Shown here: piece after piece, positions 1 through 64,000 of the stretch
How positions within the stretch are numbered: position 1 is the first letter of the stretch
How the letters are laid out: every line of letters begins with the position of its first letter
DNA from: Methyloversatilis thermotolerans
GTDB taxonomy: Bacteria; Pseudomonadota; Gammaproteobacteria; Burkholderiales; Rhodocyclaceae
Direction: 5' to 3'
Length of the DNA stretch: 64,000 nt
Assembly (NCBI RefSeq): GCF_000372885.1
Contig: NZ_KB889967.1
Location: 2,865,430 to 2,929,429, forward strand
The notes under the pieces: generated by a model
The model's input: the letters and a program-made list of their open reading frames with translations, nothing else
What the model was told of the DNA's origin: nothing
Databases searched by the model: none
Translations under genes and position numbers: made by a program

Positions 1-564
1 CGCGACGAAGCGCGGCTGAGCCGGCTGATCGATGCGCTGTCGCGCCGGCCGGCGCGCCCGCCGGTTGCGCGCACGCCGCCGGACGACGGTGCCGGCACGC
101 CACGCGCACGGGAAAGCGGCGGCCCCATCGTGCACTCGGTGGTGGTGGACCACGGCGGCCAGCCCTTCGGCAAGCTGCGCGGTCGCCTGCCCTGGCCTGC
201 GAGCGGCGAACTCGCCCGCCGTTTCGGTGCCCAAGGCGCGGAAGGCGGCACCCCGCTGCGCGGCGTGTTCATTCGCGCCGCCGACGGAGAGGTCAAGGCG
301 GTGGCCGCCGGAACCGTTGTATTTGCCGACTGGTTGCGTGGCTTCGGCAACCTCATCATCGTCGATCATGGCGACAACTATCTGAGCGTGTATGGCAACA
401 ACGAAGCCCTGTTGAAGACGGTGGGGACGCAGGTGCGCAGCGGCGAGCCGATTGCCTCGATCGGCGCCAGCGGTGGGGCTTCGGAATCGGGTTTATACTT
501 TGAATTGCGGCACCAGGGACAGGCGCTGGACCCGTTGAAATGGGTCGCACGCCCCAATCCGTAG
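1..564 (+). CDS. envC: EnvC-like murein hydrolase activator (M23/LytM domain), 5' end missing
   Basis: The frame is open from the first base of the window to the TAG at 562-564, so only the C-terminal 187 residues are present. The fragment is a LytM/M23 domain. It contains VVFADWLRGFGNLIIVDHG and, near the end, ESGLYFELRHQG followed by a DP-x2-W ending, the pattern of EnvC. In EnvC the LytM fold has lost some zinc ligands and activates the division amidases in the periplasm rather than cutting peptidoglycan. I see no HxxxD motif here, which fits an activator. It lies 62 bp upstream of ctpA in the same direction, a common proteobacterial pairing. The N-terminal coiled coil is outside the window. 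Confidence 0.85.
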   Translation, partial: RDEARLSRLIDALSRRPARPPVARTPPDDGAGTPRARESGGPIVHSVVVDHGGQPFGKLRGRLPWPASGELARRFGAQGAEGGTPLRGVFIRAADGEVKAVAAGTVVFADWLRGFGNLIIVDHGDNYLSVYGNNEALLKTVGTQVRSGEPIASIGASGGASESGLYFELRHQGQALDPLKWVARPNP

Positions 565-626
565 CACCGGACCACCCGGTCTGCATGCGGTCGCCCGGCC
601 GGATACCTCTAGCGGAGTGATGTTCG

Positions 627-2009
627 ATGCAAAAAAAGCTGCAGCAAACCGGACTGGTCATGATCGGGCTGTGTGCCGGCGTACTGCTCAGTCTGAATTT
701 CTCCGCCAACGCGAACAAGGTGTCCGGCAGCACGCTGCCGGTCGAGGAACTGCGCCAGTTCGCCGACGTGCTCAATGCGGTCAAGACCAGCTATGTCGAG
801 CCGGTCGACGACAAGAAGCTCATCACGCATGCCATCAGCGGCATGCTGTCCGGACTGGATCCGCACTCCGCCTATCTCGATCCGGACGCGTTCAAGGATC
901 TGCAGGCGGGTACCCAGGGCGAGTTCGGCGGCCTCGGCATCGAGGTCGGGATGGAAGACGGCTTCGTCAAGGTCGTGTCGCCGATCGAGGATACGCCGGC
1001 GTTCCGCGCCGGGGTCAAGGCGGGCGACCTCATCATCAAGCTTGACGACACCTCGACCAAGGGGCTGACGCTGGCCGAGGCAGTCAAGCGCATGCGCGGC
1101 AAGCCGGATACCGCGATCCGGATCACCATCGCGCGCAAGGGAGAGGCCAAGCCGATCGAAGTGACGCTGACGCGCGAAATCATCAAGGTGCAGAGCGTGA
1201 AATCCAAGCTGGTCGAGCCCGGCTACGGCTATCTGCGGCTCACCCAGTTCCAGGAGCAGAGCGCGCCCGACCTCGCCAAGGCGATCGGCAAGCTGTACAA
1301 GGACGGCGACCTGAAGGGTCTGGTGCTCGATCTGCGCAACGACCCGGGCGGCCTGCTGCACGGTGCGGTCGGCGTATCCGCCGCCTTCCTGCAGCCGAAA
1401 TCCCTGGTGGTATCCACCGACGGGCGCACCGAGGATGCCAAGCGCAAGTTCTTCGCGTCGCCGGAAGATTACCGCGCCTCGCAGGACGACTACCTGCAGG
1501 GTCTGCCGGCCGGCATCAAGTCGGTGCCGCTGGTCGTGCTGGTCAATTCCGGATCCGCGTCGGCATCGGAAATCGTGGCCGGCGCACTGCAGGATCACAA
1601 GCGCGCCATCATCATGGGCACGCAGACCTTCGGCAAGGGCTCGGTGCAGACCATCATGCCACTGCCCAACAACGCGGCGATCAAGCTCACCACGGCGCGC
1701 TACTACACGCCGAACGGGCGTTCCATCCAGGCGAAGGGCATCGTGCCTGACATCGTCGTCGAGGAAAGCGCGAATGGCGGCGGCGGCATCCGTCTGCGCG
1801 AAGCGGATCTCGATCGCCATCTGAACAACGACAAGGATCCGGAAGAAGCCGCGAAGCCGGAAGCGAGCGGCAAGCCGGCGCGCCCGGCGCGCGACGACGA
1901 CGACGACGCCAAGCCCGCCGCGCCCTTCGAATTCGCCACCGCGTCGGACTACCAGTTCACGCAGGCACTGAATCTGCTGAAGGGCTTGCAGATCATCCAG
2001 AAGAACTGA
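627..2009 (+). CDS. ctpA: Carboxy-terminal processing protease (S41 family)
   Basis: A 460-residue periplasmic serine protease. Residues 1-30 form an N-terminal signal or anchor. A PDZ domain follows at about 95-180 (GGLGIEVGMEDG, then the carboxylate-binding region). The S41 catalytic core includes SGSASASEI, with the likely nucleophile at Ser312, and FGKGSVQ with the general base Lys337; their 25-residue spacing matches known members. The C-terminus has an Asp-rich, Ala/Pro-rich stretch (about 405-435) of unknown role. The start at 627 is preceded by GGAG at 614-617. Family members trim C-termini of periplasmic proteins, often peptidoglycan hydrolases, which fits the neighbouring envC. The substrate here is unknown. 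Confidence 0.95.
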   Translation: MQKKLQQTGLVMIGLCAGVLLSLNFSANANKVSGSTLPVEELRQFADVLNAVKTSYVEPVDDKKLITHAISGMLSGLDPHSAYLDPDAFKDLQAGTQGEFGGLGIEVGMEDGFVKVVSPIEDTPAFRAGVKAGDLIIKLDDTSTKGLTLAEAVKRMRGKPDTAIRITIARKGEAKPIEVTLTREIIKVQSVKSKLVEPGYGYLRLTQFQEQSAPDLAKAIGKLYKDGDLKGLVLDLRNDPGGLLHGAVGVSAAFLQPKSLVVSTDGRTEDAKRKFFASPEDYRASQDDYLQGLPAGIKSVPLVVLVNSGSASASEIVAGALQDHKRAIIMGTQTFGKGSVQTIMPLPNNAAIKLTTARYYTPNGRSIQAKGIVPDIVVEESANGGGGIRLREADLDRHLNNDKDPEEAAKPEASGKPARPARDDDDDAKPAAPFEFATASDYQFTQALNLLKGLQIIQKN

Positions 2010-2074
2010 ACCCGGCCCGGGCCGGATCACGTGACCGCCGCTGCATGGCGGTCACCGGATGCAGGAGCTGAACC

Positions 2075-2536
2075 ATGGTCGCACATGCCAGCCAGCGCCG
2101 TTTCGGCCGCGAACACCGCGCACCGCGCAAGCCGGGTTACGGTCCGCAGACCGGACTGCTCAAGCACAGGGAACTGCGCTTCTGCCGCCACTGCACGCGC
2201 AGTACCGACGAGGTGCTCGACACACTGGATCATCTCGGGCGCATACGCGTCACAGCGGTACTGCCGCGCCGCGTGGCCATCGAATACAGTCTGTCCGACC
2301 ACAGCTTCCGCAGCATCGAGCGCCACTTCGGCGCACGCGGTTTCGTGCTCGACGCGTCGCCGTGGATGCGGCTGGTCCGGGCACTGCTGTATTTCTGCGA
2401 AGACACCCAGTTGCGCAATCTGCGGCAGCCGGAAAGACTGATCAAGAAATCCAATGAAATCTATGTGCAGGCCTGGCAGCAGCATCGGCACGGCGACCAC
2501 GACGACACGCCGAACGAACTGCGCGAATACCGCTGA
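2075..2536 (+). CDS. Conserved hypothetical protein, 153 aa
   Basis: I do not recognise a named domain. The product is basic and rich in Arg and His, with no signal peptide or membrane segment. Its few Cys residues include a CRHC pair near residues 37-40 and one in LLYFCED. The start has a good ribosome binding site (AGGAG at 2063-2067, 7 bp before ATG). It sits between ctpA and the adenylyltransferase gene in the same direction with short gaps, so it is probably co-transcribed. The ribosome binding site and the fit between neighbours argue it is real. A cytoplasmic protein is expected; function is unknown. Confidence 0.7.
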   Translation: MVAHASQRRFGREHRAPRKPGYGPQTGLLKHRELRFCRHCTRSTDEVLDTLDHLGRIRVTAVLPRRVAIEYSLSDHSFRSIERHFGARGFVLDASPWMRLVRALLYFCEDTQLRNLRQPERLIKKSNEIYVQAWQQHRHGDHDDTPNELREYR

Positions 2537-2571
2537 GCAGGCGCGGCCTCGCGCATCGGGACGCGAGCGCC

Positions 2572-3336
2572 ATGAATGACGAACAACTGCTGCGCTACAG
2601 CCGCCACATCCTGCTCGATCCGATAGGCATCGAAGGCCAGGAAAGACTGCTCGCCAGCCGGGCACTCGTCGTCGGTGCGGGTGGCCTGGGCTGTCCGGCG
2701 GCGCTCTACCTTGCGGCCGCGGGTGTCGGCACGATAGTCATCGCCGACGATGACGAGGTGGACCTGACCAATCTGCAGCGCCAGATCCTGCATCGCGAAC
2801 ATTCGGTCGGTCGTCCCAAGGTGGACTCGGCGCGCGACGCGCTGCGCGAACTGAACCCCGGCTGCGAAGTGATCCCGCTGAAGATGCGCCTGACCGGCGA
2901 CGCGCTGATGGAACAGATCGCGGCAGCCGACGTGGTGCTGGACTGCAGCGACAACTTCGCCACCCGTCACGCGATCAATCGAGGCTGTGTGCAGACCGGC
3001 ACCCCTCTGGTATCGGGCGCCGCGATCCGCTTCGATGGCCAGATCGCGGTGTTCGACAGCCGCGACGACGACGCGCCGTGCTATCACTGCCTGTTCCCGG
3101 AGGCGGACGACGTCGAGGAGGTGCGCTGCGCGGTCATGGGTGTGTTCGCCCCGCTGACCGGCATCGTCGGCACGCTGCAGGCGGCGGAAGCGCTGAAACT
3201 GCTGGCGCGCACCGGCCGCTCGCTGGCCGGACGGCTGCTGCTGCTCGACGCGCTGAGCATGGAGTGGCGCAGCATAGGCGTGCCACGCGACCCCGGCTGT
3301 GCGGTCTGCGCATCGCCATCGCGTCAACATTCGTGA
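2572..3336 (+). CDS. moeB: MoeB/ThiF/HesA-type adenylyltransferase
   Basis: A 254-residue E1-like enzyme that adenylates the C-terminal glycine of a ubiquitin-fold sulfur carrier, MoaD for molybdopterin or ThiS for thiamine. The N-terminus reads LLRYSRHILL, followed by the nucleotide loop GAGGLGCPAALYLAAAGVG. Next come DLTNLQRQILH, the CSDNFATR segment and two zinc-binding cysteine pairs (CYHC near 170 and CAVC near the C-terminus). Length matches MoeB/ThiF and there is no C-terminal rhodanese domain. MoeB and ThiF cannot be separated by sequence inspection, and neither moaD nor thiS is next to it. It lies 35 bp after the preceding hypothetical gene. Confidence 0.85.
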   Translation: MNDEQLLRYSRHILLDPIGIEGQERLLASRALVVGAGGLGCPAALYLAAAGVGTIVIADDDEVDLTNLQRQILHREHSVGRPKVDSARDALRELNPGCEVIPLKMRLTGDALMEQIAAADVVLDCSDNFATRHAINRGCVQTGTPLVSGAAIRFDGQIAVFDSRDDDAPCYHCLFPEADDVEEVRCAVMGVFAPLTGIVGTLQAAEALKLLARTGRSLAGRLLLLDALSMEWRSIGVPRDPGCAVCASPSRQHS

Positions 3337-3524
3337 CACGCGCCGGGCCATCCCGCTGAAAATCTGCCGCCAATGAGCCGTTCGGATCACTCCCATGGTC
3401 CGAAAGAACCATCGCGATCCAGACAGAATAACTATACGCGTAACCTTCCACCTCTAGCTTCTCCCGTCCGAGCGGCCCGCGTTTCAGCCGGTCGCCGCAC
3501 ATCAGTCTTTCAGGGAGAAGCACC

Positions 3525-4613
3525 ATGCAGGTCATCAGACACGCCGCCATCAGCGGCCTGGCGCTGGCACTGTTCGCCGGATCGGCGAATGCGGCCAGCC
3601 TCTACACCCTCGTCGATCTCGGCGATCTGGCCGGGGGCAGCGACAGCAGCGCCGCGCTGTCGATCAACGATGCCGGCACCGTGGTCGGCTGGGGACGCAG
3701 CGCGGCCGGACAGCGCGCCGTCATGTGGAAGGACGGCCAGATCCTGGATCTCGGCTTCACCGGTACCAGCATCGCCAACGCGATCAATGCCTCGGGCACC
3801 GTCGCGGGTTCCTTCGGCAGCGCCGGCTTCTCGCTCCCTGCCGGTGGCAGCTCGACCAGCATCGGCGATCTTCCCGGCGGCGCGGTGTTCAGCACCGCGA
3901 CCGCGGTCAATGGACAGGGCGTGGTGGTCGGCTACAGCACCGGCAGCGCCGGCACCGGCGCCACCAGCCGCGCGGTCATGTGGAAGGACGGCGTGCTCAC
4001 CGATCTGGGCAGCCTGAACGACGGTGCCGCCAGCGGCGGATTCGCCAGCTACGCCAACGACATCAACGCTGCAGGCACCATCGTCGGCTATTCCAGCGCG
4101 AGCGGCGGCCAGCACGCCTTCGTATGGCAGAACGGCGTGATGAGCGACCTGGGCGTGCTGGATGGCACGACCACGAGCCGCGCCAATGCCATCAATGCCA
4201 GCGGCACCATCGTCGGCGCGAGCGGCAGCTTCGCCGCCATCTGGCAGGACGGGCAGATCAGCCAGATCGCCTCGGTCGCCGGCGCCACCGGTGCAGCAAC
4301 CGCCTACGACATCAATGACGCCGGCTGGGTGGTCGGCCAGGTCCGGGTGGAAGGCGGCAACCAGGCTTTCCTGTGGCGCGCCGATTCCGGCATGGTCCTG
4401 CTGAGCACGCTGCTGGGCGAAGAGTACGCCGGCTGGACCGTCACCGATGCGCGCAGCATCAACAACCAGGGCTGGATCGCCGCCACCGCCTCGTTCAACG
4501 GCGTGTCGCACGCCGTTCTGCTGCAGGCGGTACCGGAACCGGAAAGCTGGGCCCTGCTGGTCGCCGGCATCGCCGTGATCGGCGCCTTCGCCCGTCGCCG
4601 CCTGCCGGCATGA
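3525..4613 (+). CDS. HAF-repeat PEP-CTERM exported protein
   Basis: A 362-residue secreted protein. A Sec signal peptide covers about residues 1-25. The body is made of at least seven HAF-type repeats of about 40-50 residues with the core INxxGxxVG (for example INDAGTVVGWG, INASGTVAGSF, INAAGTIVGYS), as expected of an extracellular beta-propeller. The last 27 residues form a PEP-CTERM sorting signal: VPEPES, a hydrophobic helix, then FARRR. PEP-CTERM proteins are processed by exosortase (not in this window) and are linked to exopolysaccharide and biofilm in the bacteria that carry them. AGGGAGAA precedes the ATG. The stop overlaps an unused ATG, and the next gene starts 23 bp later, so the two probably share a transcript. 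Confidence 0.9.
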   Translation: MQVIRHAAISGLALALFAGSANAASLYTLVDLGDLAGGSDSSAALSINDAGTVVGWGRSAAGQRAVMWKDGQILDLGFTGTSIANAINASGTVAGSFGSAGFSLPAGGSSTSIGDLPGGAVFSTATAVNGQGVVVGYSTGSAGTGATSRAVMWKDGVLTDLGSLNDGAASGGFASYANDINAAGTIVGYSSASGGQHAFVWQNGVMSDLGVLDGTTTSRANAINASGTIVGASGSFAAIWQDGQISQIASVAGATGAATAYDINDAGWVVGQVRVEGGNQAFLWRADSGMVLLSTLLGEEYAGWTVTDARSINNQGWIAATASFNGVSHAVLLQAVPEPESWALLVAGIAVIGAFARRRLPA

Positions 4614-4636
4614 CATTACGCATCAAGGAATTCATC

Positions 4637-7414
4637 ATGCACAAGAACATCCGCGCGGCCGCATTCCGGCCCACGCTTCTGGCCGCACTGCTGGCCGCCC
4701 AGGGCATGGCGGCGGAAGCAGCCACGCTGGCCTACTGGCGCTTCGAAGGCGACGGCGCGAACGTGCCGGTCGCCGGCAGCACCCAGGTCGAGGACACGAA
4801 TGGCCGTGCCACCACCGCGACCGGCACCGGCATCCGCGTCAAGGACGTGTCCGGCAATGGCAACGACATGTGGGCCTGGGACCACGCCTGGGCCGGCCAC
4901 ACCTACCAGTCGGCGGTGCCGGCCACGGTGATTCCGCAGACCGGCGACAGCAACGGCTTCAGCGTGCGCAATGCGGGCAGCTACCCGGCACTGTTCACCT
5001 GGTCGAAGCAGAGCCAGCCGAAAGTGGACATCGAAACCGTCACGCCGCTGCGCTGGACGATAGAGGCTTCGATCAACCTGACATCGCTGGGCGGCAACCA
5101 GACCTTCGTCGGCCGCGACGGCAATGGCGTCGGCAGTGACGGCAGCGCCGCACCGCTCTACTTCCAGACGGTCAATGGCGTAGTCACCATCATCTTCACC
5201 GACAAGTCCGGCCAGCAGTACCGCGTGTCCGACAGCGGCGGCGCGCTTCAGGCCAACACCTGGTACAACGTGGCCGCGGTGAGCGATGGCGTGACGCTGC
5301 GCCTGTATCGCGATTCCGGCAGCGGCTACGCGCTGGTGGGGTCCACCGGTCTGGGCAGCGGGGACCGCCGCCTGGCCTACGACACGGCCGGCTCGAGCAG
5401 CGCGGGCGACACGCAATGGGGCTGGACCGTGGGACGCGGACGCTACGGCAGCGGCAACGGACAGGGCGACAACCACGCCGACCGCTTCTTCGGCTACATC
5501 GACGAAGTGCGCATTTCCGACGAAGCGCTGACGCCGGACCGCTTCCTGTTCAGCCGACCTGCCGTGAGCCCGGCCACCCGACTGCGCCCGGGCACCGTCA
5601 CGCTGGCCGTGCTGCCGGACACGCAGAACGCCTCGCGCTACGACCCGCGCATCTACAACGCTCAGACACAGTGGATCGTCGACAACGCCGCGCGCCTGGA
5701 AATACCGATCACCCTGCATCTGGGCGATGTGGTCGACCAGCATGGCGTAACCGCGCAGTGGCAGGCCGCCGACACCGCGATGAAGAAGCTGGATGCCGCC
5801 GGCCTGCCTTACAGCATCCTGCCCGGCAATCACGACGTATACAGCTCAGGCCAGTGGGACAACGCGCGCACCGCGTCGCGCGAGAACTATCTGAGCTGGT
5901 TCGGCACACGCCGGGTCAACCGCAACCCGGCTACCTTCGGCGGACGCGATCCGCTCGGCTATGCCGAGTACCACCTGATCGAGGCGCAGGGACAGCGCTT
6001 CCTGACGCTGGCGCTGGGCTGGAACTCCACCACGCAGACGCTGGACTGGGCCAAGCGCGTGATGGCGGCCTATCCGGATCTGCCGGTCATCCTGACCAGT
6101 CACCAGGTGATAGACATCCAGGCGGATGAAGTGTCGCCGCTGTGGACCTCCTACGGCAACTATGTGTGGGACAACCTGATCAAGTCCAGCAACCAGATCT
6201 TTGTCGTGCTGAGCGGCCATCACCACGGTGCGGCGCGCGACATCCGCAGCAATGACGCCGGCAATCCGGTGCTGTTCATGGTGGTCGACTACCAGGTCGG
6301 CTATCAGGGCGGCAACGGCGACATGCGCCTGCTGCAGCTCGACCTGGCCGACAACCGCATCAGCACGCTGGATTTCTCGCCCTGGGTGATGGCCAAGGCA
6401 GGCAGCGGTCAAGCGCTCAACCATCTGGACCGCGCGATGCGCACCGGACCACAGGAAACGTTCTCGATCGACTTCGATCTGGCTTCCCGCATCGCCGGCA
6501 TCAGCGGACGCCGTCCCGACTTCGCGTCCAACGACAGCGCGCCCGATGCGCTCGCGCTGGTGCGTGCCGACATCGCCGCGCTGCCGGCGGCGCCGGTACT
6601 GCAGCACGTGCCCGCCCAGGGCGATCTGGACTACCCTCAGGTGCAGGAAACGCTGGCCCACTGGCGCTTCGACGGTCAGGCGGACGGTGATCCGGTACCC
6701 GCAGGCATGCCGCTGTTCGTCGACGTGAGCGGTCAGGGCAACGATCTGGTGCGCGTGGACTTCAATGGTCCGGACGAACAGGCGCTGGTGTTCTCGTCGG
6801 ACGCCCATCCCGGCTCCGCCTCGCGCGGCAGCGTATGCTTCGCAGGTGGCGGCCGAGATGGCGCGCCCGGGGCCTATCTCACCACCTTCGAAGGCATGCC
6901 CCTGGGCACGGAAAGCTTCCGCAAGGGTTACACCTTCGAAGCCTTCTTCAAGCTGTCGCGCAACTTCAATGCCGACCTGAATCGCTGGTCAGGCATCATT
7001 TCGCGCGTGGAAACCGGGGCGGAAGCCGGACGCGGCGGCGGCGACGCCGGCGAATCGGCAGCCGGCCTGAACATTTCCAACATTCGCGAAGTGCAGTGGG
7101 CCACCTTCCCGGCAAGCCGAAGCGACATGCAGACCGCATGGAGCTTCGAAATCCCCCGCGAAACCTGGCATCACGTGGCGGCGGTGAATGACGGCAAGGA
7201 AATCCGGCTCTACATCGACGGCGTGACCGACTTCCGCAACCCGACGGTGAGCGACGCCGCCGGGCTGGCCGCCAGCGCCATGGGCGCGGGCTGGATGCTC
7301 GGGGCATCGCACTACGAGCACGGTCCGTACATCTTCAATGGCTGCATAGGCGAGGTCCGCATCAGCGGCCGCGCCCTGGCGCCGTCGGAGTTCCTGTACC
7401 AGCGCGCGCACTGA
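4637..7414 (+). CDS. Secreted LamG - metallophosphoesterase - LamG protein
   Basis: A 925-residue exported protein with a signal peptide at about 1-29. Residues 30-300 form a concanavalin A/LamG-like domain (AYWRFEGDG at its start, GYIDEVRISDEALTPD at its end). Residues about 320-600 form a calcineurin-type phosphoesterase carrying the metal motifs LPDTQ, LHLGDVVDQ, PGNHDVY, TSHQ and SGHHHGA. A second LamG domain fills the C-terminus (AHWRFDGQADG to GEVRISGRALAPSEF). No PEP-CTERM tail is visible. I chose ATG 4637 because AAGGAA lies 6 bp upstream; an in-frame ATG at 4610 would overlap the previous stop. It probably acts on phosphoesters outside the cell, with LamG domains binding carbohydrate; the substrate is unknown. 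Confidence 0.85.
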   Translation: MHKNIRAAAFRPTLLAALLAAQGMAAEAATLAYWRFEGDGANVPVAGSTQVEDTNGRATTATGTGIRVKDVSGNGNDMWAWDHAWAGHTYQSAVPATVIPQTGDSNGFSVRNAGSYPALFTWSKQSQPKVDIETVTPLRWTIEASINLTSLGGNQTFVGRDGNGVGSDGSAAPLYFQTVNGVVTIIFTDKSGQQYRVSDSGGALQANTWYNVAAVSDGVTLRLYRDSGSGYALVGSTGLGSGDRRLAYDTAGSSSAGDTQWGWTVGRGRYGSGNGQGDNHADRFFGYIDEVRISDEALTPDRFLFSRPAVSPATRLRPGTVTLAVLPDTQNASRYDPRIYNAQTQWIVDNAARLEIPITLHLGDVVDQHGVTAQWQAADTAMKKLDAAGLPYSILPGNHDVYSSGQWDNARTASRENYLSWFGTRRVNRNPATFGGRDPLGYAEYHLIEAQGQRFLTLALGWNSTTQTLDWAKRVMAAYPDLPVILTSHQVIDIQADEVSPLWTSYGNYVWDNLIKSSNQIFVVLSGHHHGAARDIRSNDAGNPVLFMVVDYQVGYQGGNGDMRLLQLDLADNRISTLDFSPWVMAKAGSGQALNHLDRAMRTGPQETFSIDFDLASRIAGISGRRPDFASNDSAPDALALVRADIAALPAAPVLQHVPAQGDLDYPQVQETLAHWRFDGQADGDPVPAGMPLFVDVSGQGNDLVRVDFNGPDEQALVFSSDAHPGSASRGSVCFAGGGRDGAPGAYLTTFEGMPLGTESFRKGYTFEAFFKLSRNFNADLNRWSGIISRVETGAEAGRGGGDAGESAAGLNISNIREVQWATFPASRSDMQTAWSFEIPRETWHHVAAVNDGKEIRLYIDGVTDFRNPTVSDAAGLAASAMGAGWMLGASHYEHGPYIFNGCIGEVRISGRALAPSEFLYQRAH

Positions 7415-7424
7415 GCACGCGCGA

Positions 7425-7461
7425 AACAAAAAAGGGGCGCCATCCGGCGCCCCTTTTTTTT
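7425..7461. terminator. Bidirectional intrinsic terminator
   Basis: An 8-bp GC-only stem (GGGGCGCC at 7434-7441 and GGCGCCCC at 7446-7453) with loop ATCC is flanked by an A-rich run on the left and eight T on the right. It lies between the convergent genes ending at 7414 and 7480, so it can end transcription from both sides. Confidence 0.93.
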
Positions 7462-7479
7462 CATCCCTGATCCCTGATG

Positions 7480-8802
7480 TCAGTGCAGCTTCACATGCGG
7501 CTCGGTGCTCTGCTTCAGGAAGCGCGCCACCGCGTCCAGCGTGCTCTTGAACCAGCCGTGCAGCGCGATCTGGTGCATCTGGTACAGCGAGCGATACATC
7601 ATGCGCGCAACCAGACCTTCGATGAACATGCTGCCACCGACCAGACCGCCCATCAGGTTGCCGGTGGCGCCGCTCTTGCCCAGCGATACCAGCGAACCGA
7701 AGTCGCGATAGCGGAAGGGGCCCGGATCGCCCTTGCCTTCGAGGCGCATCGCGAACACCTTCACCAGATAGCTCGCCTGCTGGTGAGCGGCCTGTGCGCG
7801 CGGCGGAATGGTGCCTTCACCGCCCAGCCAGGTACAGGCCGCGCAGTCGCCGAAGGCGTAGATGTCGGGATCGTGCGTGGTGCACAGATGATCGTCGACC
7901 ACCAACTGATTGATGCGGTTGGATTCCAGCCCGCCAAAGCCGGACAGCATATTGGGCGCCTTGATGCCGGCCGCCCACACCATCAGGTCGGCGCGTATGA
8001 ACTGGCCGCCAGCCGTCTGCAGGCCATCAGAACGCACCTCGCTGACACGCTCGGACTTGCGAACCTCAATGCCCATGCCACCCAGCAGTTCTTCCGCGGA
8101 GGCGGAAATGCGCGGCGGCAGGGCCGGCAGGATGCGGTCGGCCGCCTCGATCAGCGTGATCTTCACGTCGTTGCTCGGGTCCAGGCTGTGCACGCCGAAG
8201 GCGCGCAACACCTTGCTGGTATGACGCAGTTCAGCCGACAGTTCTACCCCTGTGGCACCGGCACCGATGATGGCAATCGACACGGCATGCGGCTCGCCGC
8301 GTTCGGCACACGCATCGGCGCGCATGCAGGCGGCGACCAGCTTCTGGCGGAAGCGCTCCGCGTCATGCGTGGTGTCGAGCGCCATGGTGTGCTCGTCGGC
8401 ACCGGGAATGCCGAAGGTATTCACGGTGCTGCCCACGGCGATCACCAGAAAGTCATAGTGCAGTTCGCGCTCCGGCAGCATGGGTTCGCCATCGGAATCC
8501 GGCACCGCCTCGACGCGGATGATCTTGCGGTTGCGATCGATGGCCGTCATGCGGCCAAGCTGGAATTCGAAGCTGTGCCAGCGCGCCTGCGCCACATACT
8601 CCAGCCGGTGCATGTGCATGTCCATGCGTCCGGCCGCCACTTCATGCAGATGCGGCTTCCAGATATGGATGGGCGACGCATCGACCAGTACGATGTCGGC
8701 CTGGCCCTTCGCGCCATATCGGTCACCCAGCCGGGTGACCAGTTCGAGACCGCCTGCACCGCCTCCCACAACCACGATGACAGGCTTCTTGGAATTGTTC
8801 AT
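7480..8802 (-). CDS. ndh: Type II NADH dehydrogenase / FAD-dependent pyridine nucleotide oxidoreductase
   Basis: A 440-residue flavoprotein that probably transfers electrons from NADH to quinone at the inner face of the membrane without pumping protons. The N-terminus holds the FAD dinucleotide fold VVVGGGAGGLELVTRLG. A second Rossmann motif, IIGAGATGVELSAELR, binds NADH at about residues 165-185. The segment DPDIYAFGDCAA is the second FAD contact, and AHQQASYLVK follows it. The C-terminal 40 residues are amphipathic, as in membrane-associated Ndh. The frame extends upstream, but ATG 8802 is chosen because GAGG lies 5 bp before it and the dinucleotide fold starts at once after it. It stands alone on the minus strand, facing the terminator at 7425-7461. 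Confidence 0.88.
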   Translation of the reverse strand: MNNSKKPVIVVVGGGAGGLELVTRLGDRYGAKGQADIVLVDASPIHIWKPHLHEVAAGRMDMHMHRLEYVAQARWHSFEFQLGRMTAIDRNRKIIRVEAVPDSDGEPMLPERELHYDFLVIAVGSTVNTFGIPGADEHTMALDTTHDAERFRQKLVAACMRADACAERGEPHAVSIAIIGAGATGVELSAELRHTSKVLRAFGVHSLDPSNDVKITLIEAADRILPALPPRISASAEELLGGMGIEVRKSERVSEVRSDGLQTAGGQFIRADLMVWAAGIKAPNMLSGFGGLESNRINQLVVDDHLCTTHDPDIYAFGDCAACTWLGGEGTIPPRAQAAHQQASYLVKVFAMRLEGKGDPGPFRYRDFGSLVSLGKSGATGNLMGGLVGGSMFIEGLVARMMYRSLYQMHQIALHGWFKSTLDAVARFLKQSTEPHVKLH

Positions 8803-9032
8803 GGTTTCCTCGGATTGTTCTTCCGCCCCGCACGGACGCGAAGGGCGCATTCTGCTACATGGCCCGCCTGTTGTGCGATGCACACACGGCGCCGTCACCT
8901 CCGATCCGCGCATCGCGCGGATACCCGAACAGGCCGCGCCGCGGCATGAGAATGCCGGGGAAGTGAACGGACCCCATCGACGTTATCGGCGCGGACGGCG
9001 CGGTCTGAACCGCTGCAACATGACGGGGACGC

Positions 9033-9512
9033 TCACTGGCGGCGCAGCGACAGGACCAGAGCAACGACGGTGAGCAGCACCAGCCAGATGAGTGACCACT
9101 CCGGAATGTCCAGCCCGAGGAAGGGCGGCAGCTTCGCGCCGCAAGTGCCGTCGGCAAAGAACACCTGGGGCAACCACTGCGCCGGCGGCAGGCTGTTGAC
9201 GAAGTCCTCGACCGGATCCAGTCCGCAACTGACCGACGGGTTGTACAACACATACACGTGCCGCGCGGCCACGGCCACCCCCAGCCCTGACACCAGCGCA
9301 CCAGCCCACAGACCGCTGCGCGCCAGCGATCCGCCGAACAGGCCGCTGAGCAGGAAGAACACGCCGGCGCCGACGAAGGCGTAGCGTTGCAGGATGCACA
9401 GCGGACAAGGCGCGAGCTGCTCGGCATGCTGCAACCAGAGCGCGAAGGCCACCAGGCCGAAACAGAGGTAGGACAGAAGGAAATTCAGTCGCGTGCGGGC
9501 GATCGGAGTCAT
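9033..9512 (-). CDS. dsbB: Disulfide bond formation protein DsbB
   Basis: A 159-residue inner-membrane protein with four hydrophobic helices that reoxidises DsbA by passing electrons to quinone. The first periplasmic loop carries the redox pair CPLC (residues 36-39 from the chosen ATG). The second loop carries Cys in SVSCGL and DGTCGAK, giving the two Cys pairs needed for the relay. The ATG at 9512 is preferred over an in-frame TTG at 9518. It lies downstream of hslU by 29 bp on the same strand. No dsbA is in the window. Confidence 0.93.
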   Translation of the reverse strand: MTPIARTRLNFLLSYLCFGLVAFALWLQHAEQLAPCPLCILQRYAFVGAGVFFLLSGLFGGSLARSGLWAGALVSGLGVAVAARHVYVLYNPSVSCGLDPVEDFVNSLPPAQWLPQVFFADGTCGAKLPPFLGLDIPEWSLIWLVLLTVVALVLSLRRQ

Positions 9513-9541
9513 CAGCAACTTTCTTCGGGAAGACAGCAGGT

Positions 9542-10864
9542 TCAGAGGACGTAGCGGGCGAGGTCTTCGCTCTGCGCGAGTTCGCCGAGCCGGGCATCGA
9601 CATAGGCGGCATCGATGCGCAGCGCGGTTTCACGCTGCCCGGCGTCGAAGGACACTTCCTCGAGCAGCTTTTCCATGACGGTATGCAGCCGCCTGGCGCC
9701 GATGTTCTCGGTGCGCTCGTTGACCGACCAGGCCATTTCGGCGAGCCGGCGTATGCCATCCGGCGCAAATTCGAGCGCCACGCCATCGGTAGCCAGCAGC
9801 GCCACATACTGGCGCGTAAGGCAGGCATCGGTGGCTGTGAGTATGCGCTCGAAGTCCTCCACCGACAGCGAATCCAGCTCGACGCGAATGGGCAGGCGCC
9901 CCTGCAGCTCCGGAATGAGATCGCTGGGCCGCGACAGGTGGAAAGCCCCGCTGGCGATGAACAGGATGTGATCGGTCTTCACCATGCCGTACTTGGTGGT
10001 GACCGTGGTTCCTTCGACCAGCGGCAACAGGTCGCGCTGCACACCCTGGCGCGACACGTCGGCACCACTGTGATCGGAGCGCGTCGCCACCTTGTCGATC
10101 TCGTCGATGAACACGATGCCGTGCTGTTCCACCGCGGCCAGCGCCTGCTGCTTCACTTCCTCTTCATTGATCAGGCGTGCCGCCTCTTCGTCGGTGATCA
10201 CGCGCATCGCTTCGCGCAAGGTCATCTTGCGGCTGCGCCTGCGCTGCCCCCCCATGTTCTGGAACATGGACTGGAGCTGTCCGGTCAGTTCCTCCATGCC
10301 GGGAGGCGTGAGGATTTCCATCGTCGGCGGTGCTGTTGCGACTTCTATGTCGATTTCCTTGTCGTCCAGGTCGCCTTCGCGCAGTTTCTTGCGGAATTTC
10401 TGGCGCGTGGCGGAATCGTCGGACGATGGCGCATCCACGCCGAAACCGACCGGACGCGCCGGTGGCAGCAACACATCGAGGATGCGGTCCTCGGCCGCAT
10501 CCTGGGCACGCGTGCGCACCGCCTTGATCGCCCTCTCGCGCAGGTCCTTGATCGCGATTTCGAGCAGATCGCGGATGATGGTATCCACATCGCGCCCTAC
10601 ATAGCCCACTTCGGTGAACTTGGTCGCTTCCACCTTGATGAAGGGCGCATTCGCCAGCCGGGCCAGCCGACGCGCGATTTCGGTCTTGCCGACACCGGTC
10701 GGCCCTATCATCAGGATGTTCTTGGGCGTGATTTCGCTGCGCAGCGGTTCATCGACCTGCGCGCGTCGCCAGCGATTGCGCAAGGCGATGGCCACCGCTC
10801 TTTTCGCGCGCGACTGGCCGACGATGTGCTTGTCCAGTTCGGACACGATTTCGGATGGGGTCAT
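9542..10864 (-). CDS. hslU: ATP-dependent protease ATPase subunit HslU
   Basis: A 440-residue AAA+ unfoldase that forms a hexamer and feeds substrates into HslV. The N-terminus reads [17 protein letters not shown]. The Walker A motif is [15 protein letters not shown], the pore loop segment is [16 protein letters not shown] and the Walker B motif is [10 protein letters not shown]. The I-domain lies at about residues 110-230. Arg-finger and sensor 2 segments are present ([16 protein letters not shown]). The C-terminus ends in RYVL, the tail that docks into HslV. The ATG at 10864 lies 5 bp after the hslV stop, so the two are co-translated. A longer upstream extension exists in frame but lies in hslV. 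Confidence 0.97.
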
Positions 10865-10869
10865 GATTT

Positions 10870-11421
10870 TCAGGCTGTGACGGACCAGTCTATCGATTCT
10901 ATGGTGTGGCTCTGATTGGTATAGATGCACAGATCGCCGGCGATCGCGAGCGATTTGGCCACCACGTCGCGCGCCGGCAGTTCGGTGTTGTCGATCAGTG
11001 CGCGCGCGGCCGACTGGGCGTAGGCGCCGCCGGATCCGATGGCGACAATGCCACCCTCCGGTTCAAGCACGTCTCCATTTCCGGTGATGATGAGTGAGCA
11101 TTCGCGGTCTGCCACCGCCAGCATGGCTTCGAGCCGCCGCAGCATGCGGTCGGTCCGCCAGTCCTTGGCCAGTTCGACCGCGCTGCGCAGCAGATGACCC
11201 TGGTGTTTGTCCAGCTTGGATTCGAAGCGCTCGAACAGCGTGAATGCGTCCGCCGTGCCACCGGCAAAACCGGCGAGGATGCGGCCCTGATAAAGGCGGC
11301 GCACCTTGCGCGCGCTGGCCTTGACGACGATGTTGCCGAGCGTGACCTGACCGTCGCCACCCAGCGCGACCTGACAGGGACGACGCACGGACAGGATGGT
11401 GGTGCCGTGAAACTGTTCCAT
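10870..11421 (-). CDS. hslV: ATP-dependent protease peptidase subunit HslV
   Basis: A 183-residue threonine protease of the proteasome beta-subunit family. The sequence MEQFHG precedes TTILSVRR, so processing should expose Thr7 as the N-terminal nucleophile. The core motifs [11 protein letters not shown] and [14 protein letters not shown] are intact. The ATG at 11421 has a modest CAGGA upstream. The frame extends further upstream but that part has no family match. The gene leads the hslVU pair. I could not find a convincing sigma-32 promoter in the 196 bp between it and the STAS gene, though heat-shock control is usual for the family. Confidence 0.96.
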
Positions 11422-11617
11422 GGTTGTTCCTGAGAAATGCGCATCGACAGGCGCACAGGGGCGCACATTAAACCCCAAACCGGTCTCCAGCATCGCCCGC
11501 TCCGCCGTGTCGCCCCGACTTGCCGGCATGGACAGCGTGGGCGCGGATAAGATCGCCTGTGCCGCAAAAATGTCCGGCCACCGCTTCACATACCGGCTGT
11601 AGCCCGGCACGCGGGGG

Positions 11618-12829
11618 CTAGAACCGCCGCTGCTGGATCTCCGCCACCGCGGCTACGCCCAGCAGCAGCAGCAGTGCTGCGACCATGGGTCGCACATCGA
11701 TCAGGCGGGGCTGCCGACCGGTGGCCTGCATCGCGGTGATCACGTTGAACAGCAGGCCGGCGCTGATGAAATCCATGCGGCACAGCGCGGAACAATCGAC
11801 CTTCACCACCCCCTGCGGCAGATCCGACGACTGCAGCGCCGAAAAAGCGTCCTGCCGCGCACCGACGACTTCGCCGCACAAGGCGATCATGCTCGCGCGC
11901 TCGTTGTGCGGCGTTCCGGATTCGGCCGGCAGCAAGGTGGATGCGACCCAGCGCGCATCCCAGGACGGTGGCGACTGTTCGAAGGTGACGGCGTACTGGA
12001 TCGCGAATTCCTCGAAATTCGGCTCATCGCCCAGTTGCTGCAGGGCCTCGATATAAAGCCGCCACAGCGCCGGGTGCTCGGGTGTGCCGGGCACCACCTG
12101 CGGCGCCAGGATATCGCGCAGCACTTCGGCCTTGAGCATGGCGACTCCCTGGCCACGACGCCGGATTTCGGTCAGTGCATCGAGCAAGAGAGAGGCGCCT
12201 TCATCATCCACCCCCTGCAGCCGGGTCAGATCGACGCGCACCACGGGGAGCTTGGCGCACAGGCGGCGCAACTGGTCCACCGACGCGCGTGATGCACCGG
12301 TCAGCCTGCCCGACAGCGTCAGCGTCGGTGCGGCACCACCGCTCGACAACGAAGGTTGGGACGGCCAGGCGGGCGCCGAGCGTTCGAAGCGCTCGGCGTA
12401 GGCCAGCGCATGAGCCTCGAAAGCCTCAACCCGGCCCAGCGCGTGACACAGGTCGAACAGCATGGCCCACACCTGTTCGGTGGAACTGCCCAGGTCGTCG
12501 AAGGTGGCGCGCTCCAGTGCGCTCAGCGCAGCCTCATCGTCGCCATTGGCGAACAGCATGGCGGCCTCCTCGACCACCGGGTGCAGACCCGCCGACACAT
12601 CCTGTACCTGCAACTCTCCCTTGCCGCTGCGACGCGCACCGTCGAGCGGATCGCGCGACACGAAATCCAGCGACGCCAATCCGGCAGAGGACGGTGCCAG
12701 ACTGCCGAAATCGCTGGCCGGCGGGGCGGACGGCGACGGTTCGGACGGTGCACCGGCCGGACGTGCCGGTTTGCGCACCTCGACCTGGGGCGTCGCCTGG
12801 GAGTTCTTCTTGAAAAAGGAGAAAGCCAC
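11618..12829 (-). CDS. Protein with two STAS-like domains
   Basis: A 403-residue cytoplasmic protein, probably starting at the GTG that gives AFSFFKK. Residues 10-50 are Pro/Ala/Ser-rich and look disordered. Residues about 65-150 are helical. Residues about 160-235 ([18 protein letters not shown] through [17 protein letters not shown]) have the STAS fold of anti-sigma antagonists and MlaB. A second STAS-like segment fills 312-403 ([10 protein letters not shown] through [19 protein letters not shown]). No phosphorylatable Ser is obvious in the first domain. Similar proteins occur in other betaproteobacteria without assigned function. No Shine-Dalgarno is seen before the GTG, so the start is uncertain. 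It is downstream of the receptor gene on the same strand. Confidence 0.65.
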
Positions 12830-12989
12830 GGTGTGTAAGGGAGGTCGGGCCGACGAATCGGTATTAACGGCAGCACCGACGAAAACTGCAAAGAACTGCA
12901 ACTTTACCCTTCGAGGCGGCCCGACTGAACCCCTGCAAAAGTCTCTTGACAATTGCAGGGGCCAATCGCCCCCAACCGCGTCCTGGCGA

Positions 12990-15008
12990 TCAGAAGCTCG
13001 CGCGTAGCCCGGCCATGACGCTGCGGCCAGCCATCGGTGCAATGTCCTTCAGGAAAGACACCGCATTGCGCGCCTCGGTGTCGAACAGATTGTTGCCGCG
13101 CAGCCAGGCCTCCCAGTTGACGCCCCCGGACTGGAAGGCATAGCTGGCAAAGGCATTGACCAGGGTGTAACCCGCGGTCGGCGTGCTTTCGGCATCCACC
13201 CTGTCCTGACGACGCGCGCCCTGCACCTCCAGCCGCAGCTTCACTGCCTCGCGCTGCCAGTTCAGCGCAGCCAGACCGCGCACCGGCGCGATGCGCGGCA
13301 GAGGTTCGCCGGTGTCCCGGTTGCTCGCGCGCACCATGTCGGCCTGCAGGTCCAGGTGCAGGTCGCCGGCGCAATGGCACAGCAGCAAGTGGGCCTGGGC
13401 CTCGACTCCGTAGAATTTCGCCGGTACGCCCTGGTAGAGAAACTCCGGCAACTCGCCGGTCGCGTTGTTGACCAGGCCGTCCTCGTCGCGCAGCGTCCCC
13501 GTCCCCGCCAGCGCGATGTAATTGCTGAAGCGGCTATGGAACACGCCGATGCTGCCGCTGTGTTCTCCCTTCCTGATGCGCAACTGGGCGTCGATGGAAT
13601 TGGACCTTTCCTTGTCCAGCGTCGAGTCGCCGAGCTCGTAATTGCCGGTCGCCGCATGCGGGCCGTCGGCATACAGCTCGTAGAAGGTGGGCGCCCGTTC
13701 GGTGTGTGCGAGCTGTGACGCGACCGAGAACATGTCATTCAGCGGATAGATCGCGCCGAAGGCCGCGCTGCGCGCGGTGAAGCGTCGCTCCTGCGACGGA
13801 TCGAAACGCGGCGTGCCGGGATTGTTCGCATCATCGGGCCCGCCGCCTTCGCTGCCCACCTCGACCCGCTCGATGCGGCCGCCAAAGGTGAGCTTCAGGT
13901 CGCCGACGCGGGTTTCCTCGAACACGAACAGCGCGCGGTTGTGGGTATGGGTGGATGGCACGAAGGCTTCGTCGCCGAGCGCGGAAAAGTCGCTGCTGTC
14001 GTACTGGGCACCGATCACGCCACGGAAGGCGCCGATCTGCCGGTGACTGGCTTCCAGCCGCAGATCGGTCCCCTTGCTGAAGAAGCGCGTCGCCGGCTCG
14101 CCGTCATCCAGTTCGACATGGCGATAGTCGGTGTGGCCCGCGCGGAATTTCACCCCGGTGATGAAACCGTCCAGATCGCGCAGCTCGCCCGCCAGGTCCC
14201 AGCGTTCGCTGCGCATGTCTATCGTGACGTTCTCTTCCGCGACCGTACCGTAGGTCGAGTCATACACACCGTAGGACGCGCCGATATAGCCCTTGTCACC
14301 CGCAAACGACGCGCCGATGCCGCCGCCATCGGTGTCGGCTGCCGAATTTCGCAGGCGCGAGGCGCCGGTGCTGTCCGGAATGCGCAGATCGGAGGTGGAC
14401 CGCGTGAAACCGTCGGCGTGCAGCGTGAGCCCGTTCTTGCCGATCTCGGCGCGCCCGGCCAGGGCACGCGTGGAATCCGCGCCGCCGACGACGCCATCGA
14501 CCCGCCCGCTCACGCCGTCCTGCGGCGCCTGCGGAATGCGGTTGTCCAGGGCGTTCACCACGCCGCCGATGGCGTTGCCGCCATACATGAGCGCCGCCGG
14601 GCCGCGCACCACCTCGACCCGCTCGATCACCAGCGGATCCACGGTCACCGCGTGATCGAAGGACAAGGACGACGCATCCACGGTGCCATTGCCATTGCCA
14701 AGGATGCGCACGCGGTCGCCATCCAGGCCGCGGATGACCGGGCGACTGGCGTTGGGGCCGAACCAGGTCGAACTGACGCCGGGCAGAGTGCCCACCGTTT
14801 CGCCCAGCGTACTGGCACCGCGCAGCGTGAGATCGTGGTCATCCATCACGGACACCGGACTGACCAGGTCCGACAGGTCGCTGCCCAGCGGATTGCCGGT
14901 CACCACGACGGCCGGCAATTCCTTGAGCGCCTGCGCGAATACCGGCACGGAAAAGTTTATGGAGGCGGCCGCCAGCATGGCGGCACGCACGTATGGTTTC
15001 ATCTGCAT
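12990..15008 (-). CDS. TonB-dependent outer-membrane receptor, ZnuD-like
   Basis: A 672-residue outer-membrane receptor. A signal peptide covers about 1-26. The plug domain follows (ELPAVVVTGNPLG as TonB-box region, then TLPGVSSTWFGPNASRPVI and RVEVVRGPAALMYGGNAIGG), and a 22-strand barrel ends in the terminal aromatic GLRASF. The C-terminal SFLKDIAPMAGR and the AEENVTID and HCAG segments resemble the zinc receptor ZnuD, so zinc uptake is the most likely role, but copper or another metal is possible. The start at 15008 has GGGAG upstream; a second ATG lies two codons later. It is last in a dksA, DUF2946-like, receptor order. No clear Zur box was found in the 95-bp gap before it. Confidence 0.82.
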   Translation of the reverse strand: MQMKPYVRAAMLAAASINFSVPVFAQALKELPAVVVTGNPLGSDLSDLVSPVSVMDDHDLTLRGASTLGETVGTLPGVSSTWFGPNASRPVIRGLDGDRVRILGNGNGTVDASSLSFDHAVTVDPLVIERVEVVRGPAALMYGGNAIGGVVNALDNRIPQAPQDGVSGRVDGVVGGADSTRALAGRAEIGKNGLTLHADGFTRSTSDLRIPDSTGASRLRNSAADTDGGGIGASFAGDKGYIGASYGVYDSTYGTVAEENVTIDMRSERWDLAGELRDLDGFITGVKFRAGHTDYRHVELDDGEPATRFFSKGTDLRLEASHRQIGAFRGVIGAQYDSSDFSALGDEAFVPSTHTHNRALFVFEETRVGDLKLTFGGRIERVEVGSEGGGPDDANNPGTPRFDPSQERRFTARSAAFGAIYPLNDMFSVASQLAHTERAPTFYELYADGPHAATGNYELGDSTLDKERSNSIDAQLRIRKGEHSGSIGVFHSRFSNYIALAGTGTLRDEDGLVNNATGELPEFLYQGVPAKFYGVEAQAHLLLCHCAGDLHLDLQADMVRASNRDTGEPLPRIAPVRGLAALNWQREAVKLRLEVQGARRQDRVDAESTPTAGYTLVNAFASYAFQSGGVNWEAWLRGNNLFDTEARNAVSFLKDIAPMAGRSVMAGLRASF

Positions 15009-15103
15009 GAGTATCTCCCTGCGCCCGAACGCGGGCGCGCCTGCGCACGCACAGGCGTATGGATCCGGAATCTGTATGTTTGGGTGGCCGCGAAGGCCGG
15101 GGA

Positions 15104-15436
15104 TCAGATCAGGGAGAAACGAGGCGGATCGTGCGCGCACGGTTCCGGGGCGGAACCGTGCCGCGCGAAGGACTGCGCGACCGCGTGAAACACATGCCCC
15201 AGTACGGGAGGGCTGGAGGCGGGCGCCGCACCGACCGCAAGCACACTGAGGGAGCACGCGGACAGGCACTCCGGGCAGGTGGCTGCATGAGACGCGCTGC
15301 CCTCGTCCGGTTGCGACAGCGTCGCGGCCGGCGTGGGCAGATGCTGGAAGGCATGAACAATGGACGCGTGCTGCGCGCCGATCAGGCACAGCAGCAGCCA
15401 GAACAGGCGCAGTGCACCCAGGCGCCCGGACAACAC
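15104..15436 (-). CDS. Small secreted Cys/His-rich protein (DUF2946-like)
   Basis: A 110-residue protein starting at GTG, with GAGG 8 bp upstream. Residues 8-25 form a hydrophobic signal or anchor (LRLFWLLLCLIGAQHASIVHAF), followed by HAF, a CPECLSAC cluster and several His residues. Small Cys/His-rich proteins of the DUF2946 type often sit beside metal transport genes in betaproteobacteria, and here the next gene is a putative zinc receptor. A periplasmic metal-binding role is an inference. It lies 10 bp after dksA. Confidence 0.62.
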   Translation of the reverse strand: MLSGRLGALRLFWLLLCLIGAQHASIVHAFQHLPTPAATLSQPDEGSASHAATCPECLSACSLSVLAVGAAPASSPPVLGHVFHAVAQSFARHGSAPEPCAHDPPRFSLI

Positions 15437-15446
15437 GCGCTCGACC

Positions 15447-15884
15447 TCAGTCGCCGTAGAGCTTCTGCAGCCGCTCGCGACGCTCCTGCGCCTCGATGGT
15501 CAGCGTGGCGGTCGGCCGCGCGAGCAGGCGGGCGATACCGATGGGCTCACCGGTTTCGTCGCAGTAGCCATACTCGCCGGCGTCGATGCGGTCTATCGCC
15601 TGCTCGATCTTCTTCAGCAGCTTGCGCTCGCGATCGCGGGTACGCAGTTCCAGCGTGTGTTCCTCTTCCACCGTGGCACGGTCTGCCGGGTCGGACACGT
15701 TGTCGACCTCGCGCATGTGCTCCACGGTTTCGTCGGCCTTGCGCAGGATGTCGTCGCGCATGCGGGCAAGCAGGTCGCGGAAAAAGGCGAGCTGCGCCTC
15801 GTTCATATAGTCCTTTTCCGGCATCTTCAGGATGTCGGCTTCGGTCAGCGGCTTGTCGGCCTTGCTGGCGTTCTTGGTGGCCAT
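15447..15884 (-). CDS. dksA: RNA polymerase-binding transcription factor DksA
   Basis: A 145-residue regulator that enters the RNA polymerase secondary channel and works with ppGpp. The coiled-coil region holds MRDDILRKADETVEHMREV, and its tip carries the expected acidic DPADRA motif. The C-terminal zinc finger is degenerate: only one of four Cys remains (GYCDETGEPIGIARLL, then TATLTIEA). This Cys-poor form is common in alpha- and betaproteobacterial DksA, so zinc binding is unlikely. The ATG at 15884 is preferred because GGAG lies 9 bp upstream; an upstream Met gives 18 extra residues. It leads the operon with the DUF2946-like and receptor genes. Confidence 0.95.
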   Translation of the reverse strand: MATKNASKADKPLTEADILKMPEKDYMNEAQLAFFRDLLARMRDDILRKADETVEHMREVDNVSDPADRATVEEEHTLELRTRDRERKLLKKIEQAIDRIDAGEYGYCDETGEPIGIARLLARPTATLTIEAQERRERLQKLYGD

Positions 15885-16029
15885 CCGCAGGAACTCCGGA
15901 GGTTGGGAAGGCGCAGAGGATACCAATGTTTTGGACAAAAACAGTGGACCACTTCACTTTGCCCCGATGGCCGGCGGATGGCGGCGCGGGCGACCGCGCG
16001 GACGGCGCCCGGCCGCCCGCAGAGCGGTC

Positions 16030-17232
16030 TCAGCACAGGCGCAGCAGAAGCCCCTTCAGGTACTCGCCTTCGGGGAACGCCAGGCCCACAGGATGGTCGG
16101 CGCCGGCCGCCAGCCGGCGCAGCACCTGTGCCGACACCCCGGCATCGGCTGCGGCATCGGCGACGATCTTCTGGAAAAAGTCGGGATCGACACCGCCGGA
16201 ACAGGAATAGGTCATCAGCAGCCCGCCGGGTGCCAGCAGCCGGAAACCGAGCAGATTGATGTCCTTGTAGGCGCGCGCAGCGGATCGCGCATGCGCGGCC
16301 GAAGGGGCGAATTTAGGCGGATCGAGCACGATCAGATCGAATTTCCGCCCTTCGGCGCGGAAAGTGCGCAGCGCCTGGAACACGTCGGCTTCCAGCCAGT
16401 CGGCGCGAGCGGAATCCAGCGCAGGATTGTGCGACAGATTGCGCCGCGCGGTCTCCAGCGCCGGACCGGATGAATCGATGGACAGCACCGACTGCGCACC
16501 GCCGGCGAGCGCGTGCAACGAAAAGCCGCCGGTGTAGCAGAAACAGTTCAGTACGCGGCGGCCGGCGGACAGTTCGCCGCACAGGCGGCGGTTGTCGCGC
16601 TGATCGAGATAGAAGCCGGTCTTGTGTCCGCCGGCGACATCCACCTCGATATTCACGCCATGCTCCGCGATCACCGGGAACGGTGCGTCGCCGTCGCCCA
16701 CCAGCCAGCCGCAGCGCGGCTCCAGTCCTTCGAGCGCACGCACATCCGAATCGGAGCGTTCGAACACGCGGGTCAGGCCGGTGGCCCGCACCAGCGCATC
16801 GGCTATTGATAGCCGCCACTTCTCGCCACCGGCGCTGGTGATCTGCAGCACGATCACATCGCCGTAGCGATCGGTGATCACGCCCGGCAGGCCGTCCGAT
16901 TCGCCATGCAACAGGCGCACGCCGCCGGCCGGGCCGAATTCCGCCGCCAGTTCCGGCAGTTCGCGACGCTGTTCCACCGCCCGGCTCACGGTACGGCGGA
17001 AGAATGCATCATCCACCGACACGTCATCGAAGGTCCACATGCGGGCGCGGATCTGCGAGGCCGGCGAGTAGGCTGCACGTCCGAGCACCCGCCCGTTCGC
17101 TGCCTGCACCAGCACGGTATCGCCCGGTCGCGCCCGCCCTTCCAGACGGTCGACCGAACCTGCGAATACCCAGGGGTGGCGGCGCATGACCGAGCGCTCG
17201 CGACCCGGCGCAAGAATCAGGGTGGCACTCAT
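16030..17232 (-). CDS. rlmI: 23S rRNA m5C1962 methyltransferase RlmI-like
   Basis: A 400-residue SAM-dependent methyltransferase. An N-terminal PUA domain (about 3-75, LAPGRERSVMRRHPWVFAGS) precedes a linking domain and a Rossmann-type catalytic domain. The SAM-binding region includes VLNCFCYTGGFSLHALAGGA, the LDPPKFAPS motif follows, and a catalytic Cys lies in MTYSCSGG. Length matches RlmI of about 396 residues. It is transcribed from the side of the palindromic repeat array, which lies directly upstream of its ATG at 17232. No Shine-Dalgarno is obvious in the last bases of that array. Confidence 0.92.
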   Translation of the reverse strand: MSATLILAPGRERSVMRRHPWVFAGSVDRLEGRARPGDTVLVQAANGRVLGRAAYSPASQIRARMWTFDDVSVDDAFFRRTVSRAVEQRRELPELAAEFGPAGGVRLLHGESDGLPGVITDRYGDVIVLQITSAGGEKWRLSIADALVRATGLTRVFERSDSDVRALEGLEPRCGWLVGDGDAPFPVIAEHGVNIEVDVAGGHKTGFYLDQRDNRRLCGELSAGRRVLNCFCYTGGFSLHALAGGAQSVLSIDSSGPALETARRNLSHNPALDSARADWLEADVFQALRTFRAEGRKFDLIVLDPPKFAPSAAHARSAARAYKDINLLGFRLLAPGGLLMTYSCSGGVDPDFFQKIVADAAADAGVSAQVLRRLAAGADHPVGLAFPEGEYLKGLLLRLC

Positions 17233-17249
17233 GCTGGGTCAGTCATGGC

Positions 17250-17606
17250 GCCGCGCCCGCCGAACGGGCCGGCTGTGCAAAGCCGACCCTGCGCGAACAA
17301 AGGGAACGTGGAGTCCGACGCGCCGCCCGCAGGGCCGCCCCAAGGGTGTAGCGGGGGTTTCGGCGAGCACTGCTCGCCGCCCGCGTAACCGGTCGGCTGC
17401 GTAAAGCCGACCGTGGACGAGCGCAGCCCCTCGGCGGGGGGTGAGGCCGGGGTTGCGCGGCGCACTGCGCTGCGCCGGCCGAACGGGCCGGCTGTGCAAA
17501 GCCGGCCTCCGTGCCACGGGGTTGCGCGGCGCACTGCGCCGTGCCGGCCGAACGGGCCGGCTGTGCAAAGCCGACCCTGCGCGAACAAAGTGAGCGTGGG
17601 GGCCCT
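17250..17606 (-). repeat. Mosaic palindromic repeat array, locus A
   Basis: About 357 bp of non-coding DNA between the DUF484 stop and the rlmI start. Read on the minus strand it begins 8 bases after the DUF484 stop with CCCACGCTCACTTTGTTCG. It then repeats hairpins of the GCCGGCT/AGCCGGC type (TTGCAC loop), a GGCGAGCA/TGCTCGCC hairpin at about 17361-17377, and GGTCGGCT-type hairpins. A second start module (GTTCCCTTTGTTCGCGC) lies at about 17293-17310. The same modules recur in locus B at 40434-40890 and a short form in locus C at 23638-23690. Several reading frames stay open across it because of base composition, but no gene is supported. Confidence 0.9.
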
Positions 17607-17611
17607 CACTC

Positions 17612-18262
17612 TCATCCCAGCTCGCGGATCAGCGCGGCGCCGAGCAACTCGCCGATGCGCTCCAGGTAGAGCGTGCCCATGTCCGGCACGAAGCGCGCGT
17701 CATCATTGGCACCGAGCGCCAGCAGCCCCACCACGCGTGCGTCGCGACGCAAAGGCACCAGTGCGATCGACTGCACGGCGGAGGCCGCCTCGCCGAACCA
17801 GCCCTCGACCCCGAGGTTGTTGACCGGCCCGCAATACGGTTGCCGCGCCTCGTTGGCGAATACGCGTACTCCTTCGTCCACCGGCAGGAACACCTCGCTG
17901 TCGCGGGTAAGCACGCTGTTCCACAGACGCAGCGCGGTGTGCGGCACCGAGAACCCCTCGGACAACTGTTCCCGCAGCGCATTCATGACTGCATCGAAAC
18001 TGCCGGCAGTCATCAGCGCAATGGACAAGGCGTGCACACGGGTCGAAATGACGTCGTTGTCCTCGCCGAAGCGCAGCAGTTCGGACAGCTTGGATTCCAG
18101 GGTGCGCCCCTTCTCGCGCAGCGTCAGTATCTGCCGTTCGGTGATCGAGATGGCGCGGCCGCCGTGCGGATGAGGCACGTAGAGATGGGCAAGCAGTTCG
18201 TGATACTGCTCGAAGAACTGCGGATGATCCTGCAGATAGCGCGCGACGTCGTCGGCTTTCAT
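17612..18262 (-). CDS. DUF484 family (GAF-like) protein
   Basis: A 216-residue cytoplasmic protein. The N-terminus has DDVARYLQDHPQFFEQYHELL and a short coiled coil (TLREKGRTLESKLSELLRF, about 47-66), and the rest folds like a GAF domain. The family is usually found between dapF and xerC. Here dapF is 6 bp upstream, but the expected xerC is replaced by repeat locus A and rlmI. The role is unknown. Its stop is followed within 8 bases by the repeat element. Confidence 0.9.
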   Translation of the reverse strand: MKADDVARYLQDHPQFFEQYHELLAHLYVPHPHGGRAISITERQILTLREKGRTLESKLSELLRFGEDNDVISTRVHALSIALMTAGSFDAVMNALREQLSEGFSVPHTALRLWNSVLTRDSEVFLPVDEGVRVFANEARQPYCGPVNNLGVEGWFGEAASAVQSIALVPLRRDARVVGLLALGANDDARFVPDMGTLYLERIGELLGAALIRELG

Positions 18263-18268
18263 GAACAG

Positions 18269-19102
18269 CTACTCCAGATGGATGTCGGCTTCGAATACGG
18301 TGATGGCAGGTCCGGTCATGAGTACCGGCTCCCCGGGGCCGGCCCATGCGATGTTCAGATCCCCGCCGCGGGTGCTGACGCGGACCGGGCTTTCCAGCAG
18401 GTTGCGCACAATGCCGGCCACCACCGCGGCGCAGGCGCCGGTGCCGCAGGCCAGCGTCTCGCCGGCACCCCGCTCGTACACGCGCAGCCGGATGTGATGC
18501 GCATCGACCACCTGCATGAAGCCGGCGTTGACGCGAGCAGGAAAGCGCTCGTGCCTCTCGATCAGCGGTCCCTGCTGCGCGATCGGCGCAGTGTCGACAT
18601 CGGCCACCACCTGCACCGCATGCGGATTGCCCATGGACACCGCGGTGATCGGCACCCTCACGCCAGCGACATCCAGCGGCTGTACGAAGGCATCGGAATC
18701 GGACAGGAAAGGAATGCGGGCCGGCTCGAACACCGGTGCCCCCATGTTGACGGTCACATGCTCGTCGTCAGCGGCGATCAGGGTGATCACCCCGGCCTGC
18801 GTCTCGACCCGGATTTCGCGCTTGTCGGTCAAACCCTGTTCGCGCACGAAGCGGACAAAGCAGCGCGCACCATTGCCACACTGTTCCACCTCGCCGCCAT
18901 CGGCATTGAAGATGCGGTAACGGAAATCGACGCCGTGCTGCTGCGCCCGTTCGACCACCAGCAACTGGTCGCACCCGATGCCGAAATGGCGGTCGGCCAG
19001 GAAACGCACCTGTTCCGGCGTGAGATCGACCCGCTGGCGGATGGCGTCGATCACGATGAAATCATTGCCCAGCCCGTGCATCTTCGAAAAACGCAGTTTC
19101 AT
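18269..19102 (-). CDS. dapF: Diaminopimelate epimerase
   Basis: A 277-residue enzyme interconverting LL- and meso-diaminopimelate for lysine and peptidoglycan synthesis, in the cytoplasm. The N-terminus [14 protein letters not shown] is canonical. The two catalytic Cys are in the segments QCGNGARCF (about residue 75) and ACGTGACA (about 220). Asn and Glu substrate contacts ([19 protein letters not shown]) are visible. The ATG at 19102 overlaps the stop of the upstream CoA-binding gene by ATGA, so the two are translationally coupled. A Met ten codons earlier lies inside that gene. Confidence 0.97.
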
Positions 19103-19527
19103 TCGGCCACCATGGAAACGTAGTCGCGCCACACGCAGCGGTTCATCACCACGGTCAGGCCGGCAGCCTGCGCACGCAGCGCCGCCGCTTCATCGATCAC
19201 ACCGTCCTGCATCCACACTGCGGGAAACCCGAACGCGACCGCTTCATCGACGAAACGCCCGACGCGATCGGCGGAAATGAACAGGTCGACCAGATCGATC
19301 TGACGTCGCAACGGCTCGGGGATGTCGCTCAGCGTGGCATGCGCGGGTTCGCCCAGCACCTGGTCCACTGCAGGGCGCACCGGCACGATACGCCAGCCGA
19401 AGCGCTGCATTGCACGCGCGACGCCGTGACTGGGGCGGGAGGGATTGGGCGACAGACCCACCACCGCCACCGTGCGCGCGCGGCGCAACAGATCGCCTAT
19501 GGCCTGTGGCGAAGGATTGGAAAACAT
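19099..19527 (-). CDS. CoA-binding domain protein, YccU family
   Basis: A 142-residue single-domain protein with a CoA-binding Rossmann fold like that of succinyl-CoA synthetase alpha. Motifs are [50 protein letters not shown] and [14 protein letters not shown]. No catalytic domain follows. Function in the family is unknown. It starts 4 bp after the acyltransferase stop and overlaps dapF by 4 bp, so it belongs to an operon of envelope and lysine genes. Confidence 0.9.
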
Positions 19528-19531
19528 CCTT

Positions 19532-20407
19532 CTATTCTACAGGCGCCGGACGCTGCACACCGGGCGGACACTTGTAGCGCTTGTAGCCCCAGATGTACTG
19601 CGCCGGCCAGCGCCGCACCAACGCCTCGACATTGCGGTTGATCGCCTCGACACGCTGCAGCGTGTCGCCTTCGATCGGCACGTCCGGCTCGATGAAATGC
19701 AGGTGATAGCCACGCGCATCAGGAAGCCGTTCCGCGAACACAATGAGAGTGCCGGCGGCCATGGATGTCAGGCGCGCCGCCAGCGTCATGGTGTAGGCCT
19801 GTCCGCCGAAGAAACCGGCCCACACGCCCTCGCCGTTCTGCGGCACCTGATCCGGAAGGATGCCGACCAGCCCGCCGTCCTTGATCGTGCGCAGCAGCCG
19901 CCTCACCCCGGTACCGTCGGCAGCGGCCAGCGACACCCCATCGCCGGCGCGTCCGCGTTCCATCAGCGGGCCGAGCCAGCGCTGACGAGGCGCGCGATAG
20001 AGCACCGTGATCGGAAGCCGCGAACCGATCAGGCGGGCGGCGATCTCGAACGCGCCCATATGCGGCGTCAACAGCACGACGCCGCGCCCGCTGGCATGCA
20101 GCCGCTCGACATATTCCCATCCGCTGACCTCGACCACACTCTTCAGTACCTGCCGGCGCGGACGCAACCAGAGCCAGGGCAACTCCAGAATCGTTCGCCC
20201 TGACTGTTCCACGGCGTGACGGATGAGCGCTGCATCGGCGCCAGGAATCGCCACCTTGATATTGCGGTCGAACTCACGGCGGAAACGGGCGGACAGGCGA
20301 TGCATCAGGCGTCCGGTCATCGCACCCACCGCATGCAGCCCACGCAGCGGTAGCATGGCCAGGAGCCGGAATGCCAGGATGACCGCGCAACTCGCGACGT
20401 CATTCAT
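19532..20407 (-). CDS. LpxL/HtrB-type acyltransferase
   Basis: A 291-residue membrane-anchored acyltransferase of the lipid A late acyltransferase family. The first hydrophobic segment (about 8-30) anchors it to the inner membrane. The active-site HX4E motif is TPHMGAFE near residue 115. Other conserved blocks are the LPITVLYRAPRQ segment, ILPDQVPQ and WAGFFG. The C-terminus has NVEALVRRWPAQYIWGYKRYK. It likely adds the lauroyl or similar secondary chain to lipid A, but could be one of several paralogues (LpxL, LpxM, or an ornithine-lipid acyltransferase). It is divergent from metK, with the metK leader between them. Confidence 0.87.
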   Translation of the reverse strand: MNDVASCAVILAFRLLAMLPLRGLHAVGAMTGRLMHRLSARFRREFDRNIKVAIPGADAALIRHAVEQSGRTILELPWLWLRPRRQVLKSVVEVSGWEYVERLHASGRGVVLLTPHMGAFEIAARLIGSRLPITVLYRAPRQRWLGPLMERGRAGDGVSLAAADGTGVRRLLRTIKDGGLVGILPDQVPQNGEGVWAGFFGGQAYTMTLAARLTSMAAGTLIVFAERLPDARGYHLHFIEPDVPIEGDTLQRVEAINRNVEALVRRWPAQYIWGYKRYKCPPGVQRPAPVE

Positions 20408-20513
20408 CGGTAATTCGTATTTCGCAAAGGTGACAGGACGCAGTAGACTACCGTTACCGCCGAGTTAAACGGACAACTTGCAGGGCGGTTTACAAATACT
20501 GCTAAAGCGTCGC

Positions 20514-20574
20514 CTGCCTGATTCCCGGGGCTGGTTCGACGAACCAGCACAGGGAAGAACACAGGAGCAGGCAG
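20514..20574 (+). promoter_or_regulatory. Structured metK leader enclosing the Shine-Dalgarno
   Basis: CTGCCTG at 20514-20520 is exactly complementary to CAGGCAG at 20568-20574, the seven bases just before the metK ATG. Inside it lie TTCCC (20522-20526) with GGGAA (20552-20556), and an 8-bp stem GCTGGTTC (20530-20537) with GAACCAGC (20541-20548) closed by a GAC loop. The Shine-Dalgarno AGGAG (20563-20567) is in the 3' unpaired strand inside the closing stem. Folding would limit access to the start codon. It matches no riboswitch consensus I know. A SAM-responsive role is inference from the downstream gene. Confidence 0.55.
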
Positions 20575-21738
20575 ATGTCAGAATATTTCTTCACGTCCGA
20601 ATCGGTTTCGGAAGGTCATCCGGACAAGGTGTCCGATCAGATTTCAGACGCCATCCTCGATGCCATACTGGCGCAGGATCCGACCGCCCGCGTCGCCGCG
20701 GAAACGCTGTGCAACACCGGGCTGGTCGTACTGGCCGGTGAAATCACCACCACGGCCAATGTGGATTACATCCACGTCGCGCGTGACACCATCAAGCGCA
20801 TCGGCTACGACAACACCGAATACGGCATCGACTACAAGGGTTGCGCGGTACTGGTGGCCTACGACAAGCAGAGCCCGGACATCGCCCAGGGCGTGGACCG
20901 CGCCAGCGACGACTACCTGAACCAGGGTGCCGGTGATCAGGGGCTCATGTTCGGTTACGCCTGCGACGAAACGCCGGTGCTGATGCCACTGGCGCTGCAC
21001 CTGTCGCACCGTCTGGTCGAGCGCCAGGCCCACCTGCGCAAGGACGGCCGCCTGCCCTGGCTGCGCCCGGACGCCAAGAGCCAGGTCACCATCCGCTATG
21101 TCGACGGCAAGCCGGAACGCATCGACACCGTGGTGCTGTCCACCCAGCACGCGCCGGACATGTCGCTGGAAGCCATCCGCGAAGCGGTGATCGAGGACAT
21201 CATCAAGCCGGTGCTGCCGCCGGAACTGGTGAAAGGCGAAATCAAGTATCTGGTGAACCCGACCGGCCGCTTTGTCATCGGCGGCCCGCAGGGCGACTGC
21301 GGGCTGACCGGCCGCAAGATCATCGTCGACACCTATGGCGGGGCCGCGCCGCACGGCGGCGGCGCCTTCTCCGGCAAGGATCCGTCCAAGGTCGACCGCT
21401 CGGCCGCCTATGCCGGCCGCTACGTGGCGAAGAACATCGTCGCCGCCGGCCTCGCGTCGAAGTGCCAGGTTCAGGTGAGCTACGCCATCGGCGTTGCCCA
21501 GCCGACCTCGGTCATGGTCGAAACCTTCGGCACCGGCAAGGTTTCAAACGAAAAGCTGACCGAGCTGGTGCGCCAGCATTTCGACCTCCGCCCGAAAGGC
21601 ATCGTGCAGATGCTGGACCTGCTGCGGCCGATCTACCAGAAGACCGCCGCCTACGGTCACTTCGGCCGCGACGAACCGGAATTCACATGGGAAGCGACGG
21701 ACAGGGCCGCTGCGCTGAAAGCGGACGCCGGAGTCTGA
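20575..21738 (+). CDS. metK: S-adenosylmethionine synthetase
   Basis: A 387-residue enzyme making SAM from methionine and ATP. N-terminal [20 protein letters not shown] binds ATP and K+. The loop [15 protein letters not shown], the P-loop-like [20 protein letters not shown] and the segment [20 protein letters not shown] are all intact, and the length is typical. AGGAG lies 7 bp before the ATG, inside the leader stem. An SGNH hydrolase gene follows after 3 bp. The SAH hydrolase gene ahcY, which is often near metK, is 24 kb away here. Confidence 0.98.
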
Positions 21739-21741
21739 TTC

Positions 21742-22515
21742 ATGGCGACGGCGGCGCGCACCGCTTCTAGGTCCGCCGCCGCCCGCGGCGCGAGGAGCGC
21801 GCTGGCGGCCAGCCTGATCGTGCTTTCCGGCTGTTCGGACGACCGCGAGCGCTTCACCGGCTATCCACCGCCGGCAATGCCGGCGGCCCCGCGCATCGCC
21901 CTCATCGGCAACAGCATCACCCTGCATCCGCCCAAACCTGAACTGGGCTGGCAGGGCGACCACGGCATGGCGGCAAGCAGACCGGACAAGGATTACGCAC
22001 ACCGCCTGCTGGACATGCTGTCGGTGCCCGTCACCGCAGCCTACATCCGCAATTTCTATCCTTTCGAGACGGACGGCGCGGTACGCGACGATCATCTGGC
22101 TTCGCTGCAGACGGTATTCGCGTCCCGGCCCGACATCATCGTTCTGCAACTGGGCGACAACGTGACGGTGGACAGCGGGCAACCGCTCGAAACGCTGCGC
22201 CATCTGTACAGCTTCTGGTTCAATTTCGGCGCGCTGGCCAAGGCGGCGGGCGCGGCAAGCGATCGCCTGTTCTGCGTGTCGACCTGGTGGGAAACCCCGC
22301 TGACCGATTTCATCATCCGTCATCATTGTTCGGCGCATGGCGGACGCGTGGTGCATATCGGCGACATTTTCGGCCGCCCCGGCAACCCGGATCGCAGCAC
22401 ACGTGACTTCACGAATGTCGGCGTGGACATCCACCCCAAGGACGACGGCATGCTGCAGATCGCTCTGCGTCTGAAACACGCAATCGACACGACGGAAAAG
22501 GTCTCCCGCCGTTGA
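21742..22515 (+). CDS. SGNH-fold hydrolase, putative lipoprotein
   Basis: A 257-residue protein. A basic start and hydrophobic stretch lead to a lipobox LSGC at about 28-31, so it is probably anchored in the outer or inner membrane facing the periplasm. The GDSL/SGNH block I is IGNSIT with Ser58 as nucleophile. The block III-like segment is LQLGDNV, and block V is DIHPKDDGM with the Asp-His pair. It follows metK by only 3 bp, an unusual neighbour with no obvious metabolic link. An esterase or acetyl-transfer role on envelope sugars is possible; the substrate is unknown. Confidence 0.75.
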   Translation: MATAARTASRSAAARGARSALAASLIVLSGCSDDRERFTGYPPPAMPAAPRIALIGNSITLHPPKPELGWQGDHGMAASRPDKDYAHRLLDMLSVPVTAAYIRNFYPFETDGAVRDDHLASLQTVFASRPDIIVLQLGDNVTVDSGQPLETLRHLYSFWFNFGALAKAAGAASDRLFCVSTWWETPLTDFIIRHHCSAHGGRVVHIGDIFGRPGNPDRSTRDFTNVGVDIHPKDDGMLQIALRLKHAIDTTEKVSRR

Positions 22516-22551
22516 TGCAGCCGGCGTGCTGCAAGCGGTGACGACTGCGCG

Positions 22552-23631
22552 CTAGGGAACCGGATGCCTTCCCACGAAGGCATCCACCGAGTTCTCGGCG
22601 ATGCGCGTCCATAAATGCTGTTCCGAACGGAAGCGGCTCCACGGTTCGAACACCTTGCGGAACTGCGGGTTGGCGGCCGCGGTTTCGCGGTACAGCGCAA
22701 ACGCTTCCTTCTGCAGCGCGAGCAGGATGTCGCGCGAGAACATGCGCAACTGCGCGCCGCCCTCGATCAGCTTCTTCATCGCGGCGGGATTGCGCGCGTC
22801 GTAGCGCGCCTGCATGCCGACATGCGCCGCAGCGCAGGCCGATTCGAGTATCTGCCGGTAGTCGGCCGGCAAGGCGTCGAAGGCCTGCCGATTGACATAG
22901 ATCGTGAGCTGCGGCCCCGCTTCGGCCCAGCCCGGATAGTAGTAATACGGCGCAACCTTGTAGAAGCCAAGCTTCAGATCGTCGTACGGGCCGACCCACT
23001 CCGCGGCATCGATGGCGCCCTTCTCCAGCGCGGGATAGACGTCGGCACCGGGGATCTGCTGCGGTACCACGCCCAGCCGCGACACCACCTGGCCCGCATA
23101 GCCGCCGATGCGCATCTTCAGGCCCTTGAGGTCGGCCACGCTGCGTATCTCGCGGCGGAACCAGCCGCCCATCTGCGCGCCGGTATTGCCGCACGGGAAA
23201 TTGACGATGTTGTAGCCGGCGAACAGTTCGCGCAGCAGCGCCATGCCACCGCCATCGACCAGCCAGGCGGACTGTTGCCGGCTGTTCAGCCCGAAAGGCA
23301 TGGCACAGTCGAACGCGAAGGTGGGGTCCTTGCCGATGTAGTAATAGGATGCCGAATGCCCGCACTCGACCGTGCCTTCGCGCACCGCATCGAGCACGCC
23401 GAAGGGCGGCACGATCTCGTTGGCGGCGAATACCTGGATCTGGAAACGCCCGCCGGTGGCCGCACTGACCTGCTGCGCCACCTGCTCTGCGGCCGCGTAC
23501 AGCGCATCGAGCGCCTTCGGGAAGCTGGACGCAAGACGCCAGCGCAAGGCCGGCTGAGCAGCAACGATCGCCGGCGCTCCCGCCAGAGCCGCGAGGGGTG
23601 ACGCCTTCAGGAAGCCGCGCCGGTCAGTCAT
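22552..23631 (-). CDS. TRAP transporter solute-binding protein (DctP family)
   Basis: A 359-residue periplasmic binding protein. The N-terminus TDRRGFLKASPLAALAGAPA looks like a twin-arginine signal, rather than the usual Sec signal of the family. Residues after 30 (LRWRLASSFPKALDAL) begin the mature DctP fold. The segment GGWFRREIRSVADLKGLKMR holds the conserved Arg that contacts a carboxylate, and DAAEWVGPYDDLKLGFYK is the typical hinge. Substrates of relatives are carboxylates such as oxo-acids. No DctQ or DctM permease gene is nearby. The start at 23631 is preferred because the twin-arginine signal begins there; the frame continues upstream into repeat locus C. Confidence 0.85.
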   Translation of the reverse strand: MTDRRGFLKASPLAALAGAPAIVAAQPALRWRLASSFPKALDALYAAAEQVAQQVSAATGGRFQIQVFAANEIVPPFGVLDAVREGTVECGHSASYYYIGKDPTFAFDCAMPFGLNSRQQSAWLVDGGGMALLRELFAGYNIVNFPCGNTGAQMGGWFRREIRSVADLKGLKMRIGGYAGQVVSRLGVVPQQIPGADVYPALEKGAIDAAEWVGPYDDLKLGFYKVAPYYYYPGWAEAGPQLTIYVNRQAFDALPADYRQILESACAAAHVGMQARYDARNPAAMKKLIEGGAQLRMFSRDILLALQKEAFALYRETAAANPQFRKVFEPWSRFRSEQHLWTRIAENSVDAFVGRHPVP

Positions 23632-23637
23632 GCGTAC

Positions 23638-23690
23638 CTCGGGCCGCACAAGGCCGGCCCTGCGCATACGAAGTGAGCGTGGGTGCTCAC
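23638..23690 (-). repeat. Mosaic palindromic repeat, short form (locus C)
   Basis: Read on the minus strand, the element starts a few bases after the pmbA stop with CCCACGCTCACTTCGTATG and then GCAGGGCCGGCCTTGTGCGG. This is the start module and first hairpin of loci A and B, with the loop and 3' arm diverged. GTGAGC and GCTCAC around the start module can pair. It fills nearly all of the gap between pmbA and the DctP gene. Confidence 0.8.
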
Positions 23691-23692
23691 AC

Positions 23693-25033
23693 TCACGCAC
23701 CCGCGATCCGCATGCGGTCGATCAGGATGGAACCGCTCTGTTTCGAGCCGCGCACCAGTGCGTCCGAACCCACCGCCTGTATGCCCATGAACATGTCACG
23801 CAGATTGCCGGCGATGGTGATTTCCTGCACCGGGTGCGCGATCTCTCCGTTCTCTATCCAGTAGCCCGCGGCGCCGCGCGAGTAGTCGCCAGTCACGTAA
23901 TTCACGCCGTGGCCCAGCAACTCGGTCACCAGCAGTCCGCGCTTCATGCTGCGGATCAGATCGTTCAGGCTTTGCTTGCCCGACTGCAGGATGAGATTGT
24001 GCGAGCCACCGGCATTGCCGGTGGTCTGCATGCCCAGCTTGCGGGCGGAATAGCTGCTCAGGAAATAGCCGTTCAACACGCCGCCTTCGACCACTTCGCG
24101 GTCACGGGTGGCGACGCCGTCGTCGTCGAACATGCCTGAGCCCATGGCGCGCGGCAGATGTGGCCGCTCGGAAATGTTGATGTGCGCGGGGAAAATCCGC
24201 TTGCCCAGGCTGTCGAGCAGGAAGGACGACTTGCGGTACAGCGCGCCGCCGCTGGCCGCTTGCACGAAATGCCCGAGCAGGCCGATGGCCAGCGGCGCCT
24301 CGAACAGCACAGGCACGCGCGTGGTCTTGATGCGGCGTGCGCCAAGGCGAGCCAGCGCGCGACGCGCGGCATAGTCGCCGATCGCCTCCGGATCGGGCAG
24401 GTCGCCGGCCGCGCGCCGGCTGGCGTACCAGTCCTCGCGCTGCATCGCATCGCCTTCGCCGGCGATGACGGAACAACTGATGTACTGGCGGGTGCTCGCA
24501 TAGCCGGCCATGAAGCCCAGGCTGTTGGCCGACACGAACTGCGATTGCTGGGCCGACACCGAAGCGCCCTCGGAATTGCGGATGTCCGGCGACAGCGCGA
24601 ACGCGGCGTCCTCGCAGCGGCGCGCCAGATCGATGGCGGATTCGACCGGCAGCTCCCAGGGGTGGAACAGATCGAGGTCGCGGAACTCGGTCGCCAGCAG
24701 CGACGCTTCAGGCAGTCCTGCCGCATCGTCCTCGGCGGTAAACCGGGCGATCGAAAGCGCGGCATCGACCGTGGCGCGCATGGCGTCGGCGGAAAAGTCG
24801 CTGGAACTGGCGTAACCGCGACGCTGGCCGACATAGACGGTGACGCCTATGCCCTTGTCGCGGTTGTATTCGATGGTTTCAACCTCACCACGGCGTACCG
24901 TGACCGACTGGCCGAAACCTTCGGACACGTCGACTTCGGCTGCGGAGGCCCCGCCTGCGCGGGCATGATCGATAAGCTGTTGCGCGATATCGCGCAGGCT
25001 GGCGTCGTTATAGCTGAAACCCTGTCGGGACAT
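23693..25033 (-). CDS. pmbA: TldE/PmbA family metalloprotease component
   Basis: A 446-residue protein of the TldD/PmbA family, which with TldD forms a heterodimeric protease that matures peptides and degrades the CcdA antitoxin in relatives. N-terminal blocks include GKVxVRRGEVE-like VTVRRGEVETIEYNRDKG and YASSSDFS. C-terminal blocks include DDDGVATRDREVVEGG, TTGNAGGSHNL, LLVTELLGHGVNYVTGDYS and GAAGYWIENGE. PmbA lacks the TldD zinc HExxxH motif, and none is seen here. The ATG at 25033 is chosen over an in-frame upstream start. It is divergent from yjgA with a 60-bp gap. The repeat element follows its stop. Confidence 0.93.
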   Translation of the reverse strand: MSRQGFSYNDASLRDIAQQLIDHARAGGASAAEVDVSEGFGQSVTVRRGEVETIEYNRDKGIGVTVYVGQRRGYASSSDFSADAMRATVDAALSIARFTAEDDAAGLPEASLLATEFRDLDLFHPWELPVESAIDLARRCEDAAFALSPDIRNSEGASVSAQQSQFVSANSLGFMAGYASTRQYISCSVIAGEGDAMQREDWYASRRAAGDLPDPEAIGDYAARRALARLGARRIKTTRVPVLFEAPLAIGLLGHFVQAASGGALYRKSSFLLDSLGKRIFPAHINISERPHLPRAMGSGMFDDDGVATRDREVVEGGVLNGYFLSSYSARKLGMQTTGNAGGSHNLILQSGKQSLNDLIRSMKRGLLVTELLGHGVNYVTGDYSRGAAGYWIENGEIAHPVQEITIAGNLRDMFMGIQAVGSDALVRGSKQSGSILIDRMRIAGA

Positions 25034-25093
25034 GGCGGATTCGTGTTCGGGCAAAGCTGCAATAATAGCCGCTTGAAACGTGACCACCCTGCC

Positions 25094-25702
25094 ATGCGCC
25101 GCAAATCATTTCCGACCACCGATCCCGCAACACCGGCAGACGCCGGGGAAGAGGACGCCTTCGCCGGGCGCCCGAGCAAGAGCCAGAAGAAGCGCGACGC
25201 GCACGCGCTGCAGGACCTCGGTTCGCAACTGGTGGCGCTGTCGGCCGAACAATTGCGGCGCATCGACATGCCGGACACGCTGCGCAGCGCGATCGCCGAA
25301 GCGCAGCGCACGCGCAGCCACGAAGGCCTGCGCCGGCAGATGCAGTATGTCGGCAAGGTGATGCGCGGCGTCGATACCGAACCGCTGGTCGAGGCACTGG
25401 ATGTGATACGCGGCCTGTCCGCGCGTGCGGTGGCGCGGGAGCACATGCTGGAGCGCATGCGCGAACGCCTGCTGGAAGACGAACAGGTGCTGGGCGACAT
25501 CGCCGCCCAGTGGCCGGATGCCGACCTGACGCATCTGCGCACGCTGCGCAGGAACGCCCTGCGCGAACGCGAACAGCACAAGCCGCCGCGCGCCTATCGA
25601 GACATCTTCAAGGTGTTGCGGCAGCTCGACAACGCGGCATCTGGCGATGACGCGACGCAGGACGAACAGGACATGCAGGAAGGCGAACCGGAAAATGAGT
25701 GA
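25094..25702 (+). CDS. yjgA: YjgA/DarP family ribosome-associated protein
   Basis: A 202-residue, highly charged helical protein of the DUF615 family, associated with the 50S subunit during its assembly in relatives. The conserved start RPSKSQKKRDAHALQDLG and QLRRIDMPDTLRSAI segment identify it. Late blocks are RHLQYIGKLMR-like RRQMQYVGKVMR and the FKVLRQL end. An acidic tail (about 185-202) is rich in Asp, Glu and Gln. It is divergent from pmbA, the usual pairing, and overlaps mogA by 8 bp. Confidence 0.93.
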   Translation: MRRKSFPTTDPATPADAGEEDAFAGRPSKSQKKRDAHALQDLGSQLVALSAEQLRRIDMPDTLRSAIAEAQRTRSHEGLRRQMQYVGKVMRGVDTEPLVEALDVIRGLSARAVAREHMLERMRERLLEDEQVLGDIAAQWPDADLTHLRTLRRNALREREQHKPPRAYRDIFKVLRQLDNAASGDDATQDEQDMQEGEPENE

Positions 25703-26294
25703 ACAGGAAGAGACACTGATCGTTGGCCTGGTGTCGGTGTCGGATCGCGCATCGAGCGGGGTGTACCCGGACCAGGGCATTCCGGCATTGCAGGAATGGC
25801 TCATGCGCGCGCTCACGTCGCCAGTACGCTTTGAAACCCGTCTCATCCCGGACGAGCGACCGCAGATCGAAGCCGCGCTGATCGAACTGTGCGACAGCGC
25901 CGGTTGTCATCTGGTACTGACCACGGGCGGCACCGGCCCGGCCCGGCGCGACGTTACGCCCGACGCGACGCTGGCTGTCGCGGACAAGGAGATGCCCGGC
26001 TTCGGCGAACAGATGCGCCAGATCAGCCTGCACTTCGTACCCACCGCCATCCTGTCCCGACAGACTGCGGCAATCCGCGGCAGCACGCTCATCCTGAACC
26101 TGCCCGGTCAGCCCAAATCGATCAGGGAAACGCTGGAAGGATTGAAGGACGTGGAGGGCAAGTCCGTCGTGCCGGGCATTTTTGCTGCCGTGCCCTACTG
26201 CCTGGATCTGATAGGCGGTCCTTATGTGGTCACCGACGACAGCGTGGTGAAGGCGTTCCGGCCGAAGTCGGCGCAGCGTCCGCCACAAACCTGA
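25695..26294 (+). CDS. mogA: Molybdopterin adenylyltransferase MogA
   Basis: A 199-residue enzyme that adenylates molybdopterin before metal insertion. The key motif TTGGTGPARRDVTPDATLAV is complete, with the catalytic Asp. GLVSVSDRASSGVYPDQGIPAL is the typical MogA start, and GSTLILNLPGQPKSI binds the pterin phosphate. The ATG at 25695 lies inside yjgA, giving an 8-bp overlap. A MoeB/ThiF-type enzyme is elsewhere in the window (2572-3336), so molybdenum cofactor synthesis is likely active. Confidence 0.95.
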   Translation: MSEQEETLIVGLVSVSDRASSGVYPDQGIPALQEWLMRALTSPVRFETRLIPDERPQIEAALIELCDSAGCHLVLTTGGTGPARRDVTPDATLAVADKEMPGFGEQMRQISLHFVPTAILSRQTAAIRGSTLILNLPGQPKSIRETLEGLKDVEGKSVVPGIFAAVPYCLDLIGGPYVVTDDSVVKAFRPKSAQRPPQT

Positions 26295-26333
26295 TCTGAT
26301 ACAGCGCCTGCCGGTCGGCTGCCGCGTCCCGGC

Positions 26334-29057
26334 TCAATGCGCCTCATCCCAGTTGCGGCCGACGCCGGCCTCGACCTTGAGCGGCACCGCGAGCTGCGCC
26401 ACCCCTTCCATCAGGGCCGGCACGCGCTCGCGCACCCGGTCAAGTTCAGCCTCCGGCACTTCGAGCACGAGTTCATCGTGCACCTGCAGGATCAGTCGCG
26501 TGTCGAGACCTTCGGCCGCAAGCCAGCCGTCGACCGCGATCATCGCCAGCTTGATCAGATCGGCCGCCGTCCCCTGCATGGGCGCATTGATGGCGGCGCG
26601 TTCCGCGCCCTGGCGCCGGCCGACCTGCTGGGCGCGGATATCCGGCAACTGCAGCCGGCGACCGAACACGGTTTCGACATAGCCCTGCTCGCGCGCCAGC
26701 GCGCGGGTTTCGTCCATATAGCGCGCCACCCCGGGGTACTGCGCGAAATAGCGGTCTATCCAGGTCTGCGCGGCGCTGCGCTCGATGTCCAGGTTCTTGG
26801 CCAGACCATGCGCGCTCATGCCGTAGATGAGGCCGAAGTTGATCACCTTGGCATAGCGGCGCTGTTCGCTGCTCACCTGTTCCGGCGCCACGCCGAACAC
26901 CTCGGCCGCGGTGGCGCGATGGATGTCCTCGCCGTCGGCGAAGGCCTGCAGCAGGCGCGCGTCCTGCGACAGGTGGGCCATGATGCGCAGTTCGATCTGT
27001 GAATAGTCGGCACTGACCAGCACATGCCCGGGCGGCGCGATGAAGGCGGAGCGGATGCGCCGGCCCTCGGCGGTGCGTACCGGAATGTTCTGCAGATTGG
27101 GATCGTTGGACGACAGCCGGCCGGTCACCGCCACCGCCTGACCGAAGCTGGTGTGCACCCGGCCGGTGTCGGCGCGCACCATGCGCGGCAGCTTGTCGGT
27201 ATAGGTGCCTTTCAGCTTGGCCAGGCTGCGGTATTCGAGGATGAGGGCCGGCAGCGGGTAATCGAGCGCCAGTTGCGACAGCACTTCCTCGTCGGTGGAC
27301 GGCGTGCCGGACGGCGTCTTCTTGATCACCGGCAGCTTTTCGCGCTCGAACAGGATTTCCGCAAGCTGCTTTGGCGAATTGATGTTGAACGGCTGCTTCG
27401 CGGCCTCGTGCGCGCGCTGCTCCAGTTCCAGCATCTTCTGGCCCAGTTCGTTGCTCTGCGCGGCGAGCGATGCCGTGTCGAGCAATACGCCGGTGCGCTC
27501 CATGCGGAACAGGATGTCGGACACCGGCAGTTCAATGTCGCGATAGATGTATGCAAGCTTGCTGTCGGCCTGCACGCGCGGTGCCAGCACCTCATGCACA
27601 CGCAAGGTCACGTCGGCATCCTCGGCCGCGTAGGCGGAGGCGCGCTCGACCGGCACCTGTTCGAAGCCGATGCGCGACGCGCCCTTGCCGGTCACTTCGT
27701 CATAGCTGATCACTTTCAGGCCGAGATGACGGGTGACCAGGGTATCCAGATTGTGGTTGCGGTCGGCTTCCAGCACATAGCTTTCGAGCAGCGTGTCATC
27801 CACCACGCCTGCGAGCCGGATGCCGTGGTTGGCGAACACATGCCGGTCGTATTTCAGGTTCTGGCCCAGCTTGCCGTGCGCCGGCGATTCCAGCCATGGC
27901 CGCAGCGTCGCAAGCACTTCGTCCAGCGGCAACTGTGCCGGCGCGTCGGGATAGACATGACCCAGCGGCACATAGGCGGCCTCGCCCTCCGCGGTGGCGA
28001 AGCTGATGCCCACCAGCCGCGCCTCCATCGGATCCAGACTGGTGGTTTCGGTATCCAGCGACACGACTGAGGCCGCCCTCAACTTCGCATGCCAGCGCTC
28101 GAAGGCGGGCCAGTCCAGCAGGGTTTCGTAATCGGCTCGGTGACTGCCTTCGGGCGCGGTCGATGCCGGTGCGTCGGCGGCCGGCGCTGCGGCCTGCACG
28201 CCCGCGCGCGGCGCCTTGCCCAGGTCCTCCAGCAGGCCGCGGAAGCCGTAGCGCTCGTAGAGCGGGCGCAGCGCCTCTGCGTTCTCGCCATCGGAGGTGA
28301 GCGATTCCAGCGGCTGCGGCAGTTCGACGTCGCACTTCACGGTCAGCAGCCTGCGCGCCATGGGGAGGAAGTCCAGATGCGCGCGCAGGTTTTCGCCCAC
28401 CTTGCCGCCGATGTCGGCGGCGTGCTCGACGATGGCATCCAGCGTGCCGTACTGCTGCAGCCATTTCACCGCCGTCTTCGGGCCGCACTTGTCCACACCC
28501 GGCACGTTGTCCACGCTGTCGCCGATCAGTGCAAGATAGTCGACGATGGCGGACGGCGGCACGCCGAACTTGGCCAGCACGCCGGCTTCATCCAGCTTTT
28601 CTTCGCTCATCGTGTTCACCAGCATCACATGCTTGTTCACGAGCTGGGCGAGATCCTTGTCGCCGGTTGAAACAATGCATTCCATGCCACGCTGTGTCGC
28701 GTGCGCCGCCAGCGTACCGATCACATCGTCCGCCTCCACGCCGTCGACACACAGCAGCGGCCAGCCCAGCGCGCGCACCGCCTCGTGGATGGGCGCGATC
28801 TGCGCCGCCAGATCCTCGGGCATGGGCGGGCGATGGCTTTTGTAGTCCGGATACCACTCGTCGCGGAAGGTCGGTCCCTTGGCATCGAACACGACCGCGC
28901 GATAGTCCGCCTTGTAGTCGGCTGCCAGCCGCCTTAGCATGTTGATGACACCGCGCAGCGCGCCGGTAGGTTCGCCCTGCCTGTTGCGCAGGTCGGGCAT
29001 GGCGTGGAAGGCGCGGTAGAGGTAGGACGAACCATCGACGAGCAGCAATGTGGGCAT
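26334..29057 (-). CDS. polA: DNA polymerase I
   Basis: A 907-residue enzyme for repair and Okazaki fragment processing. Residues 1-290 are a 5'-3' exonuclease (LLLVDGSSYLYRAFHA, DADDVIGTL-like VEADDVIGT, STGDKDLAQLV). Residues about 310-520 are the 3'-5' exonuclease, with the metal-binding DTETTSLDP intact, so proofreading is expected. The polymerase domain holds motif A DYSQIELR, motif B RRYAKVINFGLIYG and motif C VHDELVLE. Length and domain order are standard. It converges on mogA and is followed on the other side by the divergent LOG-family gene. Confidence 0.98.
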   Translation of the reverse strand: MPTLLLVDGSSYLYRAFHAMPDLRNRQGEPTGALRGVINMLRRLAADYKADYRAVVFDAKGPTFRDEWYPDYKSHRPPMPEDLAAQIAPIHEAVRALGWPLLCVDGVEADDVIGTLAAHATQRGMECIVSTGDKDLAQLVNKHVMLVNTMSEEKLDEAGVLAKFGVPPSAIVDYLALIGDSVDNVPGVDKCGPKTAVKWLQQYGTLDAIVEHAADIGGKVGENLRAHLDFLPMARRLLTVKCDVELPQPLESLTSDGENAEALRPLYERYGFRGLLEDLGKAPRAGVQAAAPAADAPASTAPEGSHRADYETLLDWPAFERWHAKLRAASVVSLDTETTSLDPMEARLVGISFATAEGEAAYVPLGHVYPDAPAQLPLDEVLATLRPWLESPAHGKLGQNLKYDRHVFANHGIRLAGVVDDTLLESYVLEADRNHNLDTLVTRHLGLKVISYDEVTGKGASRIGFEQVPVERASAYAAEDADVTLRVHEVLAPRVQADSKLAYIYRDIELPVSDILFRMERTGVLLDTASLAAQSNELGQKMLELEQRAHEAAKQPFNINSPKQLAEILFEREKLPVIKKTPSGTPSTDEEVLSQLALDYPLPALILEYRSLAKLKGTYTDKLPRMVRADTGRVHTSFGQAVAVTGRLSSNDPNLQNIPVRTAEGRRIRSAFIAPPGHVLVSADYSQIELRIMAHLSQDARLLQAFADGEDIHRATAAEVFGVAPEQVSSEQRRYAKVINFGLIYGMSAHGLAKNLDIERSAAQTWIDRYFAQYPGVARYMDETRALAREQGYVETVFGRRLQLPDIRAQQVGRRQGAERAAINAPMQGTAADLIKLAMIAVDGWLAAEGLDTRLILQVHDELVLEVPEAELDRVRERVPALMEGVAQLAVPLKVEAGVGRNWDEAH

Positions 29058-29114
29058 GGCGGATTCCGCTTGGGGTCATTCGGTCAGCCCGCGATTATCA
29101 CCGGACACCTTCCC

Positions 29115-29843
29115 ATGAGTGCGAAAGACAAACTGCCGGGCATGATAGACCCGGGCGATGCGGCGCGCGCCAGCAGTGCCCGCGAGGCCTGGCGCATCTT
29201 CGGCATCATGGCCGAATTCGTCGAGGCGACGGAAAGACTGCAGGCGATACGCCCGGCGGTGAGCATCTTCGGCAGTGCGCGCACGCCGGACACCCATCCT
29301 TACTACGTTCTGACCGAGCGCATCGCACGCGCGCTGTCGGACGCCGGCTTCTCGGTCATTTCGGGCGGCGGCCCGGGCATCATGGAAGCGGCCAACAAGG
29401 GGGCTTTCCATGGCAAGTCGCCGAGCGTGGGGCTGAACATCCAGTTGCCGATGGAACAGCATGCCAATGAGTACCAGGACATCTCTCACTCCTTCGAGCA
29501 CTTCTTCGCCCGCAAATACATGTTCGTGCGCTTCGCCGCCGCCTATGTCGTGATGCCTGGCGGCTTCGGGACGCTGGACGAACTGATGGAAGCGCTCACG
29601 CTGATCCAGACGCGCAAGAGCCGCAGCATTCCCATCATCCTGGTGCACTCGCCGTTCTGGCAGGGCCTGCTCGACTGGTTCCGCGATACGCTGGTGGCCG
29701 AAGGCATGATTTCTCCCGCCGATCTGGATCTGGTACAGGTGATCGACGACCCGGTACAGGTGGTGGACGCGATTTTCCGGCATTACGAGAACCGCAGCTT
29801 CATGCCGCTGCCTGAAGAGCATGAGGCGATGCTGAATCTTTGA
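29115..29843 (+). CDS. LOG family protein (TIGR00730)
   Basis: A 242-residue cytoplasmic protein with the lysine-decarboxylase-like Rossmann fold. The diagnostic motifs GGGPGIMEAANKGAF and PGGFGTLDELMEAL are present, and VSIFGSARTPDTHPYY is the typical start. Such proteins are nucleotide 5'-monophosphate phosphoribohydrolases in plants and some bacteria, or PpnN-like. True lysine decarboxylase activity is not expected. The ATG at 29115 lies 58 bp from the divergent polA start. An inverted repeat follows the stop. Confidence 0.88.
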   Translation: MSAKDKLPGMIDPGDAARASSAREAWRIFGIMAEFVEATERLQAIRPAVSIFGSARTPDTHPYYVLTERIARALSDAGFSVISGGGPGIMEAANKGAFHGKSPSVGLNIQLPMEQHANEYQDISHSFEHFFARKYMFVRFAAAYVVMPGGFGTLDELMEALTLIQTRKSRSIPIILVHSPFWQGLLDWFRDTLVAEGMISPADLDLVQVIDDPVQVVDAIFRHYENRSFMPLPEEHEAMLNL

Positions 29844-29852
29844 AGGGAAGGG

Positions 29853-29956
29853 GGTGCAGAGGCCAGGGATGAGGGGCGAGCGAACAGGCGCGGCCGGCGC
29901 CGTGCGAGATTTTCACTGACCCCTGGCCACGGGCTCCCAGCCCCTCCCTCTGCACC
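29853..29956. repeat. Nested inverted repeats after the LOG gene
   Basis: GGTGCAGAGG at 29853-29862 is the exact complement of CCTCTGCACC at 29947-29956. GGCCAGGG at 29861-29868 is the complement of CCCTGGCC at 29921-29928, and shares two bases with the first arm. A GC-only palindromic run (GCGCGGCCGGCGCCG) lies between. The two pairings compete for the shared arm, so alternative folds are possible. No T-run follows. It lies in the 163-bp gap before DUF2782. Confidence 0.5.
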
Positions 29957-30006
29957 AGTTCCTCTTCCCGCCTCTGTTAAACTGCCGGAATCACAAAGGA
30001 TTTTCG

Positions 30007-30363
30007 ATGCGACCGCTTCTTTCCGCCGCCCTGATCGCCGCCGCTCTCGCGGCCACCGTGCCGCCCGTGTTCGCGCAGGCCAACCGGCCGGCCGACCTGC
30101 AGCCCATTCCGGAACCGCCGCCGCCGCCCGAGCCGCTGGATGGCGGCGTCGCGGTCGAGCCGCAGATCACGATCAAGCAGCGCGACGGTGAAACCGTCGA
30201 GGAGCATCGCGTGAACGGCAAGCTCTACATGATCAAGGTGACGCCCAGGCATGGCGTGCCGTACTACCTGATGGACGAGACCGGTTCCGGCGCGATGACG
30301 CGCTACGACGACCTCGATTCCGGCCTGCGCGTGCCGAAGTGGGTGATCTTCTCATTCGACTGA
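30007..30363 (+). CDS. DUF2782 family exported protein
   Basis: A 118-residue secreted or periplasmic protein with a signal peptide at about 1-23, then a Pro/Glu-rich linker (PEPPPPPEPLDGG) and a beta-rich domain (KLYMIKVTPRHGVPYYLMDE) ending in VPKWVIFSF. The family is typically located between polA and thrB in betaproteobacteria, and it is here. Role unknown. AAAGGA lies 6 bp before the ATG. Confidence 0.9.
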   Translation: MRPLLSAALIAAALAATVPPVFAQANRPADLQPIPEPPPPPEPLDGGVAVEPQITIKQRDGETVEEHRVNGKLYMIKVTPRHGVPYYLMDETGSGAMTRYDDLDSGLRVPKWVIFSFD

Positions 30364-30407
30364 CCCGCGGGCGCACCGAGCGCCCGCCCAACCATCCGTT
30401 CTGACTC

Positions 30408-31364
30408 GTGTCCGTCTTCACCACCGTCACCGCAGACGAACTGCGCGACTGGCTGAAGAATTACTCCATCGGCCATCTGGTGTCGCTGGAAGGAATTCCG
30501 GCCGGCATCGAAAACACCAATTACTTCGTCGACACTTCGCACGGGCGCTACGTGCTGACCGTGTTCGAGAAGCTCACGCGCGCCGAACTGCCGTTCTACG
30601 TGCATCTGATGGCCCACCTGGCGCGCCACGGCATTCCCTGCCCGGCGCCGATCGCCGACCGCGACAACGAATACCTGGGCATGCTGCACGGCAAGCCGGC
30701 CATGCTGGCCACCCGGCTGTCCGGGCGTTCGCAGATGGAACCCGGCCCGGCACACTGCGCGGCCATCGGCGGCATGATGGCCGCCATGCATGTGGCTGGC
30801 CAGAGCTATGGCCGCCGCTTCCCGAATCCACGCGGCTTCGACTGGTGGTGCGCGACCGCGCCGGTGCTGCTCGACTTCCTGCCGGCCGACGAACGCGCGC
30901 TGTTGCAGGACGAAATCGCCTTCCAGCGCAGCGCCCGCGAACAGGGTCTGTGCCGCGAGCTGCCGGCGGGCGTGGTACATGCCGATCTGTTCCGCGACAA
31001 CTGCCTGATGGATGGCGAACGCGTGGGCGGCATCATCGACTTCTATTTCGCCGGTGACGATTTCCTGCTGTTCGACCTCGCGGTCACGCTGAACGACTGG
31101 TGTTCCGATGGCGATGGCGAACTGGTGGCCGAGCGTGCGGAAGCCATGTTGCGGGCCTACTGCGCGGAGCGGGCGCTGAGCGACGCGGAACGCCGCGCGT
31201 GGCCGCTGATGCTGCGGGGCGCAGCGCTGCGCTTCTGGATGTCCCGGCTGTACGACTACCACCTGCCGCGGGAAGGGGAAATGGTGCACAAGCACGACCC
31301 CAGCCGTTTTCGCGACGTGCTGCGCGCGCGCATCCGCGCCGGTGATGCCCTGCCATGGCCATAG
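30408..31364 (+). CDS. thrB: Homoserine kinase, type II (aminoglycoside-phosphotransferase fold)
   Basis: A 318-residue enzyme phosphorylating homoserine for threonine synthesis. It belongs to the APH-fold group, not the GHMP group. The N-terminus VSLEGIPAGIENTNYFVDT holds the substrate and ATP site. VVHADLFRDNCL is the catalytic loop, with Asp and Asn, and GIIDFYFAG binds Mg2+. The start codon is GTG at 30408 and no clear Shine-Dalgarno precedes it. Its end overlaps the next gene by 10 bp, so they are coupled. Confidence 0.95.
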   Translation: MSVFTTVTADELRDWLKNYSIGHLVSLEGIPAGIENTNYFVDTSHGRYVLTVFEKLTRAELPFYVHLMAHLARHGIPCPAPIADRDNEYLGMLHGKPAMLATRLSGRSQMEPGPAHCAAIGGMMAAMHVAGQSYGRRFPNPRGFDWWCATAPVLLDFLPADERALLQDEIAFQRSAREQGLCRELPAGVVHADLFRDNCLMDGERVGGIIDFYFAGDDFLLFDLAVTLNDWCSDGDGELVAERAEAMLRAYCAERALSDAERRAWPLMLRGAALRFWMSRLYDYHLPREGEMVHKHDPSRFRDVLRARIRAGDALPWP

Positions 31365-32134
31365 GACTGCAGGCGAAGACGCTGCCGGCCTCGGCAGGCT
31401 GGCAATGGATACGCGAAGGTTTCGCGCTGTTCCGGCGCAACCCGCCGCTGATCACCGCCATGGCGCTCAGCTATGTGGTGGTGGCTCTGGCGCTGTCGTA
31501 CAGCGGCGTGATCGGTCCGCTGGTGGGCGCACTGGTGCTGCCCTCGTTCTCGGTCGTGGTGTTCAACGCGGTACGCATCGTCGACTTCAGGCTCAAGCTC
31601 AATGGCGACGAACTGGCGGCCGGCATACGTCGCAATGGCCGCACGCTCGTCTACCTGGGGCTGACCCAGCTCGCCATCACCCAGCTTGTCACCCTCATCG
31701 TACACATGACGATGGGGCTGCCGGGCGAGGCGGCACCCCCGGAGGATGTGGCGACCTGGTCCTCGTCCCAGTTGAAACTTTTGCCGCTGGTGCTGCCGTG
31801 GGTGCTGCTCATGTGGTTTCCGCCCTATCTGATCGCCGTGTTCGACCTGGGCCTTGGCAAGGCTATCTTCTTCGGCCTGATCGGCGTGCTGCGCAACCTG
31901 CTGCCCTTCGCCGTATTCGCGGCGGCGGGTCTGGCCCTCATGATGCTGATCACCACCGCGCTGACCCTGACGCTCGGTGCCATCGGCCTGCCGGCCGAAG
32001 TGGCGATGTCGGCCATGTTCATGATGGTGTTCTTCGTCTGCGTACCAACCGTGGCGGCGGCCACCTATCTCAGTTTCAGGACGGTGTTCCAGCGTGGCGA
32101 GAACGCCACCGACGGCGATGGCGCACCCGCCTGA
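31355..32134 (+). CDS. BPSS1780 family membrane protein
   Basis: A 259-residue inner-membrane protein with about six hydrophobic segments. The family core is GWQWIREGFALFRRNPPLI followed by hydrophobic helices. It starts inside thrB and ends inside the first codons of nadD, so it is part of the same transcript. Family role is unknown, with proposals of transport. No other catalytic motif is visible. Confidence 0.85.
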   Translation: MAIGLQAKTLPASAGWQWIREGFALFRRNPPLITAMALSYVVVALALSYSGVIGPLVGALVLPSFSVVVFNAVRIVDFRLKLNGDELAAGIRRNGRTLVYLGLTQLAITQLVTLIVHMTMGLPGEAAPPEDVATWSSSQLKLLPLVLPWVLLMWFPPYLIAVFDLGLGKAIFFGLIGVLRNLLPFAVFAAAGLALMMLITTALTLTLGAIGLPAEVAMSAMFMMVFFVCVPTVAAATYLSFRTVFQRGENATDGDGAPA

Positions 32135-32777
32135 GCCAGGCCCGCTCGGTGTTTTCGGCGGCACCTTCGACCCGGTGCACATCGGCCACCTCAGGCTGGC
32201 CGAAGAGGCGCGCGAAGCGCTGGGCCTTGCCCGCGTGCGCTGGATACCGGCCGGCCAGCCCTGGCACCGTGCGCCGCCGCGCACGTCGCCGCAGCATCGG
32301 CTCGGCATGGTGCGGGCGGCCATCGCCGGCAATGACGCTTTCGAAGCCGACGGCAGCGAGGTCGCCGCGGGCCGGCCCAGCTACACGGTGGATACGCTTG
32401 CCGCCCTGCGTACGGCCGAAGGCGACCTGCGTCCGCTGGTGCTGATACTCGGAACGGATGCCTTTTCGGCGCTGCACACCTGGCATCGCTGGCGTGAGCT
32501 GTTCGGGCTGGCACACATCGGGCTTGCCTCCCGCGCCGGTCAATCGGTGGATGCGCTGACGCTTGACCCGGCACTGACCGCCGAACTGGCCGCCCGCGCC
32601 AGCGACAACAAGCAGGACTTGCGCGATGCGCCGGCCGGCCGCATCGTACGCTTCGACATGACGCCGCTGGCGGTTTCCGCGACCGACATCCGGGCGCGGT
32701 TGGCGCATGGCGCCAGCGTGCGCTATCTGCTGCCCGACGCCGTCCTCGAATACATACGCCAACAACGGCTCTACTGA
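32118..32777 (+). CDS. nadD: Nicotinate-nucleotide adenylyltransferase NadD
   Basis: A 219-residue enzyme forming deamido-NAD from nicotinate mononucleotide and ATP. The nucleotidyltransferase motif GGTFDPVHIGHLRLAEEA is intact and the second signature VSATDIRARL is near the C-terminus. The ATG at 32118 lies inside the previous gene and a Met nine codons earlier is also there. It is followed by rsfS after 9 bp, the usual pairing. Confidence 0.95.
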   Translation: MAHPPEPGPLGVFGGTFDPVHIGHLRLAEEAREALGLARVRWIPAGQPWHRAPPRTSPQHRLGMVRAAIAGNDAFEADGSEVAAGRPSYTVDTLAALRTAEGDLRPLVLILGTDAFSALHTWHRWRELFGLAHIGLASRAGQSVDALTLDPALTAELAARASDNKQDLRDAPAGRIVRFDMTPLAVSATDIRARLAHGASVRYLLPDAVLEYIRQQRLY

Positions 32778-32786
32778 AAGTTGCAC

Positions 32787-33161
32787 ATGGACATCAACGC
32801 ACTGCAGGCGCTCGTGATCGACGCGCTGGAAGACATCAAGGCCAAGGACATCGAGGTGATAGACACCTCGAAGTTCAACTCGCTGTTCGATCGTCTGGTC
32901 ATCGCCAGCGGCGACTCCAACCGTCAGACCCGCGCACTCGCGCGCAACGTCCAGGAGAAGGTGAAAGAAGCCGGCGGCGCAGTGATCAGCGTCGAGGGCG
33001 AGGACACCGGAGAATGGGTGCTGGTCGATCTGGGCGACATCGTGGTGCACGTGATGCAGCCGGCGGTGCGCGCCTACTACAACCTCGAGGAACTGTGGTC
33101 CGGCCAGGCCAGGCCGGGCGACAAGGCCGCCGCGGCGCGCGCGCGCGGCTCGCTGCGCTGA
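32787..33161 (+). CDS. rsfS: Ribosome silencing factor RsfS
   Basis: A 124-residue protein that binds ribosomal protein L14 and blocks subunit joining when nutrients are low. Blocks [35 protein letters not shown], and [20 protein letters not shown] are typical. An in-frame TTG lies two codons upstream at 32781, but ATG 32787 with TGAAAG before it is preferred. It sits between nadD and rlmH as usual. Confidence 0.93.
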
Positions 33162-33225
33162 ACGCAGGCGTGTCGCGACACGGCCGCCACACCGCCGTCC
33201 CACCCACCCGGCGGATACGACGGAC

Positions 33226-33696
33226 ATGAAGATGAAGGTTGTCTGCGTCGGGCACCGCATGCCGGACTGGGTCGATGCCGGTGTCGACGAATTCGTGCGC
33301 CGGATGCCGCGCGACCTGCCGTTGCAGATCGTCGAGGTGAAGGCCGAACCGCGCACCCAGGGCAAGCCGGTCGATGCGCTGCTGGACGCCGAACGCCAGC
33401 GCATCGAAGCAGCCATCCCGGCGCGCGCCCGCATCGTCGCGCTGGACGAACGCGGCGACGACCTCTCGACGGTGGCACTGGCCGCTCGCCTGCGACGCTG
33501 GCGCGCCGAAGGGGACGACGTCGTTCTGCTGATCGGTGGGCCGGACGGACTGTCACCGACGCTCAAATCGCGCGCGCATGAACTGATCCGGCTGTCCAGC
33601 CTGACGCTGCCGCATGCGCTTGCACGCCTGCTGCTGGCCGAAGCGTTGTATCGTGCGTTCACTGTCGAATCCAACCATCCCTATCACCGCGAATGA
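33226..33696 (+). CDS. rlmH: 23S rRNA pseudouridine1915 N3-methyltransferase RlmH
   Basis: A 156-residue SPOUT-class methyltransferase. The knot region with [18 protein letters not shown] binds [23 protein letters not shown] follows, and the C-terminus HPYHRE is the diagnostic tail. Length matches the family. It is co-directional with rsfS and maf. Confidence 0.97.
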
Positions 33697-33799
33697 AGCC
33701 GCCACGTCCCGCTGCGCCCGCCCGGACCGCGACGAACCGGACCCGCGCTCGGGCGGCGTCGACCCTCACGGCGTGCTGCTTCGTGTTGAAATCACGACC

Positions 33800-34426
33800 A
33801 TGAGCCTGCTGAACACCGTCCCGCCCGTCCTTTATCTCGCGTCGCGCAGCCCGCGCCGACGCGATCTGCTGACACAGATCGGCGTGAACTACCTGATGTT
33901 GCCCTTCCGCGGACTGCCGCGTGAGGACGAGGATGTCAGCGAGGATGTGCGCGACGGCGAGGACGCTGACAGCTATGTCGTACGGGTCGCCCGCGCCAAG
34001 GCGCTGGGCGGTGAAACCCGGCTGTCGTGGCGACGCATGTCACCCGGACTGGTGCTGGCGGCCGACACCACGGTGGAGCTCGATGGCGACATACTCGGCA
34101 AGCCGCGCGACGCGGGCGACGCAGCGGCAATGCTCGGCCGGCTGTCCGGTCGCACCCATCGCGTGCTGACCGCGGTTGCGCTGAGCGACGGCCAGCGGCT
34201 GGAACACGTGCTGTCGGCCACCACGGTGCGCTTCGCCCGGCTGGACAGCCGCGACATCGAGCGCTATGTGTTCAGCGGCGAACCGATGGACAAAGCCGGT
34301 GCCTATGGCATACAAGGTCGGGCCGGCGCCTTCGTGGAACATATAGAAGGCTCGTACACAGGCATTGTCGGTCTGCCGCTGAACGAAACCTGGCAGCTTC
34401 TTCGCCGTTTCGGCATGGATATCTGA
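33800..34426 (+). CDS. maf: Maf/YhdE family nucleotide pyrophosphatase
   Basis: A 208-residue cytoplasmic enzyme hydrolysing dTTP/UTP or modified nucleotides to monophosphates, thought to keep odd nucleotides out of DNA and RNA. LASRSPRRRDLL is the triphosphate-binding loop and AADTTVELDGDILGKP carries the catalytic Asp. SGRTHRVLTAVAL and GAYGIQGRAGAFVEHIEGS are the other blocks. The location just upstream of rng is the usual one for YhdE-type Maf. The ATG at 33800 fits the loop position; the frame extends upstream but overlaps rlmH. Confidence 0.92.
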   Translation: MSLLNTVPPVLYLASRSPRRRDLLTQIGVNYLMLPFRGLPREDEDVSEDVRDGEDADSYVVRVARAKALGGETRLSWRRMSPGLVLAADTTVELDGDILGKPRDAGDAAAMLGRLSGRTHRVLTAVALSDGQRLEHVLSATTVRFARLDSRDIERYVFSGEPMDKAGAYGIQGRAGAFVEHIEGSYTGIVGLPLNETWQLLRRFGMDI

Positions 34427-34472
34427 TCCGACCCATCGCTTACGCCCAGAACCCGCACATCCGGTCCGCGCC

Positions 34473-35927
34473 ATGAACGACCAGTTCCTCATCAATTTCA
34501 CGCCAGCCGAAACCCGCGTCGCCCTGCTGCAGCAGGGCGCGGTGCAGGAATTGCACATCGAGCGCAGCAGCGCGCGCGGCATCGTCGGCAACATCTATCT
34601 CGGCCGTGTCGTACGTGTGCTGCCCGGCATGCAGTCGGCGTTCATCGATGTCGGCCTCGAACGCACCGCCTTCCTGCACGTCGCCGACATCTGGGAGGCA
34701 CGCCAGAACGGCGAGCCGCCGAAACCGATCGAGCGCATCCTGAACGAGGGACAGAACGTGCTGGTACAGGCCCTGAAGGACCCGATAGGCACCAAGGGCG
34801 CGCGCATGTCGACCCAGATCAGCATCGCCGGCCGGCTGCTGGTGCATCTGCCGCAGGACCGCCACATCGGCATTTCGCAGCGCATCGAATCGACCGAGGA
34901 ACGCGAGGCCTTGCGCGCGCGCATCCACGCGCTGCTGCCGCAGGAAGATCCGGGTGGCTACATCGTGCGCACCATGGCGGAATGCGCCACCGACGAAGAG
35001 CTGGCGGCCGACATCGCCTACCTGCGCAAGACCTGGCAGGACATCCGCAATCGCGCTCAGTCTGCCCGGCCGCCGTCGCTGGTATTCGAGGACCTCACGC
35101 TGGCGCAGCGCGTGCTGCGCGATCTGGCCTGCGCCGACACGCAGAGCATACAGATCGATTCACGCGAGAACTACGTGAAGCTGCGCGCCTTCGCCGAGGA
35201 GTACATGCCGCAGCTCACCCGGCTGCTCGAACACTACACCGGCGAACGCCCGCTGTTCGAACTGCACAGCGTGGACGAGGAAATCGAGAAGGCGCTGGCG
35301 CGGCGCGTCGACCTGAAGTCGGGCGGCTATCTCATCTTCGACCAGACCGAGGCGATGACGACGATAGACGTGAATACCGGCGGCTTCGTCGGCTCGCGCA
35401 ATTTCGACGAAACCATATTCAAGACCAATCTCGAGGCCGCGCACCAGATCGCGCGTCACCTGCGGCTGCGCAATCTCGGCGGCATCATCCTGATCGACTT
35501 CATCGACATGGAAAGCGAGGAGCACCGCGCCCAGGTGCTGGCCGAACTGAACAAGGCGCTGTCCAAGGACCACACCAAGATTTCGGTCAGCGGCTTCACC
35601 TCGCTCGGTCTGGTCGAAATGACGCGCAAGCGCACGCGCGAATCGCTCGCCCACGTGCTGTGCGAAACCTGCCCCACCTGCGGCGGCCGCGGCGAAGTGA
35701 AGACCGCGCAGACCATGAGCTTCGACATCCTGCGCGAGCTGCTGCGCGAAGCCCGCCAGTTCAGCGCGCGCGAATTCCGCATCCTGGCGCATCCCAAGGT
35801 GATCGACCTCTTCCTCGAGGAAGAATCGCAGTCACTCGCCATGCTGTCGGACTTCATCGGCAAGCCGATCTCGCTGCACGCCGAAGCCAGCTATTCGCAG
35901 GAACAGTTCGACATCGTGCTGCTCTGA
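34473..35927 (+). CDS. rng: Ribonuclease G
   Basis: A 484-residue endoribonuclease for 5S and 16S rRNA maturation and mRNA decay. An S1 domain lies at about 35-125 (GNIYLGRVVRVLPGMQSAFIDVG). The catalytic core holds FDQTEAMTTIDVNTGGFVG and LIDFIDM with Mg2+ ligands. The zinc-link motif is CPTCGGRGEV. Length matches RNase G rather than the longer RNase E. A strong stem-loop follows the stop. Confidence 0.97.
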   Translation: MNDQFLINFTPAETRVALLQQGAVQELHIERSSARGIVGNIYLGRVVRVLPGMQSAFIDVGLERTAFLHVADIWEARQNGEPPKPIERILNEGQNVLVQALKDPIGTKGARMSTQISIAGRLLVHLPQDRHIGISQRIESTEEREALRARIHALLPQEDPGGYIVRTMAECATDEELAADIAYLRKTWQDIRNRAQSARPPSLVFEDLTLAQRVLRDLACADTQSIQIDSRENYVKLRAFAEEYMPQLTRLLEHYTGERPLFELHSVDEEIEKALARRVDLKSGGYLIFDQTEAMTTIDVNTGGFVGSRNFDETIFKTNLEAAHQIARHLRLRNLGGIILIDFIDMESEEHRAQVLAELNKALSKDHTKISVSGFTSLGLVEMTRKRTRESLAHVLCETCPTCGGRGEVKTAQTMSFDILRELLREARQFSAREFRILAHPKVIDLFLEEESQSLAMLSDFIGKPISLHAEASYSQEQFDIVLL

Positions 35928-35938
35928 CGGTCATCGGT

Positions 35939-35977
35939 CCGCCGGCTTGAGCCCTGCCGGGACAGGGCTGCCGGCGG
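35939..35977 (+). terminator. Strong stem-loop after rng
   Basis: CCGCCGGC at 35939-35946 pairs with GCCGGCGG at 35970-35977, and AGCCCTG at 35950-35956 with CAGGGCT at 35963-35969, with a TTG bulge between. There is no T-run, so it could act as a 3' end stabiliser or a factor-assisted stop rather than a classic intrinsic terminator. Confidence 0.55.
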
Positions 35978-36072
35978 CACAAGAACGCTGGACGCAGCGT
36001 CATCGAATATTCACCTCGCAGTCGGGCGTCCGCGGTAGGCTGAATGCGATTCCGTCCGGGTAGCGTACCGTC

Positions 36073-38943
36073 ATGAATTCGACAAGATTCCCTCCGTTCC
36101 TGCTGACGCTGGCTCTGGTTACGCCCTTGCCTGCAACAGCCGGGCTGTACGACGGCCCGGTCGATGCGGCGTCCCTTGTTGCCGCGTACGAGGGCTGGCA
36201 AAGGCTGCACGACGAGATCTATCTCATCGGCCCCATCCACGGCGGTGCAACCCATGACGGCATCGGCCCCGGTACTGGCGTCATCATCCACGACAGCACA
36301 CCCGCGGACGCCTATTTCCCCATCTTCACGAACATCGCTCGACGGACCGTCTACAGCGACGCCGATTTCGGCGAACCGGGCAGCACCCTCTACCTCGGAT
36401 CTGAAGTCCTTCATATCGGCGCCAGTTTCGCCACCTTCCGCGATGTGGTGATCGGGTATACAACGCGCCCCAGCGACTCTGTCGAGTACGCGGACCCGGT
36501 CGTTTTCATACTTGAACCGGCTGCGGGCGAGCTTCCGGTTGCACCGCCTCCGCCACCGCCACCGCCCCAGCCCCGTCCAGCCGGGCCGGTGTGGATAGAC
36601 ACGCAGGGGAACGATTTCGCCATTCACGGCAAGGTCACCGCCTACCAGACACTCTACAAACAGGGCGCAGGCACGCTCAGCCTGACCCATGGCGACAATG
36701 TGTGGCTGGCCGCACCGGTGGTGAATGGGGGCGTGCTCGCGGCATCGGCCGCGAGCCTGCGCACCGACGTGTCCCTTGCATCCGGCGCAACCCTGCGCTT
36801 CGAACAGATATCAGCCGACCGCTTCGATCATGGGGTATCGGGCAGTGGCACCATGGTCAAGGCGGGCCAGGGCGATCTGCTGCTGAGCCGTGCCCAGGCA
36901 CTGACTGGCCAACTGCATGTTGCCGAGGGCCGGCTGACGCTGTCCGCCGAAGCCACGCCCGGCGAGCGTGCAAGTATCCTGGTCGAGGGCGGTGCCACAT
37001 TCGATCTGGCCGCGCGGGCGGACGTGACCGCTGTGGCGACACTGTCAGGCGGCGGCGACGTAGTGCTGGGCAGCGGCGCACTGCGCATCCTGGCCGAGGC
37101 CCAGGCCGGCGACAGTTTCGCCGGCCGCCTGTCCGGCGCCGGTGCGCTCGAAGTGGACGGCGGTGCGCGCATCGAACTGACCGGACACAATACGCAGGCA
37201 GGTGGAACACTGGTGCGCGGCACGCTGGTCGCCGGCAGCGATGCCAGCCTGGGCGCAACGGGCAAGGCCTTGCGTCTGGATGACGGTCAACTGACGCTTT
37301 CCTCTGCTTTCGAGCTCGACCGCGTGCTGCACAGCACGGGCAGCAGCGTGCTCGACCAGGGGGAGCATCGGTTCGTATTGGGCCAGGCCCTGTCCGGCAA
37401 CGGTGTGCTGACAAAGACTGGCAGTGGCGATCTGGCACTGACGCAGGCGGGCGATCTGGTCGGCACGGTGGATGTCCGAAGCGGCTCGCTGACGCTTCTC
37501 GGCCAGGGCGATAGCGGCGCGAACAGCCGCATCGTGCTCGCACGTGACACCGTGTTCGACCTCGAGGGCGCGGCGGGCCCGCGCGTACTTGCCGGGCTGT
37601 CGAACGGTGATGGCGGAGCCGTGGTGAAGCTGGGCGCCAACACGCTGCGTGTGGCGCATGCGGGAAGCGACGGGTTCGCCGGCCGCATCGAAGGCAGCGG
37701 CGCCTTCGAGAAGGACGGTGCAGGTACCCTGCACGTCGGCGATGCAGCGTGGACAGGCTCCACGCGCATCCTGGCTGGTGAACTGGTGGTCGACTCCAGC
37801 ATGGCCAGTCAGCGCGTCCATAACGAAGGCGTGTTGCGGATGACACCATCCAGCAGCGCCGCGGCGTGGTCGGGTGAACTGTCGGGTGGCGGTCGCTTCA
37901 TCAAGGACGGCAGCGGTCTGCTGTGGCTGCGTGGTGCCAACAGCCAGGCCAGGGTCCAGATTCTGCAGGGCGTGCTGGCCGGGCGCAGCAGTACGCTGGG
38001 CCGCGACATCGAAGTGGCGAAGGATGCGGGCGTGGCCTTCTTCATCGACCAGGACGACAGGCACGACGGTGTGATCCGTGGCGCCGGCGTGCTCTACAGC
38101 TACGGCAGTGGCGCGCTGACACTGGCCGGCCGCTACGAACACACCGGCGGCACCGCGATCAGCAACACGCTGCGCGTCGACAGCGACGCCCGGCTCGGCG
38201 CCGCGGGCGCCGGCCTGCTGATCGCCGGCGGCACGCTGCAGGCGCTGGCCGATCTGGAACTGCGGCGGCACATCGCCCTCGGCGCCGATGGCGGCACGCT
38301 GGACAGCAATGGTTTCGACATCATCTTGAGCGGCCGCATCGACGGGCCGGGCGGGCTGACCAAGACCGGCGACGGCCGACTGACCCTGCTGGGCGATTAC
38401 GACTACGCCGGACACACCGTCGTCGCAGGCGGCGAACTGGTTCTCGCCGGTGCGCTCAAGGGCAGCTTCGAAGTACTGGCCGGCGCGCGACTGGTCGCAT
38501 CCGGTGTGCTTGGCGGCGATATATCGGTCAGCGAAGGCGGCAGCCTGTGGCTGACCGGCGATGCGCTCGAGGTTTCCGGCGACATCGACCTGGAGGGCGG
38601 TCTGAACATCGATCTTGCGCCGCACGCATGGCGCGGCCCGCTGCTGGCGGCCGGCAGGCTGACCATTTCGCAGGCGGTGGAAGTCGTGTTGAGCGGACTG
38701 GATGTCGCCGGTCGCGCACCACGCGTGGAACTGGTACGGGCCGGGGACATCGTTTTTGCGGAAGGCGGACGACTCTCCTTGTCCGACGAACTGACACAGG
38801 CAGGTTACCGCATCGAAACGTCCGGAGGTTCGATCGCATTGCTGGCTGCCCCGGTGCCAGAGCCCTCGTCGATCGCCCTGATGCTTGCGGGCCTGACCGT
38901 GGTCGCCTGGGGCGGACGGCGGGTCACCCGCGTGCATGCATGA
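36073..38943 (+). CDS. PEP-CTERM protein of autotransporter-type beta-strand repeats
   Basis: A 956-residue exported protein. A signal peptide covers about 1-24. A globular N-terminal region follows (25-150), then a polyproline hinge at 158-168. From about 175 to 900 runs a series of repeats with the core GxLTKTGxGxLxLxG and GGTLVRGTLV-like ends, the passenger-type repeat that folds as a beta-helix in autotransporters. The C-terminus is a PEP-CTERM signal (VPEPSSIALMLAGLTVV then RR), not a beta-barrel. So the passenger fold is exported by Sec and sorted by exosortase. No barrel-bearing gene is adjacent. It is probably a surface or biofilm structural protein. Confidence 0.85.
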   Translation: MNSTRFPPFLLTLALVTPLPATAGLYDGPVDAASLVAAYEGWQRLHDEIYLIGPIHGGATHDGIGPGTGVIIHDSTPADAYFPIFTNIARRTVYSDADFGEPGSTLYLGSEVLHIGASFATFRDVVIGYTTRPSDSVEYADPVVFILEPAAGELPVAPPPPPPPPQPRPAGPVWIDTQGNDFAIHGKVTAYQTLYKQGAGTLSLTHGDNVWLAAPVVNGGVLAASAASLRTDVSLASGATLRFEQISADRFDHGVSGSGTMVKAGQGDLLLSRAQALTGQLHVAEGRLTLSAEATPGERASILVEGGATFDLAARADVTAVATLSGGGDVVLGSGALRILAEAQAGDSFAGRLSGAGALEVDGGARIELTGHNTQAGGTLVRGTLVAGSDASLGATGKALRLDDGQLTLSSAFELDRVLHSTGSSVLDQGEHRFVLGQALSGNGVLTKTGSGDLALTQAGDLVGTVDVRSGSLTLLGQGDSGANSRIVLARDTVFDLEGAAGPRVLAGLSNGDGGAVVKLGANTLRVAHAGSDGFAGRIEGSGAFEKDGAGTLHVGDAAWTGSTRILAGELVVDSSMASQRVHNEGVLRMTPSSSAAAWSGELSGGGRFIKDGSGLLWLRGANSQARVQILQGVLAGRSSTLGRDIEVAKDAGVAFFIDQDDRHDGVIRGAGVLYSYGSGALTLAGRYEHTGGTAISNTLRVDSDARLGAAGAGLLIAGGTLQALADLELRRHIALGADGGTLDSNGFDIILSGRIDGPGGLTKTGDGRLTLLGDYDYAGHTVVAGGELVLAGALKGSFEVLAGARLVASGVLGGDISVSEGGSLWLTGDALEVSGDIDLEGGLNIDLAPHAWRGPLLAAGRLTISQAVEVVLSGLDVAGRAPRVELVRAGDIVFAEGGRLSLSDELTQAGYRIETSGGSIALLAAPVPEPSSIALMLAGLTVVAWGGRRVTRVHA

Positions 38944-39040
38944 ACGGCGTGCCGCGCACCTTCCTCTGCCCGCGCGGCTGACGCCCGCCGCGTTTTGTGG
39001 TTTGATCGCGCAAAATCACAACAGCTCCAGGTGGGCGATC

Positions 39041-39424
39041 ATGGCGGGGTCAGGTCTCAAGGCGCGTATCCAGGCGATGAAACTCGAGGTGATGGCGCTC
39101 GCCGTCGCGGCGCAGGACACCCGCACGCCACGGCGCGCGAAGATCCTGCTGCTGTTCGTACTGGCCTACGCGGCCAGCCCGATCGACCTCATTCCCGATT
39201 TCATCCCGGTGCTCGGCCTGCTCGACGAGCTGGTGCTGCTGCCGCTGGGCATCTGGCTGGCGGTGCGCATGATTCCGCCGGACGTGATGGAGGCGGCGCG
39301 CGCCCGCGCACGCGCCGGCAAACTGCCGGCGAACTGGGTGGCCGGCTGTTTCATCGCGCTGCTGTGGGCCGGGTCGATCGCCGCCCTCGTGTGGTGGTGG
39401 ATGCAGCGCGAGGTCGCCGCCTGA
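39041..39424 (+). CDS. DUF1232 (YkvA-like) membrane protein
   Basis: A 127-residue membrane protein. The DUF1232 core is YAASPIDLIPDFIPVLGLLD at about 45-64, within a hydrophobic helix, and a second helix lies near the C-terminus (WVAGCFIALLWAGSIAALVW). ATG 39041 is chosen because the conserved part begins soon after. Role unknown. Confidence 0.85.
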   Translation: MAGSGLKARIQAMKLEVMALAVAAQDTRTPRRAKILLLFVLAYAASPIDLIPDFIPVLGLLDELVLLPLGIWLAVRMIPPDVMEAARARARAGKLPANWVAGCFIALLWAGSIAALVWWWMQREVAA

Positions 39425-39546
39425 ATCGTCACTGCGGCCCCCCGGCGGGGCTGTCACAATTCCTTGCACTCCGGTCGATGACTTACAATCGGGCCGCAGC
39501 GCGTGGCCCGGAAGAAGCCACCGCACTCTTTTGACCGGGACCTCAG

Positions 39547-40419
39547 ATGGGACTCAGACTCAAATTCAACCTGGTGCTGATCGGCGTGTTCGCGCTCGGC
39601 CTGGCGGCCTGCGCCGTGCTGTCACACCGTCTGCTGCACGACAATGCGCGCGCCGAGGTGGAGCGCAACGCGCGGCTCATGATGGAAACGGCGCTGGCCA
39701 TCCGCGCCTACACGGTGAGCCAGATCAAGCCCCACCTCGATCCCATGCTGGCGGAGCAGTTCCTGCCGCAGACCGTGCCGGCCTACGCGGCGACCGAAAC
39801 GCTGAACGAACTGCGCAAGAATCATCCCGAGTACGCCTACAAGGAGGCGACGCTCAATCCGACCAATCCGCGGGATCGCGCCTCCGACTGGGAAGCGGAT
39901 CTGGTCACCAGCTTCCGCAATGCCAGCGAGATCAAGGAATTGACCGGAGAGCGCGACACGCCGACCGGTCGCCACATGTATATCGCGCGCCCGATCCAGA
40001 TCACCAATCCGGCCTGTCTGGCCTGCCACACCACGCCGTCGGTGGCGCCCGCCTCCATGGTGAAGGTGTATGGCGAGGCGAATGGCTTCGGCTGGAAGCT
40101 CAACGAAATCATCGGCGCACAGGTGGTATCGGTGCCGATGACGGTGCCGGTGGCCAATGCCGACCGCGCCTTCACCACCTTCATGGCATCGCTGGTGGGC
40201 GTGTTCGTGTTCGTGATGGTGGCGCTGAACGTGATGCTCGAGTGGCTCATCATCCGTCCGGTGGCGCGTCTGTCCGCTGCCGCTGACCGCATCAGCACCG
40301 GCGATTTCACGGTGCCCGAATTCAAGGATCACGGGCGTGACGAGGTGTCGGTACTCGGCGCTTCATTCAACCGCATGCGCCGCAGCCTGGAAACGGCGAT
40401 GCGCATGATCGACGGTTGA
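39547..40419 (+). CDS. DUF3365 haem-binding sensor with HAMP domain
   Basis: A 290-residue inner-membrane protein. A first transmembrane helix lies at about 8-27, then a periplasmic DUF3365 (Tll0287-like) domain with a c-type haem motif CLACH (157-161), a second helix at about 211-232 and a HAMP domain at 233-285. It ends soon after HAMP with no kinase or methyl-accepting output domain, so it may signal by contact with another protein. The kinase gene lies about 480 bp downstream, past a repeat array. A redox or gas sensing role is inferred. Confidence 0.83.
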   Translation: MGLRLKFNLVLIGVFALGLAACAVLSHRLLHDNARAEVERNARLMMETALAIRAYTVSQIKPHLDPMLAEQFLPQTVPAYAATETLNELRKNHPEYAYKEATLNPTNPRDRASDWEADLVTSFRNASEIKELTGERDTPTGRHMYIARPIQITNPACLACHTTPSVAPASMVKVYGEANGFGWKLNEIIGAQVVSVPMTVPVANADRAFTTFMASLVGVFVFVMVALNVMLEWLIIRPVARLSAAADRISTGDFTVPEFKDHGRDEVSVLGASFNRMRRSLETAMRMIDG

Positions 40420-40433
40420 GGGGAAATATGGCC

Positions 40434-40890
40434 CCCACGCTCACTTCGTTCGCACAGGGCCGGCTTTGCACAGCCGGCCCGTTCAGCCGGCGCGGCGCAT
40501 GCGCCGCGAAACCCCGGCCTCACCCCCACCACGGGGGCTGCGCTCGTTCCACGGTCGGCTTTGCACAGCCGACCGGTTACGCGGGCGGCGAGCAATGCTC
40601 GCCGAAACCCCCGCTACACCCTTGGGGCGGCCCGGCGGACGGCGCTACCCACGGTCGGCTTTGTAAAGCCGACCGGTTGCGCGGGCGGCGAGCAGTGCTC
40701 GCCGAAACCCCCGCTACACCCCCCACGCTCACTTCGTTCGTACAGAGCCGGCTTTGCACAGCCGGCCCGTTCAGCCGGCGCGGCGCATGCGCCGCGAAAC
40801 CCCGGCCTCACCCCCACCACGGGGGCTGCGCTCGTTCCACGGTCGGCTTTGCACAGCCGACCGGTTTGGCAGGCAAGGCGCGGTGCGCCG
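40434..40890 (+). repeat. Mosaic palindromic repeat array, locus B
   Basis: This fills most of the 483-bp gap before the kinase gene. It starts 14 bases after the sensor stop with CCCACGCTCACTTCGTTCG. Units in order are a 9-bp hairpin (40457-40480), the 18-base palindrome CGCGGCGCATGCGCCGCG (40491-40508), a 22-base hairpin (40553-40574), a 17-base hairpin with GGCGAGCA arms (40587-40603), another 22-base hairpin (40653-40674), a second 17-base one (40687-40703), and a second start module at 40722. From 40747 the first unit is repeated. The last part (from 40863) is diverged and runs into the kinase start. Confidence 0.93.
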
Positions 40891-40902
40891 CGGGTGACTG
40901 AA

Positions 40903-43002
40903 ATGACCGAAGGTCCGCCGGAAGACGATGACGACGACTCGATCACCGAGGACAGCGTTGTCCGCGATGTGCTGAAGGGCAGCGGTTTCCTGCCCACGGC
41001 CACCACTTCGGCCGGCGCCCTGCCCTCGGGCTGGGCGCTGAACGAATACCGCATCGAGTCGCTGCTCGGCGGCGGCGGCTTCGGCCTGACCTATCTCGCG
41101 CACGACACGCTGCTCGACTGCAAGGTCGCCATCAAGGAATTCCTGCCCACCGATCTGGCGGTGCGCGGCGAGGGCCAGCGCGTGATGCCGCGCGCCGGTC
41201 CGGCACTGGACATGTTCGAGCAGGGCCTGCGCCGCTTCCTGGACGAATCTCGCGCGCTGGCCAATTTCCGCCACCCCAACATCGTGCGCGTGAATCGCTT
41301 CTTCGAGGCGAATGGCAGCGCCTACATGGTGATGGACTATGTACAGGGTCGCACGCTGAGCCAGTGGATGCGCGAACGGCGCGAGGCGCTCGACCGCACG
41401 ACGCTGGTGGCCATCGTGAAGCCGCTGCTGGAAGGACTGCAGGTGATTCACGACGGCGGTTTCCTGCATCGCGACATCAAGCCGGCGAATATCTGCATCC
41501 GCGACGACGGCATGCCGGTACTGCTGGACTTCGGCGCCGCCCGTCGCTACCACGATGGCGGGCACACGCTGACCGCCATCGTGACGCCGGGCTTCGCGCC
41601 CTTCGAGCAGTACCACTCGCATGGCAACCAGGGGCCATGGACCGACATCTATTCGCTGGCCGCGGTCATGTACTGGCTGGTGACCGGACAACGCCCGGTG
41701 GAATCGGCGGCACGGGTGCACAACGATCCGCTGCAGCCGGCGGCGCGCGCGGCCGACGCCAATGTGTTCGGCGCCTCGCTGCTGCGCGCGATCGACTGGG
41801 GACTGGAGCCGGACGAGACCCGCCGCCCGCGCAGCGTGGCGGATTTCCGGCGCGTCTTCATGCCGGCGCCGGCGCAGGCCGCGCGCGGGCCGCTGGCCAG
41901 CGGCAACCCGCCGGCCGCACCCGCCGTGCATGCGAGCGGGGCCTCGGAAGAACGCCGCACCATCGTGTGCAGCGTGCTGTACACGCGGATAGACCAGTGC
42001 GAAGAACTGGACACCGCGCGCCGGCTGGCCAGCAAGTCGGAACTGGACGAGGCGCTGGCACGCGCGGCGCGCTCGGTGGATATCGACAGCCGGCTCATCC
42101 ACGACACGCCGGATGGTGCCGTGCTGTGCCTGCTGGGCGAGCCGGAGGACGCTTGCGTCGTCGCGCAGCGGCTGCGCAAGCTCGATCTCGATGATGCAGG
42201 CGGCGTGCGCCAGGGCATCAACCTCGGTCCGGTGCGGGTGACGCGAGCCGGCACCGGCGCGCTCGACCTGCACGGCGACGGCGTGGATACCGCGCGCGCG
42301 CTGGCGCGGCTGGCCCAGCCGGGGCAGGTTCTGGTGTCACGCGCCTATTACGAAACGGTGTCGGCACTGGGCAGCGGCGCGCCGGATGGCCTGCGCGCCA
42401 CCGGCCAGCGCGCCGACATCGCCTCGCGCAGCCAGGAGGTGTTCGAGCTGGACGCGCGCAGCGGCATCACGCGCCGGCTGGACGAAGGACTTTCGCAGCC
42501 GCTGCACGACGGCTTCACACCGGTAGTGGAAGCGCTGCTGGCACGCCATATCGGCCCCATGTCGCGCGTGCTGGTCGCGCGCCTGTCGACGCAGGCCGCA
42601 GGCCCGGCACAGTTGATCGAACAGCTCGCGGTGCACATTCCGGGCGAAGCCCAACGTGCCGGCTTCCTGATCGAGGCGCGGCGTCATCTGTCGGGCACGT
42701 CCAGCCTGTCGGCAGTAGGTCGCAGCGGTGCTTCCGCGGCATTGTCCGGCACGCCGCGCAGCGCGCCGGCAAGTTCACCGAGCGTACCGGTGAGCGGCTC
42801 GCGCGGCTATACCTCGCGGCCGCTCGACGAAGCGACGCTGGCCGACATCGAAAAAAGGCTGGCGCGCTGCATCGGCCCGGTCGCGCGCATCCTGATCACG
42901 CGCGCACTGAAGCGGGTCAGTACTGAACAGGCCCTGCTCGAGGACCTTGCACGCGAAATACCCGATCCGGCCCAGCGCGCCGCCTTCCTGGCCGGCCGCT
43001 GA
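40903..43002 (+). CDS. Ser/Thr protein kinase with degenerate cyclase-like domain
   Basis: A 699-residue cytoplasmic protein. An acidic N-terminus (8-12) leads to a kinase domain at about 48-320: glycine loop GGGGFG (56-61), Lys78 in VAIKEF, catalytic HRDIKPAN (189-196), DFG (209-211). Residues about 350-515 resemble a class III nucleotide cyclase domain (VLYTRIDQCEEL, then GINLGPV, GDGVDTARALARLAQPGQVL). The first metal-binding Asp is replaced by Arg362, so catalysis is doubtful. Two copies of a short helical domain (about 541-592 and 648-697) end the protein, each with HIGPM/CIGPV and IPGEAQRAGF/IPDPAQRAAF. Start at 40903 follows the repeat array; the open frame upstream is repeat DNA. Confidence 0.88.
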   Translation: MTEGPPEDDDDDSITEDSVVRDVLKGSGFLPTATTSAGALPSGWALNEYRIESLLGGGGFGLTYLAHDTLLDCKVAIKEFLPTDLAVRGEGQRVMPRAGPALDMFEQGLRRFLDESRALANFRHPNIVRVNRFFEANGSAYMVMDYVQGRTLSQWMRERREALDRTTLVAIVKPLLEGLQVIHDGGFLHRDIKPANICIRDDGMPVLLDFGAARRYHDGGHTLTAIVTPGFAPFEQYHSHGNQGPWTDIYSLAAVMYWLVTGQRPVESAARVHNDPLQPAARAADANVFGASLLRAIDWGLEPDETRRPRSVADFRRVFMPAPAQAARGPLASGNPPAAPAVHASGASEERRTIVCSVLYTRIDQCEELDTARRLASKSELDEALARAARSVDIDSRLIHDTPDGAVLCLLGEPEDACVVAQRLRKLDLDDAGGVRQGINLGPVRVTRAGTGALDLHGDGVDTARALARLAQPGQVLVSRAYYETVSALGSGAPDGLRATGQRADIASRSQEVFELDARSGITRRLDEGLSQPLHDGFTPVVEALLARHIGPMSRVLVARLSTQAAGPAQLIEQLAVHIPGEAQRAGFLIEARRHLSGTSSLSAVGRSGASAALSGTPRSAPASSPSVPVSGSRGYTSRPLDEATLADIEKRLARCIGPVARILITRALKRVSTEQALLEDLAREIPDPAQRAAFLAGR

Positions 43003-43003
43003 C

Positions 43004-43387
43004 GTGGCGGCACTGAACCGCTGCCCGCACTGCAGGCAGCACACCATCCCGCGCCTGCTCAAGCTCACTGCCCGCCATCGCTCGCCGGCGGTGTGTCCGG
43101 CCTGTGGCGGGCGCTCATGCACCGGCATCACGCCGCTGTCGCTGCTCGCGCACTTCGGGCTCATCCTGGTATGCGGCACCCTGCTGCGGGCGGCCGCGCG
43201 CATCGGCAACCGGTGGACTCTGCTGGCCGTGCTCGCGCTGTTCGGCGGCGGCTTCCTGTACATCTGCTATCGCACGCCTCTGGTCAAGCTGGAGCGCTTC
43301 CCGCTGCAGCGGAACATCGCCATCGTGGTGGTCGCGCTGCTGTTCGCTGCCGGCGGCGGCTGGTGGTTCCTGTCGGGAAGTGCCTGA
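43004..43387 (+). CDS. Zinc-ribbon membrane protein
   Basis: A 127-residue protein starting at GTG one base after the kinase stop. Two Cys pairs, CPHC and CPAC, form a zinc ribbon at about 7-33. Hydrophobic helices follow at about 47-60, 66-80 and 97-117. The tight spacing suggests coupling to the kinase gene. The family is unknown to me; a role as a membrane partner of the kinase is possible. Confidence 0.65.
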   Translation: MAALNRCPHCRQHTIPRLLKLTARHRSPAVCPACGGRSCTGITPLSLLAHFGLILVCGTLLRAAARIGNRWTLLAVLALFGGGFLYICYRTPLVKLERFPLQRNIAIVVVALLFAAGGGWWFLSGSA

Positions 43388-43435
43388 GGAAAACCGGCGC
43401 GCGGAACGCGCACGGTCGGCTGCGTCGCGGCGGCT

Positions 43436-43467
43436 TGCCGGAGGCATTGCGGGATGGACCTCCGGCA
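43436..43467. terminator. Stem-loop between convergent genes
   Basis: TGCCGGAGG at 43436-43444 pairs with CCTCCGGCA at 43459-43467 across a 14-base loop. It lies between the zinc-ribbon gene and the C13 peptidase gene, which converge. There is no T-run, so termination is uncertain. Confidence 0.4.
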
Positions 43468-43495
43468 CTGCGCCGGCATCGATCGCGAACAGTCC

Positions 43496-44956
43496 CTAGC
43501 ATGCCGTACTGCGTCCGCAGTCGCCGGCGGCATGCACCGGCGGCGACTGACGCAGCACGTGATCGAGGCCATCCAGATGCGGCTTGATCGCCTCGCCCAC
43601 CGCGATCTGCGGTTCGGAGGGTGTCAGCCCTTCCGCCTTCTCGCGCTCGCGGACCGCCGCGCTGGCGCGCGCGAACGCTTCGGTGAAGGACGTGGTGGCG
43701 CGCAGCGCTTCGTCGAAGAAAGCGCGCCCGAAGAAGGTCCAGTCGGCCTCATGCGAACAACCGTGCGAGCTGCGGTCGGCCCGCGCCGCCGTCATGACCA
43801 GGCTGTCCGGACCGGACAACGGACCGATGAAGCCGCCGGAATAGCAGGCCGACACCAGGATGACGCGGTGACGGATGCCCGCCGCGTCCAGCATGCCGGC
43901 CAGCCGGTAGGGCGTGAGCTGCTCCAGTTCCCACGGCCACATGCTGAGATCGAAGCGGTAGTCCTCCGCGCCATGCGAAGTCAGGAACACGAACAGCACG
44001 TCCTCGTCGCGGTTCATGCGTGCCCCCAGCGCATTGAGGCTGGCTTCGATCGCGCTCGCCGTGGCCAGCGGGCGATCGAGCACCGTGGCCGGGTTGTTGG
44101 CCAGCACGATGCTGTGCCCGGCGGTGCCGAAGCGCTCCGCGAACAGCCGCTCCACCTTGTCCACCTCGCGCAGGAACACGTCCTGTGCCGCGTGGCCGGC
44201 CACCGCCAGCAGGAACAGTTCCGGCTTGCCTGCCTGCCCCGGTTCGACGCGCGCGATCGCCTCTGCCAGCAGCACCGGCTGCCGATACATCACCGCTTCG
44301 CTGCGCGCCGCCGCCCAGCGATCGTCGGCGTCTTCGCCTTCGTCCCGCTCAACAGCCACCCACAGTGGCTCATGATCGCCCAGCGTGAGCGAAGGCAGCA
44401 GATCGACCAGACCGACCACCGCAAAGACGAACAGCCGTTGCCCGGGCGAAGCCCGACACAGGCGCGCCAGCGCGATCGTGACCGCGCACAGCGCCCACAG
44501 CGCGGGCAACCACCACAGCCAGTCGCCCGCCTCGCCCAGCAGATCGGACAGCGCGCTCCAGAACGCGTCCGGAGCGAAACTCAACCCGCCCCACACGAGA
44601 TTGATCCACAGCCCGATCGCCGCCACGCCGGTGACGCCGGCCAGCCAGGCTCCGGGCCGGCCCAGCACGCGGACGACCACCCATACGGCCAGCATGCTCC
44701 ACATGACCGGCGCCAGCCGCTGCGGCAATGCGTCGGCGGCGAACCGGCCCGGACCGTCAACACGCAGGATGTCGAACACCAGCGCGCTTGCCTGCATCAG
44801 CGCGAGCAGCAGCAACCACGCGCCCACGCCCGCCTGCAGCGGGGTCCAGCCATCGCGCAGCGCAAGAAAGCGCAGCCCGGCGATCAGGTTGGCGCGCAGT
44901 GAGCGGGCCGCGCCGGGCGCAGGCAGATCGGGACGGACACTCGATTCAAGTTCCAT
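43496..44956 (-). CDS. Membrane-anchored caspase-like C13 peptidase
   Basis: A 486-residue protein. About five hydrophobic helices occupy residues 44-190. The cytoplasmic or periplasmic C-terminal part is a clan CD peptidase of the C13 (legumain-like) family: His328 in FLTSHGAED and Cys371 in VSACYSGGFIGPL form the dyad. The segment GKPELFLLAVAGHAAQD is the first strand of the fold. Function in bacteria is unknown; the fold is shared with caspases and legumain. It faces the kinase operon and is divergent from ahcY. Confidence 0.83.
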   Translation of the reverse strand: MELESSVRPDLPAPGAARSLRANLIAGLRFLALRDGWTPLQAGVGAWLLLLALMQASALVFDILRVDGPGRFAADALPQRLAPVMWSMLAVWVVVRVLGRPGAWLAGVTGVAAIGLWINLVWGGLSFAPDAFWSALSDLLGEAGDWLWWLPALWALCAVTIALARLCRASPGQRLFVFAVVGLVDLLPSLTLGDHEPLWVAVERDEGEDADDRWAAARSEAVMYRQPVLLAEAIARVEPGQAGKPELFLLAVAGHAAQDVFLREVDKVERLFAERFGTAGHSIVLANNPATVLDRPLATASAIEASLNALGARMNRDEDVLFVFLTSHGAEDYRFDLSMWPWELEQLTPYRLAGMLDAAGIRHRVILVSACYSGGFIGPLSGPDSLVMTAARADRSSHGCSHEADWTFFGRAFFDEALRATTSFTEAFARASAAVREREKAEGLTPSEPQIAVGEAIKPHLDGLDHVLRQSPPVHAAGDCGRSTAC

Positions 44957-45053
44957 GAGGCAATGCCGATAATGAACGATGCGGGAACGGATGATGCCCG
45001 AGCAGGGTCTGTTCGTCGCCGTGATGCTGCGATCAGCGCCTGATGTCTGACCG

Positions 45054-45059
45054 TATAAT
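45054..45059 (+). promoter_or_regulatory. ahcY promoter -10 box
   Basis: A perfect TATAAT lies 8 bp before the start of the SAH riboswitch, so transcription should begin at about 45066. No consensus -35 box is at the usual spacing. Confidence 0.65.
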
Positions 45060-45067
45060 CACGACCT

Positions 45068-45157
45068 TCCGAGGAGCGCTGCAAGGTGCCGCAAGGCCCC
45101 CAGGCTCGGACCCCGCCAGACCGCAACGGTCGCGGGCATTTTGCAACGGCGCTCGCC
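45068..45157 (+). ncRNA. SAH riboswitch
   Basis: The sequence has the conserved core CCGAGGAGCGCTGC, then CCCCCAGGCTCGG, and the downstream GCAACGGCGCTCGCC. CCGAG pairs with CTCGG, and GAGCGC (45073-45078) pairs with GCGCTC (45149-45154), as in the SAH riboswitch family. The family turns ahcY on when S-adenosylhomocysteine builds up. Downstream, an 8-bp hairpin GGCAGGTG/CACCTGCC (45192-45211) sits 7 bp before the AGGAG (45219-45223) and may be part of the expression platform. Confidence 0.93.
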
Positions 45158-45230
45158 TGGACCCGCCACGGATCGTCATCCGGCCGTGGCTGGCAGGTGA
45201 GCACACCTGCCGTTTGACAAGGAGCCCGTA

Positions 45231-46640
<1,410 letters not shown>

Positions 46641-46677
46641 TCGGCGTGTGCGCCGGCCATCCGACGCGCCTACGATG

Positions 46678-46707
46678 AAAAAGGCCATCCCTCGGGATGG
46701 CCTTTTT
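46678..46707. terminator. Bidirectional intrinsic terminator
   Basis: A 13-bp stem with 5 A on the left arm and 5 T on the right (AAAAAGGCCATCC with GGATGGCCTTTTT) and loop CTCG. It ends ahcY and also the convergent carbonic anhydrase gene. Confidence 0.95.
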
Positions 46708-46721
46708 CATGACCGCTGCGA

Positions 46722-48305
46722 TCAGCGCGACTGTTTGATCAGCCGGTCATTCGCTGCCTGGACCGGCCGCGCGTTATTGCGGTAGAGCCTGCCGAAGATG
46801 GAAATCTGGTCCGGCGAAAGCTGCAGCGGCGTCTTCAGCACCAGCCAGGTCACGCCCTCGCTGCACGGCGGCGTGGTGAGCGAACCCATGAAGGTGTAGT
46901 AGTCGCGCGTGTCCGGCAGCAGCTTGGCCAGATCGATGCTCACGTCGGGGCGCGATTCGACATTCTTCTGCAGCGGCAGGTAGGCCCACAGCGTATTGAA
47001 CAGCGGATGTTCAGTGCCGCGGTCCAGCAGAACCGCCACCACCGCGAGCTTGCCATCCAGATCCTTGTGCACCAGATGGGCGACCATGTCATAGGTCTTG
47101 CCATTCACGCGCTCTTCCGACGGCTTGTGGAAGTGGAACTGCACCAGTTCGTAGCGCTTGCCGACCAGCGTGATCGAACTGCCCTCGCCCACATTCACCT
47201 GCACAGTATGGCCGTTGTCGATCACCGTGAAATAGGTCGGCTTGTAGTCGAACTGTATCGGCGGCAGATCCACCCGTATGCCTTCCCGGATATCGATCGG
47301 CGACTGCATGCGGCCGGCGCCGCACTGTGCCCATTCGGGCTTGAGCTTGCCCCAGTTCTGCGGACCAAACTCGCCTTCGTAGCTCCAGTGGATGTCGCCA
47401 TGCGCGTGCAGCGCCGGTTCCGGCAGGGGCGGGACCGGCGGCTTGCGCGGCGCCGCCAGTGCGATCTGGGACGCCGGTCGCGCATGCGGTTTCGGAGCCG
47501 GCGGGGGCGGTGGCAGCGGAATGTCGCTGCGCGCCGGGGGGCGGGCCTTTTCCGGCTGCGCATCCGGCCTGGATGCGGGTGCGGGCGCGGTCTTTGCGCC
47601 CTGCGCGGCTTCGGCTGGCTTGCTCTGTTCCGCCGCGGCCAGCATGGGCTTGGCGGATTTGTCGGCGCTCTTGTCGGCAGCCTTGGCGGGCGACTTTTCC
47701 GCACCCGCCTTGCCAGCCGCCTTGTCGGCCGGCTTGTCGCCCGTGCGGGCAGCCATTTCCTCGCGCGAGGCGGCCGCCGCTTCACGAAGGTCGGGTTTGA
47801 TGCTCACCATATCGGTCCGCTCGACCCGGCCCTTGTCCGCTTCACCCGCTGCCGTGCGCGCCGCGCGGCCCGCCTGCTCGGCCACCTGCTTCAGCTCCTC
47901 CGCGGCAGGCGGCTGGCACACCTCGCGGAACAGCTTTTCGTCCAGGGTGCCGGGCAGCAGCGCGATCTCGGCATCGCTGCCGGTGCGCTCCTCGCGCAGG
48001 ATGCGCTGGTTCGCGTCCAGATAGACACGCTTGATGGTGGCAAAGCGCAGGCTCTGGCAGTCGTAGCGGTTGAGTGCCTGCACCATGGCGTAGCCGGTTT
48101 TCTCCGCATCGGCATCGCCAAGCACCAGGCGGCCCCAGGCCACCTTCTTTCCGCCCTCGGCACGCAGCACGCTGTCGCGGTCTATCTCTATCTTCTTTCC
48201 GCGTTCGGTGGAAATGGTGTGCCAGTCCGCCGCCATGACGGCGGGACTGGCGGCGCCGACCGCGAGCGCGATCAGGGCGGGGCGGAACAATCTGGAAGTA
48301 CTCAT
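46722..48305 (-). CDS. Alpha-carbonic anhydrase with N-terminal adhesin-E-like domain
   Basis: A 527-residue exported protein. A signal peptide covers about 1-25. Residues 26-135 (DWHTISTERGKKIEIDRDSV through YDCQSLRFATIKRVYLDANQ) resemble the surface-adhesin protein E family. Residues about 140-300 are a Lys/Ala then Pro-rich linker. The rest is an alpha-carbonic anhydrase with zinc ligands His391, His393 and His410 (QFHFHKPSEE, VAHLVHKD) and LTTPPCSEGV. All three His are present, so CO2 hydration is expected in the periplasm or at the surface. The ATG at 48305 gives the signal peptide; the frame extends upstream without support. Confidence 0.87.
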   Translation of the reverse strand: MSTSRLFRPALIALAVGAASPAVMAADWHTISTERGKKIEIDRDSVLRAEGGKKVAWGRLVLGDADAEKTGYAMVQALNRYDCQSLRFATIKRVYLDANQRILREERTGSDAEIALLPGTLDEKLFREVCQPPAAEELKQVAEQAGRAARTAAGEADKGRVERTDMVSIKPDLREAAAASREEMAARTGDKPADKAAGKAGAEKSPAKAADKSADKSAKPMLAAAEQSKPAEAAQGAKTAPAPASRPDAQPEKARPPARSDIPLPPPPPAPKPHARPASQIALAAPRKPPVPPLPEPALHAHGDIHWSYEGEFGPQNWGKLKPEWAQCGAGRMQSPIDIREGIRVDLPPIQFDYKPTYFTVIDNGHTVQVNVGEGSSITLVGKRYELVQFHFHKPSEERVNGKTYDMVAHLVHKDLDGKLAVVAVLLDRGTEHPLFNTLWAYLPLQKNVESRPDVSIDLAKLLPDTRDYYTFMGSLTTPPCSEGVTWLVLKTPLQLSPDQISIFGRLYRNNARPVQAANDRLIKQSR

Positions 48306-48423
48306 ATCCGGTCTCGTCGGGCGGGTCCAGCACGCGATGAAGGGTTTACGGCAGGCCGGCGGACCGGCTTGAACGGCCTGCTTGCGCGGGCCGGGCGGGC
48401 GGGTTACCTTTGCGCGGCACACG

Positions 48424-50483
<2,060 letters not shown>

Positions 50484-50582
50484 CGGCTTGCGCGGGCACA
50501 GGGCGACCGCGGGGGAAACACATCTTTTCCGCGCGGCGCCCTCAAGTCATCCGCCGGTCACCCGTAATCCAGTTCGAAGCTG

Positions 50583-50672
50583 AAAAAGGCAAACCCGCGC
50601 GAAAGCCGGGGACGCAAAGCCACCGGTCTAATCCGCGCGCGAGCGCGGCACGACAGCGGGGTCGCCAGATCC
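50583..50672 (+). ncRNA. Cyclic di-GMP-I riboswitch (GEMM)
   Basis: The aptamer shows AGGCAAACC, a GAAA loop, GGGGACGCAAAGCCACCGG, GTCTAA (receptor) and AGCGGGGTCGCC in the order and spacing of the GEMM-I consensus. The class binds c-di-GMP. It lies about 70 bases before the metalloprotease ATG. How binding changes expression (on or off) cannot be read here. Confidence 0.92.
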
Positions 50673-50739
50673 ATTCTCCTCCGTGAGGGCGAACCCGACG
50701 TGTGGCGTGATCAAACACCACGACCGGAGTTCCCTGACG

Positions 50740-52719
50740 ATGAACGCCCTTCCCCGCCTGTCCGCCCTGTGCGCCGCCCTGGTCTGCGCCGCCTTGATCC
50801 ATACGCCCGCAGCAGCAACCGGCAGCACGACGGCGCAGCGGGTGGTGGAGTCTCTCCCGTCGCAGGACATCGGCGGCATGTGGCCAGTGAAGGTGGATGT
50901 GTCCGCACTGCGGTCGGTACAGGCCGGACAGCGCGTTCATTTCGCGCTGCCTGACGGTCGCACGCTGGACATCGTGTTCGATGCCCGACTGGGCGGCGAG
51001 AGCGGTCCGCAGTGGATAGGCCATCACGTGGCAGGACGCCAGTACGCGGTCCGGCTGCGCCTGGACGATACCGGTGTGGCCGGCGTCATCCGTACGCCCG
51101 AGGGCAGCTTCGTGCTGGGACGAGTCGATGGCACCCAGCTCATGGGTAACGATCTGTCCCGTGCCGGCGTACCGATCGTGCTGGACGGTCTGCCCGCCAT
51201 GTTCTCGGCAGCCGACGCCGACGGCGACCGGACCGCCGCGGATGTCGGGCGCGGCGCGCGCGCCCGCGCTGTGGAGCCGCCGGCCGATGTCGCGCATCCG
51301 GTCGATTTCAACCTGATCGCCATGTCCGCGCTCAACCCGGGCGACGAGGTCGTTCTGTCCATCCCGGAACACGGGGACTACCGCGTGAGCTTCGATGGCA
51401 GCGATGCCGGCGCGGCGGGCACCAGCACCTGGGTCGGCCATCTCAAGGACTACGGCAGCGAGTTCCGCGTCATCATCACGTCCGGTCCCGATGGCAGCGT
51501 GGGCAACATCCTGACGCCCTCCGGCGAACTGATGCTGGTCGAGTCCGGCGGCCGGCAGTGGCTGGTCGATCCGGTGCGCTCCGGTCTGACCCATTACGAG
51601 TCGGAACATGTGGATGCCGTGGGCGCGGAAGTCGCTGCCGGCGGGGTGACCGCCGACGGCAATACGGCGGCGGCCACGACCGGCAGCAGCAGCACGACCA
51701 GCGGCACGACGACCGGCACCACAAGCAGCGGCAGCACCACGACGATCGATGTGCTGGTGCTCTACACGCCGGGATTCGTGAGCCGGCACGGCAGCCTGCA
51801 CGCCACCCGCATCGCGCAGTTGATCGCGCTCGGCAATCAGGCCTACAAGGATTCGAACGTGCCGATCACGCTGCGGCTGGTCGGCAGCGAACAGATTTCC
51901 ATCGCCGACACCACCAGCAACAGTACGACGCTGAGCGCACTCGCGGCCGGCTCGGGCAGCTTTTCCGGCGTACCGGCGCTGCGCCGCAAGTACGGCGCCG
52001 ATCTGGTCACCCTGATCCGGCCGTTCTACATGAGCGCCCAGGGCGGCAGTTGCGGTGTCGGCTATGTCGGCGGCTACAACGGCGCGAACATCGCGAACTA
52101 CGCCGCCTACGGCTATTCGGTGGTGAGCGACGGACGCGATGTGGCGGGCAGCAGCTACTACTGCACCGACTACACCTTCACCCACGAGCTCGGCCACAAC
52201 ATGGGACTGATGCACGACCGCGCCACGGTCGCGAAGCAGGGTGGCGGCCGGGGCAGCCACCCCTATGCCTACGGCCATGGCCGCAGCGGCAGCTTCGGCA
52301 CCGTCATGAGCTACATCTCGCCGGTCATCGGCCGCTTCTCCAACCCCGATCTGTCGACCTGCGGTGGCAGCAACGCGTGCGGCGTGCCGATCAACAGTGC
52401 ACAGAGCGCCCACAATGCGCTGGCCTTGAGCAACAACCGCGCCGCGGTGGCGAACTGGATGAGCGTGACGGTCGCGACCCGCTACCAGATATCCGGCACG
52501 GTATCGCGCGCCGGGCGCGCGCTCGCCAAGGTGGCGATGACCGCAAGCAGCGGCGCGAGCTGCGGCGCAACCGGCTCCAATGGCGCTTATACGTGCTCGG
52601 TGCCGGCTGGCTGGACCGGCTCCATCGCCCCCCGGGTCAGCGGCGTGATCACGCCGAGCAGATTCTCGTTCACGAACGTGCGGGCTTCGGTCACGCAGGG
52701 CAATTTCGTCGTACGCTGA
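50740..52719 (+). CDS. Secreted M12-type metalloprotease
   Basis: A 659-residue exported protein. A signal peptide covers about 1-27. A long N-terminal region (about 30-300) may be a propeptide. A Ser/Thr/Gly-rich linker follows (about 305-330). The metzincin domain has HELGHNMGLMH (482-492) with three His ligands and a Met-turn VMSYIS (Met523). Two repeats of Cys-rich segments follow and a beta-rich C-terminal domain with YQISGTVSRAG. It likely cleaves extracellular proteins or matrix. GGAG lies before the ATG at 50740. Control by the riboswitch upstream suggests a link with biofilm or motility state. Confidence 0.88.
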   Translation: MNALPRLSALCAALVCAALIHTPAAATGSTTAQRVVESLPSQDIGGMWPVKVDVSALRSVQAGQRVHFALPDGRTLDIVFDARLGGESGPQWIGHHVAGRQYAVRLRLDDTGVAGVIRTPEGSFVLGRVDGTQLMGNDLSRAGVPIVLDGLPAMFSAADADGDRTAADVGRGARARAVEPPADVAHPVDFNLIAMSALNPGDEVVLSIPEHGDYRVSFDGSDAGAAGTSTWVGHLKDYGSEFRVIITSGPDGSVGNILTPSGELMLVESGGRQWLVDPVRSGLTHYESEHVDAVGAEVAAGGVTADGNTAAATTGSSSTTSGTTTGTTSSGSTTTIDVLVLYTPGFVSRHGSLHATRIAQLIALGNQAYKDSNVPITLRLVGSEQISIADTTSNSTTLSALAAGSGSFSGVPALRRKYGADLVTLIRPFYMSAQGGSCGVGYVGGYNGANIANYAAYGYSVVSDGRDVAGSSYYCTDYTFTHELGHNMGLMHDRATVAKQGGGRGSHPYAYGHGRSGSFGTVMSYISPVIGRFSNPDLSTCGGSNACGVPINSAQSAHNALALSNNRAAVANWMSVTVATRYQISGTVSRAGRALAKVAMTASSGASCGATGSNGAYTCSVPAGWTGSIAPRVSGVITPSRFSFTNVRASVTQGNFVVR

Positions 52720-52823
52720 GTCAGCACCCTGCCGCGACCGAACCACCCGCCGCACGCTGCGGGTGCGGCGGACGCGGGTACCATAGCGCCCTGCGACCGA
52801 GCGGTCTTTCAAGCGGGGCAAAC

Positions 52824-53636
52824 ATGAAGATTACTTTCGTCGGCGGCGGCAATATGGCCAGCGCGCTGATCGGCGGCTTGCTGGCGCGCGGCGCTTCGGC
52901 GAGCGATCTGTGCGTGATCGAACTGCAGGCCGAGGCGCGCGCGCGGCTCGGCAGCGACTTCGGCGTGCGCACGGCGGCCGCGCTGGATGAGGACGCGGCG
53001 GCCTGCGACCTGCTGGTGCTGGCGGTCAAGCCGCAACAGATGCGCGAGGTGTGCGCGGGCATCGCCGGACGGATGTCCGGACAGACGGTGCTCAGCATCG
53101 CCGCCGGACTGCGCGTGGCGGATCTGTCGCGCTGGTTGGGCGGACACGGTCGCATCGTCCGCGCCATGCCCAATACGCCGGCGCTGATCGGCCAGGGCGT
53201 GACCGGCCTGTATGCCGATCCGGCCCTGGGTCAGGCGGTACGCGATCAGGCCGACCAGGTGCTGCGCGCGGTCGGCAGCACCGTGTGGGTGGATGACGAG
53301 AAGCAGATCGACGCCGTGACCGCGGTATCAGGCAGTGGGCCGGCCTATGTGTTCTACTTCATCGAATCCATGGTACGTGGCGGCGAGGCACTGGGGCTGA
53401 GCGCGTCGCAGGCGCGCGACCTGGCGCTCGCCACCTTCACCGGCGCTGCCGCGCTCGCGGCCGGCAGCCCGGACAGCCCGGCAACGCTGCGCGAACGGGT
53501 CACCTCCAAGGGCGGCACCACCGAGGCGGCGCTGGAATCGATGGCAGCCGACCAGGTGAGTGACGCCATCGTGCGGGCACTGGCGGCCGCGGCGACGCGC
53601 GGCGCCGAACTGGGCGACCGGCTCGGCCGCGCCTGA
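52824..53636 (+). CDS. proC: Pyrroline-5-carboxylate reductase
   Basis: A 270-residue enzyme for the last step of proline synthesis. The NADPH fold ITFVGGGNMASALIGGLLARG starts the protein. Later blocks are LAVKPQQ, RAMPNTPALIGQGVTGL, the AVSGSGPAYVFYFIE active-site segment and TSKGGTTEAAL. ATG 52824 follows the metalloprotease by about 100 bp. It is followed by yggT, the usual order. Confidence 0.97.
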   Translation: MKITFVGGGNMASALIGGLLARGASASDLCVIELQAEARARLGSDFGVRTAAALDEDAAACDLLVLAVKPQQMREVCAGIAGRMSGQTVLSIAAGLRVADLSRWLGGHGRIVRAMPNTPALIGQGVTGLYADPALGQAVRDQADQVLRAVGSTVWVDDEKQIDAVTAVSGSGPAYVFYFIESMVRGGEALGLSASQARDLALATFTGAAALAAGSPDSPATLRERVTSKGGTTEAALESMAADQVSDAIVRALAAAATRGAELGDRLGRA

Positions 53637-53701
53637 ACCGCCCCGCGCGGGCGCTGTCTGCGCACCATTTCCGAACAACTCATGACACGACACAGGATTC
53701 C

Positions 53702-54268
53702 ATGCTGAACGATCTCGTACTGATGGTGCTGAATGCCGTGGCCAGCTTCGTGACCACGCTGCTGCTGGCCCGCTTCTACATGCAGTGGGCGCGCGTGAGC
53801 TTCCGCAACCAGCTCGGCGCCTTCGTGATACAGACCACCGACTGGGCGGTGCTGCCGGCGCGCCGCATCATCCCCTCCATTGCGGGTCTGGACACCGCCA
53901 CACTGATGGTCGCGTGGCTGATCCAGGTCGCACTCATCATCGTCGCCGCCGCGCTGCATGGCAGGCTGGGGGCAGATGGACTGATCCCGATGGCTCTCAT
54001 GAGTGGTCTGATCGAAATTCTGCGCCTGTCGGTGTGGTTCCTGATCATCGTGCTCATCATTTCGGCAGTGCTGAGCTGGGTATCGCCAGGCAATCCGATA
54101 GGCGGCATGATGAATGCGATCACGCGCCCCTTCCTGCAGCCCGTCCAGCGCGTCGTACCGCCGATCGCGAATGTCGACCTGTCGCCGCTGGTGCTCATCC
54201 TGCTGCTGCAGATCGTGCTCTACCTGATCGACGCCCTGTCGCGCCAGTTGTTCGGTCTGCTGATCTGA
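53702..54268 (+). CDS. YggT family membrane protein
   Basis: A 188-residue inner-membrane protein with two YggT repeats. Each holds hydrophobic helices and a PxxP-like segment (NPIGGMMNAITRPFLQPVQR, and the earlier WAVLPARRIIPSIAGLD). The proC-yggT pair is common in proteobacteria. Role unknown, with osmotic or division links in relatives. Confidence 0.92.
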   Translation: MLNDLVLMVLNAVASFVTTLLLARFYMQWARVSFRNQLGAFVIQTTDWAVLPARRIIPSIAGLDTATLMVAWLIQVALIIVAAALHGRLGADGLIPMALMSGLIEILRLSVWFLIIVLIISAVLSWVSPGNPIGGMMNAITRPFLQPVQRVVPPIANVDLSPLVLILLLQIVLYLIDALSRQLFGLLI

Positions 54269-54313
54269 GGCGCGGCGTGCGCGCGTCATTTCCGTGGCGC
54301 GCGGCGATCGCGT

Positions 54314-55324
54314 TCACACGCTCAGATCCACCTGGCTCACGGTGCCGGCGCTGCCATCCTCGTTGAGATAGACACTGGTCGCGCGCACCTCGCCCAATGT
54401 GTCGTTCGCGGCGTTGCGCACCGAGAAGGGCGTATCGACGCGACCGAGGTAGAAAGCGCCGATGCCGGCGCGGCTCAGGCTGGTGAGCGTTCCGGCGCCG
54501 GAGGCGTCAGGCTGCCAGACCATGAGGCGGCCGAAGGCCGCATCGGCTTCATCCAGCCAGCCATTGCCGTCGTCATCGAGCGCCGCCAGTTCGGCGAAGC
54601 CGTCCCCGGAGAGCGGCCCGAACAGCTCGCGCCCGTCATCTACCCGGCCATTGCCATTGCGATCGAAAGCCAGCATGCCACGACCGGATGGCAGCGGCAC
54701 CGCGTCCTTCACGCCGTCGGCGTCGAGATCGAAGGCAAAGCGCTGGTCGGACAGTGCAGAAGCCGGCCCCGCGAAATCGAGCATGAGCGGATCCTTGAGC
54801 CGCGCATTGCCCTCGCGCAGCGTGTCCGATGTACTCATGCTGAAGCTGCGCGACATGTCGATCTGCAGATCGAACTCGATGCTGCGGCCATCGGCGGTAC
54901 GCACCGTGCCGCGGGCCGCGAAGCGGGTGGATTCCTGCTCGCTGTACTCGGTGCGGGTTTCACGGATCATGCCCCACTCCGCAGCGGCGGGCGCGCCCGG
55001 CTCCGCTGCAGCCGATGCGGACTTCGCGTCGGCAAGAGCGGGCAGATCGGAGGCCCGCATGAAGCGCACCGGCCTGCCGGTGATCTTCTCGATCAGCATG
55101 ACGAGCAGTGTAAGCCGCGCATCGTCGCGGAAGGCATCCTCCAGTTCCGGAGTGGCCGATGCGGCATCGGCCTGCAGGGCGGCTTGCCCCTGTCCCGACA
55201 GCTCGACCCTTGCAGATGAATCCGGCGGAGGCCCGGACCATTGTTCGATCCGTTCGCTGACTTTCAGGCGACGGCTTTCCGCATGGCTCGATGCGAGCCC
55301 GACCGTATGGCTGCTGACCTTCAT
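54314..55324 (-). CDS. EF-hand-like calcium-binding protein
   Basis: A 336-residue protein with no clear signal peptide. Three Asp-rich loops lie in the C-terminal half: FDLDADGVKDAV, FDRNGNGRVDDGRELFG and DDDGNGWLDEADAAFG, each with the DxDxDG-type spacing of EF-hand or dockerin loops. The N-terminal 120 residues are helical and Ala-rich. Two in-frame ATGs lie at 55330 and 55324; the second has AAGGA at a better distance. A similar protein is seen in other Rhodocyclales. Role unknown. Confidence 0.72.
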   Translation of the reverse strand: MKVSSHTVGLASSHAESRRLKVSERIEQWSGPPPDSSARVELSGQGQAALQADAASATPELEDAFRDDARLTLLVMLIEKITGRPVRFMRASDLPALADAKSASAAAEPGAPAAAEWGMIRETRTEYSEQESTRFAARGTVRTADGRSIEFDLQIDMSRSFSMSTSDTLREGNARLKDPLMLDFAGPASALSDQRFAFDLDADGVKDAVPLPSGRGMLAFDRNGNGRVDDGRELFGPLSGDGFAELAALDDDGNGWLDEADAAFGRLMVWQPDASGAGTLTSLSRAGIGAFYLGRVDTPFSVRNAANDTLGEVRATSVYLNEDGSAGTVSQVDLSV

Positions 55325-55895
55325 TGTCATATTCCTTGTTGTGTTCTGACCTCGGGCCGCGCGGCATGGCGCCACGCGTATCCGCCCGGACAAGGAAACG
55401 CACGCCCGTTGCCCATCCTGCTCGGCGACGATGCGTGAAGGACGGGAACACGCATCGCCACCAGCCGCGGGCGGCTTGGCGGCGCGGCATCTGACAGCAG
55501 TCGGATGCAGCCGCCGCACCCCGGACGGGGGCGTCAGCCGGACGTGCGTTTCGCGGTCCGGGCGGATGTCAGGGTTTACGTCCGGCAGATGCGCTTCCGC
55601 AGGGTCAGAGACTATGCAGGGCGGGTGTGGCCCTGCCGGGCGGCGCCGGCGCCCACAGGGGCTGCGTGGATCAAGGGAAGCGGTTCGCGGATGCAATGAA
55701 GGTGGAGGGCAGGCACGCGACAAGGCGCTTTACATGCATCCTCCATTGGCAGCATGGTTGTCTCCTCCACTCAAGGTGGATCGCGTCCATGTGCGTGCCT
55801 GAATTCCAGCTTAGAACGCCGCACAGCAGGAGTCATGACGCACTGCCATGGCGGCAGTGCAGCAAAGCGCGCGCTCGGACCGCCGCGCGCCTGCC
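55325..55895. other. Non-coding stretch, 571 bp
   Basis: Between the EF-hand-like gene and acyP, both on the minus strand. I see no recognised riboswitch. It holds a 47-codon frame with a strong ribosome binding site (55612-55755, listed apart) and a hairpin GCACTGCC/GGCAGTGC at 55840-55860 just after acyP. A promoter for the EF-hand-like gene should lie here, but none can be named. Confidence 0.6.
55612..55755 (-). CDS. Candidate small protein, 47 aa
   Basis: ATG at 55755 is preceded by a very strong Shine-Dalgarno GGAGGAG (55762-55768), 6 bp upstream. The frame ends at TAG 55612. The product begins MLPMEDACKAPCR and has several Cys and His. I do not recognise it. It could be a small protein, a leader peptide or chance. 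Confidence 0.35.
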   Translation of the reverse strand: MLPMEDACKAPCRVPALHLHCIREPLPLIHAAPVGAGAARQGHTRPA

Positions 55896-56189
55896 TCAGG
55901 CAGTGGGCGCCTGGACGAAACCGGTCAGGCTGCGGTCGGCTTCGGCCGGTGTCACGATGCACTCGTCGACCCGGGCGGCCGCCGGGCCGCGCTCGGCCCA
56001 GGTGGCGAGCGCATCCAGCGCGGCCGGGCGTCCGACCGCATAAGCCTCGACCGAGCCGTCGCGCCGGTTGCGCACCCACCCGGTGACGCCGAGGCGGCGC
56101 GCTTCCTGCACCATGGAGGCGCGGAAATGCACGCCCTGCACGAATCCGCGGACTGCGAAATGCAGCGCTTCGACTTCGTTCTCGTCCAT
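55896..56189 (-). CDS. acyP: Acylphosphatase
   Basis: A 97-residue enzyme hydrolysing acyl phosphates. The signature GFVQGVHFRASMVQEA (with the catalytic Arg) and GWVRNRRDGSVEAYAVG (with the Asn) are present. It lies 6 bp after metG on the same strand and is probably co-transcribed. Confidence 0.95.
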   Translation of the reverse strand: MDENEVEALHFAVRGFVQGVHFRASMVQEARRLGVTGWVRNRRDGSVEAYAVGRPAALDALATWAERGPAAARVDECIVTPAEADRSLTGFVQAPTA

Positions 56190-56195
56190 CGCGGC

Positions 56196-58343
56196 TTATT
56201 TCACGCGCATGCCAGGGGCTGCACCCGAATCCGGCGACAGGATGAACAGGCCCGGCAGCTCGCCCTTGTCGTCGGAGGCCGCCAGTACCATGCCTTCCGA
56301 CATGCCGAACTTCATCTTGCGCGGCGCCAGATTGGCCACCATGACGGTCAACCGGCCGACCAGCGCGGCCGGGTCATAGGCCGACTTGATGCCGGCAAAC
56401 ACCTGGCGCGGTCGCTCTTCGCCGATGTCCAGTTGCAGGCGCAGCAACTTGTCCGCGCCCTCGACATGGTCGGCAGCGACGATTTTCGCGATGCGCAGTT
56501 CGACCTTGGAGAAGTCATCGATGGAAATGTGGGCACCGGCGTCGGCGGCCGGGGCGTCGGTCTTCTTCGGGGCTTCGGTCTTGGCCGGCGCGGCGGGGGC
56601 TTGCGTGTTCACCAGGGATTCCTTGTTGGCGTCGACCAGTGCCTGCATCTGCTTCGGGTCGATGCGGGTCATCAGGTGCTTGTATTCGTTGATCCTGTGA
56701 CCGGCCTTGAGCGCAGTTCCGAAGTCATCCCAGCTCAGCGGCGCGATGTTCAGAAAACGCTCCACCTCGGCCACCAGACGCGGCAGAACCGGCTTGAGCA
56801 GCACCGACAGTTGGCGGAACAGTTCGAGCGCGGTGCTGCACACCGACTGCAGCTTTTCGTCCTGGCCGTCCTGCTTGGCCAGCACCCAGGGCGCGTGGTC
56901 GTTCACGAACACGTTGGCCTGGTCGGCGCAGGCCATCACCTCTCGCAGCGCGCGCGCGTAGTCGCGCGATTCGTAAGCTTCCCTGATAGACGCCTCGTGC
57001 CAGTGGAAGGGTACCGTCGGCGCGGCGAGCGCACCGCCGAAGCGCTTGCTGATGAACCCTGCACAGCGACTGGCGATATTGATGTACTTGCCGACCAGAT
57101 CCGAATTGACGCGCGCGACGAAGTCGTCGAGGTTCAGATCGATGTCTTCCATCGAGCCATTCAGCTTGGCGGCGAAGTAGTAGCGCAGCCACTCCGGATT
57201 CAGGCCGAGGTCGAGATAGCTCTGCGCGGTGATGAAGGTGCCGCGGCTCTTGCTCATCTTCTCGCCATTCACGGTCAGGAAGCCGTGCGCGTTGATCTGG
57301 GTCGGCGTGCGGTAGCCGGAGTGCTCCAGCATGGCCGGCCAGAACAGGGCGTGGAAGTACAGGATGTCCTTGCCGATGAAATGGACCATTTCGGTGCCGG
57401 CGGCTCTCGCACCCGCGGCGTCGAGGAAGTCCACCTCGTCGATGTCGTGGCCGAGCGCCTTCTGCTTCGCCACGTAGTTGCGGAAGCTGCCGAAATAGCC
57501 GACCGGCGCGTCCAGCCAGACGTAGAAGAACTTGTTGTCGGTGCCCGGAATGCGGAAGCCGAAGTAGGGCGCGTCGCGCGAAATGTCCCAGTCGGACAGG
57601 CGGTTGTCACCCGGCTCGCCCAGCCATTCCTTCATCTTGTTCGCCGCTTCCGGCTGCAGCCGGCCGGAACCCTGGGTGAACGCGCGCAGGAAGCTTTCGC
57701 ACTGCGGCGCCGACAGCCGGAAGAAATAGTGTTCGCTCGAGCGACGCTCGGGCGCGGCGCCGGACACCACTGAATAGGCGTTCTTCAGATCGGTCGGGGC
57801 ATAGGTGGCGCCACACACTTCGCACGAATCGCCGTACTGGTCCTTCGCACCGCATTTCGGGCATTCGCCCTTGATGAAGCGGTCCGGCAGGAACATGTCC
57901 TTGACCGGGTCGTAGAACTGCTCGACCGAGCGCTGCGCGATCAGGTCGGCCGCCTTCAGCTTGCCGTAGATGTCCTCGCAGAAGGCGCGGTTCTCGTCCG
58001 AATCGGTTTCATGGTAATTGTCGAAACTGATCAGGAAGCCGCCCAGCTCTCCGGCGCCCTTCTTCCAGGCGGCCTGCACATCGAGACCGCCGAAGAAGTC
58101 GCGGGCATGTTCGTGCAGCACGCGCTCGACCAGCTCGCGCGGCGTGATGCCTTCCTTCTCGGCGCGCAGCATGATGGGCGTGCCGTGCTGGTCGTCCGCA
58201 CCCACATAGTGCACCTCATGACCGCGCATGCGCTGGAAGCGGACCCAGATATCGGTCTGTATGTATTCGACCAGGTGGCCGAGGTGGATGGCCCCATTGG
58301 CGTAGGGCAGGGCACTGGTGACGAGCAGTCTGCGGCGGGACAT
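56196..58343 (-). CDS. metG: Methionyl-tRNA synthetase
   Basis: A 715-residue class I synthetase. The HIGH-like motif is HLGHLVEYI, and KMSKSRGTF is the second signature. A zinc knuckle with CPKC and CEVC lies at about 143-160. The C-terminal 110 residues are a tRNA-binding (EMAP/ARC1-like) domain ([17 protein letters not shown]) that makes it dimeric. An Ala/Pro/Lys linker joins it to the rest. It is divergent from mrp. Confidence 0.98.
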
Positions 58344-58410
58344 GATGGAAGTTGAAGCCGGAAAACCCGCGATTCTACTGCCGCGGAGCGCAGGCGGCCG
58401 GCCATCGGTT

Positions 58411-58435
58411 ATACTGTACTAAATTGATCGGGTAT
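58411..58435 (+). promoter_or_regulatory. IscR type-1-like operator
   Basis: The 25-base sequence from ATACTGTACT through TTGATCGGGTAT fits the type 1 IscR consensus at about 21 of 25 positions. The mismatches are at positions 6, 7, 16 and 17. It lies between metG and mrp, 56 bp before the mrp ATG. mrp encodes an Fe-S carrier, so control by an Fe-S sensing repressor is sensible. Confidence 0.6.
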
Positions 58436-58491
58436 TCCGCGACGGCCGCGCAGCACGTGCGGCGGCGGGCAGCCCGACACATGGAGCAGAC

Positions 58492-59580
58492 ATGTCACTC
58501 AGCGAAGCCCAGGTCCAGAGCGCCCTCAAGGAGCTGATCGATCCGAACACCGGCAAGGATTTCTTCACCACGCGCAGTGCCCGCAACATCCGTGTCGATG
58601 GCGCCGACGTGTCGGTGGATATCGAACTGGGCTATCCGGCGAAAAGCCAGATCGAGCACCTTCGCCATCTCGTCATCACCCGCCTGCGTGCCATCCCGGG
58701 CGCAGCGAACGTGAGCGTGAACGTGACGCAGAAGATCGTGTCGCATTCCGTGCAACGTGGCGTGAAGCTGCTGCCGGGCGTGAAGAACATCATCGCGGTG
58801 GCATCGGGCAAGGGCGGCGTCGGCAAGAGCACCACCTCGGCCAACCTCGCGCTGGCGCTGGCTGCGGAAGGGGCGACCGTCGGCCTGCTCGATGCCGACA
58901 TCTATGGTCCTTCCCAACCGCAGATGCTGGGCATTTCCGGTCAGCCGGAATCTCCCGACGGCAAGACCCTGCAACCGATGATGGCGCACGGCGTGCAGAC
59001 CATGTCCATCGGCTTCCTGATCGATGTCGAGACGCCCATGGTGTGGCGCGGTCCGATGGTGACCTCTGCACTGGAACAGCTCCTGACCCAGACCGCCTGG
59101 AAGGACGTGGATTACCTGGTGATCGACATGCCGCCGGGTACCGGCGACATCCAGCTCACGCTGGCGCAGAAGGTGCCGGTCACCGGCGCGGTCATCGTCA
59201 CCACGCCGCAGGACATCGCATTGCTGGATGCACGCAAGGGGCTCAAGATGTTCGAGAAGGTGGGCATCCCCATACTCGGCATCGTCGAGAACATGAGCCT
59301 GCACACCTGTTCCAAGTGCGGCCACGAGGAACACATCTTCGGCGAGGGTGGCGGCGCGCGCATGGCGGCCGATTACGGTCTCGACGTGCTCGGTTCGTTG
59401 CCGCTGGCGATGCAGATCCGTGAGCAGGCGGATTCCGGCAGACCGACCGTGGTGGCCGATCCGGACAGCCGGGTGGCCGAGATCTACCGCAGCATCGCGC
59501 GCAGCGTTGCGATCCGTATCGCGGAAAAGGCGAAGGACATGAGCGCGAAGTTCCCGAGCATCGTCGTGCAGAACACCTGA
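58492..59580 (+). CDS. apbC: Iron-sulfur cluster carrier protein Mrp/ApbC
   Basis: A 362-residue P-loop ATPase that binds and passes on 4Fe-4S clusters. An N-terminal MIP18/DUF59 domain (1-90) precedes VASGKGGVGKSTTSANLALA (Walker A), DADIYGPSQPQMLG and DYLVIDMPPGTGD. The cluster-binding CSKC lies near residue 270. Length is typical. An IscR-like site lies upstream. A small cytochrome c gene follows after 44 bp. Confidence 0.96.
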   Translation: MSLSEAQVQSALKELIDPNTGKDFFTTRSARNIRVDGADVSVDIELGYPAKSQIEHLRHLVITRLRAIPGAANVSVNVTQKIVSHSVQRGVKLLPGVKNIIAVASGKGGVGKSTTSANLALALAAEGATVGLLDADIYGPSQPQMLGISGQPESPDGKTLQPMMAHGVQTMSIGFLIDVETPMVWRGPMVTSALEQLLTQTAWKDVDYLVIDMPPGTGDIQLTLAQKVPVTGAVIVTTPQDIALLDARKGLKMFEKVGIPILGIVENMSLHTCSKCGHEEHIFGEGGGARMAADYGLDVLGSLPLAMQIREQADSGRPTVVADPDSRVAEIYRSIARSVAIRIAEKAKDMSAKFPSIVVQNT

Positions 59581-59624
59581 AGCACCCGCCCGCCGGAGTA
59601 CCCGGCGTCGATCAGGAGAAGGCC

Positions 59625-59933
59625 ATGAAGCTGCCGCACCACCTGCTCGCTGTCGCTTGTATCGGCTGGCCGCCAGCGCATGCTCTTGCGGCCGACGCCG
59701 ACCAGGGCAGGACGCTGGTGATCGAGGCGCGGTGCGAAGACTGCCACAGTGACCGCTATGGCGGCGGCGATGGCACGCAGATCTATCTGCGCAGCGACCG
59801 GCGCGTGAATTCGCTGGCACAACTGGCCGCACAGGTCAGTGTATGCAACGCGCAGCTCAGCACCGGCTGGTTTCCCGAGGACGAGGCGCATGTGGTCGCC
59901 TACCTGAACCGGCAGTACTACAAGTTCCGCTGA
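59625..59933 (+). CDS. Small c-type cytochrome without a visible Met ligand
   Basis: A 102-residue exported protein with a signal peptide at about 1-23. The haem motif CEDCH (37-41) gives one covalent haem. No Met occurs after the start, so the usual distal Met ligand is missing. A second lone Cys is in VSVCNAQ. The C-terminal VVAYLNRQYYKF is typical of this small family of green-haem-like proteins. It sits downstream of apbC and converges on the thioredoxin gene. Confidence 0.78.
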   Translation: MKLPHHLLAVACIGWPPAHALAADADQGRTLVIEARCEDCHSDRYGGGDGTQIYLRSDRRVNSLAQLAAQVSVCNAQLSTGWFPEDEAHVVAYLNRQYYKFR

Positions 59934-59977
59934 GCTTGCTCCGGGCGAGCGCAAGCGGCCGCGGCGGCTCGCAGTCG

Positions 59978-60439
59978 CTATTTCGACGCGGCCCTGCGGC
60001 CGCTGGCGATGGCTTCGTCGAGGTAGGCGCCATAGAAATCGGCCTTGCCCGCGCCGACCAGAGGCGCGGCGACCTGGCGTCCCTGCGCATCGAGAAAGAG
60101 CACGGTGGGTGCGAACTGCACCTTGAGCCGCTTCGCGAACGCCGCTTGCGTGGTCACAGTGCCATCAAAGTCGGTGAGCGGACGACGCCCGTTCAGATCC
60201 ACCTCGCGTATCACCAGTCCCGCATCGCGTGCCAGCGGGGCGAGATAGTGGCTGCGGACCTCCTCGCACCAGTGACAGTCGGGCAGCGAGAACAGCACGA
60301 CAAGAAGGCTGCCGGGCCGCACATCGCCGCCCGCATCGAGCAGCAGCGGCAATACCGGCGCCGTCGCCCGCGCGGGCTTTGCGGCCAGCGCGGGCGCGCT
60401 CAGTCCGATGCACAGCAGGGCGACCAGCAGGCTCTTCAT
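59978..60439 (-). CDS. Periplasmic thioredoxin-fold protein (SoxW-like)
   Basis: A 153-residue exported protein with a signal peptide at about 1-19. The redox motif is CHWC (near residues 56-59), and the cis-Pro is in VQFAPTVLF. As the last gene of the sox operon it may keep Sox proteins reduced, as SoxW does in other systems. It overlaps the MBL gene by 4 bp. Confidence 0.8.
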   Translation of the reverse strand: MKSLLVALLCIGLSAPALAAKPARATAPVLPLLLDAGGDVRPGSLLVVLFSLPDCHWCEEVRSHYLAPLARDAGLVIREVDLNGRRPLTDFDGTVTTQAAFAKRLKVQFAPTVLFLDAQGRQVAAPLVGAGKADFYGAYLDEAIASGRRAASK

Positions 60440-61410
60440 CTGCCCAGCACCTCCTGCTCCATGCGCAGATAGGTGCCATAGGCATTGATGCGGTTGGCCG
60501 CATCGAACGCGGGCACCTTCTGCCAGCGGCTCCAGTCGGTGCGGGCGTAGGCTTCGTCGAAAGGCACGAATTCCGCCACCGCCTTGCCCATTTCACTGCG
60601 CAGATAGCCGATGTAGTCGCGCGTCATCGCGAGATCGCGCGCAGGATCGGTGGACGCCGGACCATGGCCGGTCACCAGGGTCCCCGGCCTGAGCGCCAGC
60701 AACTGATCCATGGTTGCGAGCCAGCGCCGGCTGTCGGCATCGCCGACGAAGGGAATGCGGCCGATGAACAGGATGTCGCCGGAATAGACGACCCTGTCCT
60801 CGCGCACGATCACCACCATGTCGTCCGGCGCGTGCGCCGGGCCCATGTAGACCAGTTCGAAGGTGAGCGCGCCCAGGCGGAAGCTGGTATCGCCTTCCAG
60901 CCACAGATCGGCGGGCACCAGCCGCGTGTTCGCGTCGACCCAGGGGTCGAGATCACGTCGCCTCTGCTCCAGCCGCGCGCGCCCCTCTTCGCCCTCGATG
61001 TACTCGCGGCCGGCGCGATGCGCCCACACTTCGGCGCCCACCGCCTTGAATGCCTGCAGCCCGTAGAAATGATCGGCGTGATAGTGCGTGATGAGCACGC
61101 GCCGTATCGGCTGGTCGGTCACGCCGCGTATTGCCGCGACCAGGGCCTGACCGAGGGCCGGCGAGCCCAGCGCATCGATCACCACGACGCCATCGCCGGT
61201 CACCACGAAGCCGGCATTTGAATTGAAGGCCTCATTGGCCAGACTGGCCGGCCCGGAATCGCCCTGCACATACCAGCTGTGCGGACCGACCTGTACCGGC
61301 TTGAGCGTAACGGAAACGCCGGGTGCGTCGCCCGCCGTTGCGCACTGCGCGAGGAGGAGCGCGCAGGCGGCGACCATGCGCCGGAACAGCGGGCGACGCG
61401 GCGCGGCCAT
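60436..61410 (-). CDS. MBL-fold metallohydrolase (SoxH-like)
   Basis: A 324-residue exported protein with a signal peptide at about 1-28. The metallo-beta-lactamase motif is THYHADHFYG. Later His and Asp are in YMGPAHAPDDM, and in VYSGDIL and TGHGPAS. It resembles SoxH and quinoprotein-relay hydrolases. It lies between soxB (1 bp gap) and the thioredoxin gene (4-bp overlap). The ATG at 61410 is chosen for its signal peptide. Substrate unknown; thiol-linked sulfur esters are possible. Confidence 0.82.
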   Translation of the reverse strand: MAAPRRPLFRRMVAACALLLAQCATAGDAPGVSVTLKPVQVGPHSWYVQGDSGPASLANEAFNSNAGFVVTGDGVVVIDALGSPALGQALVAAIRGVTDQPIRRVLITHYHADHFYGLQAFKAVGAEVWAHRAGREYIEGEEGRARLEQRRRDLDPWVDANTRLVPADLWLEGDTSFRLGALTFELVYMGPAHAPDDMVVIVREDRVVYSGDILFIGRIPFVGDADSRRWLATMDQLLALRPGTLVTGHGPASTDPARDLAMTRDYIGYLRSEMGKAVAEFVPFDEAYARTDWSRWQKVPAFDAANRINAYGTYLRMEQEVLGR

Positions 61411-61411
61411 G

Positions 61412-63136
61412 TCAGGCCATTCCGGGATTGCCGGCCACGCCATGCAGCTCCGGCAGATTGAGCTTGATCGGCGCAACCGTCTTCACGTCCTTCAGGTAGC
61501 GCGTCATGAGGTCCCAGATCGGCTCGCCGCCGGCATCCCTGGCCGCTTCCGACACCGGCGCCCAGCCCGCGACACGATAGGTCTTGGACGCTTCCAGCGG
61601 CTTGCCGTTGAGCATCATGCCGCTGATGCGGCCGCCCATCTTCGCGGTCGGATCACAGCGGTACTGCAGTCCGCCCACGCGCACCATGTCGCCCCCCTGC
61701 TGGTAGTAGGGATCGGGATTGAACAGGTTGTCGCACACGTCCTCCAGCACCGTCTTGATGAATTCGCCGGTCATCGGTGTAAGGGTGGTGTAGGGATAGG
61801 TGATGGCGGTCTGGTCGAGCAGGTTTTCCATCGTGATGGTGTCGCCCGGCAACAGGCTGGTGCCCCAGCGGAAGCCCGGCGAGAACGCGATTTCGGCGTC
61901 CTTCATCTTCATCAGCCCATCCAGGATGAGCTGGTCGAAACTGCCGTTGAAGTTGCCGCGGCGATACAGCAGACCTTCGGTCACCGCCAGCTTCTCGCCC
62001 AGCCTGGCTTCATGGGGCGCGCGCATTTTCGCGATCAGCGCAGTCATGTCGGGATCGGCCGGCAGCAGGTTGGAGAACACCGGCAGCAGGTGATAGCGGA
62101 AGTCGCTCACCTTGCCGCCCTTCACGTCGAAATCCAGCACGCCGAGGAACTTGCCATTGGAGCCGGCATTGGTGACCAGGGTCTGTCCGCCCGCGTTCTT
62201 CACGACGATCGGCGCCGGAACACCGTCGTGCGTATGGCCGCCGAGAATGGCGTCGATGCCGCGCACGCGCGACGCCATCTTGACGTCGACATCCATGCCA
62301 TTGTGCGAAAGCACCACCACCACCTGCGCGCCCTTCGCGCGGGCGGCATCGACATGTTCCTGCATCGATTCGTCGTTGATGCCGAAGCTCCACTCCGGCG
62401 TGAAATAGCGCGGATTGGCGATCGGCGTATACGGAAAGGCCTGGCCGACGATGGCCACCGGCACGCCATTGATCTGACGGATGACGAAGGGCGGGAACAC
62501 CTGATCGCCGAAGTCGGTGGTTTTCACGTTCTGCGCGACGAAATCGACCTTGCCGGCGAAGTCGCCGTCGACGATCTGTTTCACGCGCTCGGCACCGTAG
62601 GTGAATTCCCAATGGCCGGTCATCACGTCGACGCCGAGCAGCTTGCAGGCGTCGACCATGTCCTGGCCCTTGGTCCACAGCGACAGACCCGAACCCTGCC
62701 AGGTGTCGCCGCCATCGAGCAGCAGCGCACCGGGCCGGCTGGCCTTCATGCGCTTGACCAGGGTGGCGAGATGGGCGAAGCCGCCCACCTTGCCGTAGGT
62801 CCTGGCCGCCTGCGCGAAGTCGAGAAAGGTGAACGCGTGCGCCTGCGGCGTGCCGGGCGCGATGCCGAACTGCTTCAGCAGCTTGTCGCCCACCAGATGC
62901 GGCGGCCGGCCCGCCATGTCGCCTATGCCCAGATTGACATCCGGTTCGCGGAAATAGATCGGCATCAGCTGCGCATGGCAGTCGGTCATGTGCAGCAGGC
63001 TCACGTTGCCGAAGCGGGGCAGTTCGTACATCGACGAAGCGGCGCCCGCCGCGCGGGCGAAGTCGCTGTGCAGCGCCATGCCACCGGCGCTGGCCATCGC
63101 GAGCAACTGCAGGAATTCGCGGCGGTGCATGCTCAT
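61412..63136 (-). CDS. soxB: Thiosulfohydrolase SoxB
   Basis: A 574-residue periplasmic enzyme that removes sulfate from the sulfur-carrier SoxYZ during thiosulfate oxidation. A twin-arginine signal (HRREFLQLLAMASAGG) starts it. The dinuclear manganese site is marked by MTDCHAQLMP, DGGDTWQGSG, SHNGMD and GGHTHDG. GHWEFTYG is a SoxB-specific block. The ATG at 63136 has GGAG upstream; a second ATG is two codons later. It follows soxX by 7 bp. Confidence 0.97.
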   Translation of the reverse strand: MSMHRREFLQLLAMASAGGMALHSDFARAAGAASSMYELPRFGNVSLLHMTDCHAQLMPIYFREPDVNLGIGDMAGRPPHLVGDKLLKQFGIAPGTPQAHAFTFLDFAQAARTYGKVGGFAHLATLVKRMKASRPGALLLDGGDTWQGSGLSLWTKGQDMVDACKLLGVDVMTGHWEFTYGAERVKQIVDGDFAGKVDFVAQNVKTTDFGDQVFPPFVIRQINGVPVAIVGQAFPYTPIANPRYFTPEWSFGINDESMQEHVDAARAKGAQVVVVLSHNGMDVDVKMASRVRGIDAILGGHTHDGVPAPIVVKNAGGQTLVTNAGSNGKFLGVLDFDVKGGKVSDFRYHLLPVFSNLLPADPDMTALIAKMRAPHEARLGEKLAVTEGLLYRRGNFNGSFDQLILDGLMKMKDAEIAFSPGFRWGTSLLPGDTITMENLLDQTAITYPYTTLTPMTGEFIKTVLEDVCDNLFNPDPYYQQGGDMVRVGGLQYRCDPTAKMGGRISGMMLNGKPLEASKTYRVAGWAPVSEAARDAGGEPIWDLMTRYLKDVKTVAPIKLNLPELHGVAGNPGMA

Positions 63137-63143
63137 CGGCGCA

Positions 63144-63782
63144 TCACTCCGCGTTGACCGGCGACTTCGGGTCGAGCAGCAGCGCAACCAGATGTCTGAT
63201 CTGCTTCTCGTCGAGGATGCCGTGTGCGCCGAAGCGCGGCATATTGGTGCACGCGGTGTAGGCATTCGGGTTCCAGATCTTGCCCCACACGTACTTCTGC
63301 GTCGTTTCGGTATTGCCGTGCAGCTTGCCGTACTGGTAGAGGCTGGGGCCTATCGTGCCGTACGAAATTTCCTTCTTCGTGATGCGGTGGCAGTTGTAGC
63401 AGTTGCCACCATTCGGTGCGTCGGCCTTGTCGGACCAGGTCATGCCGCGTCCGCTCTGCGCAAGTTTCTCGCCTTCCTTCCAGTCGCCGAGGTAGTTCCC
63501 GTCGGACGGCCACTTGATGTCGGCCTGTGCGGCGGCCTGTATGCGCTCGCGCAGTTCGTCGTCGATGTGCTGGCCGTGCGTGGAGCAGGCGGCCATCACC
63601 TCGTCCTGCTTCAGGCGGTCGACCGTGGCGATGCCCTGGTCACGGAAGGAGCGCGCCATCACCTCCTGCGCTTCGCGATCCCAGGCGGCCGATTGCTCCG
63701 GGCTGGACCCGGTACCGGCACAGCCGGCGACGGCGGCGATCGCGCCCGCAACCAGCACGGCATTTCGCAGATTCGTTGTCAT
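63144..63782 (-). CDS. soxX: Cytochrome c SoxX
   Basis: A 212-residue cytochrome that forms the SoxAX complex, which joins thiosulfate to SoxY. The haem motif is CYNCH (about residue 127) with the axial Met in NMPRFG near 180. The C-terminus has the SoxX-type DPKSPVN. An N-terminal hydrophobic stretch ends in VAGCAG, a lipobox-like sequence, so it may be lipid-anchored. Length is longer than the short SoxX forms, with an added N-terminal region of about 80 residues. GGAG lies before the ATG. Confidence 0.93.
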   Translation of the reverse strand: MTTNLRNAVLVAGAIAAVAGCAGTGSSPEQSAAWDREAQEVMARSFRDQGIATVDRLKQDEVMAACSTHGQHIDDELRERIQAAAQADIKWPSDGNYLGDWKEGEKLAQSGRGMTWSDKADAPNGGNCYNCHRITKKEISYGTIGPSLYQYGKLHGNTETTQKYVWGKIWNPNAYTACTNMPRFGAHGILDEKQIRHLVALLLDPKSPVNAE

Positions 63783-63792
63783 CGTTCTCTCC

Positions 63793-64000
63793 TCAGCGCT
63801 TGATGGCCGGTGCGGTGCTCTCGCCCGCCCCGTTGGCGGTCACCCCCAGATAGGTGGACAGGGCGACGGTCACTTCCGAGCCGTACAAGGGATAGGGGAA
63901 ACGCTGCTGGCGGAAGCAGTCGTTGAGGCGACGCTGCATGCTCCACAGCTCGCCGGAGGACACGCGATAGGCCGGCCAGGCGCCGAAGCCACGCGCCGCA
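63793..64000 (-). CDS. soxA: Cytochrome SoxA, C-terminal part
   Basis: Only the last 68 codons lie in the window; the gene continues past 64000. The translated end reads GFGAWPAYRVSSGELWSMQ, then RLNDCFRQQRFPYPLYGSE and ends ANGAGESTAPAIKR, which matches the SoxA C-terminus. The Cys in NDC is the likely axial ligand of the haem in many SoxA. It lies 10 bp before soxX. The rest of the sox cluster (soxYZ and perhaps soxCD) should lie further right. Confidence 0.9.
   Translation of the reverse strand, partial: AARGFGAWPAYRVSSGELWSMQRRLNDCFRQQRFPYPLYGSEVTVALSTYLGVTANGAGESTAPAIKR

Follow-up and report, generated by a model that had tools for sequence, protein, structure and literature searches.

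The window analysed in this study, that is the whole stretch of 64,000 nucleotides from Methyloversatilis thermotolerans, holds a hairpin-rich repeat at three loci. The longest copy is a composite array on the plus strand (40434..40890), with start modules at 40434-40452 and 40722-40740 and hairpin modules of two types, the GGTCGGC..TTTGCACA..GCCGACC type and the GGCGAGCAnTGCTCGCC type. It is located between a gene for a Tll0287-like protein with a HAMP domain (39547..40419, plus strand; Pfam PF11845 and PF00672) and a Ser/Thr protein kinase gene (40903..43002, plus strand; PF00069). A second composite array, on the minus strand (17250..17606), contains one near-exact start module (17582-17600, one mismatch). 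It follows a DUF484 gene (17612..18262, minus strand; PF04340) and precedes a gene for an RlmI-like SAM methyltransferase (16030..17232, minus strand; PF10672 and PF17785), the start of which was set by the ORF and the conserved N-terminus and not by the gene finder. The third copy, also on the minus strand (23638..23690), is a short remnant composed of a degenerate start module (23665-23683, two mismatches) and a short hairpin-like stretch; its neighbours are PmbA and DctP, the DctP start being chosen by reading the N-terminus MTDRRGF and not by the gene finder.

Analysis of the window at up to three mismatches revealed four matches to the start module CCCACGCTCACTTCGTTCG (40434 and 40722 on the plus strand, 17600 and 23683 on the minus strand), where shuffles lead one to expect 0.05. 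A preliminary description of this DNA had proposed that the three loci have a start module and a set of hairpins in common. The common module is borne out by the four matches. The common hairpins hold for repeat families D1, D2 and D4 and inverted pairs I1-I19, but the copy at 23.6 kb is only a short remnant. The same description placed the module within 20 bases of the upstream stop, in the direction of transcription and between two co-directional genes; indeed, the module begins 14, 11 and 9 nt after same-strand stops ending at 40419, 17612 and 23693, respectively, and all three elements lie between co-directional genes.

A mini-ORF runs through each of the three elements, opening at a start codon near the upstream stop and ending on the start of the next gene, an arrangement that takes the forms NTGA, TGATG and TGA-N-ATG across the family. 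In the longest array the mini-ORF has 157 codons (40428..40901, plus strand); its ATG lies 8 nt past the Tll0287/HAMP stop (TGA, 40417-40419), and one base, A, separates its own TGA from the kinase ATG (TGA-A-ATG). The second array carries a mini-ORF of 128 codons (17229..17615, minus strand) with ATGA over the DUF484 stop at its start and ATGA over the RlmI start at its end. Even the remnant is spanned by 22 codons (23628..23696, minus strand), from GTGA over the PmbA stop to ATGA over the DctP start. Two hairpin-module copies inside the 157-codon mini-ORF (40549-40621 and 40649-40721) are 100 nt apart and are therefore in different frames; it is the total length, not the module length, that keeps the frame.

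Strong hairpins right behind stop codons would suit 3' end formation or transcription termination between genes, a role suggested in the preliminary description. An intrinsic-terminator-like site was found at none of the three window loci, and the genes downstream of the elements are mostly co-directional. Elsewhere the elements lie between MraZ and RsmH, MraY and MurD, and SucC and SucD, pairs that commonly form operons. These observations speak against such a role, which we consider extremely improbable. No Rfam 15 family matched the element at its gathering score, the best match in 40400-40930 being che1 with 21 bits against a cut-off of 54, and an Rfam identity was rejected. Matches above the gathering scores occur in the window only elsewhere, for riboswitches of the TPP (48416-48521), SAH (45065-45161) and c-di-GMP-I-GGC (50579-50670) classes.

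Unit architecture and placement after stop codons

The core unit of the family measures about 75-80 nt. At its commonest left end the upstream stop is followed by n, ATG and AAACRR; then come CCCCCACGCTCACTNCGTTCG, hairpin 1 (GCCCCC..GGGGGC) and hairpin 2, which has variable arms around a TTNGGRCGGCC-like core. Often the 3' arm of hairpin 2 contains the TGA that ends the mini-ORF and either borders on the next start codon or takes it in; in some units this hairpin reads CATCAG...CTGATG. Alignment of 65 units, in which the module is invariant because it was used as the search pattern, gave a consensus that starts with CCCCCACGCTC and ends with GCTGAnATG.

Comparison of the hairpin-2 arms across this alignment revealed that 90.6% of cells are paired, against 74.5% after shuffling. 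Double-change cells numbered 129 against 42 shuffled (0/500 shuffles; slid versions of the structure gave at most 51), and the covariation score was 0.435 against 0.161 shuffled, every slid version being lower. In the same test no excess was found for pairs with a double change (8 vs 7.6 shuffled) or for further pair types (21 vs 21.2 shuffled). In a stem search free of the alignment the stems averaged 6.7, compared with 3.3 when the partners were shuffled. Covariation of the hairpin arms is supported by these results, with the caveats that the tested structure was derived from the same alignment and that two of the counts showed no excess. The long window array (40417-40915) folds better than shuffles (z = -6.25), while three single units fold no better than dinucleotide shuffles (z -0.8 to -1.5).

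A search of the genome itself with an 18-mer at up to two mismatches gave 20 matches, the reversed control pattern giving none. These matches represent 12 places, of which 11 follow a same-direction stop and one (L018) is within a called gene. A pattern scan of named public genomes listed at least 125 matches at no fewer than 118 loci (set A); 120 of the 125 listed were scored, since three inside called genes and two without an upstream gene were dropped. Among the matches listed, 98 of the 120 lie at most 30 nt past a same-strand stop, compared with 11.6% of 23,187 random intergenic positions. The upstream gene is on the same strand in 112/120 of these listed matches; downstream of those 112 there is a co-directional gene in 100 cases, an opposite one in five and no called gene in seven.

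A separate search of family genomes (set B) gave 111 places among the matches listed, four of which were inside genes and were dropped; two DUF484 junctions were left out of this set and scored separately with the DUF484/RlmI alleles. Here 97/107 of the listed places lie at most 30 nt past a same-strand stop. Nine places of set B duplicate set-A sequences over 120 nt, and with these removed the count among the matches listed is 88/98, the downstream gene being co-directional in 83 and opposite in four. Five genomes of set B belong to the same genus, and so some junctions are common with the comparison of filled and empty junctions given below. Set C consists of 56 places examined of 126 covariance-model matches, several of them mutually orthologous; 43/56 lie at most 30 nt past a same-strand stop, in a set that is not independent of the module because the model was built from module-bearing units. 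Genes were called with a codon-model gene finder, whose starts are imprecise; the downstream starts at window positions 17600 and 23683 and at L003 and L010 were taken from a conserved or read N-terminus. Overall, the three sets confirm that the repeat family is mostly placed directly after a stop codon, co-oriented with the upstream gene and between co-directional genes. The preliminary description is partly supported: its placement rule holds well beyond the window, and the roles it proposed fare worse.

Reading frame and junction alleles

Analysis of the set-A sequences revealed that a start codon lies between the stop of the upstream gene and the module, and that the start of the next gene is overlain by a stop codon. 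Among the matches listed, 65 of 100 elements located at most 60 nt from the stop have a mini-ORF that ends between -4 and +12 of an ATG, which itself had to open at least 60 codons; 29 of these 65 listed mini-ORFs end at -4, 21 at +1 and eight at -1. A stricter join was defined as a mini-ORF end within -4 to +2 of the start of the called downstream gene. Among the matches listed, set A comprises 88 distinct elements, of which 79 have an ATG; by this measure 60/79 are joined in the ATG frame, and the two remaining frames give two and 23. The corresponding numbers among the listed matches of set B are 46/86 against two and 16, or 42/77 against two and 12 without duplicates. Co-directional gaps of 45-220 nt free of the module were joined in only 18 of 229 cases (7.9%). 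Fifteen of the failing elements are without any ATG or start codon (9/88 in set A and 6/111 of set-B type, among the matches listed). NTGA is a common junction anyway, and the mini-ORF stop is therefore partly given by the downstream gene. A difference in Shine-Dalgarno strength between joined and unjoined elements was rejected (24/75 vs 11/43).

The array might be translated because a C-rich, structured stretch left untranslated inside an operon would load Rho and lead to polarity; where exactly the mini-ORF ends would then be secondary. The C-rich start module and the predominance of co-directional neighbours (100 vs 5 in set A and 83 vs 4 in set B without duplicates, among the matches listed) are in keeping with such a shield, as are the mini-ORFs that fuse in frame with the next gene (5/79 in set A and 6/77 in set B, among the matches listed). 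The shield would allow any nearby end, yet the 65 listed mini-ORFs end as given above, and the SucC/SucD junction tolerates a whole unit, five alleles having neither ATG nor GTG behind the sucC stop. We regard this explanation as unlikely.

The module is read in three frames (PPRSLRS, PTLTSFA and PHAHFVR), and agreement between start and stop was analysed by phase, a test that assumes no single master frame. The test covered 96 units in which a stop adjoins the next start, exact duplicates between the sets having been removed. The phase of the start equals that of the stop in 78/96 units, whereas permutation gave a mean of 46.5 and a maximum of 62 in 20,000 permutations. With one unit per gene-pair cluster the agreement was 67/80 (permuted mean 41.6, maximum 56 of 20,000), and by phase it was 42/49, 7/10 and 18/21. 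Start codons in the other two phases thus also end in frame, and frame agreement is therefore not merely the inheritance of one master. The spacing of consecutive modules is divisible by three in 10/11 cases in set A and in 18/23 in set B without duplicates, both among the matches listed, and in 7/8 in the genome itself (5/5 before diverged modules were added, whose spacings are 258 and 75, multiples of three, and 217, which is not).

These results weigh on the view that no selection is involved, in which copies descend from one open-frame master, GC-rich DNA is open by default and placement reflects an insertion preference only. The commonest frame (MKRPPRSLRSLPPEGA...) is indeed common to most units, and the left end ATGAAACRR recurs and may therefore be part of the element. 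Chance openness is also substantial: after dinucleotide shuffling the frame stays open with a probability of 0.17-0.93 per array in nine arrays of the genome itself. Openness alone is therefore weak evidence for a single array of this GC-rich kind, and the argument depends on where the stop lies and in which phase. Agreement about as high in the other two phases, the low joining of matched module-free gaps, and alleles at one junction that differ in length and start codon and are still joined all count against this view, which is disfavoured and in our judgement quite improbable.

At eight of the 11 sites in the genome itself, the end of the mini-ORF falls in the range from 7 nt inside to 1 nt ahead of the next start. 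Outside the window the joined mini-ORFs have 131 (L001), 107 (L003), 17 (L010), 143 (L011) and 196 codons (L015). A mini-ORF of 275 codons at L007 ends 10 nt short, and L009 and L020 are without a join. A further site found with the model (L377) is joined by 27 codons; two module-less arrays (L378 and L379) are not joined, and bridging was seen in none of the eight module-less arrays examined. In seven arrays (L379, L395, L396, L399, L408, L415 and L420) hairpins 1 and 2 are present, another hairpin-like stretch replaces the start module, and the array lies about 28-36 nt behind the stop with no bridging mini-ORF. A conserved peptide was considered and rejected. A 27-codon mini-ORF that is orthologous in seven genus genomes at one junction has 5, 5 and 6 variable columns at codon positions 1, 2 and 3, and three frames are used in the family; there is therefore no sign of peptide constraint, and what is kept is an open frame from gene to gene.

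Comparison of 13 genomes of the genus revealed both filled and empty states at the same junctions. In this comparison the alleles are orthologous and not independent, and an allele was counted as joined if a joined ORF results from any ATG, GTG or TTG close to the stop; in some cases another candidate ended short. The MraZ/RsmH junction is empty (TGACATG) in nine genomes and filled in four (114-327 nt), all four being joined as TGA-N-ATG; one of these (L302) was included by length and had been missed by the module pattern. The Tll0287/kinase junction is empty (2-7 nt) in 10 of the 13 genomes and filled in three (92, 405 and 483 nt), again all joined as TGA-N-ATG. Two junctions that measure 1-7 nt when empty thus hold 92-483 nt in seven alleles, with 7/7 bridged, and relatives show the empty sites that are looked for in MITEs.

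The module is present at PurH/PurD in three genus genomes, and all three ORFs end in ATGA. At DUF484/RlmI 11 of the 13 genomes were scored (10 filled and one empty at 18 nt; G070 and G204 were dropped since RlmI is not the next gene there). Nine of the ten filled alleles (74-384 nt) are joined by a mini-ORF ending in NTGA on RlmI, with a start codon that varies between ATG and GTG and an offset that also varies; the tenth ends 13 nt short. Five module-bearing alleles of MreD/PBP2 comprise one exact join (GTG), three mini-ORFs that end 10-18 nt short and one allele without a start codon. None of the nine SucC/SucD alleles printed is joined. An SD-like AGAGGA or CGAGGA precedes sucD in these alleles, the whole unit is tolerated, and two alleles beyond these nine (L407 and L419) show neither ATG nor GTG behind the sucC stop. 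This unbridged junction, where sucD has an SD-like sequence, is read as a natural negative control. One element site is common to L088, a record named Methyloversatilis, and the genus members L050 and L348.

Proposed translational coupling and known systems

The repeat often forms a short frame that joins the stop of one gene to the start of the next, which suggests that ribosomes read through it and keep the two genes linked. Translational insulation between genes, as proposed in the preliminary description, is contradicted by this architecture, which is one of coupling. Our analysis suggests that the repeat is probably a relay, that is a translated mini-cistron that keeps operon gene pairs translationally coupled. 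Coupling by termination and re-initiation through the mini-cistron is the best-supported mechanism. Having ended the upstream gene, ribosomes would start again at the start codon close by, open hairpin 2 by translating the repeat, then stop and either re-initiate at the overlapping start of the next gene or free it. Hairpin 2 would make downstream initiation depend on translation of the mini-ORF, and it would be the act of translation that counts, not the peptide. Over time units may have been amplified and may have acquired further hairpin modules, and selection could explain the frame agreement if, at junctions whose downstream gene needs coupling, the alleles that persist are those with start and stop in the same frame.

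As in coupled cistrons, stop and next start lie within a few nucleotides of each other (the strict joins of sets A and B among the matches listed, and 3/3 window elements), and the reading frame is maintained, as the phase permutations revealed. For iraD, a leader ORF with a stop that overlaps the next start is established (PMC5574718). The RNA-unfolding model and the junction types NTGA and TGATG are described in a review of translational coupling (PMC12548453). The elements analysed here resemble such coupled short ORFs in the overlap of stop and next start and in the structure over the downstream initiation region. Unlike the iraD leader, which is single and gene-specific, they form a dispersed family between pre-existing gene pairs.

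E. coli REPs less than 16 nt from a stop are reported to cause ribosome stalling and down-regulation of the upstream gene (Liang, Rudd and Deutscher 2015, cited in PMC12306157), and REPs that near a stop are a minority, 446 of 4,072 in PMC12306157. The likeness to our elements lies in interspersed hairpins at most 15 nt from the upstream stop and in a link to translation. In contrast to those REPs, most scored copies of the present family lie behind a stop in the same orientation, and they often contain an ORF that leads in a matching frame to the next start. A hairpin behind the stop that stalls ribosomes or stabilises the upstream mRNA, the mini-ORF being incidental, would fit the distance range (9-14 nt in the window, within the REP range given in PMC12306157). 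This brake predicts no start codon, no frame agreement and no end on the next start, and the hairpin would probably be melted by ribosomes that start again at the adjacent start codon; we consider it very unlikely.

Rickettsia palindromic elements are small mobile palindromic repeats that keep open frames and are located inside or fused to genes. The enterobacterial RU elements, which likewise carry ORFs, are described in a similar way (Delihas 2007, PMC2759123). The present family is like both in being made of small palindromic repeats with open frames and differs from both in that it forms its own cistron between two genes and does so in any frame. GTAG-class REPs associated with RAYTs can supply a stop codon or serve as coding sequence (PMC3733652; see also PMC2817692). 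The palindromic repeats analysed here also give stop codons or coding sequence, and they differ from GTAG REPs in a unit consensus without the GTAG tag and in the lack of a module beside either Y1_Tnp gene of the genome. No earlier description of this repeat family was found in the open-licence PMC literature.

More tentatively, the repeat could be a mobile translational-coupling cassette: a unit with a start codon of its own, a frame-neutral short ORF and a hairpin hiding its stop and the next start, which can enter operon junctions without uncoupling them, can lengthen by whole-frame units and adjusts the relative amounts of adjacent proteins in its betaproteobacterial hosts. If the mini-ORFs are translated, an operon can accommodate long, hairpin-rich repeats between tightly coupled genes as mini-cistrons. 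Identical junctions would then offer a natural series of inserts of about 20-200 codons, in which the mechanism of coupling (RNA unfolding or passage of the same ribosome) is testable, and a set of betaproteobacterial small ORFs would matter for being translated and not for the peptide.

Spread and mobility

The pattern was found in 58 of 199 family genomes. In an evenly drawn sample of the phylum it occurred in one of 397 genomes, the genome of the window itself, and in 0 of the 37 same-order genomes outside the family among those listed; the repeat family is therefore patchy. The scan of named genomes (80 entries among the matches listed) was dominated by Burkholderiales and Rhodocyclales; also among the matches listed were a small number of gammaproteobacterial records and a single one with the label Phycisphaerae. 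The family is found mainly in betaproteobacteria. Of 72,556 plasmid records, 11 have a stretch similar to one unit.

Analysis of the flanks of the left and right start codons in 118 units revealed agreement barely above that of shuffled partners (z 2.9 at +3, 2.7 at -4 and 2.0 at -3), and target-site duplication is not claimed. In four cases (L067, L131, L165 and L168) 8-11 identical bases surround the left and right start codons, which is not general; such single cases include CATGATCG on both sides of L067, ACTGACATGCT at L165 and CCGCATGAACG at L131. By eye, the 5' end CCCCCACGCTC is without an inverted counterpart at the 3' end of the consensus, whose ends may not be the true ends of the element. 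The preliminary description had also pointed to a Y1/REP-type transposase. Two Y1_Tnp genes are present in the genome, and neither of the surrounding loci of 3.2-3.3 kb has a module-like match; the link to a Y1_Tnp (RAYT) gene expected of REP/BIME elements was thus not seen at these loci, nor was a GTAG or CGTC tetranucleotide at a palindrome end in the 65-unit consensus. Mobilisation by a RAYT is not supported by these loci. At L022 (G000:C1:1191398) a RAYT-like Y1_Tnp gene is located inside a long array of 13 copies of GTAGGAGCG-type REPs, which are a different repeat family.

Two further observations concern movement of the element together with neighbouring DNA. A very similar element and downstream gene start occur at L108, L116, L124, L148, L158, L202 and L207, a group that spans records labelled Lysobacter, Stutzerimonas and Phycisphaerae MAG as well as family genomes; this suggests a block moving horizontally with the repeat. 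At L153, where the module is located at 2893, the stretch preceding the element is similar to part of the N-terminal coding region of MurD that follows the element, as if the element came together with a partial duplication of the MurD gene start. Elsewhere in the window, several copies of blocks of about 42 nt (families D3 and D5) occupy positions 3648-4337 and probably belong to a repeat protein.
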